Positions 1 through 64,000 of a DNA stretch of 64,000 nucleotides are shown here, in pieces (position 1 is the stretch's first letter; each line of letters opens with the position of its first letter). The stretch lies in NCBI RefSeq assembly GCF_027497255.1, contig NZ_CP114903.1:5704001-5768000 (forward strand), given 5' to 3'. Source of the DNA: Micromonospora sp. WMMD882 (GTDB lineage: Bacteria; Actinomycetota; Actinomycetes; Mycobacteriales; Micromonosporaceae). A program made the translations under genes and the position numbers. Under the pieces are notes generated by a model. The model was given only the letters and a program-made list of their open reading frames with translations, searched no databases and was not told the DNA's origin.

Positions 1-1044
1 CGCGTCGACCGGGGACGCCGGCGGCCCGCCCGGCAGCAGCCGGACCGTGGTCGGCAGCGGACCCACGGTGGCCGACGCCGGGCCGGCGTGCCCGGTCGAC
101 GTGCCGCCCACCGCGGCGGCCGTCCGCCGGTCGTGCGTCACCGAGCTGGTCACCCCGGCCGACACCAGCGGCAACGCGCCGCGCGGGGTGCCCTCCACGT
201 CGAACGGCAGCCCGGTGGCGGCCAACGGGTCGTCCACCAGGGTCACCGACGGGTCGAACTGCGGCACGCCCGGCCGCGCGAAGGACTTCCGTTCCGCGTA
301 CGCCTTTCCGTTGAAGCCGTAGTAGGAGAAATTCGTGAGCAGGTCGGACACGGCGGCCGGCTCGAAGACCACCTCGTAACGCCCCGGCGGCAGCTCGACC
401 GGGGCCGCGCCGGCCCGCGCCCTGGCCGCCGCCCGCGCCCCCAGGGCCGCGCCGTCCAGGTCGGCGAGCCGGTCCGCGGCGATCCGGGCCACCCCGTCCG
501 CCCCACCGGTACGAGCGATGCCGTCCATGGCCGCGTCGACCGACCGCCCCCGGGCGGTGTGCCCGGCCGTGTTGACGAACGCCGCGACGTGGTGCGACGT
601 GCGGCAGTAGCCGGCCGTCTCCAGCCCACCGGCGGCGTCCACGAACGCGCGCACCCGGGCGGCCCGGTCGGCCGGCTCGGCGTACGCGGTCGACTCGTCG
701 ACGTCACCGACGGCGGGCGTCGCGGTCGGCAGGGTCAGCCCCGGCCAGCCCGGGTCGGGCGGGCCGAGCCGGGCCGCCAGCAACGTCCGCTCGACCAGCT
801 CACGCAGGCCGTCCGGGCTGGTCAGGCTGCCGCTGCCGGTGGCCGTCCGGCCGTCGACGTGCACCCGCAGCCGGACCGTGACCTGCGACCCGGCGACGTT
901 CTGGTGGATGAACGAGTTGGCGAACCGGGTCAACGACAGCTCCGCCCGGGTCACCGTCACCTCGGCCTGCGCCCCCGGCCCGGTCGACCTGCGGACCAGC
1001 TCCACCACCCGCCCGGCCAACTCCAACTCGTCGCTCACTCTCAC
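1..1044 (-). CDS. pmbA: TldE/PmbA-family peptidase subunit (partial)
   Basis: Partial gene: 348 codons are visible and the 3' end runs off the left edge. It belongs to the TldD/PmbA family. In characterised bacteria TldD and TldE form a heterodimer that processes modified or unfolded peptides, and the zinc site is in TldD. No HExxxH motif is seen here, as expected for the TldE partner. The N-terminus reads SDELELAGRVVELVRRSTG. The start is taken as GTG at 1044 (alternative GTG 1038). AAAGG of the last 59-bp repeat lies 8 bases upstream, and 1044 falls exactly on the repeat grid. It is downstream of tldD on the same strand, so the two are probably one operon. Confidence 0.85.
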   Translation of the reverse strand, partial: MRVSDELELAGRVVELVRRSTGPGAQAEVTVTRAELSLTRFANSFIHQNVAGSQVTVRLRVHVDGRTATGSGSLTSPDGLRELVERTLLAARLGPPDPGWPGLTLPTATPAVGDVDESTAYAEPADRAARVRAFVDAAGGLETAGYCRTSHHVAAFVNTAGHTARGRSVDAAMDGIARTGGADGVARIAADRLADLDGAALGARAAARARAGAAPVELPPGRYEVVFEPAAVSDLLTNFSYYGFNGKAYAERKSFARPGVPQFDPSVTLVDDPLAATGLPFDVEGTPRGALPLVSAGVTSSVTHDRRTAAAVGGTSTGHAGPASATVGPLPTTVRLLPGGPPASPVDA

Positions 1045-1280
1045 GGTGTCGGCCTTTCGTTCGCGGCTGCGGGACTCCGCTGCGCTGCGTTCCTCGCTCT
1101 CACGCCGTCGGCCTTTCGTTCGCGGCTGCGGGACTCCGCTGCGCTGCGTTCCTCGCTCTCACGCCGTCGGCCTTTCGTTCGCGGCTGCGGGACTCCGCTG
1201 CGCTGCGTTCCTCGCTCTCACGCCGTCGGCCTTTCGTTCGCGGCTGCGGGACTCCGCTGCGCTGCGTTCCTCGCTCTCAC
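1045..1280 (-). repeat. Four tandem 59-bp repeats carrying GTG and SD-like signals
   Basis: Four nearly identical 59-bp units fill the tldD-tldE junction. Read on the transcribed strand, each unit begins with GTGAG, holds a small GCGG-N4-CCGC hairpin and ends with GAACGAAAGG plus about 8 bases. The GTGs are at 1280, 1221, 1162 and 1103; the next position on the grid, 1044, is the tldE start codon. The first GTG overlaps the tldD stop as GTGA. A related array with the same 59-bp period lies at 6705-6822. Confidence 0.95.
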
Positions 1281-2713
1281 GCCGTCACCCCCACCCGGAC
1301 GTTGCGGAAGCGGGCCGGGGCGGCCGGGTGACCGGTGTGCCCGATCTGGCCCGGCTGGCCCTTGCCGCAGTTCGGGGTGCCCCATGGCACGACCTCGGAG
1401 GAGAGCATGTCCATCGAGCGCCAGAACAGCGGCCCGATCCCGGTGTAGGTGGGGTTGCGCAGCATCCGGCCCCGCCGGCCGTTCCTGATCTCCCAGCCGA
1501 TCTCGCAGCCGAACTGGAAGTTGAGCCGTCTGTCGTCGATCGACCAGGACCGGTTGATGTCCATCAGCACCCCGTCGTCGGTGGCGGCGATGATCTCGTC
1601 CAGGGTGTGCGGGCCCGGCTCCAGGCCGACGTTCGTCATCCGCACCATCGGCAGCCGGGCCCAGCCGTCGGCCCGTACGCTGCCGCCGTGGTCGAGGCCG
1701 GCGACGGCGGCGGAGTCCCGCCCGGCGAGCACCCCCACCCAGCGCCCCTCGCGGACCGCGTCCCGGGCGACCGCGGGGGAGCCCTCGTCGTCGAAGCCGA
1801 AACTGCCGAGCGCGCCCGGGATGGTCGGGTCGATGGTGACGTTCATCAGCTCGGAGCCGTACCGCAGCGACCCGAGCTGGGCCAGGTCGAGCCAGGAGGT
1901 GCCGGCGAAGGCGGCCTCCCAGCCGAGGATGCGGTCCAGCTCGATGGCGTGCCCGACGGACTCGTGGATCTGCAACGCGAGCTGCTCGCCGCCGAGGATC
2001 AGGTCGGTCTCGCCGGCCGGGCAGAGCGGCGCGGTGAGCAGGGCCCGGGACTCCTCGGCCAGCCGGGCGGCGTGCGCGGTCAGGTCGAGCGAGTCGACCA
2101 GCTCCCACCCGGTGGTGCCGTACTGCCCCCGGTAGCTGGGCCAGGACCGGCGCTGCGTCTCGCCGTCACCGATCGAGGTGGCCGAGATGCCCGCGCCGCA
2201 CTCGCGGATGTGCTGGTCGATCCGGTGGCCCTCGCTGGAGACGAACCACTTCGTGGTGTCCCACACCTGGTAGAGCCCCTCGGCCTGGTCGGCCCCGTGC
2301 GCCCGCATCGTCTCGGTGGCCGCCACCAGCAGGTCACCCTTGGCGCTCAACGGCACGCCGAGCGGGTCCACCGCGCACGGGGAGGACCAGGAGGCGGTGA
2401 CCGGCGGGGCGGCGACCAGATCCAACGGGGGGCCGGGCACCCGCGCGCTCGCGGCGGCGATCCGCGCGGCGCGGCGGCCGGCGTCGCGGACCACGGCGTC
2501 CGACAGATCGGGTACGGCGTAGAAGCCCCAGCTCGACCCGACCAGCGCCCGCACCCCCAGCCCGAGGTCGGAATCCTGGGCCAGCTCCTCGATCTGCCCG
2601 TTGCGGGCCGACATCGACTCGTAGCGGCGGTGCATCACCCGTACGTCGGCGTACCGGGCTCCGGCGTCCAGGGCGGCCTGCACGGCGGCCGTCGCCGCGT
2701 CGAACTCGGTCAT
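1277..2713 (-). CDS. tldD: TldD-family zinc metallopeptidase
   Basis: 478 aa, a normal length for TldD. The HExxxH zinc motif is visible as IHESVGHAIELD, with His250, Glu251 and His255. The C-terminal PNCGKGQP segment supplies the cysteine that TldD family members use as an additional metal ligand. TldD works with TldE to trim peptides in the cytoplasm; the substrate here is unknown, and no RiPP precursor is visible nearby. ATG start at 2713. The stop (1277-1279) overlaps the GTG of the first 59-bp repeat unit. Confidence 0.93.
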   Translation of the reverse strand: MTEFDAATAAVQAALDAGARYADVRVMHRRYESMSARNGQIEELAQDSDLGLGVRALVGSSWGFYAVPDLSDAVVRDAGRRAARIAAASARVPGPPLDLVAAPPVTASWSSPCAVDPLGVPLSAKGDLLVAATETMRAHGADQAEGLYQVWDTTKWFVSSEGHRIDQHIRECGAGISATSIGDGETQRRSWPSYRGQYGTTGWELVDSLDLTAHAARLAEESRALLTAPLCPAGETDLILGGEQLALQIHESVGHAIELDRILGWEAAFAGTSWLDLAQLGSLRYGSELMNVTIDPTIPGALGSFGFDDEGSPAVARDAVREGRWVGVLAGRDSAAVAGLDHGGSVRADGWARLPMVRMTNVGLEPGPHTLDEIIAATDDGVLMDINRSWSIDDRRLNFQFGCEIGWEIRNGRRGRMLRNPTYTGIGPLFWRSMDMLSSEVVPWGTPNCGKGQPGQIGHTGHPAAPARFRNVRVGVTA

Positions 2714-2746
2714 GGCCCCGACCCTAGGCGACCCCCCTGACAGTTG

Positions 2747-3304
2747 TCAGGGCAGGAGATCCCGGGGACGGATCGTGGCGCGCACCGGCTCGGTGAGTTC
2801 CAACAGGTCGTCGAGGCCGGCCACGGTCTCCGCGAGGTGGCGGCCGTCCTTTTCCCGGTAGAGGCGCAGCGTGCCGTTCTCCTCGACCAGGAGGTACCAG
2901 GGGATACCCGCCTCGGCGTAGTAGTGCATCTTCAGCACCCGGTCGGTGGCGGCGTTGCTCGGAGAGACGATCTAGCAGCTCAGCCGGACGGCACCGGCCT
3001 CGATGATCGGATCGTCGAAGTCGATCAGGTCGGTGAGGACCAGATCGGGGATCGGGATCCGTCCGGGTCGGAGTCGGACGTTCACCGCGTCGAGAAGCTC
3101 CAGCCCGGCTGTCAGGGCGGCCGGTTCGAGGGCGTTGCCGAGCCTGCGGGCGATGCGCTGGTGGCGCGGGGTCGGTGCTGGGGTCACGTGGAGGCTCCCG
3201 TCGAAGAGTTCGACGCGTTGGCGCGTCTCGCCGAGGGCGAGGTACTCCTCCTCCGTCCACGGTCCGTCGTGGCCGAACACGGCTGCGGTCACCTCCACCT
3301 CCAC
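2747..3304 (-). pseudogene. Uma2-family endonuclease, broken by an in-frame amber codon
   Basis: Two same-frame segments (3304-2972 and 2971-2747) together make one Uma2/DUF820 protein, a PD-(D/E)xK-type nuclease fold. The first has [16 protein letters not shown] and the acidic IPDLVLTD motif. The second continues IVSPSNAATDRVLK and YYAEAGIPWYLLVEE, the usual core. A TAG at 2972-2974 sits where the family has the conserved Glu before the I/V-x-SPS motif, so GAG to TAG is the simplest explanation. Upstream start ATG 3304. A sequencing error is possible. If the stop is real, the product lacks the second half of its active site. Confidence 0.85.
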
Positions 3305-3509
3305 CTCGACACCGGCCGGAATCCTCTCGTGGTCGCCAGGGCCATCGTCGCACCTCGGGTGCGGTGGGCGGGGCTTCCCGGCCGGGTCGTCGCGGCCTGA
3401 TGCCGACTCGTTACGAGATCGACGGCTGACAGGACGGTGGCTTGTAGCTTATTTTCACCATCTGAGACGTACTGCAACTTCTCTTCGCCAGCCGGGAGGT
3501 GGTCGGGCC
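3305..3509 (+). promoter_or_regulatory. Divergent intergenic region upstream of the peptide ABC operon
   Basis: About 205 bases between the Uma2 pseudogene and the first ATPase gene. It includes a locally A+T-richer stretch (about 3440-3480, with TTGTAGC and TTATTTTC) that would suit a promoter, but no clear -35/-10 pair is visible. GGGAGGTGG at 3494-3502 is the ribosome-binding site for the ATG at 3510. Confidence 0.4.
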
Positions 3510-4607
3510 ATGAGCGGGCCAGTGTCGACGTCGGCCCACGGGCCCGACACGTTCGGTGATGCTACCGCAGACGGGCCGTATCTGCGGGTGTCGGAGCTGC
3601 GGGTGCGGTTCGGTACGGAGGATGGGGTGGTGCGGGCGGTGGACGGGGTGTCGTTCGCTGTCGGGCGGGGTCGGACGTTGGGGATCGTGGGGGAGTCGGG
3701 GTCGGGTAAGAGCGTGACCTCGTTGGCGGTGTTGGGGTTGCATGACCCGCGGCGGGCGGTGGTGTCGGGGGAGATCTGGGTGGGTGGTCGGCAGGTGGTG
3801 GGGTTGCCGGAGGAGCGGGTGCGGCGGTTGCGGGGTCGGGAGGTGGCGATGATCTTCCAGGATCCGTTGTCGGCGTTGCATCCGTACTTTTCGGTGGGGC
3901 GGCAGGTCGCGGAGGCGTATCGGGTGCATCATCCGGGGGTGTCGCGGCGTCAGGCGCGGGCTCGTGCGGTGGAGATGCTGGGTCGGGTGGGGATCCCGCA
4001 GCCGGGGCGGCGGTTTGCGCAGTTTCCGCATGAGTTCTCCGGTGGGATGCGGCAGCGGGTGATGATCGCGATGGCGTTGGTGAACGACCCGCGGTTGTTG
4101 ATCGCGGATGAGCCGACGACGGCGTTGGACGTGACGGTGCAGGCGCAGATTCTGGACCTGCTGGCGGATCTGCAGGGGGAGTTCGGGTCGGCGATCGTGC
4201 TGATCACCCATGATCTGGGGGTGGTGGCGCAGGTGGCCGACGAGGTGCTGGTGATGTACGCCGGTCGGGTGGTGGAGCACGGCCCGGTGGGTGAGGTGCT
4301 GCGGTCGCCGGAGCACCCGTACACCTGGGGGTTGTTGGGGAGTGTGCCGTCGTTGCGGGGTGACGCGGAGGCGGATCTGACGCCGATCGCGGGCAACCCG
4401 CCGAGCCTGATCGATTTGCCGTCGGGGTGCGCGTTCCACCCGCGCTGCCGGTGGGCCGACCGCACCGACGGCCGGTCCCGCAGTGTGGTGCCGGAGTTGT
4501 TGCCGGTGGCCGGGGAGCCGGGGCATCGGGTGGCGTGTCACCTGCCGGCCGGGGACCGGGCCCGGATCCGGTCCGAGGAGGCCATCGGCGTCGGGGCGGC
4601 CCGGTGA
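3510..4607 (+). CDS. Peptide ABC transporter ATP-binding protein, DppD/OppD type
   Basis: 365 aa. Complete ABC ATPase: Walker A GESGSGKS (61-68), Q-loop FQDP (116-119), signature FSGGM (176-180), Walker B LLIADE (196-201) and switch His234. The C-terminal extension with [12 protein letters not shown] is the Cys-rich tail typical of OppD/DppD proteins. It energises uptake of oligo- or dipeptides together with the genes that follow. Start ATG 3510, with GGGAGGTGG upstream. Stop overlaps the next GTG (GTGA at 4604). Codon use is odd: from about 3590 to 4330 it prefers TTG, GTG, GGG and CGG, unlike its C-ending neighbours. Confidence 0.93.
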
Positions 4608-5686
4608 CCGCCGGGGCCGGGTCGGGCGCGGGAGCTGCCGGGGCCGGGTCGGGCGCGGTGGCTGCCGGGGTCGAGCCGTTGTTGTCCGTCGCCGGGTTGA
4701 CGAAGCATTTTCCGGTGCGGGAGGGGTGGCGGCGGTCGGGTGTGGTGCGGGCGGTCGACGGGGTGGACTTCACCGTGTCGGCGGGGCAGACGTTGGGTCT
4801 GGTGGGGGAGTCCGGCTGCGGTAAGAGCACCACCGGGCGGATGCTGGTGCGGTTGATGGATCCGACGGCGGGGACGGTGACGTTCGCGGGGCGGGACATC
4901 GGTCGGGCCCGGGGGCGGGAGTTGCGTCGGTTGCGGCAGGACGTGCAGATCGTTTTTCAGGATCCGTACGCGTCGTTGAATCCCCGGCACACGGTGGGGC
5001 GGATCGTGGGGATGCCGTTGGAGGTCAACGGGATCGTTCCGCCGGGTGGGGTGCGTAACCGGGTGCGGGAGTTGTTGGAGCTGGTGGGGTTGAGCCCGGA
5101 GCACTACAACCGGTATCCGCACGAGTTTTCGGGTGGTCAGCGGCAGCGGGTGGGGATCGCCCGTGCTCTGGCGTTGTCGCCGAGGTTGATCGTGGCGGAT
5201 GAGCCGGTGTCGGCGTTGGATGTGTCGATCCAGGCGCAGGTGATCAATCTGTTGCGGGGGTTGCAGCGGGATCTGGGGTTGGCGTTCGTGTTCATCGCGC
5301 ATGATCTGGCGGTGGTGCGGCATGTGTCGCAGCGGGTGGCGGTGATGTATCTGGGGCGGATCGTGGAGATCGGTGATCGGGCGGATATCTACCGGCGTCC
5401 GCAGCATCCGTACACGCGGGCGTTGTTGTCGGCGGTGCCGGACGTGTCCGGGGTGGGGGCGGCGGGGCGGATCCGGTTGGTCGGGGACGTGCCGACGCCG
5501 TTGGATCCGCCGTCGGGGTGCCGGTTCCGGACCCGTTGTGGGAAGGCCACCGACCTGTGTGCCGTCGAGGTTCCCGCGCTGGTGCCGAGGGCGGGCGGCA
5601 GTCAGGCCACCGCCTGCCACCACCCCGAGACCGAGCCGCTGGCGTCGGCCGGGGACGCGGTGGTCGTACCGAACGGGGTGTCGTGA
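4604..5686 (+). CDS. Peptide ABC transporter ATP-binding protein, DppF/OppF type
   Basis: 360 aa. Second ATPase of the importer: Walker [10 protein letters not shown] near 68-76, Q-loop [12 protein letters not shown], signature FSGGQRQR, Walker B LIVADEP, and C-terminal [12 protein letters not shown]. The ASLNPR segment is typical of OppF/DppF. Start GTG at 4604 inside the previous stop (GTGA). The N-terminus carries a two-copy 9-residue GAGSGA repeat before the ABC domain begins at about residue 26. The stop shares one base with the next ATG at 5686. It has the same G-ending codon bias as the previous gene over most of the ABC domain. Confidence 0.93.
4611..4661 (+). repeat. 27-bp in-frame repeat, two copies, in the DppF-like N-terminus
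   Basis: Copies begin at 4611 and 4638 and encode GAGSGAGAA then GAGSGAVAA. The unit is nine codons, so expansion keeps the frame. It lies in a disordered tail ahead of the ATPase fold. Confidence 0.8.
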
Positions 5687-6693
5687 TGAGCCTGTCCCCG
5701 GTGGATGGTGAGGTCCGGGCGGAGCTGGACCCGGCGGCGGAGGCCGGCGGCGCGGCGGCGCGCGAGGTCGCCGGCCGGTCGCCCGGCCAACTGGCCTGGG
5801 CCCGGCTGCGCCGCGACCGGACGGCGCTGGTCAGCGGCGCGGTGCTGCTGGTCCTGCTGGCCGTCGCGCTCGCCGCCCCGCTGATCGCCAAGCTGTACGG
5901 GGTCGGCCCCAACGAGCAGTTCCAGGAGCTGCTGGACGGCAACGGCATGCCGCTCGGCTACGTCGGCGGGGTCAGCGGCGAGCACTGGTTCGGGCTGGAG
6001 CCCCGGCTCGGCCGGGACATCTTCATCCGGATGGTGTACGGGCTGCGCACCTCGCTGTTCATCGCGTTCGCCGCCGCCGTGGTGACCACCACGATCGGGG
6101 TGGTCACCGGCATCCTCGCCGGCTACCTGGGCGGCGCCGTCGACACGGTGCTCAGTTGGATCACCGACGTGGCGCTGGCCCTGCCGTTCCTGATCTTCGC
6201 GTTGGCGGTGGTGCCGACCGTGGCGCTGCGCTTCTACGGCCCGCGCGAGGAGGTGCCGGCCTGGTTCCAGGTGGCCGTGCTGATCGGCGTCTTCGCCGCG
6301 TTCGGTTGGACCAGCACCGCCCGGCTGGTCCGGGGGCAGGTGGTCTCGCTGCGCGAACGGGAGTTCGTGGAGGCGGCCCGGGCCAGCGGGGCCGGACTGG
6401 GGCACATGGTGTTCCGGCAGCTCCTGCCGAACCTGTGGGCGCCGATCCTGGTGGCGTTCTCCCTCGCCGTGCCGCAGTACGTCACCGGCGAGGCGGCGCT
6501 GTCGTTCCTCGGCATCGGCATCCTCGAACCCACCGCCGACTTCGGCCGGATGATCTTCCAGAGCATCCCGTACCTGCAGACCGACCCGGCGTACGTGTTC
6601 TTCCCGGGCGTCACGATCTTCGCGCTGGTGCTGGCGTTCAACCTGTTCGGCGACGCGCTGCGCGACGCGCTCGACCCGAAGTCGTCCCGGTGA
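5686..6693 (+). CDS. Peptide ABC transporter permease, DppC type
   Basis: 335 aa inner-membrane permease. A hydrophobic first helix lies at about 48-66, followed by an extracytoplasmic stretch and then five more membrane segments. The EAA loop that contacts the ATPases reads EFVEAARASGAGLGHMVFRQ. The C-terminus has the usual FNLFGDALRDALDP of DppC/OppC. Start ATG 5686, translationally coupled to the previous gene (TGATG). Codon use is back to C-ending, in contrast with the two ATPase genes before it. Confidence 0.93.
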   Translation: MSLSPVDGEVRAELDPAAEAGGAAAREVAGRSPGQLAWARLRRDRTALVSGAVLLVLLAVALAAPLIAKLYGVGPNEQFQELLDGNGMPLGYVGGVSGEHWFGLEPRLGRDIFIRMVYGLRTSLFIAFAAAVVTTTIGVVTGILAGYLGGAVDTVLSWITDVALALPFLIFALAVVPTVALRFYGPREEVPAWFQVAVLIGVFAAFGWTSTARLVRGQVVSLREREFVEAARASGAGLGHMVFRQLLPNLWAPILVAFSLAVPQYVTGEAALSFLGIGILEPTADFGRMIFQSIPYLQTDPAYVFFPGVTIFALVLAFNLFGDALRDALDPKSSR

Positions 6694-6704
6694 GGAGGGC
6701 TCCG

Positions 6705-6822
6705 GTGAGCGCGAGGAGCGCAGCGGAGCGGAGCCCCGCAGTCGCGAACGAAGGAAGGCTCCGGTGAGCGCGAGGAGCGCAGCGGAGCGGAGCCCCGCAG
6801 TCGCGAACGAAGGAAGGCTCTG
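6705..6822 (+). repeat. Two tandem 59-bp repeats before the DppB-like start codon
   Basis: Two essentially identical 59-bp units (6705-6763 and 6764-6822). Each starts GTGAGCGCGAG and ends GAACGAAGGAAGG plus 5-6 bases. They are the same family as the array at 1045-1280 and have the same orientation relative to transcription. The ATG of the next gene (6823) is exactly where the GTG of a third unit would be, and its AAGGAAGG ribosome-binding site is provided by the second unit. CGCGA near the unit start can pair with TCGCG near its end. Confidence 0.95.
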
Positions 6823-7809
6823 ATGACACGGTTTCTGGTCCGGCGGCTGCTCAGCGCGGCGCTGACGCTGTTCGCGGTGAGCGTGCTCAGCTTCCTGATG
6901 TTCTTCGCCCTGCCCAAGGACCCGGTCAGCGGCATGTGCCCGAAGAACTGCAACGCCGAACGCCTGGAGCGGGTCCGCGAGGAGCTGGGCCTGCGGGACC
7001 CGCTGGTCGAGCAGTACGCCAACTACATGCGGGGCATCGTCACCGGCCGGGACCTGGGCAGCGCCCAGGGCGGCCACTGCGACGCGCCCTGCCTCGGCTG
7101 GTCGTACGTGAACAACGAGGCGGTCACCGACACCCTGGCCCGGGTGCTGCCGGTGACGCTGAGCATCGTCCTGCCGGCGGCGGTCCTCTGGCTGCTGCTC
7201 GGGGTCGGGCTGGGCATGGTCTCCGCGCTACGCCGGGGCGCCTGGCTGGACAAGGCGGCGATCGGCTTCTCGCTGACCGGGGCGTCGTTGCAGCTCTACT
7301 TCGTCGGCGCGGTGCTGCTGCTGGTCTTCACGTACCAGCTCCGGATCACGCCGGTGCCCGGCTACACGTCGCTTTTCGACGACCCGGTGAAGTGGGCCAG
7401 CGGGTTGGTGCTGGCCTGGGTGTCGCTGGCGTTCCTGTTCTCCGCGATCTACGCCCGGCTGTCCCGGGCGCAGATGCTGGAGACCCTGTCGGAGGACTTC
7501 GTCCGCACCGCGCGGGCCAAGGGCCTGCCGAAACGTGCCGTGTACGGGCGGCACGCGCTGCGCGCGGCGATCACCCCGGTGGTGACCATCGCCGGCCTGG
7601 ACGTGGGCAGCGCGCTCGGCGGGACGGTGATCACCGAGACCACCTTCGGCATCCAGGGGCTCGGCCGGACGGCCGTGGACGCCGTCCGCGCCGGCGACCT
7701 GCCCACGATCATGGCGACGGTGCTGATCTCGGCGGTCTTCATCGTGGTCGCGAACATCGTCGTCGACCTGCTCTACGCCGCCATCGACCCCCGGGTCCGG
7801 CTGCGGTAG
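6823..7809 (+). CDS. Peptide ABC transporter permease, DppB type
   Basis: 328 aa. DppB/OppB-type permease with six predicted membrane segments; the first is in the N-terminal LLSAALTLFAVSVLSFLMFF. The EAA loop reads EDFVRTARAKGLPKRAVYGR. A periplasmic-side Cys-containing stretch (GMCPKNCNAERL and HCDAPC) between helices 1 and 2 is typical of actinobacterial members. Start ATG 6823; its RBS is AAGGAAGG from the second 59-bp repeat. The binding-protein gene follows after 64 bases. Confidence 0.93.
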   Translation: MTRFLVRRLLSAALTLFAVSVLSFLMFFALPKDPVSGMCPKNCNAERLERVREELGLRDPLVEQYANYMRGIVTGRDLGSAQGGHCDAPCLGWSYVNNEAVTDTLARVLPVTLSIVLPAAVLWLLLGVGLGMVSALRRGAWLDKAAIGFSLTGASLQLYFVGAVLLLVFTYQLRITPVPGYTSLFDDPVKWASGLVLAWVSLAFLFSAIYARLSRAQMLETLSEDFVRTARAKGLPKRAVYGRHALRAAITPVVTIAGLDVGSALGGTVITETTFGIQGLGRTAVDAVRAGDLPTIMATVLISAVFIVVANIVVDLLYAAIDPRVRLR

Positions 7810-7873
7810 CGAGTTTTCCAGCGGTTTCACAGCAGGGTTTCCAGCGGTTTCACACCAGGGGAGGAGACGCAGG

Positions 7874-9637
7874 ATGCGTCTGAAGAAGACCGCCGACGCG
7901 GGCGGGGCGAGGCGGGCCGTCGCGGCCGGTGGGGCGCTCGCGCTGCTCGCGGCGCTCGGCGCGTGCAGCGAGAACAAGGGCACCGAGGGCGCCGTCGACT
8001 CCGACCGGGTGCAGAGCGGCTCGATCGCCACCGACCCGAAGGAGTCGATGGGACCGGCCCCCGAGGTGCCGGGCGCGGCGAAGGGCGGCACCTTCCGGGT
8101 GCTCCGGGAGACCAAGATCTCGCACCTGGACCCGCAGCGGGTCTACTCGTTCGTCGGGCTGATGGCCGCGCCGCTCTACAGCCGCGCGCTGACCACCTTC
8201 AAGGACGACGGCTCCGGCGCGGTCACCCTGGTCGGTGACCTGGCCGAGAACCCCGGCAAGGACGTCAACTCCGACTGCAGGGTCTGGGAGTTCACCGTCA
8301 AGGACGGGGTGAAGTTCGAGGACGGCAGCCCGATCACCGCCCGGGAGATCGCGTACGGGATCGCCCGTTCCTTCGACCCCGACCTGACCGGCGGCCCCAC
8401 CTACCTCCAGGAGTGGCTCGCCGACAGCCCGCAGTACGACACCAAGTGGGACTTCAAGGCTAACAAGACGTCCCTCCCGCCCGGCCTGACCACCCCGGAC
8501 GACAAGACGCTGCGCTTCGAGTTCGCCAAGCCGCACTGCGACCTGCCGTTCGCCGCGTCGCTGCCGTACACCGCGCCGCTGAAGCCGGAGAAGGACACCG
8601 GGGTCAACCTGGACAACCAGCCGTTCTCCTCCGGGCCGTACAAGATCACCAGGAACAACGCCGGGGTCGAGCTGGTGCTGGAACGCAACGAGCACTGGGA
8701 CCCGAACACCGACCCGGTGCGGCACGCGTACCCGGACCGGATCGTCTGGAACTTCGGCCCGGACCCGGAGGCGGGCGCCAACCGGGTGATCGCCGACAAC
8801 GGCGACGACCAGACCGCGCTGGCCTGGAACGGGGTGCCCTCCGCGCTGGTCGCCCGGGTCACCGGCGACGCCGCCCTCAAACCGCGGTCGGTGCAGGGCC
8901 CCACCCCGAGCCTGTGGCGGCTGAGCATCAACACCAGCCGGGTCACCGACCTGGCGGTCCGGCAGGCGCTGCACTACGCCATCGACCGGGACGGCTTCAT
9001 CAAGGCGTACGGCGGTGAGGCGTCCGCCCGGGCGGTCACCAGCCTGCTGCCGCCGTCGACCATCGGCTTCCAGAAGCACGACGTCTACCCGGCCGGCCCG
9101 AACGGCAACATCGAGAAGGCGAAGGAGCTGCTCGCCGGCAGGACCCCCGAGCTGGTGCTGGGCATCAGCGACGACTCCACCGAGCTGGCCACCCAGCTCA
9201 AGGGCAACCTGGAGAAAGCCGGCTTCAAGATCACGGTGAAGACCATTCCGACCGACGCGAAACTCGACGAGGTCGGCAAGAAGGACAACCCGTGGGACCT
9301 CTACACCGACCAGTGGGCCGCCGACTGGCCCAGCGGCGCGGCGATCCTGCCGGTGCTCTTCGACGGTCGCGCCATCAAGGCCGAGAACAACAGCAACACC
9401 TCGTACGTCAACAGCGACGCGATCAACGCCGAGTTCGACCGGGTGCTCGCGCTGCCGGTGGCCGAGCAGGGCGCCGAGTGGGCCAAACTCGACGAGCGGA
9501 TCATGAAGGAGCTGGCCCCGGCCGTGCCGCTGTTCGTGGAGAACGGCTACTACCTGCACGGCTCCAAGGTCGGCGGGATCTTCATCTCCAGCATCTTCGG
9601 CTACCCGTCGTTCGTGAACGTGCACGTGAAGCAGTGA
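7874..9637 (+). CDS. Extracellular solute-binding protein, family 5 (peptide-binding lipoprotein)
   Basis: 587 aa DppA/OppA-like receptor. The N-terminus has a positively charged start, a hydrophobic stretch and lipobox LGAC (Cys at about 34), so it should be a membrane-anchored lipoprotein. The mature part has the family 5 pattern, including [18 protein letters not shown] and [11 protein letters not shown]. It captures peptides for the permeases encoded just upstream. Start ATG with GGGGAGGAG upstream. It is the last gene of the operon and is followed by a strong hairpin at 9648-9676. The substrate cannot be told from sequence. Confidence 0.93.
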
Positions 9638-9647
9638 CCGTCCGGGG

Positions 9648-9676
9648 CCCCGCCACGCGCCCGGCGCGTGGCGGGG
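9648..9676. terminator. Bidirectional terminator hairpin between convergent genes
   Basis: A perfect 13-bp stem, CCCCGCCACGCGC (9648-9660) with GCGCGTGGCGGGG (9664-9676), and a 3-base loop. It lies between the peptide-binding protein gene and the convergent S9 peptidase gene. There is no T-tract, as is common in high-G+C actinobacteria. Confidence 0.75.
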
Positions 9677-9695
9677 TCGCCCGGCATGCGGCGGG

Positions 9696-11840
9696 TCACA
9701 GCCAGATCTGGAGGAAGTCCAGCTCCAGGCGGAGCAGCCGCTCGGCGACGCCGCCCGCCGCCAGATGGGTGGCCCCGGTCAGCGGCAGCACCGAGTGCGG
9801 GCGGCCGGTCGACAACAGCGCCGCCGACAGGCGCAACGTGTGCGCGGCCACCACGTTGTCGTCGGCCAACCCGTGCACCAGCAGCAGCGGACGCCTGTCG
9901 TCCTCGCCGGCCGGCGGCTCGGCGGCCAACTCGACCAGACTGTGGTGGCTGTAGACGTCCGTGCCCTCCTCGGGCAGGCCCAGGTACCGCTCGGTGTACG
10001 CGGTGTCGTACAACGCCCAGTCGGTCACCGGGGCGCCCACGATGCCGCACCGGAACCGGTCCGGGTACCGCAGCACCGCCAGCCCGGCCAACCAGCCCCC
10101 GAACGACCAGCCCCGCACCCCCACCCGGCCCAGATCCAGGTCCGGGTGCTTCTCGGCGAGCGCGTCCAACGCGTCGAGCTGGTCGGTCAGCACCACGTCG
10201 GCGACCCGCCGGTGGATCGCCTTCTCGAACGACGGCGCGACCCCCGGCGTACCCCGGTTGTCCACCGTCACCACCGCGAAACCGGCGTCGGCCCACCACT
10301 GCCGCTCCAGCCAGGCCGCCCGCGCGGCCACCACCTCCTGGTGGCCCGGCCCGCCGTAGACGTCCAACAGCACCGGCAGTCGTCGGCCGGCGACGTGGTT
10401 GGCCGGGTACAGCACGGCGGCCGGCAACCGCCGGTCGGTCACCCGCTCCAGCACCGGCCGCGGCGCGTACGGCGGGGTCGCGGCGAGCGACCGCAGGGTG
10501 GCCACCTCGACGTCGCCCCGGCGCACCGTCCACCGCACCCCCGGATGGTCCAGCGAGGCGTGCCCGACCACCAGCACGTCCCCGCCGACCGCGGCGGTGT
10601 GCCAACCCGCGTCCTGGGTGATCCGGCGGGCGTCGACGCCGCCGCCGATCACCGTCCGCACCCGGAACAGGTGCCGCTGGCTCGGCTCGCCGTCGCTGCC
10701 CTCCACCACCAGGTCGACCGGGCCGGCGCCGGCCGGGGCGAGCCGCCCCACCACCCGCCGTACGTACAGCGAGGGCGGTGTGAGCAGGGTGCCGTCGGCG
10801 AACAGGCAGCGCGAGTCGTACCCGTCGTGGGCCAGCTCGCCGCCGACCAGCACCCGACCGTCCGGCAGGTGCGCCGGAGTGCCCGGCACCGGGTCCACCC
10901 AGCGGGGGTCGGCCAGCTCGGCGTGCACCTGGGTCTCCCCGGTGCGCGGGTCCACCGCCAGCACCAGGCCGTGCTGCTGGGCCCGGCGCAGCACGGTGAT
11001 CAACGGCCCGGCCTCGGCCCAGTCGACCGAGACCAGGTACGGGTAGGTCTCCCGGTCCCAGTGCACGTCGACCCAGCCGCCGTCGAGGTCCAGCAGGTGC
11101 AGGCTCACCTCCGCGTTCGGGCCACCGGCCACCGGGTACGCCGTGCTGCTCGGCGCGCTCGCCGGGTCGGCCGGGTCGTGCAGGTGCCAGCGGGGCAGCC
11201 GGGACTCGTCCACCCGGGCGGCCAGCACCGACAGACCGTCCGGCGCCCACCAGTAGCCCCGGAACCGGGCGAACTCCTCCGCCGCGATGTGCTCGGCCAG
11301 CCCCCAGGTGACCCCGGAGTCCTCCCCGGCGAGCAGGGTGTCCTCCCCGTCCGGCCCGATCACCCGCAGCTCACCCCGGCGGGTGCGCGGGCCGGCGTCC
11401 GTGACGTACGCCAGCCGCTGCCCGGTCGGGTCGGGGCGCGGATCGACGACCGGGCCGACGGTGCTCACCTCGACCACGTCCCCGTTCACCAGGTCGGCCC
11501 GGAACAGCCGCCCGGCCAGCGGGAACACCGCGACCCGGGCGGCCGGGTCGGTGGCGTACGAGCCGATGCCGCCGGCGCTGAGCCGCAGCCGCTCGCGCAG
11601 CGCCCGCTCCGCCGGTGGCAGCCCGGCGCCGTCGCCGTCCGCGCCGAGCAGCGTCGCCGCGTCGGCGACCAGCCGCTCCTCGCCGGAGGTCAGGTCGAGC
11701 AGCCAGAGCGCGTCGGCCGGGTCCTGCGGACCGCCCGAGCGCAGGAAGACCACCCGGGATCCGTCGTCGGCCACGGTGACGGCGCGCGGCGTCCCGTGGC
11801 TGAACCGACGGGTACGGGCGGCCAGCTCCGGATAGTCCAC
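9696..11840 (-). CDS. S9-family serine peptidase (dipeptidyl-peptidase IV-like)
   Basis: 714 aa. The N-terminal two thirds is a DPP-IV-type beta-propeller region. The C-terminal alpha/beta hydrolase domain shows the nucleophile motif GWSFGG (Ser near 579), the acid in HGLADDN (Asp near 660) and the catalytic His in GATHLAAGG (near 692). No signal peptide is seen, so it is probably a cytoplasmic peptidase cutting short, perhaps Pro-containing, peptides. It could degrade peptides imported by the convergent transporter, which is an inference from position. Start taken as GTG 11840 ([13 protein letters not shown]). The open frame continues upstream but there it only shadows mshB. Confidence 0.9.
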
Positions 11841-11927
11841 ACGCCAGATCGTAGAGGCGTACCGGAGGTGATGTGGCCGACCTGGGCGGACGCGTCGTGG
11901 CCGACGGCCCGGGTCGGGGCGGATAGA

Positions 11928-12896
11928 GTGACCGACGTGACGACGCTGCCCGCCCGCCGGCTCCTGCTGGTCCACGCCCACCCCGACGACGAGTCGATCG
12001 GCACCGGGTCGACGATGGCGCGCTACGCGGCCACCGGCGCCCACGTCACGCTGGTCACCTGCACTCTCGGCGAGGAGGGCGAGATCCACGTGCCCGAGCT
12101 GGCCCAGCTCGCCGCCGCCGAGGCCGACCAGCTCGGCGGGTACCGGCTCACCGAGCTGGCCGCCGCGTGCGCCGCGCTCGGCGTCACCGACCACCGGTTC
12201 CTCGGGGGCGTGGGCCGCTACCGCGACTCCGGCATGATGGGCCTGACCACCAACGAGCACCCCCGGGCCTTCTGGCAGGCCGACCTCGACGAGGCCGCCG
12301 GGCACCTGGTGGAGATCATGCGCGAGGTACGCCCCCAGGTCATGATCACGTACGACGAGAACGGCTTCTACGGGCACCCGGACCACATCCAGGCGCACCG
12401 GGTGGCGATGCGGGCCGCCGAGCTGGCCCGGGCCGAGGGCTGCGCCCCCACCAAGATCTACTGGACGGCGATGCCGATCAGCGTGCTGGAGGCCGGGATC
12501 ACCCACTTCGCGGACGCCTCGGACAACCCCTTCGGCGGCATCACCGACGTCACCGAGCTGCCCTTCGGCACGCCCGACGCGCGGATCGCCGCCCGGATCG
12601 ACGCCACCGAGCAGCACGCGGCCAAGGAGGCGGCGATGCGGGCGCACGCCACCCAGATCCCGCCGGACTCCTGGCTGTACTCGATCGCCGGCAACTTCGG
12701 CAGCGAGTTCATGGGCGTGGAGTACTTCACCCTCGCGGTCGGCGAGAAGGGCCCGGGCCGTGGCCCGTACGGCTGGGAGGACGACCTGTTCGCCGGCCTC
12801 GACACCGCCACCGGGGCCGGGTCCGTCCCGCCCGCCGGGCGGTCCGCTCCGGACGGGTCGGCGCCTGTTCCGGCCGCCTCGGCCGGTCCGCGGTGA
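11928..12896 (+). CDS. mshB: N-acetyl-GlcNAc-inositol deacetylase MshB (mycothiol biosynthesis)
   Basis: 322 aa. LmbE/PIG-L-type zinc deacetylase. The AHPDDE motif near residue 17 supplies His and Asp ligands, and GHPDHIQAH supplies the second His. Length and the long Gly-rich middle match MshB rather than the mycothiol-conjugate amidase Mca. It removes the acetyl group from GlcNAc-Ins in mycothiol synthesis. Start GTG 11928 after GGGGCGGATAGA; GTG 11937 is an alternative. The stop overlaps the GTG of the next gene. The mycothiol-dependent mycoredoxin at 51.3 kb fits with this. Confidence 0.93.
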
Positions 12897-13450
12897 CCCT
12901 GCCCGCCGCGCCGATGTCGGTCAGCCCGCAGGAGATCGACCCGCTGCCGCCCCCGGGGCGGCTGGTCCGGGTGGTCGACCGGGCGCTGCGGGTGGCCGGC
13001 GGAGCGCTCGCCGTCTTCGGTGGCCTGCTGACCGCCCTGCTGGAGCTGGTCCTCGCCGGGGCACGCGTGGGTGGGCAGCTCATCGGCGTGTCGGTGCTGG
13101 TGGCGATCGTGGCGAACGTCGCGTTGAGCTGGTTCGCCCACACCACCGTCGGGCGACGCTGGGCGGTGGTGCTGCCCGCCGTGCCGTGGTTCGCCATGAT
13201 GGTCGTCGCCGCGGGCCGCACCGACGAGGGCGACCTGCTCCTCTCCGGGGACAACTGGGTCGGGCTGGCGATGATCGTGGCCGGCGCGATGACCTTCGCG
13301 GTGATGGCGTTCCGGCTGATCCTGGCGCCCCCGTCCCCGCGTCCGGCACGCCCCTCGCCGGCTGCTCCCGGCTCCGCCCCGTTCCCGGGCCCGTCCCCGA
13401 CGCCGGGCCCGTCTTCGCGCGGGGCGTCCGCGCCCGACCGGGACGGGTGA
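12893..13450 (+). CDS. Small membrane protein coupled to mshB
   Basis: 185 aa. Four predicted membrane segments between about residues 33 and 143, then a Pro/Ser-rich cytoplasmic tail ([17 protein letters not shown]). No catalytic motif is visible. It starts with GTG inside the mshB stop (GTGA), so it is translationally coupled. An mshB-adjacent small membrane protein is also found in mycobacteria (Rv1171 beside Rv1170). Its function is unknown. A role near mycothiol synthesis is only suggested by gene order. Confidence 0.8.
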
Positions 13451-13528
13451 CGTCGCCCCCGTTCTGGTGGTAGATATTCCTGCCAGGAGGCCCGCCGTCG
13501 GGGCGGGCGGTACGGCGGGAGGCGTGCG

Positions 13529-13993
13529 ATGAGGGACCAGTGGCGGTCGATCGGTGTGCTGACGGGCGTCCTGTTCGCGGTGAACGTGGTCGCCCGGCTG
13601 GTGACCCGGTTCGCCTTCGACGAGGACGTGGCCGCCGCCGACCGGGTGTCGCTGGCGATGTTCCTGGTGGTCGGGCTGATCCTCGCGGCGGTGGCCTTCA
13701 CGTGGGCCCGGCGCAGCCCGGTGGCCCGGTGGGGCGCCGATCTCGCCGCCGCCGTGGGCGTCGCGATGCTGGCGACCATCCTGCTCGGCCCGCTGGTGGT
13801 CGGCGCGAACCCGTTCGCCGGCGGGGTGGGCACGTTCTTCGCCCAGATCTGGCTCTACCTGCTGTCCACCGCCGCCGGTGTCCTGGTCGGCTACCTGCTC
13901 GCCACGGCCCTCGGGCTCGACCACCGTTCGCGGCAGCTCAAGCGGTACGCCGAGATCAAGAGCACCAAGCCCCGCCGCCCCGTCCGCCGCTGA
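13529..13993 (+). CDS. Small integral membrane protein, unknown function
   Basis: 154 aa. Four hydrophobic segments (about 9-24, 41-58, 71-90 and 104-128) and a basic C-terminal tail ending KRYAEIKSTKPRRPVRR. No known domain is recognised. ATG start with GGGAGG upstream (13518-13523). It follows a short gap that contains a GCCCGCC/GGCGGGC hairpin (13490-13508), so it may have its own promoter. The A+T-richer TAGATATTCC at 13471-13480 could be a -10 region. Codon use is typical of the neighbourhood. Confidence 0.75.
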   Translation: MRDQWRSIGVLTGVLFAVNVVARLVTRFAFDEDVAAADRVSLAMFLVVGLILAAVAFTWARRSPVARWGADLAAAVGVAMLATILLGPLVVGANPFAGGVGTFFAQIWLYLLSTAAGVLVGYLLATALGLDHRSRQLKRYAEIKSTKPRRPVRR

Positions 13994-14250
13994 TCCCCCT
14001 CCGCCCCCGACCCTGCCCCGTTCCCGTCTCCCGCCCGGCCCGTGGGTCCCGGCCCGTGGGTCCCGGCCCGTGGGTCCCGCCTGGATGATCGACTTCGTTT
14101 CCTGGAGGATGCGTGATCCATCGGCGGGGACACCCCCAGATCAGCGAAGTGGCGTCGGGCCGGGCCGGGCGTCGGGTCGGGTTGGGGCGGGTCGGGCGTT
14201 GGGGCGGGTCGGGCGTGGGGTGGTCGGGCGTCGGGTGGCGTGGGCCGGGG
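13994..14250. repeat. Non-coding convergent gap with 14-bp triplicate and G-rich tract
   Basis: Between two convergent genes. Three copies of the 14-mer CGGCCCGTGGGTCC lie at 14036-14077. A strongly G-rich, quasi-repetitive tract fills about 14155-14250, with GTTGGGGCGGGTCGGGC occurring twice. No gene is supported here. The G-tract could form a G-quadruplex or simply be degenerate repeat. Confidence 0.7.
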
Positions 14251-15504
14251 TCAGGTCGGGGCGACCCGGGTGAGGTAGGTGTGGTGGGTGGTGAAGCCGA
14301 GACTCCGGTAGAGGCTGACGGCAGGGAGGTTCTGCTGTTCCACCTGGAGAAAGGCGTCCGTGGCGCCCGTCTCGGCGGCCCACTCGGCGAGCGCCCGGAT
14401 CACCGCGCGGGCGAGCCCGCGCCGCTGGGCCGAGGGGGCCACCTCGACCAGGCTTAGCCCCAGCCAGCGGCCCTGCCCGGTGACCGTGCCCCGGCCGACG
14501 GCGACCAGCGTGCCGTCGACGTACCCGTGGGCGAAACGGACCTGGTCCACGGCGGTGAGCACGTGGCGGGCGGCCTCGGGCAGGCCGCCCTTGCGTCCGG
14601 CGGCCACGGTCAGCCACTCCGGTGACGGCGCGTCGACCAACTCGACACGCGACCCCGCCCATCCGGGCGCTCCCGTCGCGGGCTCTGCCCGCCCGGGCTG
14701 GGTCGGCCCGGACTCTGCCCGCCCGAACTGAGTCGGCCCGGGCTCCGCCGGCCCGCGCTCCGCCCGCCCGGGCGGCGGCACCGGACCGGGCTGCGCCGGC
14801 TGACCTGCCACCGGCCCCGGCCCTGCCGGCAGACCCGGCGTCGGCGTGGGCTGGGCCGGGGCGGGCGGCGTGGAGGCGGGCGGGGTGGATCCGGGGGCGG
14901 CTGGCCCGGCGGGCGGCGTGGAGGCGGGCGGCGTGGATCCGGGGGCGGCTGGCCCGGCGGGCGGCGGGTCGGCCAGCAGCCGGGCCAGGGGGACGGTCTG
15001 CACCAGCACCGGCGGGCGGGCGGCCCAGCCGCGCGCGTCCAGCTCGGCCCCGACCGGCGCGGCCAGCGGCAACGGGGTGTTGACCAGGGCCGGCTGACCC
15101 TGCCCGGCGTACCAGCGTTCGACGGCGTCGACGGCGGCCGGCAGGGGGCGGTCCGGGTCGCCGACCGGCAGCGCCGAGTTGGCGCGTCCGGTCCAGCCCG
15201 CGGCGCTGCGTAGCAGCCAGTCACCGAGGCGACCGCGGACCGGCGCGGGCCAGGCCTCGTCGGCGGCCAGTTCCAGGGCGGTCACGGCGGCGGCGGTGGG
15301 CCGGCGGGCCGGTGGCACCCGTTTGGCCCGGTGCACCTCGTCCCGGGGGACCCGGAGTCGGCCCTGGTCGGTGGCCAGCGTGATATGGGTCTCGCTCAAC
15401 TCGACAAGTTCGCCGAGGGCGTCGGAGAACAGCGGGCGGCCCTCACGAATCCCCACAATCCGGCGGACCACGATCCGGTGTCCCACATCCTGCTGTCGGA
15501 GCAC
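14251..15504 (-). CDS. GNAT-family N-acetyltransferase with N-terminal accessory domain
   Basis: 417 aa. About residues 1-70 form a small beta-rich domain (RIVVRRIVGIREGRPLFSD). A central region of about 100 residues is Pro/Ala-rich and low-complexity. The C-terminal GNAT fold contains the acetyl-CoA loop QRRGLARAVIRAL and the closing VSLYRSLGFTTHHTY. The acceptor is unknown. A 48-bp in-frame duplication (16 residues, GSTPPASTPPAGPAAP) enlarges the linker. ATG start at 15504; divergent from fdxC across an 80-base promoter region. Confidence 0.88.
   Translation of the reverse strand: MLRQQDVGHRIVVRRIVGIREGRPLFSDALGELVELSETHITLATDQGRLRVPRDEVHRAKRVPPARRPTAAAVTALELAADEAWPAPVRGRLGDWLLRSAAGWTGRANSALPVGDPDRPLPAAVDAVERWYAGQGQPALVNTPLPLAAPVGAELDARGWAARPPVLVQTVPLARLLADPPPAGPAAPGSTPPASTPPAGPAAPGSTPPASTPPAPAQPTPTPGLPAGPGPVAGQPAQPGPVPPPGRAERGPAEPGPTQFGRAESGPTQPGRAEPATGAPGWAGSRVELVDAPSPEWLTVAAGRKGGLPEAARHVLTAVDQVRFAHGYVDGTLVAVGRGTVTGQGRWLGLSLVEVAPSAQRRGLARAVIRALAEWAAETGATDAFLQVEQQNLPAVSLYRSLGFTTHHTYLTRVAPT
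14865..14960 (-). repeat. 48-bp in-frame repeat, two copies, in the GNAT linker
   Basis: Two copies offset by exactly 48 bases (GTG markers at 14870 and 14918) encode a 16-residue Pro/Ala/Ser unit in the disordered linker. The frame is preserved. Confidence 0.85.
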
Positions 15505-15583
15505 GATCGACCCCCTCCCCGGCGAGATACTAGGCTCTTACCGTCGCGGGGGATCGCGACGCGTCTTGCGGAGGAGATGACCG

Positions 15584-15910
15584 GTGACCTACATCATCGC
15601 CGAGCCGTGCGTGGACGTGCTCGACAAGGCATGCATCGAAGAGTGCCCGGTCGACTGCATCTACGAGGGCAATCGGATGCTCTACATCCACCCCGACGAG
15701 TGCGTCGACTGCGGTGCCTGTGAGCCGGTGTGCCCGGTCGAGGCGATCTTCTACGAGGACGACGTGCCGGAGCAGTGGAAGGACTACACCGGGGCGAACT
15801 ACGAGTTCTTCGAGGATCTCGGCTCGCCCGGCGGCGCGTCCAAGGTCGGCAAGGTGGAGAAGGACGCCACCTTCGTGGCCGCCCAGCCGCCGCGCGGAGA
15901 GGGCCACTGA
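15584..15910 (+). CDS. fdxC: 7Fe ferredoxin FdxC
   Basis: 108 aa, a normal length for actinobacterial seven-iron ferredoxins. Cysteines at 9, 17, 21, 25, 40, 43, 46 and 50 provide one [3Fe-4S] and one [4Fe-4S] cluster; the second-cluster motif CVDCGACEPVCP is clear. It is a cytoplasmic one-electron carrier, and the partner is not evident from the neighbours. GTG start at 15584 with GAGGAG 8 bases upstream. The stop overlaps the CTG start proposed for dapC. The fdxC-dapC order is the same as Rv1177-Rv1178 in M. tuberculosis. Confidence 0.95.
   Translation: MTYIIAEPCVDVLDKACIEECPVDCIYEGNRMLYIHPDECVDCGACEPVCPVEAIFYEDDVPEQWKDYTGANYEFFEDLGSPGGASKVGKVEKDATFVAAQPPRGEGH
15895..15909 (+). promoter_or_regulatory. 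RBS and CTG start codon of dapC
   Basis: CGGAGAGGG (15895-15903) is a good Shine-Dalgarno sequence 3-7 bases before CTG at 15907. CTG overlaps the fdxC stop as CTGA. No in-frame ATG or GTG precedes the conserved N-terminus within the intergenic boundary, so this site decides the start. Confidence 0.65.
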
Positions 15911-17043
15911 ACCGGCCCACCCCGGTCTCGTCGCGGCTGCCCGACTTCACCTGGGACACCCTGGACGCCGCGGCGACCCTCGCCGCGGCGCATCCGGACG
16001 GGTTGATCAACCTCTCCATGGGCACGCCGGTCGATCCGGTGCCGGCGGCGATCCGCCGGGCGTTGGCCGAGGCGTCCGACGCGCCCGGGTACCCGCTCAC
16101 CGCCGGCGCCCCGGCGCTGCGGGACGCGATCGCGGACTGGGTCGAGCGCGCCTGCGGCGCGACCGCCGGCGGGTTCGGCGTGCTGCCCACGATCGGGTCC
16201 AAGGAGCTGGTCGCCTGGCTGCCCACCCTGCTCGGCGTCGGCCCCGGTGACGTGGTCGTGGTGCCCTCGATCTGTTACCCCACCTATTCCGACGGGGTAC
16301 GCCTGGTCGGGGCCACCGAGGTCCGTGCCGACTCGCTCACCGCGGTCGGCCCGACGTCCCGGGTGCGGCTGGTGTGGGTCAACTCACCGGCGAACCCGAC
16401 CGGCCGGGTGCTGCCCGCCGCGCACCTGCGCAAGGTCGTCGACTGGGCCCGTGAGCGGGGCGCGGTGGTGGCCAGCGACGAGTGCTACCTGCCGCTGGGC
16501 TGGTCCTCCGACGCCGAGCCGGTCTCGGTGCTGTCGCCCGAGGTGTGCGGCGGCTCGTACGAGGGCGTGCTCGCCGTGCACTCGCTGTCCAAGCGGTCCA
16601 ACCTGGCCGGTTACCGGGCGGGCCTGGTGGCCGGGGATCCGGCGCTGGTGGCCGAGCTGCTGAAGTTGCGCAAACACGCCGGCATGATCGTGCCGGCGCC
16701 GGTGCAGGCGGCGATGGTCGCCGCGTTGACCGACGAGCGGCACGCCGACGAGCAGCGGGAACGCTACCGGCTCCGGCGGGAGCGGCTGCTCGCCGCGTTC
16801 ACCGACGCCGGGTTCACCGTCGAGCATTCCGAGGCGGGGCTCTACCTCTGGCTGAGCCGGGGCGGCGAGGAGTGCTGGCAGACCGTGGACTGGCTGGCCC
16901 GGCGGGGCATCCTGGCCGCTGCCGGCGCTCTCTACGGTCCCGGCGGTGGCCGGCACGTACGGGTGGCGCTCACCGTCTCCGACGAGCAGGTCGCCGCGGT
17001 GCCCGCCCGCCTCGCGCAGCGTCCGCTCTCCGCCCCCCGGTAG
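15907..17043 (+). CDS. dapC: Succinyldiaminopimelate aminotransferase DapC
   Basis: 378 aa. PLP-dependent fold type I aminotransferase. The lysine motif SLSKRSNLAGYRAG holds the Schiff-base Lys, with NSPANPTG and SDECYLPLGW as upstream PLP-pocket motifs. It transfers an amino group to N-succinyl-2-amino-6-oxopimelate in the lysine/DAP pathway; dapD and dapE lie 10 kb downstream. The proposed start is CTG 15907, overlapping the fdxC stop, with an SD at 15895-15903. The first in-frame ATG (16018) would lose more than 35 residues, including conserved sequence. Confidence 0.9.
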   Translation: MNRPTPVSSRLPDFTWDTLDAAATLAAAHPDGLINLSMGTPVDPVPAAIRRALAEASDAPGYPLTAGAPALRDAIADWVERACGATAGGFGVLPTIGSKELVAWLPTLLGVGPGDVVVVPSICYPTYSDGVRLVGATEVRADSLTAVGPTSRVRLVWVNSPANPTGRVLPAAHLRKVVDWARERGAVVASDECYLPLGWSSDAEPVSVLSPEVCGGSYEGVLAVHSLSKRSNLAGYRAGLVAGDPALVAELLKLRKHAGMIVPAPVQAAMVAALTDERHADEQRERYRLRRERLLAAFTDAGFTVEHSEAGLYLWLSRGGEECWQTVDWLARRGILAAAGALYGPGGGRHVRVALTVSDEQVAAVPARLAQRPLSAPR

Positions 17044-17121
17044 CGTGGGGCAGGGCACTTCCCGACGCCTGGCGCGGCGGGAGGTACCCGTGGTGGGTCG
17101 AGTGGAAGCCGAGGTGCGTAG

Positions 17122-18150
17122 GTGGCTGGCTCCGGCACGCGGATCCGGGCGGCGGTGGTCGGCACCGGCCTGATCGGTGGGTCGGTCCTGCTCGGGTTGC
17201 GCCGGGCCGGTCTCGACGTGACCGGCTGGGACCCGGATCCGGCCACCCGCCTGGCGGCCCGTCGTTCCGGGGTGACCTGCCCGGACGCGTTGGCCGAGGC
17301 GGTCGCCGACCGGGACGTGGTCTTCCTCTGCGGCCCGTTGCCGACGCTGCCGGAGACCCTGCTGACCGTCGCCGCGGCGACCGGCGCGGGGTGCGTCCTC
17401 ACCGACGTGGGCAGCACGAAGGCGGAGCTGGCGGCGTTCGCCGCCGCGTACGGGCTGACCGGTCGGTTCGTGCCCGGGCATCCGATGGCCGGCGCGGACC
17501 GGGCCGGGATCGGCGCGGCCGAGCCGGAGCTGTTCGACGGCGCGGCCTGGGTGCTCTGCCCTGCGGCGGGGCCCGGCCTGGCCGCGTTCCGGTGGCTGAC
17601 GACCTTGCTCGCGGCGACCTTCCGGGCCCGGGTGGTGCCGATGTCGGCCGACGACCACGACGGCGTGGTGGCGCTCTGCTCGCACGTGCCGCACCTGCTG
17701 GCCGGGGCGCTGGCCGGGGCGGCCGGGCGGGGCGCGACGCGCGACGCGGTGCTGGCGTTGGCCGCCGGAAGCTTCCGGGACGGCACCCGGGTGGCGGGGA
17801 CCCCGGCGGAGCGGACGGCGAACATGCTGCTCGGCAACCGGGAGCACGTGCTGCGGGAGCTCGCCGTGGTGCGGTCGTTCCTGGACGAGTTGACCGGCGC
17901 GCTCGCGGCGGCCGACGCCGGGGCGCTCACCGCCGCCTACCGGGACGCCCGCGCGACCCGGACCGCCCTGTCGGACCGCCCCTTCGTGGCGTCGCGGCGG
18001 GCTTTCCCGACCGCCGACGACCCGGGGGCGGAGCTGGATTTCCTGCTCGGCCTCGGGGCGGCCGGCGGGCACCTGAGCGGGTGCCGCGTCACCGGGTCGT
18101 CGGTCGAGTACACCGCGCACCGGCCGGCGGGGCCGGCGGACCGCGGTTAG
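17122..18150 (+). CDS. tyrA: Prephenate dehydrogenase TyrA
   Basis: 342 aa. N-terminal NAD(P)-binding Rossmann motif GTGLIGGS (14-21). DVGSTKAEL and FVPGHPMAGADRAGI are the conserved substrate-side motifs of TyrA. The helical C-terminal domain contains SADDHDGVVALCSHVPHLL. It oxidatively decarboxylates prephenate (or arogenate) in tyrosine synthesis; no ACT domain is visible. GTG start at 17122. It sits 78 bases after dapC in the same direction. Specificity for NAD versus NADP cannot be told here. Confidence 0.92.
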   Translation: MAGSGTRIRAAVVGTGLIGGSVLLGLRRAGLDVTGWDPDPATRLAARRSGVTCPDALAEAVADRDVVFLCGPLPTLPETLLTVAAATGAGCVLTDVGSTKAELAAFAAAYGLTGRFVPGHPMAGADRAGIGAAEPELFDGAAWVLCPAAGPGLAAFRWLTTLLAATFRARVVPMSADDHDGVVALCSHVPHLLAGALAGAAGRGATRDAVLALAAGSFRDGTRVAGTPAERTANMLLGNREHVLRELAVVRSFLDELTGALAAADAGALTAAYRDARATRTALSDRPFVASRRAFPTADDPGAELDFLLGLGAAGGHLSGCRVTGSSVEYTAHRPAGPADRG

Positions 18151-18159
18151 GGTGGGCGC

Positions 18160-18798
18160 ATGGTGGACGGACCGGTGGTGACGGTACGCGGCGAGGCCTA
18201 CCGGGAGGTGGCGCCCGAGCTGGCCCGCTTCGCGGTGACGGCGATGGCCCGGGACCGGGACCGGGAGGCGACCCTGACCCGGCTGGCCGAGCGGTCCGCC
18301 GCGATCCGGGTGCTGCTCGACGGCTACGGCCCGGCCGTGGACCGACGGGAGACCGGCGACCTGCGGGTCCGTCCCGAGTCGAAGCGTTCGGGTGAGCGGG
18401 TGGTGGCCTACCACGGCAGCGTCACCACCACGGTCACCGTCACCGACTTCACCGTCCTCGGTGAGCTGATGCTCCGCCTGGCCGACCAGGACCAGGTCGC
18501 GGTGGCCGGGCCGTGGTGGTCGCTGCGGCCCGACAGCCCCGTCCACCGGGAGGCACGTCAGGCGGCCATCGCCGAGGCCGTCCAGCGGGCCCGGGAGTAC
18601 GCCGAGGTGCTCGGCGCCCGGGTGACCGCTCTGCTGGAGCTCTCCGACACCGGGCTGGCCGCCCAGCCGATGACGTTCCGCGCCGCCGGTTTCGGCGGTG
18701 CGGAGGCGACCGCCGAGATCGACCTCGACCCGCAGCAGCAGACCGTGCAGGCCGCGGTCGAGGCCCGGTTCGCGATCAGCGAGCCGGTCCTGGGCTGA
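18160..18798 (+). CDS. SIMPL-domain (DUF541) protein
   Basis: 212 aa. It has the SIMPL/DUF541 layout: VTVRGEAYREVAPELARF at the start, YHGSVTTTVTVTDF in the middle, and repeated helix-strand units after. There is no signal peptide, so this form is cytoplasmic, unlike many periplasmic family members. Family proteins are linked to oxidative stress or kinase binding, but no biochemical role is set. ATG at 18160, nine bases after tyrA. The stop overlaps the next ATG as TGATG. Confidence 0.85.
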   Translation: MVDGPVVTVRGEAYREVAPELARFAVTAMARDRDREATLTRLAERSAAIRVLLDGYGPAVDRRETGDLRVRPESKRSGERVVAYHGSVTTTVTVTDFTVLGELMLRLADQDQVAVAGPWWSLRPDSPVHREARQAAIAEAVQRAREYAEVLGARVTALLELSDTGLAAQPMTFRAAGFGGAEATAEIDLDPQQQTVQAAVEARFAISEPVLG

Positions 18799-19547
18799 TG
18801 TCCGGCACGCCGGCCCCCGAGCCGGGTCCGGGGCGTCCCACCACGTCGGCGGGGCGTTCCACGACGTCGGCGGGGCGTTCCACGACGTCGGCGGGTCCGG
18901 TCCGGGAATGCGGCGTGGCGGAGCTGGTGGCGCGGGCCCGGGAGCTGGCCGCCGCCGGCCCCCGCCAACTGCTCGGCATCGCCGGGCCGCCCGGGGCCGG
19001 CAAGTCGACCCTCGCCGAGCGAGTCGTGGCCGAGGTCGGCCCGACCGCCCGGCTGGTGCCGATGGACGGCTTCCACCTGGCCCAGGCCGAGCTGGCCCGC
19101 CAGGGCCTGGCCGACCGCAAGGGCGCGGTCGACACCTTCGACGCGTACGGCTACGTGGCGCTGCTGCGCCGGCTGCACCGGGTCGAGCCGACCGCGGTCT
19201 ACGCGCCGGCCTTCCACCGGGACGTCGAGGAGCCGGTGGCCGGGTCGATCGCGGTGCCGCCGTGGGTGACCCTGGTGGTGACCGAGGGCAACTACCTCCT
19301 CCTGCCCGACGACCCGTGGGACGAGGTCCGCACCCTGCTGCACGACGCCTGGTTCCTCGACCTCGACGCCGGGACGCGGCTGCGCCGGCTCACCGCCCGG
19401 CACGAGGCGTACGGGCGGTCGTCGGCGGAGGCCCGGCGTTGGGCGTACGGCTCGGACGAGGTCAACGCGGCGGTGGTGGCCGGCACCGCCGCCCGCGCCG
19501 ACCTGGTGGTCCGGCTGACCGAGGAGCCGCTGCCCGGGTCGGGCTGA
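18798..19547 (+). CDS. P-loop nucleoside/nucleotide kinase-like protein
   Basis: 249 aa. The P-loop GPPGAGKS lies at about 63-70, followed by the MDGFHLAQ and DTFDAYGYV motifs typical of the PanK/uridine kinase/fructose-transport (FrcK-like) kinase family, and VTEGNYLLL at the substrate site. The acceptor sugar or nucleoside is not determinable. Start ATG 18798, overlapping the previous stop. Residues 15-33 are a three-copy TTSAGRS repeat encoded by 21-bp units, so the folded part probably begins near residue 38. Confidence 0.87.
   Translation: MSGTPAPEPGPGRPTTSAGRSTTSAGRSTTSAGPVRECGVAELVARARELAAAGPRQLLGIAGPPGAGKSTLAERVVAEVGPTARLVPMDGFHLAQAELARQGLADRKGAVDTFDAYGYVALLRRLHRVEPTAVYAPAFHRDVEEPVAGSIAVPPWVTLVVTEGNYLLLPDDPWDEVRTLLHDAWFLDLDAGTRLRRLTARHEAYGRSSAEARRWAYGSDEVNAAVVAGTAARADLVVRLTEEPLPGSG
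18843..18898 (+). repeat. 21-bp in-frame repeat, nearly three copies
   Basis: Units start at 18843, 18864 and 18885 (third incomplete) and encode TTSAGRS. They lie in the disordered N-terminus of the kinase-like protein. Seven codons per unit keeps the frame. Confidence 0.85.
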
Positions 19548-19602
19548 CCGTTCCCCGCCCGGGCCGGGCCCCATCCGATCCGCCCGGGTCGGCTGACCGT
19601 TC

Positions 19603-22266
19603 TCAGCCGACCCCCTGGCGGGGGAGGCGGACGCCCTGCCGCAGCAGACCGGCCACCCGGTCCCGTTCGGCCCGGAACTCGGGGGACTCCGGGTACCCGC
19701 CGTGGTTGCGGATCGGCGGGTCGGTGATCTCTCCGCCGGTGGGGTGCAGGCCCTCCGGGTCCTGGACGGCCAGTTCCCGTCGGGCGGCGCTGACCGGCCA
19801 GCCCAGCGGGTCGGTGTCGCGCCAGAAGTTCGTCCAGCAGGCGCGGCCGGAGCGGTCGGTGAGCGCGTCGGCCAGCGCCGGCAACCGCTCGGGCCCGAAG
19901 TACGCGGGGAACACCCGCCCGTACAGTCTGGCGAGCTGACAGCCGTACGAGAAGAACCAGACCCGTCGCCGCCAGCGGGCCGGAAGCTGGAAGATCATCG
20001 CCGCGCAGATGACCGTGCCCTGGCTGTGCCCGGAGAGGATGATCCCGGTGACCCGGCGCGGGTCGTCCTCGGGCAGGGCGAGCAGCCCGGCGGTGCGGGT
20101 CTGCAACTGGGGCACGGCCCGTTCGGCGTAGCTGGGCGGGGCGAGCGGATGGGCGGCCCGGGGCCAGAACGTGCCGATGTCCCACAGCACGCCGACCGAG
20201 CGGCGTACCGCGTCGTTGCGGTAGACCAGCAGGCCGAGCGCGGCGATCAGCACGGGCAGCCAGCCGAGCAGGGCGTCCCCGCTGTCGGCGGCCCCGGTGA
20301 CCAGCACGCCCCAGCCGCTGCCCGGCGCGGGCTGCGGCACGGCCTGGGAGAGCGCGGCGGCGCAGCCCAGCGCGGCGAGCACGGCGACGACCGCGCCGCA
20401 CCGGCCGGCGAGTCGGACGGCGTGTTCGCCGACGAGCCGGTGCAGCGCCCGGAAGGCGCTGACGTCGCGGCAGCGGCGCACGTCGTGGGCGGAGAGCCGA
20501 CGGCCGGGGGTGACCAGGCGCGCGTACTCCCGGTGGCGCAGGCCGGCGAAGATCACCCCGGCGCGGGCGGCGGTGGCCAGGACCACCAGCAGCACGACGG
20601 CGAAGACGAGCCCCGCCCAGCGCACCGGCCCCGGCGGGACCACGGTGACCCGGTCGCCGGAGTTGAGCCGGTTGCTGATCCAGTAGAGCACCCCGGCGGA
20701 GTAGGCCATGCCGAGCAGCCAGCCGACGCCCGCGATCAGGGCCGGCCCCCGGCCGCCCCAGGCCAGCGCGGCGTGCCGGTCCCGGGGCGGCACGTCGGGC
20801 GCCGGACGGGGCAGCACCAGCCCGACGGCGGCCAGCCCGAGCGCCGGGGCCACCAGCATCCACCGGTCCAGCCGGTCCGGGGGGTCGGGCAGGACGGGCG
20901 GCAGCCAGCCGGTGACCCAGGCCACCCCGGTGGCCAGGGCGAGCCCCGCCGCGACCGGGGCGGCCAACGCCCGCCGCCCGGAGCGGGACACCCCGCCGAT
21001 CGCGGTCAGCAGCAGGAGCTGCCCCACCGCCCACCAGGCGATGATCCAGTCGTACCCGGGCAGGGAGCGGTCGACGCCGCAGCCCGGCGTCGCCGGGCGG
21101 ACCGCGCACCCGACGGGCGGGCGCAGGTCGGCCAGGGGCACCCCGGCCGGCCCGTCGGGCAGCAGCAGGAGCACGACGGCGCCGGCCAGTCCGGCCAGGG
21201 TGCTGACCACGACCAGGAAGCTGTACGGGCCGAGCGGGGTGTGCCCGGCGCGCCGGGTCAGGTACGGTCGCCCGAGCGCCACCACGGCCACCGCCACCGG
21301 CAGCGCCAGCAGCGCCACGGTGGACCAGGCGAGCGCGGCGCGGGCGCCCCGCGGCGGGTCCATGGCGAGCACCGCGCCGAGCGGGACCGCCGCCGCGACC
21401 ACCGTCCCGCAGCACAGGTGCAGGACGGCGGCCCGCCGCAACTGGCCCTCGCCGCACCAGAAGGTGGGGTCCTGCAACGGGTTGGCCAACGGCACCCCGA
21501 CGGGTGGCCCGCTCGGTCCGGCCGGCATCTCCGCCTCGTACTGGTAGGTGCGCCAGCTCAGCAGGCCGACCAGCGCGATCAGCCCGAGCGGCAGCAGCAG
21601 CCCGACGGCGAGGGCGTGCGCGTCCTCGCCCCACCAGCCGTGTCCGAGGAACTCCCACGGGCCGGGCACCCGGCGCAGGCAGTCGGGGTCCACGCACTGC
21701 CAGCCGACCAGGTCGACGCCGATGCCGGTGGCGGCGAGGACCAGCGTGCCGGTCAGGCTCAGGCAGAACAGCCGGATCAGCCAGGCGGCGATGCCGGAGC
21801 GGCTGGCCCAGCGTTCCCGGTCCGGGTCGGCCGGGATGTCCGGCCGGGCGTGCAGGGCGACGTTGGCGAGGGTGAACGGCAGCAGCAGCGTCCACAGGGC
21901 CCGTTCGACGTCCCGCGCGGTCCGCGCGCCGGAGGTGAGCTGTCCCCAGCTGTACGCCTCGACGACGACCGGCTCGCCGCCGGTCGGCGCACCGGCGGTC
22001 GGTCCGCTGTCGGTCGGTCCGCTGTCGGTCGGTCCGCTGCCGGTGGGTTCGCTGTCGGTCGGCCCGTTGTCGGTGGGTCCGTTGTCGGCCGGCGGTCGAT
22101 CGGGGTGGGGCGGCGTCGGTTCCCGGTAGAAGCCGGTGACCTCGTCACCGGCGACGAGCCACGGCTGGGCGGCCGGTTCGCCTGGTTCCGGCTGCATGCC
22201 CAGCAGTTGGCCCGGCGGCGTGTTCGACACGCCGTGTACCCGCAGTTCGAGCACCCGACCAGCCAT
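19603..22266 (-). CDS. Large polytopic membrane protein with split alpha/beta-hydrolase motifs
   Basis: 887 aa. The N-terminus reads ELRVHGVSNTPPGQLLGM, which looks like the first strand and oxyanion region of an alpha/beta hydrolase. At about residues 120-660 there are about a dozen hydrophobic segments. The nucleophile elbow GHSQGTVICAAM appears only near residue 740. This suggests a hydrolase fold interrupted by a membrane domain, with both hydrolase parts on the same side. The substrate is unknown; lipid is a guess. ATG at 22266 with GGGAGG upstream. A six-copy 15-bp repeat encodes the GPTDS linker before the first membrane helix. Confidence 0.8.
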   Translation of the reverse strand: MAGRVLELRVHGVSNTPPGQLLGMQPEPGEPAAQPWLVAGDEVTGFYREPTPPHPDRPPADNGPTDNGPTDSEPTGSGPTDSGPTDSGPTAGAPTGGEPVVVEAYSWGQLTSGARTARDVERALWTLLLPFTLANVALHARPDIPADPDRERWASRSGIAAWLIRLFCLSLTGTLVLAATGIGVDLVGWQCVDPDCLRRVPGPWEFLGHGWWGEDAHALAVGLLLPLGLIALVGLLSWRTYQYEAEMPAGPSGPPVGVPLANPLQDPTFWCGEGQLRRAAVLHLCCGTVVAAAVPLGAVLAMDPPRGARAALAWSTVALLALPVAVAVVALGRPYLTRRAGHTPLGPYSFLVVVSTLAGLAGAVVLLLLPDGPAGVPLADLRPPVGCAVRPATPGCGVDRSLPGYDWIIAWWAVGQLLLLTAIGGVSRSGRRALAAPVAAGLALATGVAWVTGWLPPVLPDPPDRLDRWMLVAPALGLAAVGLVLPRPAPDVPPRDRHAALAWGGRGPALIAGVGWLLGMAYSAGVLYWISNRLNSGDRVTVVPPGPVRWAGLVFAVVLLVVLATAARAGVIFAGLRHREYARLVTPGRRLSAHDVRRCRDVSAFRALHRLVGEHAVRLAGRCGAVVAVLAALGCAAALSQAVPQPAPGSGWGVLVTGAADSGDALLGWLPVLIAALGLLVYRNDAVRRSVGVLWDIGTFWPRAAHPLAPPSYAERAVPQLQTRTAGLLALPEDDPRRVTGIILSGHSQGTVICAAMIFQLPARWRRRVWFFSYGCQLARLYGRVFPAYFGPERLPALADALTDRSGRACWTNFWRDTDPLGWPVSAARRELAVQDPEGLHPTGGEITDPPIRNHGGYPESPEFRAERDRVAGLLRQGVRLPRQGVG
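21995..22084 (-). repeat. 15-bp in-frame repeat, six copies, GPTDS linker
   Basis: Six contiguous 15-bp units, variants of TCGGTCGGTCCGCTG on the plus strand, encode five-residue GPTDS/GPTGS repeats between the N-terminal hydrolase-like strand and the first membrane helix. Confidence 0.85.
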
Positions 22267-22371
22267 CGCTGCCTCCCGGTGACCGTATCACTACCCAGAG
22301 TGCTCTCCTGGTGTGGGTGTCGGCCAGTCTTTTTCGACGGGTTTTCGCAGCTCAGCGAAGAAATTTTGGGA

Positions 22372-22920
22372 TCAGGCGAGGGAGCGGATCGGTCGCGCGG
22401 GGTTACCGACCGCCACCACGTTGGCCGGTAGGTCGCGGGTGACCACCGCGCCCGCGCCCACCACCGTGTTGTCGCCGACGGTGACCCCGGCGAGCACGAT
22501 CGCGCCACCGCCGAACCAGACGTTGTCGCCGATGGTGATCGGGGCGGCGGCCTCCCACTTGGCGCGGCGCGGCTCCGGCTCGACCGGGTGGGTGGGGGTG
22601 AGCAGTTGGACGTTCGGCCCGAACTGCGTGTCCGCGCCGACGGTGATCGGCGCGACGTCCAGGAAGACCGCGTTGAAGTTGACGAAGGCCCGCGGGCCGA
22701 GGGTGATCCGGCTGCCGTAGTCGCAGTGGAACGGTGGCCGGACCCAGGCGCCCTCGCCGACCTCGCCGAGCAGGTCGCGCAGGGCGGCCAGCCGCCCTTC
22801 GGGGTCGTCCGCGCGGCTGCCGTTGAACCGTTCCATCAGCACGGCGGCCCGGTCCAGCTCGGCCAGGATCTCCGGGTCCTCGGCCAGGTACAGCTCTCCG
22901 GCGAGCATGCGCTCTCTCAT
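22372..22920 (-). CDS. Sugar O-acetyltransferase, maltose/galactoside acetyltransferase-like
   Basis: 182 aa, the usual size. RERMLAGELYLAEDPE is the N-terminal Mac domain. The left-handed beta-helix follows (ITLGPRAFVNFNAVFLD, ITIGDNVWFGGGAIVLAG, VVGAGAVVTRDLPANVV). The catalytic His is in LTPTHPV. It acetylates a sugar hydroxyl using acetyl-CoA; the sugar is unknown. Start ATG 22920; GTG 22929, three codons upstream, is equally possible and neither has a clear SD. Divergent from the subtilase gene across a palindrome-bearing region. Confidence 0.88.
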   Translation of the reverse strand: MRERMLAGELYLAEDPEILAELDRAAVLMERFNGSRADDPEGRLAALRDLLGEVGEGAWVRPPFHCDYGSRITLGPRAFVNFNAVFLDVAPITVGADTQFGPNVQLLTPTHPVEPEPRRAKWEAAAPITIGDNVWFGGGAIVLAGVTVGDNTVVGAGAVVTRDLPANVVAVGNPARPIRSLA

Positions 22921-22996
22921 CGACGTCACCGGTCGAGCATGCCGGAGCGACGATCGGCAGACCAGAAAGGTTGCGGGCGTTTCCGATTTTTCCGGT

Positions 22997-23108
22997 CGTG
23001 TTCCTGACTTTTTCCGCAAGTCCGATGTGGAAGCGTGGAGGCGATCCATCGATGTGATCACATCGGTGCGACTGTTCTCCTGCGAGGAGGTCCTGTGTCA
23101 GGAACACG
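22997..23108 (+). promoter_or_regulatory. Long-range 12-bp inverted repeat whose right arm abuts the subtilase start codon
   Basis: CGTGTTCCTGAC (22997-23008) is the exact reverse complement of GTCAGGAACACG (23097-23108). The right arm starts at the last base of the GTG start codon (23095-23097). In mRNA this would be a 12-bp stem around an 88-base loop that contains the SD and a palindrome. Confidence 0.6.
23050..23065. promoter_or_regulatory. Perfect 16-bp palindrome, probable operator
   Basis: CGATGTGATCACATCG is perfectly self-complementary. It lies 30 bases before the subtilase start, in the divergent gap with the acetyltransferase gene. It looks like a repressor or activator site; the regulator is unknown. 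The gap is less G+C-rich than its surroundings. Confidence 0.6.
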
Positions 23109-26100
23109 GAGATCCATCGGCGTCGGGCTCGCGTTGGGCCTGCTGCTGGGCGGGCCCGCAGCGCTACCGGGCACGTCACCCGCGACCGCCATCGGCCCCG
23201 GCCCGACCACGACGCCCGCCATCGGTCCGGGGCCGACGTCCACCCCGGGCGGTGGCCGGCCGGTGACCGTCACGCTGCTCACCGGCGACCGGGTCACGGT
23301 GGCCGGCAAGGGCGTCACCGTCCGCCCCGGCCCCGGCCGGGACGGCATGACCTTCCTGACCCGGCGGTCGGCCGGTCAGCTCACCGTCATCCCCCGGGAC
23401 GCGGCGCCGCTGATCCGCAGCGGCCAGGTCGACCAGCGGCTGTTCGACGTCGCCGGGCTGGTCGCCGCCGGGTACGACGACGCGCGGCGGGACACCCTGC
23501 CGTTGCTGCTGCGCTACCGGGGCGGAGCGAAACGGTCCGGCCCCGCCGCCGCGGGCACCCGGGTCACCCGGGAGCTGCCCGCGATCGGCGGCGCGGCCGT
23601 CACCGCTGCCAAGGACCGGGCCGGGGCGGTCTGGACGACGCTCACCACCGGTACGTCCACCACGCGCGTCGGCACTGCGGAGGGTGTCGAGCGGATCTGG
23701 TTGGACGGCCGGCGTCGGGTGACGTTGGACCGCAGCGTGGCGCAGATCGGCGCGCCGGAGGCGCACCGGGCCGGCTGGACCGGCCGGGGCGTCCGGGTGG
23801 CGGTGCTCGACACCGGCGTGGACACCACCCACCCGGACCTGGCCGGACGGGTCGCGCAGAGCCGCAACTTCAGCGACGCCACCGACCCGGACGACACGGT
23901 CGGTCACGGCACCCACGTGGCGTCCACCATCGGCGGCAGCGGGGCCGGCGCCGACGGCCGCTACGCCGGGGTCGCGCCGGACGTGACCCTGTTCTCCGGC
24001 AAGGTCTGCGAGAGCGACTGGTGCACCGACTCGGCGATCCTGGCCGGCATGCAGTGGGCCGCCGTCGACCTGGACGCGACGGTGGTGAACGTCAGCCTCG
24101 GCGGGCCCGACGGGCCGGCGGTCGACCCGCTGGAGGAGGCGATCGAGAACCTGACCGCGCAGACCGGCGCGCTGTTCGTGGTGGCCGCCGGCAACGACGG
24201 GTCCGACGCCTCGGTCGGCTCCCCGGGCAGCGCGGACGCCGCGTTGACCGTCGGCGCGGTCGACCGGGACGACACCCTGGCCGACTTCTCCAGCCGGGGC
24301 CCCCGCCCGTACGACGGCGGGATCAAGCCCGACATCACCGCGCCCGGCGTCGGCATCGTGGCGGCCCGGGCCGCCGAGGGGCGGATCGGCCAACCGGTCG
24401 GGGAGCGGTACGTGAGCCTCTCCGGCACCTCGATGGCCACCCCGCACGTGGCCGGCGCGGTGGCCCTGCTGGCCCAGCAGCACCCGGACGCCAACGCCGG
24501 GCAGCTCAAGGCGCTGCTGATGGCCTCGGCCCGGCCGCACCCCGAGCAGACCGCCTACCAGCAGGGCGCCGGCCGGGTCGACTCGGCCGCGGCGGTCGGC
24601 CAGCAGGTCACCAGCGACCCGCCCAGCGTCTCGTTCGGCACGGCGCGGTGGCCGCACGACGACGACACCCCGGTGGACCGGCGGGTCGCGTACCGGAACG
24701 CGGACGACGCCCCGGTGACGCTGACGCTGACCCTGGAGGTCACCGGCCCCGACGGCCGACCCGCGCCGGCCGGCGTGTTCCGGCTCGCCGCCGGCCAGGT
24801 CACCGTGCCGGCCGGTGGCCGGGCGGAGGTGACGGTGACCGCCGACACCCGGGTGGCCGGGCCGGACGGCCACTACACCGGACGGCTGGTGGCCCGCGCC
24901 GGCACGTCGACGACGGTGACCCCGTTGGCGATCGACCGGGAGGTGGAGAGCTACGACCTGACCGTCGAGACCCTCGACCTGGCCGGGGCCCGCACCGACG
25001 ACCACTTCACCGACCTGTACGGCCTGGACGGTTTTCTGGCGCGCGGCGTCTACGGCGCCGACGGGCTGGCCACCGTGCGGCTGCCCAAGGGACGTTACGG
25101 GCTGGTCAGCGCGAGCCTGCCCCCGGACGGGGACGGGTTCACCCTGCTCGCCCAGCCGGAGCTGGTGGTCGACCGGGACCAGCGGGTCACCGCCGACGCC
25201 CGGCGGAGCGGGCCGGTCCGGATGACCGTGCCCGAGCCGTCCGCCGTGCCCGCGATGGCCGACGTGTCCGTCCAGTTCAACGGAACGGACGTGGGCTACG
25301 GATTCGGCTTCGGGGGTGCTGACTTCACCGGCGTCCGCACCGGCCCGATCGGTCGGAAGACCTCGGCGGACAGGTTCGCCGCCACGCTCTCCGGGCAGTG
25401 GGCGCACGGCGAGGCGGAAATCAGTCCGTACCTGTACGCGACGGCCGAGACCTTCGGTGGCGCGCTGCCGAACGGGTTCGTCAAGGACTACCGTCGACGC
25501 GACCTGGCCGCCGTCCACCAGCGGTTCCACGCCGGGACCGGCACGGAGGCCGACCGGGCGGTCTTCCCCGCGCCGGAGAACATCTGGTCGGCCTCGGCGA
25601 TCGGCGTGCCCACCAGTCTGCCCGGCGGTCGGGTCGAGTACGTCAACACCGCGCCCGGCCTCAAGTGGTGGTCGATCCTGGAGACCGGGGAACGCGACGC
25701 CGACGGCTGGCTGGAGATCCAGACGAGCCTGTTGTCCCCGGACACCGCCTACCAGGCCGGTCGGGTCTACCGGGACGAGTGGAACGCGCCGCCCTTCGGG
25801 CCGACGATGGGCCGGCCGGCCCTGGGCGTGGTCCGCTTCCAGGACTTCATCGTGGTGGACATCCCGACGCACAGCGACGCCCGGGGCCACTACGGGTACT
25901 CCGCCGCCAGCGCCGAACGCACCCGGCTCTACCGGGGCGACGACCTGGTCGGGGAGAGCCCCTACGCCGGGTACGGGGAGTTCGCCGTCGGCCCGGAGCC
26001 CGCCGACTACCGGGTGGAGCTGACCACCGAGCGGGACTTCACCGACCTGAGCACCGTGGTGACCGGTAGCTGGACGTTCCGCTCGGCGTACGCCGACGGG

Positions 26101-26436
26101 GACGAGCTGGTCGGGCATCCGTTGTCGGCGGTCCGGTTCACGCCCCGGCTGGACTCCTCCGGCGCGGCGCCGGCCGGGCGGGCCTTCACGATTCCGGTGA
26201 CCGTGCAGCGGCAGGCCGACACCCCGGCCGCCCCGGTCACCGCGCTCACCGTCGACGTGTCGTACGACGGCGGGAAGAGCTGGCAGCCGGCGAACCTGCG
26301 GCAGCAGGGCGACGGCTGGGTGGCGACGGTACGGCACCCGGCGAAGCCGGGCTGGGTGTCGCTGCGGGCCGCCGTCACCACCGGCGACGGTGGCGCCGCA
26401 GGCCACCAGGTCACCCAGGCGTACCGCCTGAAGTGA
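23095..26436 (+). CDS. Secreted S8-family (subtilisin-like) serine peptidase
   Basis: 1113 aa. A signal peptide is visible (TRRS, then a hydrophobic core, AxA-type site near 30-32). A propeptide of about 190 residues follows, then the catalytic domain with Asp239 (VAVLDTGVD), His271 (GHGTHVAS) and Ser446 (GTSMATPHVAGA). Long beta-rich C-terminal domains follow, similar to those of large actinobacterial extracellular subtilases. It should be a secreted protein-degrading enzyme. GTG start at 23095 with GAGGAGG (23084-23090). A 17-bp-stem terminator follows the stop. Confidence 0.93.
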   Translation: MSGTRRSIGVGLALGLLLGGPAALPGTSPATAIGPGPTTTPAIGPGPTSTPGGGRPVTVTLLTGDRVTVAGKGVTVRPGPGRDGMTFLTRRSAGQLTVIPRDAAPLIRSGQVDQRLFDVAGLVAAGYDDARRDTLPLLLRYRGGAKRSGPAAAGTRVTRELPAIGGAAVTAAKDRAGAVWTTLTTGTSTTRVGTAEGVERIWLDGRRRVTLDRSVAQIGAPEAHRAGWTGRGVRVAVLDTGVDTTHPDLAGRVAQSRNFSDATDPDDTVGHGTHVASTIGGSGAGADGRYAGVAPDVTLFSGKVCESDWCTDSAILAGMQWAAVDLDATVVNVSLGGPDGPAVDPLEEAIENLTAQTGALFVVAAGNDGSDASVGSPGSADAALTVGAVDRDDTLADFSSRGPRPYDGGIKPDITAPGVGIVAARAAEGRIGQPVGERYVSLSGTSMATPHVAGAVALLAQQHPDANAGQLKALLMASARPHPEQTAYQQGAGRVDSAAAVGQQVTSDPPSVSFGTARWPHDDDTPVDRRVAYRNADDAPVTLTLTLEVTGPDGRPAPAGVFRLAAGQVTVPAGGRAEVTVTADTRVAGPDGHYTGRLVARAGTSTTVTPLAIDREVESYDLTVETLDLAGARTDDHFTDLYGLDGFLARGVYGADGLATVRLPKGRYGLVSASLPPDGDGFTLLAQPELVVDRDQRVTADARRSGPVRMTVPEPSAVPAMADVSVQFNGTDVGYGFGFGGADFTGVRTGPIGRKTSADRFAATLSGQWAHGEAEISPYLYATAETFGGALPNGFVKDYRRRDLAAVHQRFHAGTGTEADRAVFPAPENIWSASAIGVPTSLPGGRVEYVNTAPGLKWWSILETGERDADGWLEIQTSLLSPDTAYQAGRVYRDEWNAPPFGPTMGRPALGVVRFQDFIVVDIPTHSDARGHYGYSAASAERTRLYRGDDLVGESPYAGYGEFAVGPEPADYRVELTTERDFTDLSTVVTGSWTFRSAYADGDELVGHPLSAVRFTPRLDSSGAAPAGRAFTIPVTVQRQADTPAAPVTALTVDVSYDGGKSWQPANLRQQGDGWVATVRHPAKPGWVSLRAAVTTGDGGAAGHQVTQAYRLK

Positions 26437-26442
26437 GCGTGC

Positions 26443-26479
26443 GGGAGGGTCCGCTCCGGTCCCCGGAGCGGACCCTCCC
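26443..26479. terminator. Bidirectional terminator between subtilase and dapD
   Basis: A perfect 17-bp stem (26443-26459 with 26463-26479) and a 3-base loop, beginning seven bases after the subtilase stop. The convergent dapD gene ends at 26495, so the hairpin can serve both. There is no T-tract. Confidence 0.85.
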
Positions 26480-26494
26480 CAGCCCCGGCCGAGG

Positions 26495-27454
26495 TCAGTC
26501 GTTGGCGTGCAGGGCGGCGTTCAGGGTGATGCCCTGACCGGCGCGCGGGCGGGCCTCCAGCGCGCCGGTGACCGAGTTGCGCCAGAACAGCAGCCCGGCG
26601 ACCCCGGACAGCTCGCGGGCCTTGACCGTCCGCCCGTCCGGCAGGGTGATCTTCGACGCGGCGGTGACGTAGCAGCCGGCCTCGACCAGGCAGTCGTCAC
26701 CGAGCGAGATGCCCACGCCGGCGTTCGCCCCGATCAGGCTGCGCTCGCCGATGCTGATCCTCTCGGTGCCGCCGCCGGAGAGGGTGCCCATGATCGACGC
26801 GCCGCCGCCGACGTCCGCGCCGTCCCCGACCACCACGCCCTGCGAGATCCGCCCCTCGACCATCGAGGCGCCGAGCGTGCCGGCGTTGTAGTTCACGAAC
26901 CCCTCGTGCATGACGGTGGTGCCGGCGGCGAGGTGCGCGCCCAGCCGCACCCGGTCGGCGTCGGCGATCCGCACCCCGGACGGCATGACGTAGTCGGTCA
27001 TCCGGGGGAACTTGTCCACCCCGTACACGGCGAGGTGGCGGCCGGCGGCCCGCTCGATCACCCGCAGCTCGTCCACCCGCTCCGGCGGGCACGGTCCGGC
27101 GGACGTCCAGGCCACGTTCGGCAGCTTGCCGAAGACGCCGTCGAGGTTCAGCTCGTTGGGCCGCGCCAGGCGGTGGGAGAGCAGATGCAGTCGCAGGTAC
27201 GCGTCGGCGGTGTCCTTGATCGGGTCGTCCAGCGAGCCGATCACGGTGACCACCTCGACCGTACGCAGACCGGGCAGGGCGCGATCACCGATCGCGCCGG
27301 GCGGCAGGTCCAGCACGTCCGCGTGTTCCTCGCCGGGGACCAGGGGCAGCTCGCCGAGGCCGAGTTTCCCGGTCGGGTACCAGGTGTCGAGCACCTGGTC
27401 ACCAGCGGTCACGGTGGCCAACCCGATGCCCCAGGCAGACTGTGCGGACGTCAC
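26495..27454 (-). CDS. dapD: Tetrahydrodipicolinate N-succinyltransferase DapD
   Basis: 319 aa, the length of the actinobacterial DapD type. The N-terminal domain is followed by a left-handed beta-helix (VRLGAHLAAGTTVMHEGFVN, SMVEGRISQGVVVGDGADVG, ISIGERSLIGANAGVGISLG). The MHEGFVNYNAGT and GISLGDDC motifs line the active site in the family. It makes N-succinyl-2-amino-6-oxopimelate from tetrahydrodipicolinate, the substrate of DapC. ATG at 27454. Divergent from dapE with an 80-base gap, the same arrangement as Rv1201c/Rv1202. Confidence 0.95.
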   Translation of the reverse strand: MTSAQSAWGIGLATVTAGDQVLDTWYPTGKLGLGELPLVPGEEHADVLDLPPGAIGDRALPGLRTVEVVTVIGSLDDPIKDTADAYLRLHLLSHRLARPNELNLDGVFGKLPNVAWTSAGPCPPERVDELRVIERAAGRHLAVYGVDKFPRMTDYVMPSGVRIADADRVRLGAHLAAGTTVMHEGFVNYNAGTLGASMVEGRISQGVVVGDGADVGGGASIMGTLSGGGTERISIGERSLIGANAGVGISLGDDCLVEAGCYVTAASKITLPDGRTVKARELSGVAGLLFWRNSVTGALEARPRAGQGITLNAALHAND

Positions 27455-27533
27455 GGTTTCACCCTTCGTTCACGATCACGGGACCGAACCGCTCACTCCC
27501 GGCCCCCCACGGCCTGACGGTACCGTGCGAATC

Positions 27534-28607
27534 ATGGAGAACCCGCTGACCCCCGAGGTCCTCGCCGATCCGGTGGCGTTGACCCGCGCCCTGGTAGACA
27601 TAGAATCCGTCTCCCTGAACGAGAAGGCGATCGCCGACTGCGTCGAGCAGGTGCTCCGGACGGTGCCCCACCTGAGCACCCACCGGTACGGCAACACGGT
27701 GATGGCCCGGACGGACCTCGGGCGCGCGCAGCGGGTGGTGCTCGCCGGGCACCTGGACACCGTCCCGCTCAACGACAACTTCCCGTCCAGCATGCGCGGC
27801 GACCTGATGTACGGCTGCGGCACCTCCGACATGAAGTCCGGCGTGGCGTACGCGCTGCACCTGGCGGTCACCCTGCCCGACCCCCGGTACGACGTCACGT
27901 ACTTCTTCTACGAGGGCGAGGAGATCGAGCAGAAGCACAACGGCCTGAACCTGGTGGCCGCGGCGTACCCGCAGTGGCTCCAGGCGGACTTCGCGGTGCT
28001 GCTGGAACCGACGTACGGCATCGTGGAGGCCGGCTGCCAGGGCACCATGCGGGCGGTCGTCACCACGGTCGGCGAGCGGGCCCACTCGGCCCGGTCCTGG
28101 CACGGGGTGAACGCCATCCACGGCGCGGGCGAGGTGCTGCGCCGGCTGGCCGGCTACGAGGCCCGGCGGGTCACCATCGACGGCTGTGCCTACCGGGAGG
28201 GGATGAACGCGGTCCGGATCCACGGTGGGGTGGCCGGGAACGTCGTCCCGGACCGCTGTGAGATCGAGGTCAACTACCGGTTCGCCCCGGACCGTGACCC
28301 GGCGGCGGCCGAGGCGCACCTGCGGGAGGTCTTCGACGGCTTCGCGGTGCAGGTGATCGACGTGGCGGCCGGGGCGGCGCCCGGCCTGGGCTCGCCGGCC
28401 GCGCAGGAGTTCCTGGCGGCGGTCGGCGCCGCGCCGATCGGCAAGCTGGGCTGGACGGACGTGGCCCGCTTCGCGGCGTTGGGGATCCCGGCGCTGAACT
28501 TCGGCCCCGGTGACCCGAACCTGGCGCACCACAAGGACGAGCACGTCGAGATCGGCAAGATCCGCGACGGGGCGGCGACCCTGCACCGCTGGCTGGCCGC
28601 CACCTGA
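27534..28607 (+). CDS. dapE: Succinyl-diaminopimelate desuccinylase DapE
   Basis: 357 aa. M20-type dizinc peptidase fold. GHLDTVP carries the first metal His and the catalytic Asp, GCGTSDMKSG the bridging Asp, FYEGEEIE the general base and metal Glu, and PNLAHHKDEHV a C-terminal metal His. It removes succinate from N-succinyl-LL-DAP. ATG at 27534, no strong SD visible. It forms a divergent pair with dapD. A 16-bp-stem hairpin follows 9 bases after the stop. Confidence 0.95.
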   Translation: MENPLTPEVLADPVALTRALVDIESVSLNEKAIADCVEQVLRTVPHLSTHRYGNTVMARTDLGRAQRVVLAGHLDTVPLNDNFPSSMRGDLMYGCGTSDMKSGVAYALHLAVTLPDPRYDVTYFFYEGEEIEQKHNGLNLVAAAYPQWLQADFAVLLEPTYGIVEAGCQGTMRAVVTTVGERAHSARSWHGVNAIHGAGEVLRRLAGYEARRVTIDGCAYREGMNAVRIHGGVAGNVVPDRCEIEVNYRFAPDRDPAAAEAHLREVFDGFAVQVIDVAAGAAPGLGSPAAQEFLAAVGAAPIGKLGWTDVARFAALGIPALNFGPGDPNLAHHKDEHVEIGKIRDGAATLHRWLAAT

Positions 28608-28616
28608 CCGACCGGG

Positions 28617-28652
28617 CCCGGGGTGACCAGGACGGCTCCTGGTCACCCCGGG
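28617..28652. terminator. Bidirectional terminator after dapE
   Basis: A perfect 16-bp stem (28617-28632 with 28637-28652) and loop CGGC. It is located between dapE and the convergent small gene at 28662-28826. Confidence 0.85.
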
Positions 28653-28661
28653 ACGGCCCGG

Positions 28662-28826
28662 TCAGCCGTTGCTCAGCACGGCCGCCTCGACCTCGGGCCG
28701 CGTCTCGGCCTCCGCGGCCGGCTCGGTCGGCTTCATCAGGCGGGCACGGCGGCGCTCGGCCACCACGTCCTGGATCCGCCGCTGCATCTGCCGCCGGATC
28801 CGGATCCTCTCGTTGTTACTGATCAC
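28662..28826 (-). CDS. 54-aa basic/charged small protein
   Basis: GTG start at 28826 (MISNNERIRIRRQM...), ending EAAVLSNG at 28662. The N-terminal half is rich in Arg and Gln and predicted helical (residues about 5-30); the C-terminal half is acidic and Ala-rich. A strong SD, GGGGGAGGAGC, lies just upstream (complement of 28829-28840), and a terminator follows. No known domain. Good RBS, normal codon use and a terminator support a real gene. Nucleic-acid binding is possible from the charge pattern but untested. Confidence 0.7.
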   Translation of the reverse strand: MISNNERIRIRRQMQRRIQDVVAERRRARLMKPTEPAAEAETRPEVEAAVLSNG

Positions 28827-29049
28827 GCTGCTCCTCCCCCGAAGGCGCGCCGGGGTGTCCCCGTGTGTGAATAGTAGGACGTGCGTGCGACCGTTTCAGT
28901 TGCCTTTCGCGATCAGCAGATCCCGACTCCGGTCGGCCGGGCGTGCCCAGCCGTCCCGGCGCCGGGACGTCAGCCGCGCCGGCACCGGGACGGCGGACCT
29001 CGCACGACCCTCCCGACCTGCGGTGCGACCCTCCACTACGGTGGCTGAC
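28827..29049. promoter_or_regulatory. Divergent promoter region of the 54-aa gene and the first LOG gene
   Basis: 223 bases with a less G+C-rich stretch at about 28860-28930 (AATAGTAGGACG and TTTCAGTTGCC). It must hold promoters for both divergent genes. No clear consensus pair or operator is recognised. Confidence 0.4.
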
Positions 29050-29979
29050 ATGAGTCAGAGCGACGGACGCGGCAACGGCCCGGGACAGGAACGGCACCGG
29101 GGCGCGGTCACGCTGCGCCGCAAGGCGCTGCCGAGCAGCACCGCCGACGAGCGGCTGCTCGACTCCCGTGGCCGGGCGGACTGGAAGACCAAGGACGCGT
29201 GGCGGGCGCTGCGGATCCTCTCCGAGTTCGTGGAGGGCTTCGACACCCTCGCCGACCTGCCGCCCGCGGTGAGCGTCTTCGGCTCGGCCCGCAGCCGACC
29301 GGACAGCCCCGAGTGCGCGCTGGCCGAACGGCTCGGGGCGGCCCTGGCCCGGGCCGGGTACGCGGTGATCACCGGGGGCGGGCCGGGGGTGATGGAGGCG
29401 GCGAACCGTGGGGCCAGCGAGGCCGGTGGGCTCTCCGTCGGCCTGGGCATCGAGCTTCCGTTCGAGCAGGGGCTCAACGACTTCGTCGATCTGGCCATCG
29501 ACTTCCGCTACTTCTTCGCCCGTAAGACGATGTTCGTCAAGTACGCCCAGGCGTTCGTGGTGCTGCCCGGCGGGTTCGGCACGATGGACGAGCTGTTCGA
29601 GGCGTTGACCCTGGTGCAGACCGGCAAGGTGACCCGGTTCCCGGTCGTGCTGATGGGCGTCGACTACTGGCGCGGGCTGCTCGACTGGCTGCGCGACACG
29701 ATGGCCGCCGAGGGCAAGATCGGCCCGGTGGACCTGGAGCTGATCTGCCTCACCGACGACGTGGACGCCGCCGTCCGGCACATCGTCGAGGCCGAGGCGC
29801 AGCTCTCCGGCGGGCAGGAGGAGGTACGCGAGGAGGCGGTCGCCCGGACCGCCGCCGACCAGCAGGCCGCCGCGCGGCAGGCCGAACAGCACGCCAGCGG
29901 GCAACAGGCCGGCGGGTCGCCGGGTGGCGGGCAACAGGCCGGCGGGTCGCCGGGTGGCGTCGAGCAGGGGGAGGGCTGA
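29050..29979 (+). CDS. TIGR00730/LOG-family protein, long form
   Basis: 309 aa. The LOG lysine-decarboxylase-like Rossmann fold occupies about residues 75-250, with the two signature motifs GGGPGVMEAANRGA and PGGFGTMDELFEAL. Characterised LOG proteins hydrolyse nucleoside monophosphates such as cytokinin ribotides to base plus ribose 5-phosphate. A 75-residue N-terminal extension and a Gln/Ala/Gly-rich tail with a 10-residue duplication distinguish it from the paralogue next door. ATG at 29050. It is four bases upstream of the second LOG gene. The position beside dapE matches Rv1205 near Rv1202. Confidence 0.88.
   Translation: MSQSDGRGNGPGQERHRGAVTLRRKALPSSTADERLLDSRGRADWKTKDAWRALRILSEFVEGFDTLADLPPAVSVFGSARSRPDSPECALAERLGAALARAGYAVITGGGPGVMEAANRGASEAGGLSVGLGIELPFEQGLNDFVDLAIDFRYFFARKTMFVKYAQAFVVLPGGFGTMDELFEALTLVQTGKVTRFPVVLMGVDYWRGLLDWLRDTMAAEGKIGPVDLELICLTDDVDAAVRHIVEAEAQLSGGQEEVREEAVARTAADQQAAARQAEQHASGQQAGGSPGGGQQAGGSPGGVEQGEG
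29899..29958 (+). repeat. 30-bp in-frame repeat, two copies, in the LOG tail
   Basis: Two adjacent 30-bp copies encode GQQAGGSPGG twice in the disordered C-terminal tail. The unit is ten codons. Confidence 0.85.
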
Positions 29980-29983
29980 CCGG

Positions 29984-30544
29984 ATGGCGGCGATCGGAGT
30001 GTTCTGCGCGTCCTCCCGTACCCTCGACCGGCGCTGGCTCGACCTCGCTTTCGACACCGGTCTGGAGCTGGCCCGACGTGGGCACACGCTGGTCAGCGGG
30101 GGCGGCTGCGTCGGCATGATGGGCGCGTTGGCGGACGGCGCGCGGGCCGGCGGTGGGCGTACCGTCGGGGTCATCCCGCAGGCCCTGGTCGACCTGGAGG
30201 TCGCCGACCTGTCCTCGGACGAGTTGCTGGTCACCGACTCCATGGCGGCCCGCAAGACGATCATGATCGACCGTTCGGACGCGTTCCTCACCCTGCCCGG
30301 TGGTCTCGGCACCCTGGACGAGCTGTTCGAGGTCTGGACCACCGCCACCCTGGCGATGCACGCCAAGCCCATGGTGCTGCTGGACGTGGACGGTTTCTAC
30401 CGTCCCCTGGTGGACTGGCTCACCGCCCTGACCGCCCAGCGGTTCATCAAACCCGCCGGCGAGGCCCTCCTCCAGATCGCCCCCACCCTCCCCGAGGCCC
30501 TGGACCTCCTCCAACCCACCCGCACCCCCGCGACGGAGAGTTGA
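29984..30544 (+). CDS. TIGR00730/LOG-family protein, short form
   Basis: 186 aa, close to the minimal LOG size. The N-terminus IGVFCASSRTLD is followed by SGGGCVGMMGALADGA and PGGLGTLDELFEVW, the family motifs; the first motif reads GGGCVGMMG rather than GGGxxGLMG. Expected to be a nucleoside 5'-monophosphate phosphoribohydrolase. ATG at 29984, four bases after the previous stop, so the two paralogues are one operon. They are only distantly alike, so not a recent duplication. Confidence 0.9.
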   Translation: MAAIGVFCASSRTLDRRWLDLAFDTGLELARRGHTLVSGGGCVGMMGALADGARAGGGRTVGVIPQALVDLEVADLSSDELLVTDSMAARKTIMIDRSDAFLTLPGGLGTLDELFEVWTTATLAMHAKPMVLLDVDGFYRPLVDWLTALTAQRFIKPAGEALLQIAPTLPEALDLLQPTRTPATES

Positions 30545-30599
30545 TCAAGAGCTGCTGGCCGGCGTTCCGACCCTGGAGCGCCAGAACCTTCTGATCGAC
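30540..30599 (+). repeat. Imperfect 19-bp inverted repeat after the LOG genes
   Basis: An arm at 30540-30558 (GTTGATCAAGAGCTGCTGG) and the imperfect reverse complement at 30581-30599 flank 22 bases. It overlaps the stop codon of the second LOG gene. It could act as a terminator or be a degenerate dispersed element. The 80 bases to the next gene hold only G-rich sequence. Confidence 0.45.
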
Positions 30600-30680
30600 T
30601 CGGCGGGGCGGGGAGCGGGCGGGTGGGGTGGATGTGGGTGGTGGGGGTGGGGTGTCCGGGGGGCGTGGTGTGATGGGGGG

Positions 30681-33600
30681 ATGCGGGCGTACCGGTTGGT
30701 GCGTCGGGTCGGTGGGTTGACCTCGGAGGACGGGGCGGACGCCGGGTCGGCGGTGGGGGGAGAGCGCGCGGCCGTGGGCGGCCCGGCGGCCGGTGGGCCG
30801 GCGGTGGGCGGCGCGGGGGCCGGTGGGCCGGCGGTGGGCGGCGCGGGGGCCGGTGGGCCGGCGGTGGGCGGCGCGGTGGCGGGTGGCGCGGACGCGCGGC
30901 AGGCGGAGGTGATCGCGCACACCGACGGGCCCATGCTGGTCCTGGGCGGGCCCGGCACCGGCAAGACCAGCACCCTCGTCGAGGCGGTCGCCGCCCGGGT
31001 CGCCGAAGGCGTCGATCCGGAGCACGTCCTGGTGCTCACGTTCGGTCGGCGGGCCGCCACCGCGCTCCGGCACCGGATCGAGGCGCGGATCGCCGTCGGT
31101 CGGCGCGTGGTCCGCGAGCCGCTGGTGCGGACCTTCCCCGCGTACGCCTTCGGTCTGCTCCGCCGCGCCGCCGCCGAACGGGGCGAGCCCAGCCCCCGCC
31201 TGCTCACCGGCCCGGAGCAGGATCTGATCATCCGTGAGCTGCTGGACGTGGTGGCCGACGGCCCCGAGACCGACCCGGTCGGCTGGCCGGAGGAGCTGTG
31301 GCCGGCGCTGCGCACCCGCGCCTTCGCCGGGCAGCTCCGCGACCTGCTGATGCGGGCCGCCGAGCGCGGGGTGGGGCCGGTGGAGCTGACCCGGCTCGGC
31401 GAGCGGCTGGGCCGCGCCGACTGGTCGGCCGCCGCGCGTTTCCTCCGCGAGTACGTCCAGGTGCTCGCGCTGCGGGACGTCAGCAACCGGGGCTCGGTCG
31501 CGTACGACCCCGCCGAGCTGGTCCGGGCCGCCACCGGGCTGCTGCTGGACGACCCGGAGCTGCTCGCCGCGGAACGCCGTCGACTCGCCCACGTCTACGT
31601 CGACGAGCTGGCCGACACCGACCCGGCCCAGCTCGAACTGCTGACCGTGCTGGCCGGTGGCGGCAGGTCCCTGGTCGCGTTCGCCGACCCCGACTCCTCC
31701 ACGTACGCCTTCCGGGGCACGGACCCGGCCGGCGTGACGACCTTCCCGCACCGGTTCCGGACCGCCTCCGGGGCGCCGGCGGCGCAGGTGGTGCTGACCA
31801 CGTCGTACCGGGCCGGGGCGGAGTTGCTGGCCGCGGCCGGCCGGCTCGGTCGACGGCTGCGCGGGCCGGTGACCCACCGCCGGCTGGAGCCGCTGCCGGA
31901 CGCCCCGCCCGGCGCCGTCGAGGTGCGCGTGTTCCGTTCGGCGACCAGCGAGTCCGCGTACCTGGCGCACACGCTGCGCCAGGCGCACCTGCTCGACGGG
32001 GTGCCCTGGTCGCGGATGGCGGTGCTGGTCCGGTCCACCACCCGGCAACTGCCCACCCTGCGCCGGGCGCTGCACACGGCCGGGGTGCCGACCGTGGTGC
32101 ACGGCGAGGACCTGCCGCTGCACCTGCAACCGGCGGTCGCCCCGCTGCTGCTCCTGCTGCGTTGCGCGCTCGAACCGGCCCGGCTGGACGAGGAGGCCGC
32201 GGTCGCGTTGCTGCACTCCCCGTTGGGCGGGGCCGATCCGCTGGCCGAGCGGCGGCTGCGCCAGGGGCTGCGGGCGCTCGCCCTGACCGCCGGGGACCGA
32301 CGCCCCTCCGGCGAGCTGCTGGTGGACGCGTTACGGGACCCGGCCGTCCTGGCCGGGATCGACCGGCGCTGGGCCGAGCCGGCCCGGACGGTGGCCGGTC
32401 TGCTCGCCACCGCCCGGGAGTCGGCCGCCCGGCCGGCGGCCACGGCCGAGGACGTGCTGTGGGCGGTGTGGCAGGCCAGCGGGCTGGCCGAGCGCTGGTC
32501 GGAGGCGGTGCGGGGGCGGGCCGACGTCGGCGAGGGGGAGCGTGCGCGCCGGTGGCGGGTGGACGCCGCCGACCGTGACCTGGACGCGGTGCTGGTGCTC
32601 TTCGACGCCGCGGCCCGGTTCGTGGACCGCCTGCCGGGCGCGCGTACCGAGGTCTTCCTCGACCACGTCCTCGGGCAGGACCTGCCGGCCGACACGATCG
32701 CGCCCAGCGCCGACCGGGGTGAGGCGGTCCGGCTGCTCACCGCGCACGCCGCCAAGGGGCTCGAATGGGACGTGGTGGCGGTCGTCGGGGTGCAGGAGGG
32801 CGTCTGGCCGGACCTGCGGCTGCGGGGCAGCCTGCTCGGCTCCGAACGGCTGGTGGACGTGCTGGCCGGCCGGGGCGACGGCGCCGGGGTCACCGCCGCC
32901 CTGGTCGGGCAGACGTCGGCGCTGCTCGACGAGGAGCGCCGGCTCTGCTACGTGGCGGTCACCCGGGCCCGACGCCGACTGCTGGTCAGCGCGGTCGCCT
33001 CGGCGTCGGTGGGCGGCGACGACCACGAGGAGCAGCCCAGCCGCTTCCTGCACGAGCTCGCCCCCACCGAGCCGCCGAGGGGGGACGGCGGCGCCCCGGA
33101 CGGCGGCGCCCCGGACGGCGGCCCCACGTCGGGTGACGGCGGTCCGGGCGGTGGTGGTCGTACCCAGCCCGCGGGCGGGCCGTCGGGCGGAGAGGGGACG
33201 TCGGGCGGGGGGCGGATGGCGGAGCTGCCGGTGGGGCGTCCGCCCCGGGCGTTGACGTTGCCGGCCCTGGTGGCGGAGCTGCGTACCGCGGTGGCCGACC
33301 CGGCGGTCCCGACCGCCCGGCGGCGCGCGGCGGCGGCCGAGCTGGCCCGGCTGGCCGCCGCCGGGGTGCCCGGCGCGCACCCCGACGACTGGTGGGGGCT
33401 GCGCGGCCTCTCCGACGACCGGCCGCTCGTCGACGACGGCGAACCGGTCCGGGTGACCCCGTCGGCGATGGACAGCGCCCTGCGGTGCAGCCTGCGCTGG
33501 CTGCTGGAACGGCACGGCGGCAGCGCGCCGGCCAGCGCCGCCCAGGGCGTCGGCAACCTGGTGCACGCCGCCGCGATGCTCGCCGAGGACGCCAGCGCCG

Positions 33601-34238
33601 ACCGGTCGAAGCTGCTGGAGTACGTCAACGCGCGGTTCGACGCGATCGAGTTGGCCGCCCGGTGGATGGCCGGGCCGGAGCAGGCCCGCGCCGAGGCGAT
33701 GGTGGACAAGCTGCTGCGCTGGTTGGCCGGCAACCCGCGTCGACTGCTCGCCATCGAGCACGAGTTCGCCGTCCGGCTGGACGACCCGGACCGTCCCGTC
33801 GACCTGGTCGGCCGGGTGGACCGGCTGGAGGTCGACGCGGACGGCCGGCTGGTGGTGGTCGACCTGAAGACCGGCCGGTCCACCGCGGTCGGCCGGGAGC
33901 TGGCCGAGCATCCGCAGTTGGGCGCGTACCAGGCGGCCGTCGAGGCGGGGGCGTTCGGCGAGCACGGCGACGCCTCCGGCGGGGCCGCCCTGGTGCAGCT
34001 CGGCACCACCGCGAAGGAGGCCCGGGAGCAGACCCAGCCGCCGGTGGGCGAGGGGCCGGCGGCCGGGTGGGCGACCGCGCTGGTCCGACGTACCGCCGAT
34101 ACGATGGCCGCCGCCACCTTCGCCGCCGTGGCCAACTCGCGGTGCCGGGTCTGCCCGGTCCAGACGAGTTGTCCGGTGTCCGGCAAGGGGCGGCAGGTCG
34201 TCGAACCGCCGACCCCCCGGCCGCCGGAGGAACAGTGA
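30681..34238 (+). CDS. adnA: AdnA-like subunit of the AdnAB helicase-nuclease
   Basis: 1185 aa. UvrD-like motor domain with Walker A GGPGTGKTS and a motif II variant VDELADTD. Motif III is degenerate (DPDSSTYAFRG, where active helicases have DxxQSIYxFRGA). The C-terminal RecB-like nuclease has VVVDLKTGRST and the iron-sulphur-type cysteines LRCSLRW and SRCRVCPVQTSCP. With AdnB it resects double-strand breaks. ATG at 30681. Residues about 35-66 are a Gly/Ala/Pro repeat encoded by three 30-bp units ahead of the helicase core. The stop overlaps the adnB GTG. Confidence 0.9.
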   Translation: MRAYRLVRRVGGLTSEDGADAGSAVGGERAAVGGPAAGGPAVGGAGAGGPAVGGAGAGGPAVGGAVAGGADARQAEVIAHTDGPMLVLGGPGTGKTSTLVEAVAARVAEGVDPEHVLVLTFGRRAATALRHRIEARIAVGRRVVREPLVRTFPAYAFGLLRRAAAERGEPSPRLLTGPEQDLIIRELLDVVADGPETDPVGWPEELWPALRTRAFAGQLRDLLMRAAERGVGPVELTRLGERLGRADWSAAARFLREYVQVLALRDVSNRGSVAYDPAELVRAATGLLLDDPELLAAERRRLAHVYVDELADTDPAQLELLTVLAGGGRSLVAFADPDSSTYAFRGTDPAGVTTFPHRFRTASGAPAAQVVLTTSYRAGAELLAAAGRLGRRLRGPVTHRRLEPLPDAPPGAVEVRVFRSATSESAYLAHTLRQAHLLDGVPWSRMAVLVRSTTRQLPTLRRALHTAGVPTVVHGEDLPLHLQPAVAPLLLLLRCALEPARLDEEAAVALLHSPLGGADPLAERRLRQGLRALALTAGDRRPSGELLVDALRDPAVLAGIDRRWAEPARTVAGLLATARESAARPAATAEDVLWAVWQASGLAERWSEAVRGRADVGEGERARRWRVDAADRDLDAVLVLFDAAARFVDRLPGARTEVFLDHVLGQDLPADTIAPSADRGEAVRLLTAHAAKGLEWDVVAVVGVQEGVWPDLRLRGSLLGSERLVDVLAGRGDGAGVTAALVGQTSALLDEERRLCYVAVTRARRRLLVSAVASASVGGDDHEEQPSRFLHELAPTEPPRGDGGAPDGGAPDGGPTSGDGGPGGGGRTQPAGGPSGGEGTSGGGRMAELPVGRPPRALTLPALVAELRTAVADPAVPTARRRAAAAELARLAAAGVPGAHPDDWWGLRGLSDDRPLVDDGEPVRVTPSAMDSALRCSLRWLLERHGGSAPASAAQGVGNLVHAAAMLAEDASADRSKLLEYVNARFDAIELAARWMAGPEQARAEAMVDKLLRWLAGNPRRLLAIEHEFAVRLDDPDRPVDLVGRVDRLEVDADGRLVVVDLKTGRSTAVGRELAEHPQLGAYQAAVEAGAFGEHGDASGGAALVQLGTTAKEAREQTQPPVGEGPAAGWATALVRRTADTMAAATFAAVANSRCRVCPVQTSCPVSGKGRQVVEPPTPRPPEEQ
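30791..30880 (+). repeat. 30-bp in-frame repeat, three copies, in the AdnA N-terminus
   Basis: Units 30791-30820, 30821-30850 and 30851-30880 encode repeated GGPAVGGAGA-type peptides just before the helicase core. The frame is preserved. Confidence 0.9.
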
Positions 34239-37200
34239 CCCAGCCCGCGTTGTTCGGCGGCCCCGCCGCGCCGGCCCCCCGGCTGGCCGACGCCGGCCCC
34301 CGCTACACCCCGGTGGAGCTGGCGAAGCTGCTCGGGCGGCCCGCGCCCACCCGGGAACAGGCGGCGATCATCGCCGCGCCGGTCGAGCCGCTGCTGGTGG
34401 TGGCGGGAGCGGGCTCCGGCAAGACCGAGACGATGGCCGCCCGGGTGGTCTGGCTGGTCGCCAACGACCACGTCCGACCCGAGCAGATCCTCGGGCTGAC
34501 CTTCACCCGCAAGGCCGCCGGCGAGCTGGCCCACCGGGTACGGGCCCGGCTCGACGTGCTGGTCCGCCGGCTCGGTCGACCCGGCCGTGATCCGGCCGAC
34601 GATCCGCTGTCCGGTGAGCCGACCGTAGCCACCTACCACTCGTACGCGGCCCGGGTGGTCGCCGAGCACGGGCTGCGCGCCGGCTACGAGCCCGCCACCC
34701 GGCTGCTCACCGAGGCGTCCCGCTGGCAGGTGGTGGACCTGCTGGTCCGCAACCACGACGGCGACCTGTCCGAGTTGCAGCGCACGCCGGGCACGGTCAC
34801 CGACGCGGTGCTGGCGCTCGCCGCCGAGCTGGACGAGCACCTGGTCGGCCCGGACGACCTGGCCGCCTGGACCGGCCGGTTCTTCGCCGCGGCGCAGGCC
34901 CTCCCCGGCAAGGTGTACGCGGACGTGCGGAAGGCGCTGACCGTGCAGCAGACCCGGCTGGCCCTGCTGCCGCTCGTCCGGGCGTACGCCCAACGCAAGG
35001 CGGACTTCGAGGCGATGGACTTCGCCGACCAGTTGGCCCGGGCCGCCCGGGTGGCCCGCGACCACCCCGAGGTCGGCCGGATCGAACGGGACCGGTTCCG
35101 GGTGGTGCTGCTCGACGAGTACCAGGACACCAGCCACGCGCAGGTGGTGCTGCTGCGGTCGCTGTTCGGCGACGGCCACCCGGTGACCGCCGTCGGCGAC
35201 CCCTGCCAGTCGGTCTACGGCTGGCGCGGGGCCAGCGCCGGCACGTTGACCCGCTTCCCGGGCGAGTTCCGCCGGGCCGACGGCACGCCGGCCCGGACGC
35301 TCGGGCTCACCACGAGCTGGCGCAACCGCCCCGAGATCCTCGGCGTGGCGAACGCGCTGGCCGCCCCGCTGCGGGCCGCCGGGGCACGGGTGCCGGAGCT
35401 GCGCGCCGCGCTGAGCGTCGCCGAGCCGATCCCGCACCGCACGCCCGGCGGCACGGCCGCCGGCACCGTGCACTGCGCGCTGCTGCCGACGTACGTCGAC
35501 GAGGCGGAGTGGATCGCCGACAGCGTGCTGGCCGCCTGGCGCGGGGCGGCCCGGACGCCCGGCGCGTTGCCCGAGCACATTCCGGCGGCGCGGCGACCGA
35601 CCACCGCCGTGCTGGTCCGGGTACGCAGCCAGATCCCGGCGATCGAGTCGGCGTTGCGGGCCCGCGGGCTGCCGGTCGACGTGGTGGGCCTGGGCGGTCT
35701 GCTGGACACCCCCGAGGTCCGGGACGTGGTGTGCACGCTGCGGGTGCTCGCCGACCCGACCGACGGGGCGGCGCTGCTGCGGCTGCTCACCGGGGCCCGC
35801 TGGCGGATCGGCCCGCGTGACCTGGTCGCGCTGCACCGGCGGTCCCGCCAACTCGCCGCCGCCCGTCGGAAGCTGACCGGCGCCGAACCCGACACCCCGG
35901 ACGCGGTCGACGGGCTGGACGAGGCCACCCTGGTCGAGGCGTTGGCCGACCTGGGCCCGGCCCAGGCGTACTCGGCGGAGGGGTACGCGCGGCTGCGGGC
36001 GTACGCGAACGAGCTGGCCCTGCTCCGGTACCGGCTGGAGCAGTCCCTGCCGGAGCTGATCGCGGACGTCGAGCGCACCACCGGCCTGGACGTGGAGGTG
36101 GCCGTCCGGGCCGGCCGGGACGGCGCCGGCGACGCCGGCCTGGCCCGGGGGCACCTGGACGCGCTGGGTGACGTGGCGGCCCGGTTCAGCGGGGAGACCC
36201 CGGGGGCCACCCTGGCCGGTTTCCTGGCCTATCTGGCCGCCGCCGAGGACGAGGAACGCGGCCTGGCCCCGGGTGAGGTCGAGGTGGTGGAGGGCGCGGT
36301 GCAGATCCTCACCGCGCACGCCGCCAAGGGGCTGGAGTGGGACGTGGTGGCGGTCGCCGGGCTGACCCGGGGCGGCTGGCCGGGACAGGTCCGTAGCTCC
36401 GACCACTACCTGGGCGGCCTGGGCGTGCTGCCGTTCCCGCTGCGCGGCGACGCCGACGGATTGCCCGCCCTGGCCCTGGCCGACGCGGAGGACCAGCGCG
36501 GGGTGGCCCGGGCGCTGGCCGACTTCGCCACCGACTGGCGGGCCCACGACGAACGGGAGGAACGCCGGCTGGCGTACGTGGCGGTGACCCGGCCACGGCG
36601 GCTGCTGCTCTGCTCCGGCCACTGGTGGGGGGAGGGGACGAGACGTCCCCGGGGCCCGTCGGTGTTCCTGCGGGAGATGCACGACGTCTGCCTGGCCGGC
36701 GGGGACGGGCACGTGGTGGACGTGTGGGCGCCGGAGCCGGCCGGGGACGCGGTCAACCCGACCACGGAGGTGGTGCTGCGGGCCGAGTGGCCGGCCGACC
36801 CGCTGGGCGCCCGCCGGCCGGTGCTGGCCGAGGCGGCGGCCCTGGTCCGGCAGCTCCTGCTCGCCGACCCGCCGCCCGGCGACGCCGTTCCGCCGCCCGG
36901 CGGAGCCGAGCCGTCCGCCGCCGGCGCCGAGCCGTCCGCCGGCGGCGCCGCCCTCCCGGCCGACGCCGCCGACGACCCGGCGGAGACCGACCCGGAGATC
37001 GTCAGGTGGCGGCGGGAGACCGACCTGCTCCTCGCCGAGCGGGCCGAGGCCCTGCGCAACGCCGGCACGGTGCAGGTGACCCTCCCCGAACACCTGTCGG
37101 TCTCCCAGCTCGTGGCGTTGCGCCGCGACCCGGAGCAGCTCGCCCGTACGCTGCGCCGTCCGCTGCCGGCCCCGCCCAGCCCGTACGCCCGCCGGGGCAC

Positions 37201-37705
37201 CGCCTTCCACACCTGGCTGGAGCAGCGGTTCGGGGCCGACCGGCTGCTCGACGTGGACGAGCTGCCCGGGGCGGCCGACGCCGACGCCGCCCCGGACACC
37301 GAGCTGACCGCCCTCCAGGAGCGGTTCCTGGCCGGCGAGTGGGCCGACCGGGTGCCGGTGGAGGTCGAGGTGCCGTTCGCCACAGTGGTCGCCGGGGTGG
37401 TGGTGCGGGGCCGGATGGACGCGGTCTTCGCCCGCCCCGGCGGCCGGTACGACGTGGTCGACTGGAAGACCGGGCGCCAGCCGACCGGGCCGGAGGCCGA
37501 CGCGGCGGCGGTGCAGTTGGCCGTCTACCGGCTGGCCTGGGCGGAGCTGGCGGGCGTGCCGGTCGAGCACGTCGGGGCGGCGTTCCACTACGTCCGGGAC
37601 GACGTGACCGTCCGGCCGGCGGACCTGCTGGACGCCGAGGGGCTGGCCGCCCTGGTGACCGCCGCCACCGAGCCGGTGGACCCGGAGCCGACGAATCCGG
37701 TGTAG
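34235..37705 (+). CDS. adnB: AdnB-like subunit of the AdnAB helicase-nuclease
   Basis: 1156 aa. Complete UvrD-family motor: Walker A AGAGSGKTE (58-66), Ia FTRKAAGEL, motif II LLDEYQDTS, motif III GDPCQSVYGWRGAS, late motifs TAHAAKGLEWDVV and RRLAYVAVTRPRR. The C-terminal nuclease domain has YDVVDWKTGRQ. It lacks the Cys motif seen in AdnA. Intact motifs agree with AdnB being the main motor of the mycobacterial complex. GTG at 34235 overlaps the adnA stop (GTGA), which favours equal synthesis of the two subunits. Confidence 0.92.
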   Translation: MTQPALFGGPAAPAPRLADAGPRYTPVELAKLLGRPAPTREQAAIIAAPVEPLLVVAGAGSGKTETMAARVVWLVANDHVRPEQILGLTFTRKAAGELAHRVRARLDVLVRRLGRPGRDPADDPLSGEPTVATYHSYAARVVAEHGLRAGYEPATRLLTEASRWQVVDLLVRNHDGDLSELQRTPGTVTDAVLALAAELDEHLVGPDDLAAWTGRFFAAAQALPGKVYADVRKALTVQQTRLALLPLVRAYAQRKADFEAMDFADQLARAARVARDHPEVGRIERDRFRVVLLDEYQDTSHAQVVLLRSLFGDGHPVTAVGDPCQSVYGWRGASAGTLTRFPGEFRRADGTPARTLGLTTSWRNRPEILGVANALAAPLRAAGARVPELRAALSVAEPIPHRTPGGTAAGTVHCALLPTYVDEAEWIADSVLAAWRGAARTPGALPEHIPAARRPTTAVLVRVRSQIPAIESALRARGLPVDVVGLGGLLDTPEVRDVVCTLRVLADPTDGAALLRLLTGARWRIGPRDLVALHRRSRQLAAARRKLTGAEPDTPDAVDGLDEATLVEALADLGPAQAYSAEGYARLRAYANELALLRYRLEQSLPELIADVERTTGLDVEVAVRAGRDGAGDAGLARGHLDALGDVAARFSGETPGATLAGFLAYLAAAEDEERGLAPGEVEVVEGAVQILTAHAAKGLEWDVVAVAGLTRGGWPGQVRSSDHYLGGLGVLPFPLRGDADGLPALALADAEDQRGVARALADFATDWRAHDEREERRLAYVAVTRPRRLLLCSGHWWGEGTRRPRGPSVFLREMHDVCLAGGDGHVVDVWAPEPAGDAVNPTTEVVLRAEWPADPLGARRPVLAEAAALVRQLLLADPPPGDAVPPPGGAEPSAAGAEPSAGGAALPADAADDPAETDPEIVRWRRETDLLLAERAEALRNAGTVQVTLPEHLSVSQLVALRRDPEQLARTLRRPLPAPPSPYARRGTAFHTWLEQRFGADRLLDVDELPGAADADAAPDTELTALQERFLAGEWADRVPVEVEVPFATVVAGVVVRGRMDAVFARPGGRYDVVDWKTGRQPTGPEADAAAVQLAVYRLAWAELAGVPVEHVGAAFHYVRDDVTVRPADLLDAEGLAALVTAATEPVDPEPTNPV

Positions 37706-37735
37706 CGGATGTGGGCGGCCGGGATCCGTGATAGC

Positions 37736-37806
37736 TTGACACCGTTGTTGCAGTTTATGGTTACCAGAGACTCTGTGTGCGCCTGGTGGATTGTGACCCC
37801 AGGCGC
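37736..37806 (+). promoter_or_regulatory. Promoter-like sequence and leader hairpin of the cold-shock gene
   Basis: TTGACA (37736-37741) is a perfect -35. The best -10 guess is TATGGT (37756-37761, spacing short at 14) or the sequence just after it. The leader then contains GCGCCTGG (37779-37786) pairing with CCAGGCGC (37799-37806), followed by GCTTTGTTGTG. A structured leader of about 160 bases is a common feature of cold-shock mRNAs. Confidence 0.5.
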
Positions 37807-37934
37807 GCTTTGTTGTGTCCGGAGTTCTCCGGGCGGGGCGACCAGCAGCGACAGGTGTGCCGCGTACGTGGCGCGCTCCTCATCGCCGTCCGCAACGGGT
37901 GCGGGCGCGAAGTTCCGTCAAGGAGACGAAACAG

Positions 37935-38138
37935 ATGGCAATTGGCACCGTCAAGTGGTTCAACGCTGACAAGGGCTTCGGCTTCATCACCCCGGACGGC
38001 GGCGGCGCTGACGTCTTCGCCCACTTCTCGGCGATCCAGACCTCCGGCTACCGGAGCCTGGACGAGAACCAGCGGGTCGAGTTCGAGGTGACCCAGGGTC
38101 AGAAGGGCCCGCAGGCGGAGAACATCCGTCCGCTCTGA
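37935..38138 (+). CDS. Cold-shock protein (CspA family)
   Basis: 67 aa single cold-shock domain. RNP1 KGFGFIT and RNP2 DVFAHF are intact, with the usual [11 protein letters not shown] start. It is a single-stranded RNA/DNA-binding chaperone of the cytoplasm. ATG at 37935 after AAGGAGACGAAACAG, a strong SD. Preceded by a leader of roughly 160 bases and followed by a hairpin-rich gap and a DEAD-box RNA helicase in the same direction, a functionally sensible pair for RNA unfolding in the cold. Confidence 0.96.
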
Positions 38139-38186
38139 TCCCGCCCGGGATCCCGTACCACCCGCCACGCCCTTCGGGCGCGGTGA

Positions 38187-38225
38187 CGCGGCCGGTCCGC
38201 AGCGCATCCGCGCGGGCCGGCCGCG
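38187..38225 (+). terminator. Hairpin downstream of the cold-shock gene
   Basis: CGCGGCCGG (38187-38195) pairs with CCGGCCGCG (38217-38225) around a 21-base loop. A smaller GCCC-TTCG-GGGC-like hairpin precedes it near 38169. It is likely a terminator or attenuator between the cold-shock gene and the helicase gene. Confidence 0.55.
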
Positions 38226-38346
38226 TACCCCCTTCGGTTCGTGCTTGTGACCACCGCCACGTTCCTGTCTCGACAGGCGTGGGCCGGTGAAGCGCCGCGC
38301 GTCGGCGCTCCTCCTCGACACGTGCCGCGTCGAGGAAGGCCGCACC

Positions 38347-39753
38347 ATGACCACAGTCGTTCCGTCGTTCACCGAGTTCGGGCTGCGGCCCGAACTCGTC
38401 GCCGAGTTGACCACGCAGGGCATCGCCCAACCGTTCCCGATCCAGGCGGCGACCCTGCCCGACTCGCTCGCCGGTCGGGACGTGCTCGGCCGGGGCCGCA
38501 CCGGCTCCGGCAAGACGCTCGCCTTCGGCCTGCCCCTGCTGCACCGCACCGCCGGCCGTCGGGCCCGCGCGGGGCGTCCGCTGGCCCTGGTGCTGGTGCC
38601 CACCCGGGAACTGGCCCAGCAGGTCACCGCCGCGCTCACCCCGTACGCCCGGGCGCTCGGCCTGCGCTGCGCGACAGTGGTCGGCGGCCTGTCCCTGCAA
38701 CGCCAGGCGGAGGCCCTGCGCGCCGGGGCCGAGGTGCTGGTGGCCACCCCGGGCCGGCTGCACGACCTGATCGACCGGGGCGACGCCCGGCTGGACCAGG
38801 TCACGGCCACCGTGCTGGACGAGGCCGACCAGATGGCCGACATGGGTTTCCTGCCGCAGGTCACCAAGTTGCTGGAGCAGGTCGCCCCGAACGGGCAGCG
38901 GATGCTCTTCTCGGCCACCCTGGACGGCGGCGTGGACCGGCTGGTCCGCCGCTTCCTGACCGACCCGGTCTCCCACTCGGTCGACCCGGGCACCGCCACG
39001 GTCACCGCGATGACCCACCACGTGCTGCACGTCGACGCGGCCGACAAGCCCGCCGCGCTCGCCCAGATCGCGGCCCGCGAGGGCCGCACCATCCTGTTCA
39101 CCGGTACGAAGCACCGCGCCGACCGGCTCGCCCGGCAACTGCTCGCCAAGGGGGTACGCGCGGCGGCCCTGCACGGCGGCAAGTCGCAGCCCCAGCGGAC
39201 CCGGATCCTGGAGCAGTTCCGCACCGGACTGGTGACCACCCTGGTCGCCACGGACGTGGCGGCGCGGGGCATCCACGTCGACGGCCTGGACCTGGTGGTG
39301 AACGCGGACCCGCCGACCGAGGCGAAGGACTACCTGCACCGGGGTGGCCGGACGGCCCGCGCGGGGGAGTCCGGCACCGTGGTCACCCTGGTCCTGCCGG
39401 AGCAGCGGCGGGACGTGGCCAAACTGATGAGCGTGGCCGGCATCCGGCCGCACTCGGCGCAGGTGCGCCCCGGTGACGAGGCCCTGGTCCGGGCGACCGG
39501 CGCCCGCGAGCCGTCCGGCGTGCCGGTCACCATCGCCCCGCCCCCGGCGTCCGCCCCCGCCAAGTCGCCGGCCCGACGCGCGGGTGGCCGAGGCAGGGCC
39601 ACTGCCGCCACTGCCGCCGCGACTGCCGCCGCCGCGACTGCCGCCACCGGCGGTGCCACCGGCGGCGTGTTCGGGACGGCGGCCGGCGCCGACCGGGCCC
39701 CGCACCGCTCCTCGGCCCGCTCCCGCCGCCCGCGCCGCCCCCGCACCCCCTGA
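38347..39753 (+). CDS. DEAD-box ATP-dependent RNA helicase
   Basis: 468 aa. Q motif F8 to PIQ33; motif I GRTGSGKT (about 50-57); Ia PTRELAQQ; II DEAD; III SAT; IV-V TGTKHRAD and ATDVAARGIHVDGL; VI HRGGRTARAG. The basic, Ala/Thr-rich C-terminal tail (about 90 residues) ends in Arg-rich sequence and probably binds RNA. It remodels structured RNA or ribosome precursors. ATG 38347 is chosen for GAGGAAGG at 38331-38338; GTG 38287 is in frame upstream. Confidence 0.94.
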   Translation: MTTVVPSFTEFGLRPELVAELTTQGIAQPFPIQAATLPDSLAGRDVLGRGRTGSGKTLAFGLPLLHRTAGRRARAGRPLALVLVPTRELAQQVTAALTPYARALGLRCATVVGGLSLQRQAEALRAGAEVLVATPGRLHDLIDRGDARLDQVTATVLDEADQMADMGFLPQVTKLLEQVAPNGQRMLFSATLDGGVDRLVRRFLTDPVSHSVDPGTATVTAMTHHVLHVDAADKPAALAQIAAREGRTILFTGTKHRADRLARQLLAKGVRAAALHGGKSQPQRTRILEQFRTGLVTTLVATDVAARGIHVDGLDLVVNADPPTEAKDYLHRGGRTARAGESGTVVTLVLPEQRRDVAKLMSVAGIRPHSAQVRPGDEALVRATGAREPSGVPVTIAPPPASAPAKSPARRAGGRGRATAATAAATAAAATAATGGATGGVFGTAAGADRAPHRSSARSRRPRRPRTP

Positions 39754-39950
39754 CCGCTCCTCCGGCCTCCCGCCGGGTGGTCGCGACGCACGAGACAGGC
39801 CGGCTCCGGGTCGACGTCACGCTGTCCTCCCGCTTCCGGCCTTGCGTCACGACGCGTTCCCGGGTCGGTGGTCGGGTCGCGGCGCGTGTGCGGCTCCGGC
39901 ACACCCTGCTCGTTCGGGCGTGGACCCGTGTGCAACGCCCGGGACCAGGC

Positions 39951-40118
39951 TCCGTCCACCCGGGCCGGGTTCCGTCCACCCGGGCCGGGTTTCGTCCACC
40001 CGGGCCGGGTTTCGTCCACCCGGGCCGGGTTTCGTCCACCCGGGCCGGGTTTCGTCCACCCGGGCCGGGTTTCGTCCACCCGGGCCGGGTTTCGTCGTCC
40101 CGGGCGTGTTCGTCCACC
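39951..40118 (+). repeat. 20-bp tandem repeat, seven units plus flanking partials
   Basis: Seven consecutive 20-bp units beginning CGGGCCGGGT and ending CGTCCACC occupy 39961-40100. Partial units lie at 39951-39960 and 40101-40118. The unit is not a multiple of three and is not in a gene. There are no unique spacers, so it is not a CRISPR array. Confidence 0.95.
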
Positions 40119-40135
40119 CCGGGGTAAGGGTTCTG

Positions 40136-40174
40136 CACGCTGTCGAGCTGCCCCGAATATGGGGCAGCCGGTCA
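40136..40174 (+). repeat. Hairpin element, copy 1 (inverted relative to copy 2)
   Basis: The core CTGTCGAGCTGCCCCG followed by AATATGGGGCAG forms a CTGCCCC/GGGGCAG hairpin. The same core occurs in reverse orientation at about 40718-40756 with only a few differences. Together the two bracket the DinB-family remnant. Confidence 0.75.
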
Positions 40175-40537
40175 ATCAGCCAGCCGGTCAGTCAGTCGGC
40201 TCGGTCGGTCGGCTCGGCCGTCAGTCGGTCGGCTCGGTCAGTCGGTCGGCCTGGCCGGCAGCCCCCGCTCCGGGCGCCCAACCCGGTGACTCCCCAGCAC
40301 CTCCGCGATCTCCGCGTCCGGTCAGGCGGTCGGCCCGCTCCGGAGGATCCGACCGACCGCCTCCGGCGTACGTCGCTCCGGCCGGTGTCCCGGCCGGTGG
40401 GCCCGGCAGGCGGCCGTCAGCCGACCGGTCGGCAGTTCGGGCAGCCGGGGCGGCATGCGGGGCGGTGGCCCTGCGGACAGTGGCGTCGGTGGATCATTCG
40501 GGGCGGCGTCGACATCGACCGGATGCCATCGTGCGGT

Positions 40538-40714
40538 ATGAAGGCAGATCTGCACAGTTACCTGCAGGGCGGCCGCGACGCCCTGCTGTGGAAGCTCGAC
40601 GGGCTCAGCGAGTACGACGTCCGACGGCCGTTGACCCGGACCGCGACCAACCTGCTCGGTCTGGTGAAGCACTCGGCGGCCATGGAGATCCTCTACTTCG
40701 GCGTCGTGAAAGGC
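40538..40714 (+). pseudogene. Truncated DinB-superfamily (DUF664) protein remnant
   Basis: ATG at 40538; KADLHSYLQGGRDALLWKL, DGLSEYDVRRPLT and TNLLGLVKHSAAMEILYFG match the N-terminal third of DinB/DUF664 proteins, which are normally about 160-180 aa. After about 58 codons the homology stops abruptly at the hairpin element and 7-bp repeats. The frame stays open to 40912, but only through repeat sequence. It is probably a gene cut by insertion of the repeat element. DinB-like proteins are putative metal-dependent, thiol-linked transferases. Confidence 0.8.
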
Positions 40715-40717
40715 CCA

Positions 40718-40756
40718 CCTGACCGCCCCGTATCCGGGGCAGCTCGACAGTGTCGG
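40718..40756 (-). repeat. Hairpin element, copy 2, at the DinB truncation point
   Basis: Reverse-orientation copy of the element at 40136-40174, with a GCCCCG/CGGGGC hairpin and the shared CTGTCGAGCTGCCCCG core on the minus strand. It starts within a few bases of where DinB homology ends. Confidence 0.75.
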
Positions 40757-40768
40757 CGACGGTACTGT

Positions 40769-40845
40769 CCCGCCGCCCGCCGCCCGCCGCCCGCCGCCCG
40801 CCGCCCGCCGCCCGCCGCCCGCCGCCCGCCGCCCGCCGCCCGCCG
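40769..40845 (+). repeat. 7-bp microsatellite (CCCGCCG), eleven copies
   Basis: Eleven perfect head-to-tail copies of CCCGCCG. Non-coding and likely unstable in length. Confidence 0.95.
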
Positions 40846-40856
40846 GGTTCCGGGCG

Positions 40857-40922
40857 GCGCGATTTCGGTGAACTGGTGGCGTCCTGTTGTCCGGACCGCG
40901 CTATTTCCGTGATCTGGTGCCG
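40857..40922 (+). repeat. Pair of 25-bp imperfect direct repeats
   Basis: The segment at 40857-40881 (GCGCGATTTCGGTGAACTGG plus five bases) and the one at 40898-40922 (GCGCTATTTCCGTGATCTGG plus five bases) differ at 4 of 25 positions. Differences cluster as G/C swaps, like a degenerate dispersed repeat family. Confidence 0.75.
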
Positions 40923-41194
40923 CTCCGTTCGACCGTTCGGTCAGCGGGGACCGGGCCGCACGGACCCGGCTCGGCGTCGGCCGTCGTGCCGGCGGGCCGA
41001 TGTCGGCCGGGGGCGGTACCTTCCTCCCGTCGTCGTCGGACGTCGACGCTGAGTGGGGGATCAGCGCGGTTCGATGGTGGGCGTCGCGCGGCCGGGGGGC
41101 TGGCGGCGAGCGTAGGGGGGGCGCGGGTCGGTGGGGGCTGACCCGCCTGGTGATCCGGGGCGATGGGGATCGGCCCGTGTCAGGAGGGGTGACG

Positions 41195-41389
41195 ATGGGG
41201 GTCCATGCTGGGGCGGTACGGGAGCTGCTGGTAGTGCTCGTGGTGGCCGGGGCCGGTCTGCTGTTGGCGCTGTTGGCGGCGTTCGGTCCCTGGCACCCGG
41301 GCGCGGGTGACCGCCGCCCGCCGGCCGTGGTGGTCGAGCTGCACAGCCCGGTCCGGCCGGCGGGCGCGGACGCCAACCCGGTCAGTTGA
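41195..41389 (+). CDS. Small single-pass membrane protein, 64 aa
   Basis: The transmembrane segment LLVVLVVAGAGLLLALLAAF (about 10-29) is followed by a short Pro-rich outside tail ending HSPVRPAGADANPVS. ATG 41195 is chosen because AGGAGG (41182-41187) is 7 bases upstream; GTG 41189 is too close to it. The 3' end overlaps the convergent rrf2 gene by 8 bases. No homologue is recognised; function unknown. Confidence 0.65.
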   Translation: MGVHAGAVRELLVVLVVAGAGLLLALLAAFGPWHPGAGDRRPPAVVVELHSPVRPAGADANPVS

Positions 41390-41825
41390 CCGGGGTCTCG
41401 CGGCCGGGGGAGCTCGGCCGGCGGTCGGGGGCGAGCAGGTCGGCCAGGCTGGTCTGGTCGACCACCTGGGTGATCGCACCGTGTACGGCGAACCAGACGT
41501 CCCGTAGGCCGGTGGCGACGCCCTGGTAGCCGGCGGCGTCGGCGGGCAGGCCACGGACGCTGGTCAGGGTTCCGCCGACGGCGCGCAGCACGTCGCCGAC
41601 GGTGATCTGGTCGGCTGGGCGGCTCAGCGTGTAGCCGCCCTCCGTGCCGCGGTGACTGACCAGGACGTCGGCCCGGCGCAGGTCGAGCAGGATCCCGTGC
41701 AGGACGCTGAGCGGGATCTGCTGGACCTGCGCCAGGGCGGCGGCCTTGACCGGCTCCCCGGAGGCGGTGTCGGCGATGGCCAGCACGGCACGGAGGGCGT
41801 AGTCGGCGCGGGCGGAGACGTGCAC
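41382..41825 (-). CDS. Rrf2-family transcriptional regulator, cysteine-free
   Basis: 147 aa. The winged helix of Rrf2 (VSARADYALRAVLAIAD, then IPLSVLHGILLDLRRADVLVSHRG and GGYTLSRPADQITVGDVLRA) is clear. It has no cysteine at all, so it cannot bind an Fe-S cluster through Cys like IscR or NsrR; it resembles the CymR type, which controls sulphur metabolism. It is the last gene of the ssuABC operon, 3 bases after ssuC, so it probably regulates that operon and itself. Confidence 0.9.
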   Translation of the reverse strand: MHVSARADYALRAVLAIADTASGEPVKAAALAQVQQIPLSVLHGILLDLRRADVLVSHRGTEGGYTLSRPADQITVGDVLRAVGGTLTSVRGLPADAAGYQGVATGLRDVWFAVHGAITQVVDQTSLADLLAPDRRPSSPGRETPVN

Positions 41826-41828
41826 GGG

Positions 41829-42713
41829 TCAGAGGCTCCCCTGGTCGAGAACGCCCCAGCGGCGGCGGATCGCCTTGTCGGCCGCGCCGAACACCGCGTC
41901 GACGACCAGACCGACCACCAGGATGACGATCATGGTGGCGAGCAGCCAGGGCGCGTCGGACAACTCCCGTGAGTAGGTGAGCTGCGCGCCCAGCGAGGTC
42001 TGCGAGATGCCGACCACGATCAGCTCGCCGGCCATCAGGCTCCGCCAGGAGAAGGCCCAGCCCTGCTTGAGCCCGGCCACGATGGCGGGCAGCGCGGCGG
42101 GCGCGATCACGTACCGGTAGAGGTTCAGTCCGCGTGCGCCGAGGTTGCGGCCGGCGCGCAGCAGCAACGGCGGCACGTAGTCGACCCCGGCGATCACCCC
42201 GTTGGCGATGGACGGCGCCGCGCCGAGCACCACCACGAAGAAGATGGCCTGTTCGCTCAGCTCGAACAGCAGGATCGCCAGCGGGAACCAGGCGATCGAC
42301 GGCATCGTCTGCAACGCCGTGATCATCGAGCCGATCGCGGCGCGCAGCACCCGGAAGCGGGCCACCGCGAGACCGACCAGCAGACCCACCGCGACGGAGA
42401 AGACGTACCCGACGGCGGCCCGGCGCAGGGTGGTCGCCATGCCGTCCCAGAGCTGCGCGGTGCCGGCCTGCCGGAACAGCTCCTCGCCGACGGCGACCGG
42501 GCCGGGCAGCGAGTACTCCGGTTTCCAGCCCGTCCAGACCACGACCTGCCACAGTGCCAGGGCGAGGCCGAACGCGGCCAGCTTGGGCCAGGTGGCCGAC
42601 CAGAGCCGGGTGGCACGCGACGGCGGTCTCTCCTGGCCGGCGATCTCCAGCGCGTCCAGGCCGGAGAGTTCGGCGTCGGTCCGCGTCCCGCTGGTGAGGG
42701 TGTCACCGGCCAT
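41829..42713 (-). CDS. ssuC: Sulfonate-type ABC transporter permease SsuC
   Basis: 294 aa. Binding-protein-dependent permease with about six membrane segments and an EAA-like loop GARGLNLYRYVIAPAALPAI. The family is that of aliphatic sulfonate, nitrate and taurine importers. It forms the membrane channel for SsuA/SsuB. ATG at 42713 overlaps the end of ssuB by 11 bases. Linkage to a cysteine-free Rrf2 regulator favours a sulphur substrate over nitrate. Confidence 0.88.
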   Translation of the reverse strand: MAGDTLTSGTRTDAELSGLDALEIAGQERPPSRATRLWSATWPKLAAFGLALALWQVVVWTGWKPEYSLPGPVAVGEELFRQAGTAQLWDGMATTLRRAAVGYVFSVAVGLLVGLAVARFRVLRAAIGSMITALQTMPSIAWFPLAILLFELSEQAIFFVVVLGAAPSIANGVIAGVDYVPPLLLRAGRNLGARGLNLYRYVIAPAALPAIVAGLKQGWAFSWRSLMAGELIVVGISQTSLGAQLTYSRELSDAPWLLATMIVILVVGLVVDAVFGAADKAIRRRWGVLDQGSL

Positions 42714-43482
42714 GGCGGCCCACCTCCGTACGGAGTCGGTCGGTGACCTCGGCGGCGATCGAGGCGACCTCGGGAGCGTCGATGCGTCGGGGGCGGGGCA
42801 CGTCGACCCGGGTGGACCAGATGATCCGGCCGGGCCGGCTGGAGAGCAGGATGATCCGGTCGGCGAGCCGGGCCGCCTCGCGGACGTTGTGCGTCACGAA
42901 CAGCACGGTCAGCTTCTGCTCGGACCAGATCCGTTCCAGCTCGTCGTGGAGGAGGTCCCGGGTCATCGCGTCGAGCGCGCCGAACGGCTCGTCCATCAGC
43001 AGGACCGGGGTGTCGAGGGCGAGGGTACGGGCCAGCGCGACCCGCTGCCGCATGCCGCCGGAGAGCTCGTGCGGACGTTTCCGGTCGAAGTCGGCCAGCC
43101 GGACGGCGCCCAGCAGCTCGGCGACCCGTTCCCGGCGGGCGGCGCGGGACAGGCCGCGCAGTTTCAGCGGAACCTCGACGTTGCCGGCCACGGTCAGCCA
43201 GGGGAAGAGGGCGGACTCCTGGAACATCAGCCCCGGGTCGACCCCGGTCCCGAGGTCGATCTCGCCGCTGGAGACCCGGTCCAGGCCGGCGACCAGGTTG
43301 AGCAGGGTGCTCTTGCCGCAGCCGGACGCGCCGACGAGGCAGACGAACTCGCCCGGCGCCACGTCGAGGGTGACGCCGTCCAGCGCGAGGACGGCGCCCT
43401 CGCCGCGTCCGTACACCTTGGTCACGCCGCGTAGCGCGATCGCACCTGTCGCGCTACGCGGCGTCGTCGTGGTCGACGTCAC
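42703..43482 (-). CDS. ssuB: Sulfonate-type ABC transporter ATP-binding protein SsuB
   Basis: 259 aa. Walker A GASGCGKST, signature LSGGMRQR, Walker B VLLMDEPFGALDAMTRD and switch TVLFVTHNVREA; the latter two are typical of the SsuB/TauB/NrtD group. GTG start at 43482 overlaps the ssuA stop (GTGA). A longer open frame continues upstream but it only shadows ssuA. Confidence 0.9.
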   Translation of the reverse strand: MTSTTTTPRSATGAIALRGVTKVYGRGEGAVLALDGVTLDVAPGEFVCLVGASGCGKSTLLNLVAGLDRVSSGEIDLGTGVDPGLMFQESALFPWLTVAGNVEVPLKLRGLSRAARRERVAELLGAVRLADFDRKRPHELSGGMRQRVALARTLALDTPVLLMDEPFGALDAMTRDLLHDELERIWSEQKLTVLFVTHNVREAARLADRIILLSSRPGRIIWSTRVDVPRPRRIDAPEVASIAAEVTDRLRTEVGRHGR

Positions 43483-44540
43483 GGCTGGACGACCTCGGGT
43501 TTGCCCTGGGCCTTGAGCACCTCGTTGAGGTACTTCAGGTCGTACAGGCCGTCGAGGTCGACCGGCTGGGTGAGGCCGACGGCGACGGCGTGGTCCAGCC
43601 CCGTCTTGAGCGACGAGGGGATCGGGTCGTTGGTGAACTCCAACGTGGGCCAGGCCTGCTTGATCAGCTTGAGGTCCAGCGGCTTGCCGGTGATCTTGCC
43701 GAGGTGGTCGGAGATCGCCTGCTGCGCCTCGTCGGGGTTGGTGTTGACGAACTCGTTCGCGGCCACCTGGGCCTCGACCAGCTTCTGCACCACGTCCGGA
43801 TGGTCCTTGAGGAACTTCGCGCTGACGATGAGGTTGGTGATGACGAACTTGCGGTCCGGCCAGAGGTCCCGCTCGTCGACGAGCACCTTGCCGCCGGCGT
43901 TGACCAGTCGGGAGACGAACGGCTCGGGCACCCAGGCCCCGTCGATCGCGCCGCTGCCGAAGGTCTCGACGGTCTGCGCGTTCTCCTGCGGGACGATCTT
44001 GACGTCGCCGCCGCCCTCCTTGGTGGTCTCGATGCCCTTCTCCTTGAGCCAGAAGCGCAGCGCGACGTCCTGGGTGTTGCCGAGCTGCGGGGTGGCGATC
44101 TTCTTGCCCTTGAGCTGCTCGACCGAGGTGATCCCGGGCTTGACGACCAGCGCCACCCCGCCGGAGGCCGCGCCGGAGATCACCCGGACCGCCTCGCCGT
44201 TGCTCTTGGAGTGGGCGTTGACCGTCGGGTTCGGGCCGATGTAGGTGGCGTCCAGCGCGCCGGAGAAGATCGCCTCGATGGCGGCCGGGCCGGCGTTGAA
44301 GGTCTTGGGCTCCAGCTTGACGTCCGCGCCGAGCTTCTCGGCGAAGATGCCCTTCTCGACGCCGACGACCGCCGGCGCGTGGGTGATGTTGGGGAAGTAG
44401 CCCAGGCGCAGGGTCGTCGACCCGGAGGAGCCGCCGGCCGCGCCCGCGTCGTCCTCGCCGCCGCAGGCGGTCAGGGCCGCCAGCCCGACCAGCGCCACGG
44501 CCGCCAGGGACCACGTCCGACGATGGGGGTGCCGTCTCAT
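43479..44540 (-). CDS. ssuA: Sulfonate-type ABC transporter substrate-binding lipoprotein SsuA
   Basis: 353 aa. Signal with lipobox LTAC, so a lipoprotein. The mature protein has LRLGYFPNITHAPAVVGVEK and the FNAGPAAIEAIFSGALD pattern of the SsuA/NrtA/TauA family. It captures aliphatic sulfonates or a related oxyanion. ATG at 44540 is chosen because it directly precedes the signal sequence (MRRHPHRRTW); the open frame goes on to 44612 over what looks like operator DNA. First gene of ssuABC-rrf2. Confidence 0.88.
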   Translation of the reverse strand: MRRHPHRRTWSLAAVALVGLAALTACGGEDDAGAAGGSSGSTTLRLGYFPNITHAPAVVGVEKGIFAEKLGADVKLEPKTFNAGPAAIEAIFSGALDATYIGPNPTVNAHSKSNGEAVRVISGAASGGVALVVKPGITSVEQLKGKKIATPQLGNTQDVALRFWLKEKGIETTKEGGGDVKIVPQENAQTVETFGSGAIDGAWVPEPFVSRLVNAGGKVLVDERDLWPDRKFVITNLIVSAKFLKDHPDVVQKLVEAQVAANEFVNTNPDEAQQAISDHLGKITGKPLDLKLIKQAWPTLEFTNDPIPSSLKTGLDHAVAVGLTQPVDLDGLYDLKYLNEVLKAQGKPEVVQP

Positions 44541-44565
44541 CCCGCTGATTCCAATCTGCAGTATT

Positions 44566-44578
44566 CCTACTTGGTAGG
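44566..44578 (-). promoter_or_regulatory. CCTAC-TTG-GTAGG palindrome upstream of ssuA
   Basis: A 5-bp inverted repeat 26 bases upstream of the ssuA start, continuing as GTAGGTAGG. It shares TTGGTAGGT with a second site at 44660-44680. It is a likely operator of the Rrf2 regulator in the same operon. Confidence 0.6.
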
Positions 44579-44659
44579 TAGGAAGAGTGGACCAGGGGGC
44601 GGGTGGCGTCAAGCGCCGACCGGATCGCGGGAAAACGACATCGGGGCTATCCCGGTTTT

Positions 44660-44680
44660 CCTATCTCTTTGGTAGGTTAA
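44660..44680. promoter_or_regulatory. Second TTGGTAGGT-type site upstream of ssuA
   Basis: CCTATCTCTTTGGTAGGTTAA matches the site at 44566-44578 in its right half (TTGGTAGGT) and partly in its left half (CCTA). The two sites are about 94 bases apart, so DNA looping or a second promoter is possible. Confidence 0.5.
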
Positions 44681-44683
44681 CCG

Positions 44684-44818
44684 GACGGCGTCTCCGGTCG
44701 GGCGCACCTGGAGGAGGCCGAGCGGGTCGGCGCGGAGGCGCTGTCCCTGGTGTCCGCCCGGCCGACGCCGGCCGCCACCGGGGGCGGCTCCGGGCGCGTG
44801 GAGGTCCCGACACGTTAG
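44684..44818 (+). pseudogene. Possible C-terminal gene remnant without a start codon
   Basis: An open frame after the TAA at 44678 reads PDGVSGRAHLEEAERVGAEA then LSLVSARPTPAATGGG and ends at TAG 44816-44818. It looks like the helical end of a real protein with actinobacterial codon use, but there is no ATG, GTG or TTG and no RBS. It may be the tail of a deleted gene (perhaps a sulphur-related reductase, given the neighbours, but that is a guess). Confidence 0.35.
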
Positions 44819-44827
44819 GGTCGACGG

Positions 44828-46138
44828 GTGGCGGCGCGGAGATCCAGAATTCCAGCGACGAAGTACCCGGTGGAACGCTTCACCCTCGACAACGGCCTGC
44901 GGGTGGTGCTCACCCCGGACCGCAGCGCCCCGGTGATCGGGGTGGCGGTGGTCTACGACGTGGGCATCCGGTCCGAGCCGCAGGGCCGGACCGGCTTCGC
45001 CCACCTCTTCGAGCACCTGATGTTCCAGGGCTCCGAGAACCTGGAGAAGCTGGCCCACTTCCGGCACGTGCAGGGCGCGGGCGGCACCTTCAACGGCTCC
45101 ACCCACCTGGACTACACCGACTACTACGAGACCCTGCCGGGCAACGCGCTGGAACGGGCCCTCTTCCTGGAGGCCGACCGGATGCGCGGCCCCCGGCTGA
45201 CCGAGGAGAACCTGCGCAACCAGGTCGACGTGGTCAAGGAGGAGATCCGGGTCAACGTGCTCAACCGCCCGTACGGCGGGTTCCCCTGGCTGACCCTGTC
45301 GCCGGTGGCGTTCGACACCTACCCCAACGCGCACGACGGCTACGGCTCGTTCGAGGACCTGGAGTCGGCCACCGTCGACGAGGCGGTCGACTTCTTCCGC
45401 CGCTACTACGCCTGCGGCAACGCGGTGCTGGCGGTCAGCGGGGACGTCGACGTCGCCGAGGCCACCGCGCTGGTCGAGCGGCACTTCGGGGACGTCGAGG
45501 CGCGTCCCGCCCCGACCCGGCCGGATTTCGCCGAGCCCGACCTGACCGTGGAACGGCGTTCGTCGTACACCGACCGGCTGGCCCCCATGCCGGCGGTGGC
45601 GAGCGCCTGGCGGGTGCCGGACCCGCTCACCGACTTCACCGGCTACCTCGCGTACGTGGTGCTCGCCGAGGTGCTCACCGACGGCGACGCGTCCCGGCTG
45701 GTGGAGCGGCTGGTCCAGCGGGAGCGGCGGGTCACCAGCACCGGCGGCTACCTCGGTTTCATGGGTGACCCGTTCGACGTGCGGGACCCGACGGTGCTGA
45801 TCCTCCAGCACCACCTGCCGCCCGGCGGGGACGTGGACAAGGTCCTCGCCATCGTCGACGAGGAGCTCGACCGGCTCGCCACCGACGGCCTGACCGACGG
45901 CGAGCTGGCCCGGACCCAGGCCCGGATGGCCACCCACCTGCTGCGGGACACCGACGCGGTGCTCGGCCGGGCGCTGCGGATGGCCGTGCTCGAACAGCAG
46001 CGCGGCGAGCCCGGCCTGCTCAACGAGCTGCCCCGGCTGGTCGGCGAGGTCACCGGGGAGCAGGTCCGCGCCGCCGCCGCCACCCTGCGGCCCGAGCGTC
46101 GGGCGTCCATCGAGGTCGTTCCCGGAGGTGCCCGGTGA
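44828..46138 (+). CDS. M16-family zinc peptidase, catalytic subunit
   Basis: 436 aa. The inverted zinc motif HxxEH is present as FAHLFEHLMFQGS, and the distal Glu lies in NQVDVVKEEIRVN. No signal peptide is seen. Members with this organisation act as pairs, one subunit holding zinc and the other the Arg/Tyr pair; they are related to mitochondrial processing peptidase and insulysin. GTG at 44828. The stop overlaps the GTG of the second M16 gene, so a 1:1 complex is likely. Confidence 0.92.
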   Translation: MAARRSRIPATKYPVERFTLDNGLRVVLTPDRSAPVIGVAVVYDVGIRSEPQGRTGFAHLFEHLMFQGSENLEKLAHFRHVQGAGGTFNGSTHLDYTDYYETLPGNALERALFLEADRMRGPRLTEENLRNQVDVVKEEIRVNVLNRPYGGFPWLTLSPVAFDTYPNAHDGYGSFEDLESATVDEAVDFFRRYYACGNAVLAVSGDVDVAEATALVERHFGDVEARPAPTRPDFAEPDLTVERRSSYTDRLAPMPAVASAWRVPDPLTDFTGYLAYVVLAEVLTDGDASRLVERLVQRERRVTSTGGYLGFMGDPFDVRDPTVLILQHHLPPGGDVDKVLAIVDEELDRLATDGLTDGELARTQARMATHLLRDTDAVLGRALRMAVLEQQRGEPGLLNELPRLVGEVTGEQVRAAAATLRPERRASIEVVPGGAR

Positions 46139-47493
46139 CCCCACCGACCCTGACCAACCCGACCCCGACCGCCCGGCGGGAGCTGCCGCCGCTCGGCCCG
46201 GTGGGCCGGCTGAAGCTGCCCCGGCAGGCCGAGCGGACGTTCGCCAACGGCCTCACGGTGATCGTGGTGCGGCGTCCGGCGGTGCCCCTGGTCGAGCTGC
46301 GGCTGTGGATGCCGTTCGGCCGGGCCCACGCCGCCCGGGGCACGCTGCTCGCGCAGACCCTGCTCGCCGGCACCGAACGGATGTCCAGCGTGCAGATCGC
46401 CGCCGAGTTGCAGGCGGTGGGCGGCGGGCTGTCCGCCGGGGTCGACCCGGACCGGCTGATGCTCTCCGGGGTGGGCCTGGTCACCGGGCTGGACCGGATG
46501 CTGGACATCCTCGCCGACGTGCTGACCGGCGCGACGTACCCGGCCGACGAGGTGGCCACCGAGCGGGCGCACACCGTCGACCGGATCGAGATGGCGCAGA
46601 GCCAGCCGGCGCACCTGGCCCGGGTGGCGCTGCTGCGGCGGATCTACGGCCGGCACCCGTACGCGGAGCAGACCCCGGAGCCGGAGCAGGTCCGGGCGGT
46701 ACGGCCGGCGGCGCTGCGCCGGCTGCACGCCGAGCGGGTCCACCCGCAGGGCGCGGTGCTGGTGCTGGTCGGCGACGTGCAGCCGGACCGGGCGCTGGAC
46801 GCGGCGGAACGCGCGCTCGGCGGCTGGCAGGGCGCCGGCCGGGAGGTGGCGCTGCCGCCCGTCCCGCCGCTGGCGCCGGGGCCGATCCGGCTGGTGGACC
46901 GGCCCGGCTCGGTGCAGTCGTCGGTGCGGATCGCCCTGCCGGCGGTCGGCCGCACCCATCCCGACCACGCCGCCCTGCAACTGGCGAACCTCCTCTTCGG
47001 CGGCTACTTCTCCTCCCGCTGGGTGGAGAACATCCGGGAGGACAAGGGCTACACGTACGGCCCGTACTCGGTGGTGGAGCACTCGGTGGCCGGTTCGGTG
47101 CTGGTCGCCGCGGCGGACGTGGCGACCGAGGTGACCGGGCCGGCGCTGCTGGAGACGGTCTACGAGCTGGGCAGGCTGGCCTCGCTGCCACCCGCCGCCG
47201 ACGAGCTGGAGCAGGCCCGCCGGTACGCCCTGGGCAGTCTCCAGCTCGGCATGTCCACCCAGTCCGGTCTGGCCTCGCTGACCAGCGCGTACGCCGGCAG
47301 CGGGCTGCGCCTGGACTTCCTCGCCGAGCACGCCGCCCGGCTGGCGAAGGCCACCGTGGACGACGTCGCCGAGGCGGCGGCCCGGTACCTCGCGCCCGCG
47401 CGGGCGGTCACCGTGGTGCTCGGGGACGCCGAGCGGATCGCCCCCGGCGTGGCGGTGCTCGGCCCGGTGGAGTCGGAACCGGCGTCCACATGA
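46135..47493 (+). CDS. M16-family peptidase-like protein, non-catalytic partner
   Basis: 452 aa. Same fold as the gene before it, but the zinc motif is missing (RGTLLAQTLLAGTERMSS where HxxEH should be). It keeps the WVENIREDKGYTYGPYS segment with the Arg and Tyr that complete the partner's active site. Thus a heterodimer of catalytic and regulatory halves is expected. GTG 46135 (GTGA overlap); the stop overlaps the next ATG. Confidence 0.92.
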   Translation: MTPPTLTNPTPTARRELPPLGPVGRLKLPRQAERTFANGLTVIVVRRPAVPLVELRLWMPFGRAHAARGTLLAQTLLAGTERMSSVQIAAELQAVGGGLSAGVDPDRLMLSGVGLVTGLDRMLDILADVLTGATYPADEVATERAHTVDRIEMAQSQPAHLARVALLRRIYGRHPYAEQTPEPEQVRAVRPAALRRLHAERVHPQGAVLVLVGDVQPDRALDAAERALGGWQGAGREVALPPVPPLAPGPIRLVDRPGSVQSSVRIALPAVGRTHPDHAALQLANLLFGGYFSSRWVENIREDKGYTYGPYSVVEHSVAGSVLVAAADVATEVTGPALLETVYELGRLASLPPAADELEQARRYALGSLQLGMSTQSGLASLTSAYAGSGLRLDFLAEHAARLAKATVDDVAEAAARYLAPARAVTVVLGDAERIAPGVAVLGPVESEPAST

Positions 47494-48458
47494 CCCGGGC
47501 CGGCAGCGTCCCCGGGTCGGCGGTCGACGCCGGGGCGCCCCCGCTGGCCCGGGTGGTCCTCGACCGGGCGGCGCAGCACCGTACCGACCCGGAGTGGCTG
47601 GCCGCGGCCTGGCGGCGGGGCCGGGTGCTGGTGGTGGACGCCGCGGCCGGGGGCCGGACCCTGGTCGTGGCCGACCGTGACCCGCCGGCGCTGCGGCTGG
47701 TGGACCCGTCGGACGCGCCGGACGCGCCCCCGATGTTCCTCGGCGTCCAGCCCGACGGGGCGCCGGTCTTCGCGGTGGACGCCGCCCTGCCCACGGTGCC
47801 GGGCGCCCGGGCGGCCGGGATCCGGGAGGTCGGGCATCTGCTCGGCGACCGGGACGCGGCCCTGCTCATCACGGCGTTGGCGTTGGCGAACTGGCATGTG
47901 CGGCACGGCTTCTCGGCGGCCACCGGTGATCCGACCACCCCGGACGAGGGTGGCTGGTCGCGGGTGGACGCGCACGGCAGCCGGGTGTGGCCGCGTACCG
48001 ATCCGGCGATGATCGTGCTGGTGCACGACGGGGCGGTCGGTCCGGCGGGGCGTTGCCTGCTGGCCAACAACGCGACCTGGCCGGTGTCTCCGGGCGGTCG
48101 CCGGTTCTCCTGCCTGGCCGGCTACGTGGAGCCGGGTGAGTCGGCGGAGGCCACGGTCGTCCGTGAGGTGGCCGAGGAGGTCGGCGTCGCGGTCACCGGG
48201 ATCACGTACGTCGGCAGCCAGCCCTGGCCGTTCCCCGGCTCGTTGATGCTCGGGTTCCTGGCCCGGGCCGATCCGGCGCAGCCGTTGCGGCTGGAACCGG
48301 CGGAGATCGCGCAGGCCCGGTGGTTCTCCCGGCGGGAGGTCGCCGACGCGATCGCCGGTGGGGCGGTGGACGTGGGGGACGGCGACCGGCTGCTGCTGCC
48401 GCCACCGTTGTCGATCGCGCGTTTCCTGCTCGACCGCTGGCTGGGCCTGACCGGCTGA
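47490..48458 (+). CDS. nudC: NudC-like NAD(H) pyrophosphatase without zinc cysteines
   Basis: 322 aa. Nudix box GYVEPGESAEATVVREVAEE followed by VGV, and the NADH-pyrophosphatase signature SQPWPFPGSLMLGF, are both present. The middle zinc ribbon is not: the region that normally has FCPRCG and C-x2-C reads HGFSAATGDPTT and RVDAHGSRVWPRTDPA, with none of the four Cys. It probably hydrolyses NAD(H) or decaps NAD-RNA. ATG 47490 overlaps the M16 stop (ATGA). Same neighbourhood as Rv3199c (nudC) near uvrD2 in mycobacteria. Confidence 0.9.
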   Translation: MTRAGSVPGSAVDAGAPPLARVVLDRAAQHRTDPEWLAAAWRRGRVLVVDAAAGGRTLVVADRDPPALRLVDPSDAPDAPPMFLGVQPDGAPVFAVDAALPTVPGARAAGIREVGHLLGDRDAALLITALALANWHVRHGFSAATGDPTTPDEGGWSRVDAHGSRVWPRTDPAMIVLVHDGAVGPAGRCLLANNATWPVSPGGRRFSCLAGYVEPGESAEATVVREVAEEVGVAVTGITYVGSQPWPFPGSLMLGFLARADPAQPLRLEPAEIAQARWFSRREVADAIAGGAVDVGDGDRLLLPPPLSIARFLLDRWLGLTG

Positions 48459-48503
48459 CCCCGACCGGCTGACCCTGGCCGCTCGGTCGGCGGTGGGACG
48501 GTC

Positions 48504-48538
48504 GGGCCGCCGCGTCCGGTCGGCGGACGTGGCGGCCC
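48504..48538. terminator. Bidirectional terminator between nudC and the DUF397 gene
   Basis: A 15-bp stem with one mismatch (48504-48518 with 48524-48538) and a GTCGG loop, between convergent genes. Confidence 0.75.
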
Positions 48539-48552
48539 CCGGTCGGAGATGG

Positions 48553-48792
48553 TCAGCGGAGGTCGAACTCCCCGTTGCGCGCGCCGGTGAGGAAGCCGGC
48601 CCACGGCGCCCGGTCGAAGAACAGCACCGGCCCGCTGCGGTCCTTGCTGTCCCGCAACGCCACCGCCGCCGGACCGGTGCGCAGCGGCGCGACCTCGACG
48701 CAGTTGGACGTCTGGCTGCGCGAGCTGGTGCGCCAGGGGGCGCCCGCCAGCTGGGCGACGGTGCCGGACGCGGTCTCGTGGATCTGGTTCAT
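48553..48792 (-). CDS. DUF397 protein
   Basis: 79 aa. It has the DUF397 pattern WRTSSRSQTSNCVEVAPL, VALRDSKDRSGPVLFF and the ending WAGFLTGARNGEFDL. In actinobacteria these small proteins are nearly always encoded beside an XRE-type regulator and may modulate it. ATG at 48792 with AGGAGCAGG as SD. Located 65 bases downstream of the XRE gene on the same strand. Confidence 0.92.
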   Translation of the reverse strand: MNQIHETASGTVAQLAGAPWRTSSRSQTSNCVEVAPLRTGPAAVALRDSKDRSGPVLFFDRAPWAGFLTGARNGEFDLR

Positions 48793-48857
48793 GGCCTGCT
48801 CCTGGTCGTGAGCTCCGATGGGGCGAGTGGCCCGCCAGCTCCGGCAGGCGGCCCCGG

Positions 48858-49823
48858 TCAGCGCTCCGTCAGCCGAGCGGATCGGCTGCGGCGTTGGGCC
48901 GGCGTCGTTGGCGGCCCGTACGCCACCGTGGACGGTGCCGCCGTCTCGGTCACCCGTTCCGAGGCGTTGCTCAGCCAGGAGAGGGAGTCCGATGGGGAGC
49001 GTGCCGCCGCGCGCAGCCACTCGAAGACCATTTTATAGCGATTAAGGGCTTTTGCCTCGTGTGACACGACGTCGGTGAAACCTCCTTCGATGGCCAGCGT
49101 CTCCGGGTCGGCCGGGTCGGGAAAGCGGTAGAGCGAGAACGCCGTCGGGGGGAGGTACCACTCGCCGATGGTGGCGTCCCGGGGCAGCACCAGGATCGTC
49201 ACGTTGGGCAGCGCCGCCAGCTCGCACAACTTGGCCAACTGCTCCCGGATCACCTCCGGCGGCCCGGCCCGCCGACTGAGCGCGCCCTCCTCCAGCACCG
49301 CCGTGTAGCGGGGCGCGTCGACCGGCTGCAACAACGCCTGCCGGGCCAGCCGCGCGTCGACCTCCGTCTCGACCGTCTGCGGGTCGGCGTCCTCGTCGGC
49401 GAACTGGGCCGAGACGATCCGGACCCGGGCGTACGTGGCGGTCTGGAGCAGGCCCGGCACCAGGACGGGGTTGTACTCGCGGATCTCCGCGCAACCCGCC
49501 TCCAGTTCGGCGTAGCTGCGCTGGTGCTCGGTCATCGCCCCGTACGATCTGAGCCAGGCTCGCATGTCGCCGGCCTCAAGGGTGATCGCGGTCAGCTCGG
49601 CGCGGATCGCGTCGGCCGCGCCGTAGAGATCCAACAGGCTGGAGACGTCCTGCGGGTCCGGGCGACTGCGGCCGTTCTCCAGTCGGGACAGCTTGGAAGC
49701 CGAGGCCCAACCGACCCGTTCGATGACCTGTTCGCCGGTGAGGCCGGACGCCTCACGCAGACTGCGTAGTTCGTGGCCGAGCCGGCGTCGCCGCAGGATC
49801 GGGCTGGGTACGGCAGGAGGCAC
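48858..49823 (-). CDS. XRE-family helix-turn-helix regulator with DUF5753
   Basis: 321 aa. The N-terminal HTH is LGHELRSLREASGLTGEQVI then WASASKLSRLENGRSRPD. The C-terminal DUF5753 includes YNPVLVPGLLQTATYARV and FPDPADPETLAIEGG. This family regulates development or antibiotic genes in actinomycetes, in partnership with a DUF397 protein. GTG 49823 is chosen ([11 protein letters not shown]); the frame stays open to 50012 without good coding features. Divergent from the MFS gene, which it may control. Confidence 0.9.
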   Translation of the reverse strand: MPPAVPSPILRRRRLGHELRSLREASGLTGEQVIERVGWASASKLSRLENGRSRPDPQDVSSLLDLYGAADAIRAELTAITLEAGDMRAWLRSYGAMTEHQRSYAELEAGCAEIREYNPVLVPGLLQTATYARVRIVSAQFADEDADPQTVETEVDARLARQALLQPVDAPRYTAVLEEGALSRRAGPPEVIREQLAKLCELAALPNVTILVLPRDATIGEWYLPPTAFSLYRFPDPADPETLAIEGGFTDVVSHEAKALNRYKMVFEWLRAAARSPSDSLSWLSNASERVTETAAPSTVAYGPPTTPAQRRSRSARLTER

Positions 49824-50032
49824 GGCGTCCTCTTCTCCGTCGGGCCGTCGCAGACGCGACGGTAACTGAATGGCACTGGCCCCCCACGGCCAGTATGGAC
49901 GGCGCGGCCGGCCCTCGACGTCCCACGCCGGGCGTGTCTCGAAAAAGGAGGACCGGAACCGGTGCCGCCCAGCCTGCCGAACCACCTCGAGTCCCCTGAG
50001 CGATACTTCCATTCCTCGTCGGAAGGACCCTG

Positions 50033-51304
50033 ATGCACACCGTCCTGCGCCGTCCCGACTTCCGGCTGCTCTTCGGCGCGTTGGTGGCGAGCATGACCGC
50101 CGAGTCGATCCTCGTGCTCGCCCTGGCGATCTGGGTCAAGGACCTGACCGGGTCCGACGGGATGGCCGGCGCGGTGATCTTCGCGGTGGTCGCGCCGAAG
50201 ACCCTCGCCCCCCTGGTCGGCTGGGTGGTCGACAGGCACCGCCGCAAGCCCTTCTTCGTGGTCGCGAACGTCGTGGCGGCGGCCCTGCTCATCCCGCTGC
50301 TGACCGTCCGGACCAGCGCCGACGTGTGGATCGTCTACCTGGTCGGGGCGTGCTACGGGCTGTCCTCGATCGCCCTCAACGCCGCGATCAGCGGGCTGAT
50401 CCGCACCCTCGTGCCGATCGCGCTGCTGGCCGAGGCGAACGCCGCCCGGCAGACCGTGCGGCAGGGGCTACGGCTGGGCGGCCCGCTGGCCGGCGCGGCC
50501 CTCTACGCCGCCGCCGGTGGCTGGGCGCTCACCGTCATCGGCATCACCGGGTTCGTCGTCGCCGCCGCCGTGGCGGCCCTGCTGCGGGCGGCCGAGCCGG
50601 GCGCCCCGTCCCGGCTGGGCCGGACCCCGGCCGAGCTGAGCGCCGGCCTGCGGCACCTCACCACCGAGCCGGCGCTGCGCCGGGCCCTGCTCGGGTACGG
50701 GCTGGCCTCGCTGGTGATCGGCTTCACCGAGGCGTTGCTGTTCGCGTACGTGGAGCGGGGGCTGGACCGCCCGTCCGCCTTCGTCGGGGTGCTGTTCAGC
50801 GTGCAGGGCGTGGGCGGGCTGGTCGGCGCGCTGGTCTCCCCGGTCGCCGTCCGGCGGGTCGGCGAGGTGGGCGCGCTCGCCGCCGGGGTGGGGCTGTTCG
50901 GGGCGGCGGCGCTGACCCTGACGTACCCGAGTCTCTGGCTCGCCGTCACGGCGCTGCTGCTGGCCGGTCTCTCCCTGCCGCTGACCACCGTCGGATTGCA
51001 CACGCTGGTGCAGCGGCGGACCGCGCCGGCGCTGATCGGCCGGGCCACGGCGGCCTCGGACGCGCTGGTCAGCGCGCCACAGGCGGTGTCCATCGGCACC
51101 GGGGCGCTGCTGGTCGCGGTGCTCGACTACCGGGTGCTGTTCCTGTTCGTCGGGGTGGTGACCCTGGCCGCCGCCGGCTACCTGTGGCGGGGCCGCCGCT
51201 TCTCGCCGCCGCTGGCCCGACCCGGCATCCCCACCCAACGGCGACCCCCGACCGGCGACCACGCCGACCACGAGGTCGTCGCCTCGACCCGCCGGGACCG
51301 GTGA
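50033..51304 (+). CDS. Major facilitator superfamily transporter
   Basis: 423 aa with about 12 membrane segments. The motif between helices 2 and 3 is GWVVDRHRRKP, a variant of the MFS motif A. It resembles macrolide/drug-efflux type MFS (DHA3-like) proteins. Substrate unknown. ATG at 50033 with GGAAGGACC before it. Divergent from the XRE/DUF397 pair. The cytoplasmic C-terminus is hydrophilic. Confidence 0.9.
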   Translation: MHTVLRRPDFRLLFGALVASMTAESILVLALAIWVKDLTGSDGMAGAVIFAVVAPKTLAPLVGWVVDRHRRKPFFVVANVVAAALLIPLLTVRTSADVWIVYLVGACYGLSSIALNAAISGLIRTLVPIALLAEANAARQTVRQGLRLGGPLAGAALYAAAGGWALTVIGITGFVVAAAVAALLRAAEPGAPSRLGRTPAELSAGLRHLTTEPALRRALLGYGLASLVIGFTEALLFAYVERGLDRPSAFVGVLFSVQGVGGLVGALVSPVAVRRVGEVGALAAGVGLFGAAALTLTYPSLWLAVTALLLAGLSLPLTTVGLHTLVQRRTAPALIGRATAASDALVSAPQAVSIGTGALLVAVLDYRVLFLFVGVVTLAAAGYLWRGRRFSPPLARPGIPTQRRPPTGDHADHEVVASTRRDR

Positions 51305-51326
51305 CGACCTCGTGGGACGCGGCTGA

Positions 51327-51572
51327 TCAGGCGCCGGGCAGGCTGGCGAGGTGCTGCTTGACCTGGACGACGGAGGGGTTGGTGAGCGCGGAGCCGTCGG
51401 CGAACCGCACGGTCGGGACGGTCTGGTTGCCGCCGTTGACCTTCATCACGAACTCGGCCGCCGCCCGGTCCTGCTCGATGTCGACCACCTGGTAGGCGAT
51501 GCCCTCCCGGTCGAGCTGGGACTTCAGCCGGTGGCAGTAGCCGCACCACGAGGTCGAGTACATCGTCAACAT
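51327..51572 (-). CDS. mrx1: Mycoredoxin (Mrx1-type glutaredoxin-fold protein)
   Basis: 81 aa. CxxC active site WCGYC (Cys10 and Cys13), then the NQTVPTV cis-Pro motif. Mycoredoxin reduces mixed disulfides with mycothiol, and mshB at 11.9 kb shows this organism makes mycothiol. ATG 51572 is chosen because GGAGG lies 9 bases upstream; the open frame to 51635 adds a non-homologous stretch. Divergent from uvrD2, as in Rv3198A-Rv3198c neighbourhoods. Confidence 0.92.
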   Translation of the reverse strand: MLTMYSTSWCGYCHRLKSQLDREGIAYQVVDIEQDRAAAEFVMKVNGGNQTVPTVRFADGSALTNPSVVQVKQHLASLPGA

Positions 51573-51665
51573 GAGTGAGATCCTCCATGGGTCCGCGGTC
51601 CGGCGGCCTGTGTTCCGCCGGGCTAACCGCTGCAACGTCGGCGGAAGCTGGGATGATTCCTCGCT

Positions 51666-53852
51666 GTGGCGTACTCAGCGGCGGAGCAGGTGCTGGCCGG
51701 GCTCGACGCCGAGCAACGGGCGGCGGTGACCGCGCCGGCCGGCGCGGTCTGCGTGCTGGCCGGCGCGGGCACCGGGAAGACCCGGGCGATCACCTCCCGG
51801 ATCGCCTACCGGGCGCACCGGGGCGAGATCTCCCCCCGGCACGTGCTCGCGGTGACCTTCACCGCCCGCGCCGCCGCCGAGCTGCGCAGCCGGCTCACCA
51901 CGCTGGGGGTGCCCGGCGTGCAGGCCCGCACGTTCCACGCCGCCGCGCTGCGCCAGGTGCGCTACTTCGCGCCCCGGCTGCTGCACGGGCGGGCCATGCC
52001 GGAGCTGCTGGACAGCAAGATCCGGCTGGTCACCCTGGCCGCCGCCCGGGCCGGCCTGCGGACCACCGACCGGGCCGCCGCCCGCGACCTGGCCGGCGAG
52101 CTGGAGTGGGCCAAGTCGTCACTGGTCGAGCCGGGGGAGTACGCGGTGGCCGCGGCGAAGGCGAACCGCGACACGCCGTACGAGCCGGCGAAGGTGGCCG
52201 AGGTCTTCGCCGCGTACGAGACGGTCAAACGGTCCGCCGGGGTGATCGACTTCGAGGACGTGCTCCGCGCGGCGGTCTGGGGGATCGAGGAGCACCCGGA
52301 CGTCGCCGAGCAGGTCCGGGCCCAGTACCGGCACTTCGTGGTGGACGAGTACCAGGACGTCAACCCGTTGCAGCAGCGGCTGCTGGAGGCGTGGCTCGGC
52401 GGCCGGGACGACCTGACCGTGGTCGGCGACGCCAGCCAGACGATCTACTCGTTCACCGGGGCCACCTCGGCGTACCTGGTCGACTTCCCGCGTCGGCGCC
52501 GGGGCGCGACGGTGGTCCGGCTGGTCCGCGACTACCGCTCCACCCCGCAGGTGGTCGGGCTGGCCAACGCGGTGATCGCCCAGGCCCGGGGGACCGAGGC
52601 CCGGCTGCGGCTGGCCCTGGTCGGGCAGCGCCCACCCGGCCCCGAGCCGGAGCTGCGGATCTTCACCGACGAGCCGGCCGAGGCGAACGCGGTCGCCGTC
52701 CGCTGCCGGCAGCTCGTCGCCGCCGGCACCCCGCCCCGGGAGATCGCCGTGCTGTTCCGCGCCAACGCCCAGTCCGAGGCGTACGAGAAGGCGCTGGCCG
52801 AGGCCGGGGTGCCGTACGTGGTGCAGGGGGCGGAGCGCTTCTTCGAGCGCGCCGAGGTGCGGCAGGCGGTGGTGGCGCTGCGCGCGGCGGTGCGCTCGAT
52901 CCCGGGGGAGACCCCGCTGCCGGCCGCCGTGGTCGAGGCGCTCGCCGCGGTCGGCTGGTCCCCGGACGCGCCCCCGCCCGGCGGCGCGGCCCGGGAACGC
53001 TGGGAGGCCCTGGCCGCGCTGGTCGGCCTCGCCGAGGAGTACGCGGCCACGCCCACCGTCCTGCCGATCGGCGAGGCGGCGGCGGTCGAACGGCCGGCGA
53101 CCCTTGCCGACTTCACCGACGAGCTGCGCCGACGGGCCGCGCAGCAGCACGTGCCCACGGTCGACGGGGTGACCCTGGCCTCCCTGCACTCGGCCAAGGG
53201 GCTGGAGTGGGACGCGGTCTTCCTGGTCGGGCTCGCCGAGGGCACCCTGCCCACCGGGTTCGCGAAGACCGTCGAGCAGGTGGAGGAGGAGCGGCGGCTG
53301 CTCTACGTGGGCGTCACCCGGGCTCGCGAGCAGCTCTGGCTGTCGTACGCCTCGGCCCGGTCCCCGGGTGGGCGTCCGCGCCGGCCGTCGCGGTTCCTGC
53401 CGCAGCTCGACCGATCCGGCGGGACGGAGCGCGCCTCGGCCGGCGGTCCGGGTCAGCGGGCCCCGGCCGGCCCGGCCCGACGGGGCGAGCGGCGGCGCGC
53501 CGTGGTGGTGTCCTGCCGGATCTGCGGGGCGACCCTGCTCGCCGGGCCGGACCGCAAGCTCGGCCGCTGCCCGACCTGTCCGTCCGACATCGACGACGAG
53601 CTGCTGGCCCGGTTGCAGGACTGGCGGCAGCGGGTGGCCGGGGCACAGCGGGTCCCGCCGTACGTGGTGTTCACCGACGCGACCCTGACCGCGCTGGCCG
53701 AGCGGCGACCTGGCCGGCCCGAGGAGTTGATAGCCATCGCTGGCATCGGCCCCCGCAAGCTGGGGCTTTACGGCGATTCCGTGCTGGCCCTGGTGGATGG
53801 CGCGCCGGTCGACGCCGTCTGCTCAGAGAAAACTTTGGAAAACCCGTCGTAA
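51666..53852 (+). CDS. uvrD2: ATP-dependent DNA helicase UvrD2
   Basis: 728 aa. SF1A helicase: Walker A AGAGTGKTR (about 32-40), motif II VVDEYQDVN, motif III GDASQTIYSFTGATS, late motifs SLHSAKGLEWDAVFL and LLYVGVTRAREQLW. The C-terminus has the tetracysteine module (SCRICG and CPTCPSD) and an HRDC domain (from about residue 650), the layout that defines mycobacterial UvrD2. GTG at 51666. It is directly upstream of the whiB7 leader on the same strand. Confidence 0.93.
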   Translation: MAYSAAEQVLAGLDAEQRAAVTAPAGAVCVLAGAGTGKTRAITSRIAYRAHRGEISPRHVLAVTFTARAAAELRSRLTTLGVPGVQARTFHAAALRQVRYFAPRLLHGRAMPELLDSKIRLVTLAAARAGLRTTDRAAARDLAGELEWAKSSLVEPGEYAVAAAKANRDTPYEPAKVAEVFAAYETVKRSAGVIDFEDVLRAAVWGIEEHPDVAEQVRAQYRHFVVDEYQDVNPLQQRLLEAWLGGRDDLTVVGDASQTIYSFTGATSAYLVDFPRRRRGATVVRLVRDYRSTPQVVGLANAVIAQARGTEARLRLALVGQRPPGPEPELRIFTDEPAEANAVAVRCRQLVAAGTPPREIAVLFRANAQSEAYEKALAEAGVPYVVQGAERFFERAEVRQAVVALRAAVRSIPGETPLPAAVVEALAAVGWSPDAPPPGGAARERWEALAALVGLAEEYAATPTVLPIGEAAAVERPATLADFTDELRRRAAQQHVPTVDGVTLASLHSAKGLEWDAVFLVGLAEGTLPTGFAKTVEQVEEERRLLYVGVTRAREQLWLSYASARSPGGRPRRPSRFLPQLDRSGGTERASAGGPGQRAPAGPARRGERRRAVVVSCRICGATLLAGPDRKLGRCPTCPSDIDDELLARLQDWRQRVAGAQRVPPYVVFTDATLTALAERRPGRPEELIAIAGIGPRKLGLYGDSVLALVDGAPVDAVCSEKTLENPS

Positions 53853-53981
53853 TTCGTTTGCCCTCGCCTGGTAGGGCGGAATAGCCTCAGGACGCACCTC
53901 GCGAGCGGCACCATCTTCGCTGCTCACGAGGGGCGAGACCCCAGTCGATCACGAGGGCACGTCAGGGAGGAGGTGGCACCG
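53853..53981 (+). promoter_or_regulatory. whiB7 upstream promoter region
   Basis: An A+T-rich stretch (AGAAAACTTTGGAAAA, 53827-53842) precedes TTGCCC (53858-53863) and AATAGC (53880-53885, spacing 16), a weak -35/-10 guess. Mycobacterial WhiB7 acts at promoters with an AT-rich motif just upstream of -35, so autoregulation is plausible. GGGAGGAGG (53965-53973) is the RBS of the leader ORF. Confidence 0.45.
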
Positions 53982-54245
53982 ATGGAGAGCTACGTCTACG
54001 AGCGTCCGACGGCGCTGCCGGCTGCCGTCGTCGCTCCGTTGTCGGCCGTCCGGGCCGCCCTGACCGTCGGGCTCCCGGTTCCGCAGGCGCACCCGATTCA
54101 GGATCAGGCCGAGCTGATGCTGAATGCCGTCGTGCCGACCGGAATCGAGGGGACCAGTGGCTTCACGGGCAAGGGCTTCGCCACCACCGCCATGAAGCGG
54201 CGGCTGGACGCCCGCGGTGTTCCACCTCGAGGGAGACCGGTCTGA
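53982..54245 (+). CDS. Putative whiB7 leader ORF (87 aa)
   Basis: ATG at 53982 with GGAGGAGG 8 bases upstream, so it should be well translated. Sequence begins MESYVYERPTALPAAVVAPL and ends RRLDARGVPPRGRPV. No known domain. Its stop codon (54243-54245) lies inside the left arm of a GGTCTGA/TCAGACC stem, just upstream of a strong intrinsic terminator that precedes whiB7. This is the arrangement expected for a leader peptide controlling whiB7 by ribosome-dependent attenuation, known for mycobacterial whiB7. An independent small gene is the alternative. Confidence 0.7.
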   Translation: MESYVYERPTALPAAVVAPLSAVRAALTVGLPVPQAHPIQDQAELMLNAVVPTGIEGTSGFTGKGFATTAMKRRLDARGVPPRGRPV

Positions 54246-54280
54246 TCTGATCAGACCACCGGCTCACCTCGAGGCCGCGG
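54212..54280 (+). promoter_or_regulatory. Putative whiB7 antiterminator
   Basis: CCTCGAGG occurs at 54225-54232 and 54267-54274 and, being self-complementary, can pair with itself; CCGCGG at 54212-54217 and 54275-54280 extends the stem. GGTCTGA (54239-54245) pairs with TCAGACC (54251-54257) inside. The right arm overlaps the 5' arm of the terminator (54271-54281), so the two structures exclude each other. Confidence 0.65.
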
Positions 54281-54314
54281 AACCCGCTACCGGGATCCGC
54301 GGCCTCAGTTTTTT
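54271..54314 (+). terminator. Intrinsic terminator/attenuator before whiB7
   Basis: GAGGCCGCGGA (54271-54281) pairs with TCCGCGGCCTC (54296-54306); a further CCCG/CGGG stem closes a CTAC loop after one mismatch. A run of six T follows (54309-54314). It is the only textbook T-tract terminator seen in the window, and it lies 69 bases before the whiB7 ATG rather than after a gene, hence an attenuator. Confidence 0.9.
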
Positions 54315-54382
54315 GTTCCGCCGAAGCAAGTACGTCGGTAACACGATCCACGAGATCGAAGTGAGAGAGAGGTGACCGGGCG

Positions 54383-54748
54383 ATGAGTCTGGCCTTGGCT
54401 CCGCTCGACGCGAACGTCGAGCTGGAGGCGAACCTGCCCTGCCGGAAGTTCGACCCCGACCTGTGGTTCTCCGACTCGCCCACCGAGCTGGAACTGGCCA
54501 AGTCGCTCTGCGGGGACTGCCCGCTGCGCGTCGAGTGCCTGGCCGGCGCGGTGGAGCGGGCCGAGCCCTGGGGCGTCTGGGGTGGCGAGATCTTCGAGCG
54601 TGGCGCGGTGGTCCCGCGCAAGCGGCCCCGGGGCCGCCCGCGCAAGGAGGACGTCGCCCGTGACGCCGCCCTGCGGGTCGAGGCCGAGGCGCGACTGGCC
54701 GCCAGTGGGCTGGCCACGTCCCGCAACGCGGTCCGGCTGGCGGCCTGA
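54383..54748 (+). CDS. whiB7: WhiB7-type transcription factor
   Basis: 121 aa. Four cluster cysteines at 20, 43, 46 and 52, the GVWGGE turn at 64-69 and an AT-hook RGRPRK at 83-88: together diagnostic of WhiB7. It is an iron-sulphur protein that binds sigma-A and activates intrinsic antibiotic-resistance genes after ribosome inhibition. ATG at 54383 with GAGAGAGG before it. Expression is probably set by the leader described at 53982-54314. Located after uvrD2, as in mycobacteria. Confidence 0.96.
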   Translation: MSLALAPLDANVELEANLPCRKFDPDLWFSDSPTELELAKSLCGDCPLRVECLAGAVERAEPWGVWGGEIFERGAVVPRKRPRGRPRKEDVARDAALRVEAEARLAASGLATSRNAVRLAA

Positions 54749-54749
54749 C

Positions 54750-55007
54750 ATGAACCCGATCCGCGTCCACGCCGGCGTCGCGCCGGTCGTACGTGAGCTG
54801 ACCACGGGCGTTCCCGCCCTGACCCCGAACCTGCCCGTCCTGAACGGAGCCATCGAGATGCAACTACTCCACGAAGCGTTGTCCCGGGTGCGAATGCCCC
54901 GGCCTCAGGCCGGTCGCAGCACCACGAGCACTGAGGCAACCCGATCCGCCCGTACCGTCGCCATGGCCAGCCGTCAGCGCGCGGCCCGCGAACTGGGCGC
55001 CCTGTAA
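54750..55007 (+). CDS. Small protein downstream of whiB7
   Basis: 85 aa from ATG 54750, which starts two bases after the whiB7 stop region (TGACATG). The second half (MQLLHEALSRVRMPRPQAG and TARTVAM-like basic helix, ending RQRAARELGAL) looks like a compact helical, basic protein, and an internal ATG at 54858 could be the true start. No known domain. Probably co-transcribed with whiB7, so it may be part of the same response. A 14-bp-stem terminator lies at 55072-55104. Confidence 0.65.
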   Translation: MNPIRVHAGVAPVVRELTTGVPALTPNLPVLNGAIEMQLLHEALSRVRMPRPQAGRSTTSTEATRSARTVAMASRQRAARELGAL

Positions 55008-55071
55008 GCAGGGGCACTCCTCCTGACCCGACCGGGCCCGGGAGGGACCCCTTTCGACGATCACCAGCGCC

Positions 55072-55104
55072 ACGGGCGCGCCCGGACTCCCCGGGCGCGC
55101 CCGT
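55072..55104. terminator. Terminator after the whiB7 operon
   Basis: A perfect 14-bp stem (55072-55085 with 55091-55104) with loop ACTCC. The following 110 bases to the next gene hold degenerate CGGCCGGTTCGC-type repeats and nothing else recognisable. Confidence 0.8.
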
Positions 55105-55213
55105 CGGCTTATCCCCGGCCCGGCCGGTTCGCCCAGCCCGGCCGGTCGGCTCAGCGCGGCCGGTTCCGCTCAGCGCGGTGGGCTGGCTCGGTGCGGTCGG
55201 CTGGCCGGCTGGC

Positions 55214-56566
55214 TCAGCCCACCGGGGCGAAGCCGGGCAGCCAGCGCTCCAGGATCGCCCGGTACGGGGCCTTCGCCTCCAACTGGCAGAGCACCCCGAT
55301 CGACCCCAGCGTCACCCGGTGGATGAGCAGGTACGACGGCGGCAGGTTGAGCTGCCGGCTCAACTGGTAGGCCGGTGACCGGGGGCTGGCCAGCCGGGTC
55401 GCCTCGGCCCGCAGCCAGGCGCGGCTGAACTGGAACTCCTCGGTGGCCACCGGGTCCAGCATCGGCCGGACGAAGTCCAGCACGGCCTGCGCGTCGATCG
55501 GCTCGTCGGCCGGGACGAATCCCTCCGTCCGCAGCCCGTCCACCACGGCTTCCGCCTCGCCCCGCAGGGCCAGCCCGGCCAGCCGGCCGATCGGCTCGGG
55601 GGTGCCCTCGGGCAGCCGGGCCACCGCGCCGAAGTCGATCACGCCGAGCCGGCCGTCGGGCAGGATCCGGAAGTTTCCCGGGTGCGGGTCGGCGTGCAGC
55701 AGCCCGGCCCGGGCCGGCGCGGAGAGGTGCAGGGTGGCCATCAGCCGGCCGGCCTCGTCGCGCTGCTCCGGCGTGCCCGCCCGGATGATCTCGGCCAGCG
55801 GGGTGCCGTCCACCCAGTCGGTCACCAGCACCCGGGGCGCGGCGGCGACCACCGCCGGAATGAAGATCTCCGGGTCGTCGGCGTACGCGGCGGCGAAGGC
55901 GCGCTGCGACTCCGCCTCCAGCTCGTAGTCGAGCTCCTCGGTGATCCGCTCCCGCAACTCGGCGAGCAGCGGCTTGACGTCCAGGCCGGGCTGGATCGCC
56001 CGGAACATGGCGCTCAGCCGGGAGAGCTGCTTCAGGTCGGCGAGCAGGGCGTCACCCGCGCCCGGGTACTGGATCTTGACGGCCACCGGGCGGCCGGTCG
56101 GAGCGGCCGTCTTCCGGCGGCCGGCCGGACGTTCCCGCCACACCGCCCGGTGCACCTGGCCGATGCTCGCGGCGGCGGCGGGGGTGTCGTCGAACTCCAG
56201 GAACCGGTCCCGCCACTGCGGGCCGAGCTGCTCGGCGAGCACCTTGTGCACCGAGGCGGCGGGCAGCGGCGGGGCCGCCTCCTGCAACTTCGTCAACGCC
56301 TGCCGGTACGGGGCGGCGACCTCCTCGGGGAGGGCGGCCTCGAACACCGACAGCGCCTGCCCGAACTTCATCGCCCCGCCCTTGAGCTGACCCAGCACGC
56401 TGAAGAGCTGTTCGGCGGTGCGCTGCTGGATCTCGGCGGAGATCACCTCGGAGGCGAGCCCGGTGACGCGCTTACCCATGCCGAGGACGGTGCGTCCGGC
56501 GAAGCCGAGCGGCAGTGCGGCGAGCTTGGCGGTCCGGGACACGGCCCGGCGCGGGATATCGGTCAC
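55214..56566 (-). CDS. ABC1/UbiB-type atypical kinase
   Basis: 450 aa. Family motifs: KxGQ (GAMKFGQAL), the Ala-rich loop AAASIGQVHRAV, VAVKIQYPG with the nucleotide-binding Lys, HADPHPGNF and IDFGAVARL. ABC1 proteins bind ATP with an Ala-rich instead of Gly-rich loop and support lipid or quinone metabolism. It corresponds to Rv3197, next to whiB7 in mycobacteria. GTG 56566 overlaps the stop of the E1-like gene upstream (GTGA), so the two are coupled. Confidence 0.9.
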   Translation of the reverse strand: MTDIPRRAVSRTAKLAALPLGFAGRTVLGMGKRVTGLASEVISAEIQQRTAEQLFSVLGQLKGGAMKFGQALSVFEAALPEEVAAPYRQALTKLQEAAPPLPAASVHKVLAEQLGPQWRDRFLEFDDTPAAAASIGQVHRAVWRERPAGRRKTAAPTGRPVAVKIQYPGAGDALLADLKQLSRLSAMFRAIQPGLDVKPLLAELRERITEELDYELEAESQRAFAAAYADDPEIFIPAVVAAAPRVLVTDWVDGTPLAEIIRAGTPEQRDEAGRLMATLHLSAPARAGLLHADPHPGNFRILPDGRLGVIDFGAVARLPEGTPEPIGRLAGLALRGEAEAVVDGLRTEGFVPADEPIDAQAVLDFVRPMLDPVATEEFQFSRAWLRAEATRLASPRSPAYQLSRQLNLPPSYLLIHRVTLGSIGVLCQLEAKAPYRAILERWLPGFAPVG

Positions 56567-57687
56567 CCGGCCATTGTTACCGACTCGACCGTGCCCTTGC
56601 TGCGGTGCGGCCCGGCCGGGACCCGGTGCGGGGGCCATCGTCCCGTTCGACCGCAGTCACAGCCGTGATGTGGTGGCCAGGCGCGTCGGCGGAACCGCCC
56701 GGCCCCGACGATCTCGACGGCCGTCCCGACCGTCTCCACCGGGCCGCCCGACAGGTGGGCGAGCGCCTCGGCGGTGGCGACGGCCACGGCGGCGAGCAGG
56801 GTGGTCACGCCACAGGCGGACGGCGGGTCGGTGGCGGCGAGCTGGGCGGCCAGCCCGGCCCAACCCGGGTCGCGGTCCGTCCGGTGCAGGTCGAGACAGT
56901 TGAGGCAGGGCCCGACGGGCGGACGCACCAGCGGGCCGACCACCGGGACGCCGTCCCGCAGGGCGACCAGCAGGTGCGGCTGGCGGCGGCGGGCGTACCC
57001 GGCGGCCAGCAGGGCGGCCGGCCGGTCGGCGCCCACCTGGACCACCAGGTCGGCGCGGCGACGGCGGACCGGGCCGGTCAGCGTGTCCGGGGCGCTGCGG
57101 GCTATCGCGTCGACCACCGCGTCGGCGGTGTGCCGGCCGACGTCATCCGGCAGGAGCCCGGAGCCGGCCAGGTCGGCCGGCCGGACCAGGCCGCGCAGGT
57201 CCGGGTCGACGTGCCCCACGCCGGCCTGGGCCAACGCGACGGCGATCGGCCCGCCCAGCCGGCCGGCGCCGGTGACCACCACCCGGGAGGCGCGGCGACG
57301 ACGCAACGCCTGGGCCGGGGTGCCGGTCGCCTCGGTCGCGCCGAGGGCGAGGGCGTCCGCCTCGTCGACGAGGCGGGCCCGCGTCGGCTCGGCGAGGTTG
57401 GCGGGCAGCAGCGTGTGCGCGGGGACCACCAGCCCGGCCGCCCGGAGGGCCGCCAGCAGGGTCCGCGCGTCGTCCGGGTCGACCCGGAGCCGGTGGGCCC
57501 GGTCGAGGACGTCCCGCTCGCTGTGCGTGCCGTCGAGCAGGTCGAGCAGGAGTACGGCCCGCGGGTTGGCCACCTCGACCAGCACCGCCCGGGTGGAGTC
57601 GAGGCCGAGTTGCAGGGTGTGCCGGTCCCGCCAGAGCCGGGTGAGGCCGGGCAGCAGGGTCGGCCGGAGAAGTGTGGCACGGGTCAT
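56563..57687 (-). CDS. E1/ThiF-like protein with RRE-like N-terminal domain
   Basis: 374 aa. About residues 1-85 resemble the peptide-binding (RRE) domain seen in TOMM-type cyclodehydratase partner proteins (LWRDRHTLQLGLDSTRAVLV). Then comes a ThiF-like nucleotide fold with GAGRLGG. Zinc-type cysteines are CLNCL and CDCG. No clear adenylation Arg/Asp set or catalytic Cys was found. Same position as Rv3196 next to the ABC1 kinase. Start ATG 57687; GTG 57693 possible. No precursor peptide or YcaO partner is nearby. Confidence 0.75.
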   Translation of the reverse strand: MTRATLLRPTLLPGLTRLWRDRHTLQLGLDSTRAVLVEVANPRAVLLLDLLDGTHSERDVLDRAHRLRVDPDDARTLLAALRAAGLVVPAHTLLPANLAEPTRARLVDEADALALGATEATGTPAQALRRRRASRVVVTGAGRLGGPIAVALAQAGVGHVDPDLRGLVRPADLAGSGLLPDDVGRHTADAVVDAIARSAPDTLTGPVRRRRADLVVQVGADRPAALLAAGYARRRQPHLLVALRDGVPVVGPLVRPPVGPCLNCLDLHRTDRDPGWAGLAAQLAATDPPSACGVTTLLAAVAVATAEALAHLSGGPVETVGTAVEIVGAGRFRRRAWPPHHGCDCGRTGRWPPHRVPAGPHRSKGTVESVTMAG

Positions 57688-57727
57688 GGTCACCAATGGT
57701 GACCGTGTCCAGACCTTCCGTCGATCG

Positions 57728-57789
57728 TTGTCCACAGCCCGGCGGGGACCGGGGCAGGGTTATCCACAGGCGATAGCGCGTTATCCACA
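57728..57789 (+). promoter_or_regulatory. Cluster of three DnaA boxes
   Basis: TTGTCCACA (57728-57736), TTATCCACA (57760-57768) and TTATCCACA (57781-57789), all in the same orientation. The first is the actinomycete consensus and the other two are perfect E. coli-type boxes. The last two are 21 bases (two helical turns) apart. They lie in the promoter gap upstream of the E1-like/ABC1 kinase operon. No dnaA or dnaN is near, so it is not the chromosomal origin as seen here. Confidence 0.8.
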
Positions 57790-57822
57790 ACCCGGCGGTA
57801 GCCGTCTGGGTGACCGGATGGT

Positions 57823-57868
57823 CACGGCGCGGGAGGGGTGGCCGGTGGCCGTTCCCTCCCGCGCCGTG
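57823..57868 (-). terminator. Terminator of the DUF5679 gene
   Basis: A perfect 15-bp stem (57823-57837 with 57854-57868) around a 16-base loop. It lies just downstream of the DUF5679 stop on the minus strand and insulates the DnaA-box region. Confidence 0.8.
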
Positions 57869-57874
57869 CCCGGA

Positions 57875-58042
57875 TCAGACCTTCGCCTTGCCGAGAATCC
57901 GGTTCACTGTTGTGCCACAGACCGGGCACTTGCCCTTGGCCATGTTCATGCCGGTCTTCGAGACCTCGACCTTGCCCTCGAAGTCACGCTTCTCCTTGCA
58001 CTTGACGCAGTAACCGTTGTAGGTCTGGGCCTGGTCGGCCAC
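57875..58042 (-). CDS. DUF5679 zinc-ribbon-like small protein
   Basis: 55 aa. Two CxxC pairs (YCVKCKEKRDF and KCPVCGTTVNRILG) make a small zinc ribbon, with a conserved basic loop between. Family function unknown; RNA or protein binding is likely from size and charge. GTG 58042 with GAGGAGG upstream. Well conserved across actinobacteria as a single small gene. Confidence 0.92.
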   Translation of the reverse strand: MADQAQTYNGYCVKCKEKRDFEGKVEVSKTGMNMAKGKCPVCGTTVNRILGKAKV

Positions 58043-58561
58043 GGTGCCCTCCTCGTCTCGTCCGCCGGTCAGGTGCCCGGCGGTTGCCCGGCGGCGGGCC
58101 TCGCGGGCTCCGGCGCTGGGATTCTGCACGGCCACTTCATGACCGCTGGTCCGGCGGACCCTACCCAGGTGCGGGTGGTTCCATGTCAGAGATCCATCGA
58201 CACTGTGAGCTAGTCGACGTCGAGAGTGTGCCTCCCGAATACGGTCTGAACAGTGAGTTTGGCGAGGACACGCCGAGTGAACCCCCCACCCGGGCAGCCA
58301 TCGGGCACCCCGGTCGCCAGGGGTGAAAGAAGATCACCTAACGTGTTCGGGGAGGCGACGCCTCCGCTCCGGACCCGCGCCGACGGTCGCCACTGTGGGT
58401 GACCAGACCCCCGCCGGTGGTCCGGCAAACATTTTTTCCGGACGGCATGCCATCAATCCGGAGTTTCCGGGCGCGTGTCGGTGGGTTGACCCTTGCGGAC
58501 TCCTGGTCAGAACGCATTAGCTTTCCCATGTGGCAGGAACCCGAGGGCGCGCGGGCCAGTG
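58043..58561. other. 519-base gap with no supported gene
   Basis: Less G+C-rich than the surroundings between about 58190 and 58520. It contains a GGAGGC-GAC-GCCTCC hairpin at 58351-58365 and a possible promoter for the downstream peptidase, TTGCGG (58493-58498) with ATTAGC (58516-58521, spacing 17). A 49-codon frame from GTG 58252 has no RBS and poor codon use and is not called. Confidence 0.5.
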
Positions 58562-59092
58562 ATGGCGGGCGCGCGGAAGCCGGTCGTCGAGGTGCGGCGT
58601 AGCCAGCGTCGGCGACGTACGGTGTCCGCGTATCGGGACGGCGAGCGGGTGGTCGTCCTGATTCCGGACCAGTTCTCCCGGGCCGAGGAGACCGAGTGGG
58701 TCGACCGGATGCTCGCCCGGCTCGCCGCCCGCGAGGGCCGCCTGGCCCGCAGCGACGCCGAGCTGCTCCAACGGGCCGTCCGGCTGATCGACCTCTACCT
58801 GCCCGAGTACGGCCGGCAGGCGGTCCCGTCGAGCGTGCGGTGGGTGACCAACCAGAACGGCCGCTGGGGCTCCTGCACCCCCGCCGACCGCACCATCCGG
58901 ATCTCCCACCGGCTCCAGGACATGCCCGACTGGGTGATCGACTACGTGCTCCTGCACGAGCTGGCCCACCTCATCGTGCCCAGCCACAACGCGTCGTTCT
59001 GGGCGCTGGTCTGCCGGTACCCGAAGACGGAGCGGGCCAGGGGCTACCTGGAGGGCGTCGCCTCGGTGGCCGGCGTGCCGCTACCCGACTGA
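58562..59092 (+). CDS. YgjP/SprT-like zinc metallopeptidase (DUF45)
   Basis: 176 aa. VRRSQRRRRTVSAYRDGERV at the N-terminus, then RWGSCTPADRTIRISHRL and the zinc site HELAH (His132, Glu133, His136) with a third ligand in SHNASFW (His142). This is the YgjP-like M48-type arrangement. No signal peptide is seen, so it is cytoplasmic. Substrate unknown. ATG 58562 is chosen; GTG 58559 directly before it is equally possible. Confidence 0.9.
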   Translation: MAGARKPVVEVRRSQRRRRTVSAYRDGERVVVLIPDQFSRAEETEWVDRMLARLAAREGRLARSDAELLQRAVRLIDLYLPEYGRQAVPSSVRWVTNQNGRWGSCTPADRTIRISHRLQDMPDWVIDYVLLHELAHLIVPSHNASFWALVCRYPKTERARGYLEGVASVAGVPLPD

Positions 59093-59209
59093 CCCGGGGG
59101 CGCCGCCCCCGTTTTCGGGGTTGTCGTGCGGTCCGCCCGCCCGGACCCACCCGGATCGGCGAAATCGGCGGCGCTCCTGCTCGGGCGGACCGGACGTTAG
59201 GGTCGGTGG

Positions 59210-59809
59210 GTGACCCGACGAGTGGTGGTGGCGTTGCTCGCGCCGGTGGCCTGGTCGCCGCCGGGGATCGAGACAGCGCGTTGGCGGCACGCGCTGGCCG
59301 AGGACGTGGTGGACCTTCTCGCCACCCTCCAGGAGGTGGAGACGGCCGTCGCGGTGACCGCCGCCGACCGGCCGCTGGCCGAGGCGGTGGTCTGGCCCGG
59401 AACGCCGATCGTCGAGGTGCCGGCGCCCACGGCCACCGCCGTCCTCGCCGCGGTGGCCGGGTACGACCAGGCGGCCGTGGTCGCCGCCGACGCGCCCGAT
59501 CTGCCCGGGCTCCCCATCGGCAAGCTGCTGCGCCCGTTGACCAGCCGGCCGGTGGCGGTGGCGCCGGCCGAGGGAGGCGGCCCCGGGCTGCTCGGGCTCG
59601 CCGCCCGGCTGCCCGTCCCGGACTGGCTGCCGGAGGTCGACCTGGACACCGCCGTTCCCGGGATCGTCCGCGCCGCCGCGCCCCGTCCGGGTGACGTGGC
59701 GGTCACCGCGGCGTGGCGCCGGCTGCGCGGGCCTGCCGACCTCGCCGCCCTGAATCCCGCGCTGGAGGGGTGGGAGGCGACCCGGGCGCTGCTCTCCGGC
59801 GGGGTCTGA
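59210..59809 (+). CDS. DUF2064/TIGR04282-like GT-A-fold protein
   Basis: 199 aa. AAVVAADAPDLPGLPIGKLL followed by VAVAPAEGGGPGLLGLAARL resembles the two core motifs of DUF2064 (TIGR04282) glycosyltransferase-like nucleotidyltransferases, where DSPDLP and P-x-x-DGG are common. Here the second motif is EGGG rather than DGG. Enzymatic role unknown. GTG at 59210, no strong SD. The last codons and stop lie in the first unit of a 31-bp tandem repeat. Confidence 0.7.
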   Translation: MTRRVVVALLAPVAWSPPGIETARWRHALAEDVVDLLATLQEVETAVAVTAADRPLAEAVVWPGTPIVEVPAPTATAVLAAVAGYDQAAVVAADAPDLPGLPIGKLLRPLTSRPVAVAPAEGGGPGLLGLAARLPVPDWLPEVDLDTAVPGIVRAAAPRPGDVAVTAAWRRLRGPADLAALNPALEGWEATRALLSGGV

Positions 59810-59905
59810 GGCGGGCACGGCGCCGGCTGGCGGGGTCTGAGGCGGGCACGGCGCCGGCTGGCGGGGGCCTGAGGCGGGCACAGCGCCGGCTGGCGGGGCA
59901 CGGCG
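59798..59905 (+). repeat. 31-bp tandem repeat over a gene end, about 3.5 units
   Basis: Units 59798-59828 and 59829-59859 are identical; 59860-59891 is a 32-base variant, followed by a partial copy. The first unit contains the stop codon of the DUF2064-like gene. Because 31 is not a multiple of three, copies after the stop cannot extend the protein. Confidence 0.9.
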
Positions 59906-59973
59906 ACCGCTGGTGGGCACCCGGCGGTCGGCCGGCTGACCGATTCGTCGCCCGCGCCCGCCGGGACCGGAGG

Positions 59974-61257
59974 TCAGGAACGGCCGGGGTCGTCGTCCGG
60001 ACGCCGTTCGCCCGGCGGCTGCTCCTCGGGGCCGCCCGGCGCGGTGAAGTCGAATTCGTCCAGCTCGGCGAAGTCGAGCTGGGACCGGGCGAAAGCGACC
60101 GGGTCGGCGAAGTCGTCGCCGGACGGGAGGAGATCCGGGTGACCCCACAGGGCGTCCCGGCCGGCGATCCCGCGGTGCTCGGTGAGCGCCGACCAGAGCG
60201 CCGCCGCCTCCCGCAGCCGACGGGGTCGCAGCTCCAGCCCGACCAGCGCGGCGAAGGTCTGCTCGGCCGGACCGCCGGCCGCGCGGCGACGGCGGAACGC
60301 CTCGCCCAGGGCGACCACGTTCGGCAGCCGCCCGCCGGCGGCCTCGTCCACCACGTGCCCGACCCACCCCTCGACCAGCGCGAGGGCGGTCTCCAACCGG
60401 GCCAGGGACGCCTTCTGCGTCGGAGTGTCCTCCGGCGTGAAGATGCCCTCCAGCGCGATCGCCTGCATGGACTCCGGGTCGGTCGGGTCGACCCGCCCCA
60501 TCGCCTCCTCGATCGCCTCGCGGTTGACCCGGATGCCGGCGGCGTACGTCTCGACGCTGGTGAGCACGTGCCCGCGCAGCCACGGCACGTGCTGGAAGAG
60601 CCGCTGGTGGGCGGCCTCCCGCAGGGCCACGTAGAGGCGTACCTCGTCCTCGGGGAGCTCCAGCCCGTCGCCGTACTGGCGGATGTTGGCCGGGATCAGC
60701 GCGGCCGTGCCGGCCGGGCCGAGCGGCAGCCCGATGTCGCCGACGGAGAGGACCTCGGCGGCGAGCGACCCGAGTGCCTGGCCGAGCTGCCCACCGAAGA
60801 GCGCCCCACCCAGGGTGGCGACCATCGACTGCATCGGGCCGAGCTGGGCGCGCGCCTCCGGCGGGACCAGGTCGCCCATCGCGCCCACCATCCGGCTGGC
60901 GACCGGGTCGCAGAGCTTGCGCCAAACGTCGAGGGTCTTGAAGATCCACTCGTTGCGGTTCCAGGCGACCGGGGTGTGGATGCCCGACGGCCACGACGAC
61001 ACCGGCTCCAGCCACAGGTCGGCCAGGCGCAGCGCCTCCTCCACCGCGTTGCGCTCGTACGGCGTCACGGCCGGGTCGCCGCTGGCGGCGAGCTGGCTGG
61101 CCGCCACCTGCCGGGCCAGGTCCCAGTTGACCGGACCGCTGCCCGGCGCGGAGAGCAGGTGCTGAAGCTGGCTCATGAACTGCTGCATCTGCGCGGGGTC
61201 GTTGGGGTCTGGTGGTTGCCCACCCGGGAGCGCGAAGCCGAACGGAATATCAGGCAC
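59974..61257 (-). CDS. DUF2342 zinc-dependent metalloprotease-like protein
   Basis: 427 aa. Family signature REAAHQRLF in place of HExxH, preceded by GDIGLPLGPAGTAALIPANI. C-terminal acidic/Pro tail. The N-terminal PDIPFGFALPGG and MQQFMSQLQHLL are also conserved. Corresponds to Rv3195, in the same neighbourhood. Peptidase activity is predicted from annotation, not proved. ATG at 61257; divergent from the PDZ-protease gene. Confidence 0.9.
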   Translation of the reverse strand: MPDIPFGFALPGGQPPDPNDPAQMQQFMSQLQHLLSAPGSGPVNWDLARQVAASQLAASGDPAVTPYERNAVEEALRLADLWLEPVSSWPSGIHTPVAWNRNEWIFKTLDVWRKLCDPVASRMVGAMGDLVPPEARAQLGPMQSMVATLGGALFGGQLGQALGSLAAEVLSVGDIGLPLGPAGTAALIPANIRQYGDGLELPEDEVRLYVALREAAHQRLFQHVPWLRGHVLTSVETYAAGIRVNREAIEEAMGRVDPTDPESMQAIALEGIFTPEDTPTQKASLARLETALALVEGWVGHVVDEAAGGRLPNVVALGEAFRRRRAAGGPAEQTFAALVGLELRPRRLREAAALWSALTEHRGIAGRDALWGHPDLLPSGDDFADPVAFARSQLDFAELDEFDFTAPGGPEEQPPGERRPDDDPGRS

Positions 61258-61382
61258 GAGCTCTACGGTACGCGGGCTGCGCCGCTGGTCGCCGCCGCCC
61301 GCGTTGCGCTGAGGGCGAATCCGCCGGCGGAGGCGGTTCGTCCGCGCCGGGCGCTCCCACCCCGGTCGGTACGCTCTGCCGC

Positions 61383-62396
61383 ATGAGACGACGCGGTGTC
61401 ACGGTCCTGCTCGGCGCTCTGCTCACCACCCTGCTCAGCATCGGCGTGCTCGCCGCGCCCATCCCGTACGTGGTGCTCGGCCCCGGCCCGACCGTGGACA
61501 CCCTCGGCACCGAGAACGGCGAGGAGATCATCAAGATCACCGGCCGGGAGACCTCCTCGTCGGCGGGGCAGCTCCGGTTGACCACGGTCGGCGTGCAACC
61601 GTCGGTGAAACTGCGCTCCGCGCTGGCCGGCTGGTTCTCCCCGGACCGGGCGGTGGTCCCCCGGGAGCTGGTCTACCCGCCCGGGCAGAGCCGGGAGCAG
61701 GTCGAGGAGCGCAACGCAGAGGAGTTCACCGCGTCGCAGACCAGCGCCGAGACGGCGGCCCTGCGGGAGCTGGGCTTCCCGGTCCAGGTGGTGGTGCGGA
61801 CGGTCGCCGCGGACGGCCCGTCGGGCGGCGCGTTGCAGCCCGGTGACCTGCTCACCACGATCGACGGGCAGCCGGTGACCAGCGCGTCCGGGCTGACCGG
61901 GCTGATCCGGGCCCGGCCGGCGGGCGCCGCGCTGGAGGTCGGGTACACCCGGGCCGGCGCGCCCGGCGTCGCCACGGTGACCAGCCGGGAGTCCGACGGT
62001 CGACCACGCATCGGGATCGAGGTCGAGCAGCGTCAGCCGCACCCCTTCACCCTGGAGATCGACCTCGGGGACATCGGTGGTCCGAGCGCCGGGCTGATGT
62101 TCGCCCTGGGGATCGTGGACAAGCTCGAACCGGACGACCTCACCGGCGGAAAGATCATCGCGGGCACCGGCACCATCGACGACGAGGGGAACGTCGGCCC
62201 GATCGGCGGCATCGCCCAGAAGTTGGTGGGCGCGAAACAGGCCGGGGCGGTGGTCTTCCTGGTGCCGGAGGCGAACTGCGCCGAGGCGGTCCGCAACGCC
62301 CAGCCCGACCTTCCGTTGCTGCGGGTGGGCAGCCTGGACGAGGCGCTGACCTCGCTGGCGGCGGTGCGGACCGGGGGAGAAGCCGCGCGCTGCTGA
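61383..62396 (+). CDS. YlbL-type PDZ/Lon-like (S16) membrane protease
   Basis: 337 aa. N-terminal membrane anchor (VTVLLGALLTTLLSIGVLAA), PDZ domain near 140-205 (GGALQPGDLLTTIDG), then a Lon-type proteolytic domain with Ser235 (GGPSAGLMFAL) and Lys280 (GGIAQKLVGAKQAG), the catalytic dyad. It should act outside the membrane on exported proteins. ATG 61383 is chosen at the signal-anchor. Same place as Rv3194c beside UPF0182. Confidence 0.92.
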   Translation: MRRRGVTVLLGALLTTLLSIGVLAAPIPYVVLGPGPTVDTLGTENGEEIIKITGRETSSSAGQLRLTTVGVQPSVKLRSALAGWFSPDRAVVPRELVYPPGQSREQVEERNAEEFTASQTSAETAALRELGFPVQVVVRTVAADGPSGGALQPGDLLTTIDGQPVTSASGLTGLIRARPAGAALEVGYTRAGAPGVATVTSRESDGRPRIGIEVEQRQPHPFTLEIDLGDIGGPSAGLMFALGIVDKLEPDDLTGGKIIAGTGTIDDEGNVGPIGGIAQKLVGAKQAGAVVFLVPEANCAEAVRNAQPDLPLLRVGSLDEALTSLAAVRTGGEAARC

Positions 62397-62504
62397 ACCG
62401 TGACGGCTCCGGAGCGACACCGTGACCGGAAGTGTTCAGGAACACCACGTACTCTTGGTGGCCTGGTCGGAGCCGGTCTAGCGTGCGGAGCCAAAACAGT
62501 GGTC

Positions 62505-64000
62505 ATGCGTAGCACCCCCCTGCCGAGGATGAGCCGACGCGGACGCGTCACGATCGGTGTCCTGATCGGGGTGTTCGTGCTGTTCACCCTGCTCGGTTGG
62601 GGGGTCCAGGCCTGGACCGACTGGCTCTGGTTCGACGAGGTCGACTACACCCAGGTCTTCACCGGCGTCCTGGTGACCCGGCTGCTGCTCTTCCTGGCCG
62701 TCGGGCTGGGCATGGCGGCGCTGGTCGGCGGCAACCTGTGGCTGGCCCACCGGCTGCGCCCCGGGCTGCGTCCGCACTCCGCCGAGCAGGCCACCCTGGA
62801 GCGGTACCGGATGGTGCTCGGCCCCCGGATCGGCATGTGGATCCTGCTGGTCGGCGCGGTGGTCGGGCTCTTCGCCGGGCTCTCCGCGCAGAGCCGGTGG
62901 AGCCAGTGGCTGCTCTTCCGCAACGGCGGCGACTTCGGGGTGGAGGATCCCGAGTTCGGGGTGGACGTCGGCTTCTACGTCTTCCAGTTGCCGTTCCTGC
63001 GGTACGTGCTCGGGGTGGGCTTCACCGCGATCGTGCTGTCGGTGATCGGCGCGCTGGCCGTGCACTACATCTTCGGCGGGGTGCGCCTGCAGGGCGTCGG
63101 CGACCGGATGACGAACGCCGCGCGCGCCCACCTGACCTCGCTGGTCGCGGTGTTCGTCCTGCTCAAGGCGGTCGCGTACGTGCTGGACCGGCGCGCGATG
63201 CTGCTGGAGTACAACGACAGCGCCAAGCTCTACGGCGCCGGGTACGCCGACGTGAACGCGCTGCTGCCGGCGAAGGAGATCCTCGCCTACATCTCGATCG
63301 TGGTGGCCATCGCGATCATCGTCTTCTCCAACGCGGTCATGCGGAACCTCGTCTGGCCGGGCATCTCGCTGGCCCTGCTCGGGGTCTCCGCGGTGGCGAT
63401 CGGCGGCATCTACCCGTGGGCGGTGCAGACCTTCGAGGTCAAGCCGAGCGCCCGGGACAAGGAGGCCCCGTACATCCAGCGCAGCATCGACGCCACCCGG
63501 GCCGCGTTCCAGCTCGCCGACACGAAGACGACGCCGTACGGGGCGAACAACCTCACCCCGCCGGGGACCCTGGCCACCGACAAGGCCGTGGTGCCCAACG
63601 CCCGGCTGCTCGACCCGCAGCTCGTCTCCGAGACGTACACCCAGTTGCAGCAGGTCCGGGGCTTCTACGACTTCGGGCCGAAGCTCGACATCGACAGGTA
63701 CACGGTCGACGGCCAGACCCAGGACTACGTGGTCGGCATGCGTGAGATCAACTACGGCGAGCTGACCGACCAGCAGAACAACTGGATCAACCGGCACACC
63801 GTCTACACGCACGGCTTCGGCCTGGTCGGCGCGCCGGCCAACCAGGTCGTCTGCGGCGGTCAGCCGTTGTTCGTCTCCGGCTTCCTCGGCGAGCGCGAGC
63901 AGGAGCGCTGCTCGGCCCAGACCGACCAGATCCCCACCGAGCAGCCGCGGATCTACTACGGCGAGCGGATGGGCCCGAACGACTACGCGATCGTCGGGCA
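62505..64000 (+). CDS. UPF0182 large membrane protein (partial)
   Basis: Partial: 498 codons are visible; the 3' end runs past the right edge (family members are near 1000 aa). Begins MRSTPLPRMSRRGRVTIGVL followed by seven or so hydrophobic segments up to about residue 310, then a large extracytoplasmic domain with DATRAAFQLADTKTTPY and LDPQLVSETYTQLQQVRGFY. Corresponds to Rv3193c. Function unknown; some relatives are linked to protein export or cell-envelope work. ATG 62505 is the first start in frame; the upstream gap holds no clear promoter. Confidence 0.92.
   Translation, partial: MRSTPLPRMSRRGRVTIGVLIGVFVLFTLLGWGVQAWTDWLWFDEVDYTQVFTGVLVTRLLLFLAVGLGMAALVGGNLWLAHRLRPGLRPHSAEQATLERYRMVLGPRIGMWILLVGAVVGLFAGLSAQSRWSQWLLFRNGGDFGVEDPEFGVDVGFYVFQLPFLRYVLGVGFTAIVLSVIGALAVHYIFGGVRLQGVGDRMTNAARAHLTSLVAVFVLLKAVAYVLDRRAMLLEYNDSAKLYGAGYADVNALLPAKEILAYISIVVAIAIIVFSNAVMRNLVWPGISLALLGVSAVAIGGIYPWAVQTFEVKPSARDKEAPYIQRSIDATRAAFQLADTKTTPYGANNLTPPGTLATDKAVVPNARLLDPQLVSETYTQLQQVRGFYDFGPKLDIDRYTVDGQTQDYVVGMREINYGELTDQQNNWINRHTVYTHGFGLVGAPANQVVCGGQPLFVSGFLGEREQERCSAQTDQIPTEQPRIYYGERMGPNDYAIVG

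Follow-up and report, generated by a model that had tools for sequence, protein, structure and literature searches.

How does the long leader in front of whiB7 in Micromonospora sp. WMMD882 decide whether RNA polymerase reaches the gene? We addressed this question in a 64,000-nucleotide stretch of the genome (the window, to which all positions refer), starting from a sequence-only reading that had proposed translation-coupled attenuation, in which a ribosome bound at the stop codon of an upstream ORF (uORF) covers the 5' strands of an antiterminator. We conclude that the leader is very probably a uORF-controlled transcription attenuator of the whiB7/wblC type. The gene order in the window is UvrD/HRDC helicase, leader, whiB7, small ORF, ABC1 kinase, and the relevant features are as follows.

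51666-53852, upstream of the leader: UvrD/HRDC helicase gene (ORF list and Pfam).
53849-53887, forward strand: WhiB7-type promoter, composed of AT-rich GTAATT (53849-53854), 3 bp, -35 element TTGCCC (53858-53863), 18 bp and -10 element TAGCCT (53882-53887).
53968-53976, forward strand: uORF Shine-Dalgarno sequence AGGAGGTGG, near-perfect, with an anti-SD duplex of -13.0 kcal/mol.
53982-54245, forward strand: uORF of 87 codons plus TGA (ATG, 53982-53984; TGA, 54243-54245).
54214-54223, forward strand: predicted antiterminator helix P3, 5' strand GCGG.GUUCC (pairs at 54214-54217 and 54219-54223), in uORF codons about -11 to -8.
54225-54235, forward strand: predicted antiterminator helix P2, 5' strand CCUCGAGG-GAG (predicted fold, strand-swap test and alignment).
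54237-54262, forward strand: predicted antiterminator apical hairpin P1, carrying the uORF stop 54243-54245 (predicted fold and strand-swap test).
54263-54274, forward strand: predicted P2, 3' strand CUC-A-CCUCGAGG (predicted fold).
54279-54287, forward strand: predicted P3, 3' strand GGAACCCGC, identical with the loop-proximal 5' strand of the terminator (predicted fold and strand-swap test).
54271-54314, forward strand: predicted intrinsic terminator, pairing 54271-54281 with 54296-54306 and 54283-54286 with 54291-54294, with a U-tract at 54309-54314.
54369-54379, forward strand: whiB7 ribosome-binding site GAGGTGACCGG (sequence).
54383-54748, forward strand: whiB7, encoding a WhiB-family regulator of 121 aa (Pfam PF02467, Whib, E 1.5e-13).
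54750-55007, forward strand: small ORF of 85 aa, whose first base lies 1 nt past the whiB7 stop codon.
55214-56638, opposite strand to whiB7 and downstream of it: ABC1-family kinase gene (Pfam).

The whiB7 product has four cysteines, a GVWGG motif and an AT-hook-like RGRPRK motif, which we take to be a mark of WhiB7, and the helicase gene is presumably uvrD2. Given its position directly behind the leader, whiB7 would be the target of the control. The 85-aa ORF gave no Pfam or NCBIfam match; of the 41 leaders inspected, 29, the window's own among them, are followed by its C-terminal half (HEALSRARMRRPQAG..) downstream of whiB7. We also observed a hairpin, CGATC-CACGA-GATCG at 54344-54358, directly 5' of the whiB7 ribosome-binding site, which by eye has a likeness in some relatives.

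We then looked into the promoter. According to the available text of PMC7157823, the WblC motif GAAAWY lies 3 nt before the -35 element, and the spacing is 16 to 19. By its sequence, the leader has an AT-rich element at this place, GTAATT, that departs from GAAAWY at one base, and transcription would be expected to start near 53894. A WhiB7-type promoter pattern was present in 31 of the 39 leaders tried, 28 of these with a TTGC -35 element and a spacing of 17 or 18 bp.

The good ribosome-binding site and the 87-codon ORF upstream of whiB7 that the sequence-only reading had described were borne out, with correct coordinates, and the uORF with its own ribosome-binding site thus lies between promoter and whiB7. 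Its stop is 27 nt from the terminator arm. The sequences on which the proposed structure had been built were all present: GGTCTGA (54239-54245), which holds the stop, and TCAGACC (54251-54257); CCGCGG in duplicate (54212-54217 and 54275-54280); CCTCGAGG in duplicate (54225-54232 and 54267-54274); and a terminator T-tract, TTTTTT at 54309-54314. Folding predictions gave the leader an intrinsic terminator between uORF and whiB7, and an antiterminator composed of uORF sequence and the 5' arm of the terminator. The terminator fold reached -32.8 kcal/mol (z -6.9) and the segment 54205-54282 reached -43.1 kcal/mol (z -4.5), values that 0/1000 dinucleotide shuffles equalled in either case.

To follow the choice between these folds, we folded the growing RNA with two different 5' ends. 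From an RNA end at 54286 up to 54295-54298, the minimum free energy (MFE) structure was one long hairpin, P1+P2+P3. Once the end had reached 54298-54301, the exact point varying with the 5' end used, the terminator was the MFE structure, and this crossover corresponds approximately to the RNA end when the polymerase stands at the U-tract. By an end at 54307, the terminator had displaced P3 wholly, together with the lower P2 pairs, while P1 and upper P2 stayed. In the complete free leader, the terminator wins at equilibrium (-63.5 kcal/mol, P1 kept). Free RNA would therefore not come to rest in the antiterminator, as had been assumed: equilibrium favors the terminator and timing would decide, so that antitermination must be kinetic, a matter of which helix forms first. 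GGAACCCGC also serves the terminator as its inner 5' strand, so that P3 would block the site from which the terminator hairpin begins to form.

P3 also takes the place of the outer helix proposed earlier, CCGCGG with CCGCGG. We exchanged 5' and 3' strands between species and asked how much better cognate strands pair. P1 (z -12.9, 146 distinct pairs), P2 (z -10.6, 83 pairs) and P3 (z -10.5, 122 pairs) gave strong signals, each with 0/5000 permutations as good (relatedness ignored), whereas CCGCGG/CCGCGG was the weakest of the four helices tested (z -3.2, 105 pairs, 6/5000 permutations as good) and had no excess covariation (score 0.061 versus 0.066 in shuffles). We rejected it as the main outer helix; it does appear in the optimal structure of a shorter RNA that ends at 54282. 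As for the stop, it does lie inside the antiterminator, near its tip, but its pairing is not the conserved feature, as no more than 21 of the 51 divergent leaders had 2 or 3 of its 3 nucleotides paired.

These leaders come from a survey of relatives. The whiB7 search matched in 61/61 genomes of the genus, 117/121 of the family, 115/121 of the order and 119/148 of the class. One genome of the same order (G272) had four whiB7-like matches. We collected 205 whiB7 loci, a part of all matches, of which 203 have the WhiB7 motif and three places were entered twice. A uORF stop of the expected form and a terminator arm were found in 187 of the 203; the stop rule failed in 16 loci (13 places), including 8 of Glycomyces and 4 with a uORF stop 14 to 26 nt before the arm. 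From the 187 we selected a divergent set of 51 leaders, each at least 14% different (mutual identity at most 86%).

In predicted folds of the RNA before the terminator 3' arm, uORF sequence and the terminator-arm region are connected by 9 or more pairs in 51/51 divergent leaders. P3 has at least 5 bp in 51/51 and P2 in 50/51, and the antiterminator fold has a median z of -4.2, below -2 in 49/51. Covariation in relatives, proposed earlier as a check, was clear for the terminator, with 95.0% of cells paired and two-sided changes in 8 of 15 pairs, versus a shuffled mean of 1.6 (0/500 shuffles; 51 leaders). It was mixed for the antiterminator in a column alignment of 22 leaders, where two-sided changes (8 pairs versus 3.6 ± 1.3, 0/500) and the covariation score (0.068, 7/500 as high) supported the structure, but cells paired (29/500) added little and further pair types (201/500) nothing. 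P3 cells were 77% paired in this alignment and P1 cells 55%, the apical hairpin being poorly aligned. Helices replaced as a whole can be read directly: GGGATC/GATCCC in leader L172, GTCCGC/GCGGAC in L192 and L195, and CTTCGAGG against CCTCGAAG in L073. Among named relatives (the best 80 of 144 loci), a simple finder located terminator and uORF in 73 and none in 7. Of the 73, 66 lock at least 5 bp, including Mycobacterium, Rhodococcus, Amycolatopsis and Saccharopolyspora, and 7 lock fewer than 5 bp, 5 of them Pseudonocardia.

The structure is covered by no Rfam family: there were 0 matches in the window above the gathering threshold, and a relaxed threshold gave a single match (18.8 bits, E 0.18) to an implausible human family. 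We built a covariance model from the 51 divergent leaders and scored the 150 best first-look candidates per genus genome. One strong match per genome (96 to 108 bits), at whiB7, was obtained in 21/21 genus genomes, and among these candidates there was no second strong match that would indicate reuse of the element at other genes. The 28 further matches were all at or below 37 bits, 21 of them on the opposite strand of the whiB7 terminator itself. At phylum level, 17/100 genomes matched, 4 above 50 bits, which indicates that the model reaches distant or mycobacterial-type leaders poorly.

The same RNA might also act on translation. A ribosome positioned on the uORF stop would free the strand CCGGCUCACCUC (54259-54270), which could then pair with the whiB7 ribosome-binding site GAGGUGACCGG (54369-54379) and leave leaked transcripts untranslated; the antiterminator would hide the CCGGCUCACCUC strand and so free whiB7. 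This duplex has 11 bp with one bulge; its energy is -20.5 kcal/mol, both in the window and for most of the Micromonosporaceae listed. The strand pairs with the whiB7 site more strongly than with the uORF site in 147/185 leaders, and of the 78 ORF starts predicted for the window, that of whiB7 ranks third. However, any anti-SD-like strand pairs with any Shine-Dalgarno sequence, and GAGGTGACCGG occurs 69 times in the genome, counting both strands. Outside the family, the uORF site is often an equal or better partner, the cognate advantage is small (z -4.4, relatedness ignored), and the 54259-54270 strand is bound inside P1/P2 in the full-length fold too. We consider such a second lock, with its consequence for leaked transcripts, unlikely. 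A pairing of the uORF ribosome-binding site with the uORF tail, which we also tried, had no cognate advantage (z +0.5) and was discarded.

We then analyzed the uORF itself. The 187 leaders had been chosen by their stop, and starts were picked by Shine-Dalgarno strength, a few leaders ending at contig ends; with this procedure an in-frame start codon was found in 186/187 (the exception being L135). The 186 uORFs have a median length of 86 codons (5th to 95th percentile, 69 to 138) and a median anti-SD energy of -11.8 kcal/mol (-8 or better in 170/186). Whatever the uORF length, the stop precedes the terminator arm by 24.8 ± 2.1 nt (range 19 to 32; 186 leaders, one locus at 44 excluded). The body is close to neutral: 534 close pairs among 58 genus uORFs gave a pN of 0.103, a pS of 0.138 and a pN/pS of 0.74, compared to a pN/pS of 0.106 for whiB7, and differences are evenly spread over the codon positions (0.29/0.34/0.38). 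Peptide-level selection on the whole body is ruled out by this value. Two blocks of the uORF, at about 54081-54116 and 54150-54170, are kept as nucleotides in Micromonospora and near genera, around CAC CAG GTC .. CAG GCC GAG CTG and GGG ACC AGT GGC TTC ACG GGC in relatives, and one serine position in them is AGT in 71/71 codons. RNAalifold on 64 leaders returned just a 3-bp helix, in the first of these blocks.

The near-invariant tail of the uORF, GVPPRGRPV followed by the stop, could belong to an arrest peptide whose amino-acid sequence is what detects drugs or holds the ribosome; PP and RGR are stalling motifs, and 127/203 leaders have a PPRG[RK]P tail. In these 127, selected by that tail, it is the nucleotides that are fixed rather than the residues (CGA in 127/127, CCT in 126/127, CCG in 126/127). 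Moreover, where Gly gives way to Ser at the fourth codon before the stop, the 3' strand changes to match (CCTCGAAG / CTTCGAGG), and other clades have different tails (WSPPV, LGPPV, DRGST and CRPR, each ahead of the stop), yet a like fold. We found no nascent-peptide residues conserved independently of the RNA in these leaders, and an arrest peptide appears very improbable. Sequence comparison instead indicates that the tail is constrained as RNA and the body nearly unconstrained, such that frame and length of the uORF matter and the peptide hardly.

This freedom of the body also bears on a classical attenuator that reports one amino acid, for example alanine. Alanine makes up 18.4% of the uORF body versus 12.1% in shuffles, and second-hand accounts in the literature tie whiB7 to alanine starvation in mycobacteria. 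Yet the body is not conserved, no conserved single-codon run lies beside the antiterminator, and no codon cluster of the kind used by amino-acid biosynthetic attenuators was found before it, so that we give this explanation very little weight. Weakest of all, and hardly tenable, is an ordinary small protein gene with the hairpins as its mere terminator, since the strong ribosome-binding site of its own, the conserved frame and the protein-like length are outweighed by the near-neutral body, the absence of any Pfam or NCBIfam match for the uORF and an alternative structure predicted in 51/51 leaders.

An attenuator read by the ribosome is, in contrast, what published work on relatives describes. 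Attenuation of whiB7/wblC by a uORF, a terminator and an antiterminator is established, as far as the available portions of the articles go (PMC10727445, PMC9618640, PMC13393426, PMC13236596, PMC11550727 and PMC4128351, the last being Dinan et al. 2014), and the central account, as cited by later papers, is that of Lee, Lee and Roe 2022 (doi 10.1111/mmi.14834). The known device, as outlined there, shares with ours the gene, the order uORF-terminator-whiB7, an antiterminator overlapping uORF and terminator, and an autoregulated promoter; what differs is the Micromonosporaceae sequence. The novelty claimed earlier for the long ORF and its overlap does not hold, as the device is the same and 87 codons are close to the median of 86. 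In the titles and beginnings of abstracts of the literature searched, we found no Micromonospora whiB7 leader. What changes with respect to the sequence-only reading is the detail, such as the P3 outer helix, which the group comparison gives as the better structure; the device itself is known from relatives. Two further systems are similar in part, judging from the available text. The ilvB1 attenuator of Mycobacterium tuberculosis (PMC13236596) shares the uORF stop, ribosome masking and the choice between terminator and antiterminator, but has a short leader with a regulatory codon cluster (LVVI) that the window uORF lacks. The Streptomyces ARE-ABCF attenuators are5sc and tiaA (PMC12421871) share antibiotic-responsive uORF attenuation in actinomycetes, but their uORFs have 3 to 9 codons and stall the ribosome at the start codon, whereas the whiB7 uORF has 80 to 100 codons and a stall anywhere should count.

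We therefore return to the uORF-controlled attenuator. The widely conserved ORF, its strong ribosome-binding site and its constant spacing are observed directly and the alternative structures are predicted; from these we infer ribosome positions, kinetics, termination and induction by drugs as follows. RNA polymerase would start near 53894 and a ribosome would load on the uORF. A ribosome that keeps pace up to the stop (54243-54245) would cover P1 and most of the P2 5' strand, so that the antiterminator could not zip; the 27-nt spacing implies that it would at the same time leave the terminator arm free. For this coverage we used the known size of the ribosome footprint. With the antiterminator blocked, the terminator (54271-54306 plus U6) would form and whiB7 would be off. 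Were the ribosome delayed or halted at any of the 80-odd codons before the stop, P1, P2 and P3 would have their 5' strands free and would zip once 54279-54287 emerges. This would lock the terminator's 5' arm on its loop-proximal side, and polymerase would read on into whiB7. The mechanism proposed by the sequence-only reading fits the anatomy, the conservation and the published whiB7/wblC work; its outer helix, its equilibrium assumption and its novelty did not stand. Since the body is nearly free to change its amino acids, whereas its reading frame and length persist, what the uORF gauges is most likely translation in general, not a single peptide or amino acid. It looks like a general elongation meter rather than an arrest peptide.

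We then examined the Glycomyces loci in which the stop rule had failed. We take the genus to be Glycomyces, which belongs to the same family as the window, because the leader tail of one of these loci (L330) is the same as in Glycomyces albidus (L280). whiB7 was found in 22/22 Glycomyces genomes (L327 to L348), with antiterminator and terminator intact (predicted antiterminator, -42 to -54 kcal/mol). The uORF, though, runs through the whole terminator in 16/22; its stop falls right at the border of the arm in L346 and at most 3 codons behind a TTA codon in 4/22, and L334 has TGA at the TTA position. Exactly one TTA upstream of the terminator, in frame and in the place of the stop near the antiterminator tip, is present in 21/22 genomes. 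It ends 23 to 29 nt before the terminator (mean 26.0 ± 1.9 over the 22 leaders, TGA included, versus 24.8 ± 2.1 for stops elsewhere). TTA accounts for 21/2404 codons in the Glycomyces uORFs, 0/17,576 codons in the other 186 uORFs and 0/942 leucine codons in the upstream gene and whiB7 of the same 22 genomes; a cruder count, which includes other long frames and possibly a uORF-whiB7 fusion in L327, gave 9 TTA in 1380 leucine codons. In L327 (genome G070), the stopless uORF frame passes the terminator and continues in frame into whiB7, a possible fusion of 282 codons.

The distance from the PPR codons to TTA or TGA is 24 or 27 nt and in frame in 22/22 Glycomyces leaders, and the spacing after TTA or TGA is spread over the three frames (6, 6 and 10), like that behind true stops (66, 66 and 54). 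The frame being kept up to TTA and lost after it, the coding part of the Glycomyces uORF in effect ends there. TTA as an unassigned codon is ruled out by a tRNA-Leu(taa) gene, present once in G165 (L387), the 1 of 22 genomes checked. Alternatively, TTA could be fixed by pairing in the hairpin alone, and its first two bases are indeed paired in 22/22 predicted folds (L334 with TGA included); against this, the third base, A, is unpaired in 17/22 folds and yet invariant. We tentatively propose, at slightly less than even confidence, that in Glycomyces the rare sense codon TTA took over from the uORF stop as the site at which a parked ribosome covers the antiterminator. The variant may have a single origin within one genus, and titles and opening lines of abstracts in the literature searched contained no mention of it.

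The combination of conserved frame, length, ribosome-binding site and spacing with a free peptide offers a simple explanation of why WhiB7 responds to ribosome drugs of very different kinds as well as to a shortage of amino acids: the uORF would report whether the ribosome keeps pace with the polymerase over some 80 to 100 codons. Glycomyces, in turn, offers a natural test case for the parking step. If ribosomes do park at TTA, a sense-codon pause can do the job of a stop codon in an attenuator, and whiB7 would respond both to upstream stalling of the ribosome and to the supply of a bldA-type tRNA-Leu(UAA); a ribosome passing TTA would enter the terminator arm and likewise turn whiB7 on. Control of the bldA type is known from streptomycete development and antibiotic production, and parking at TTA, if real, would unite it with attenuation in one RNA.
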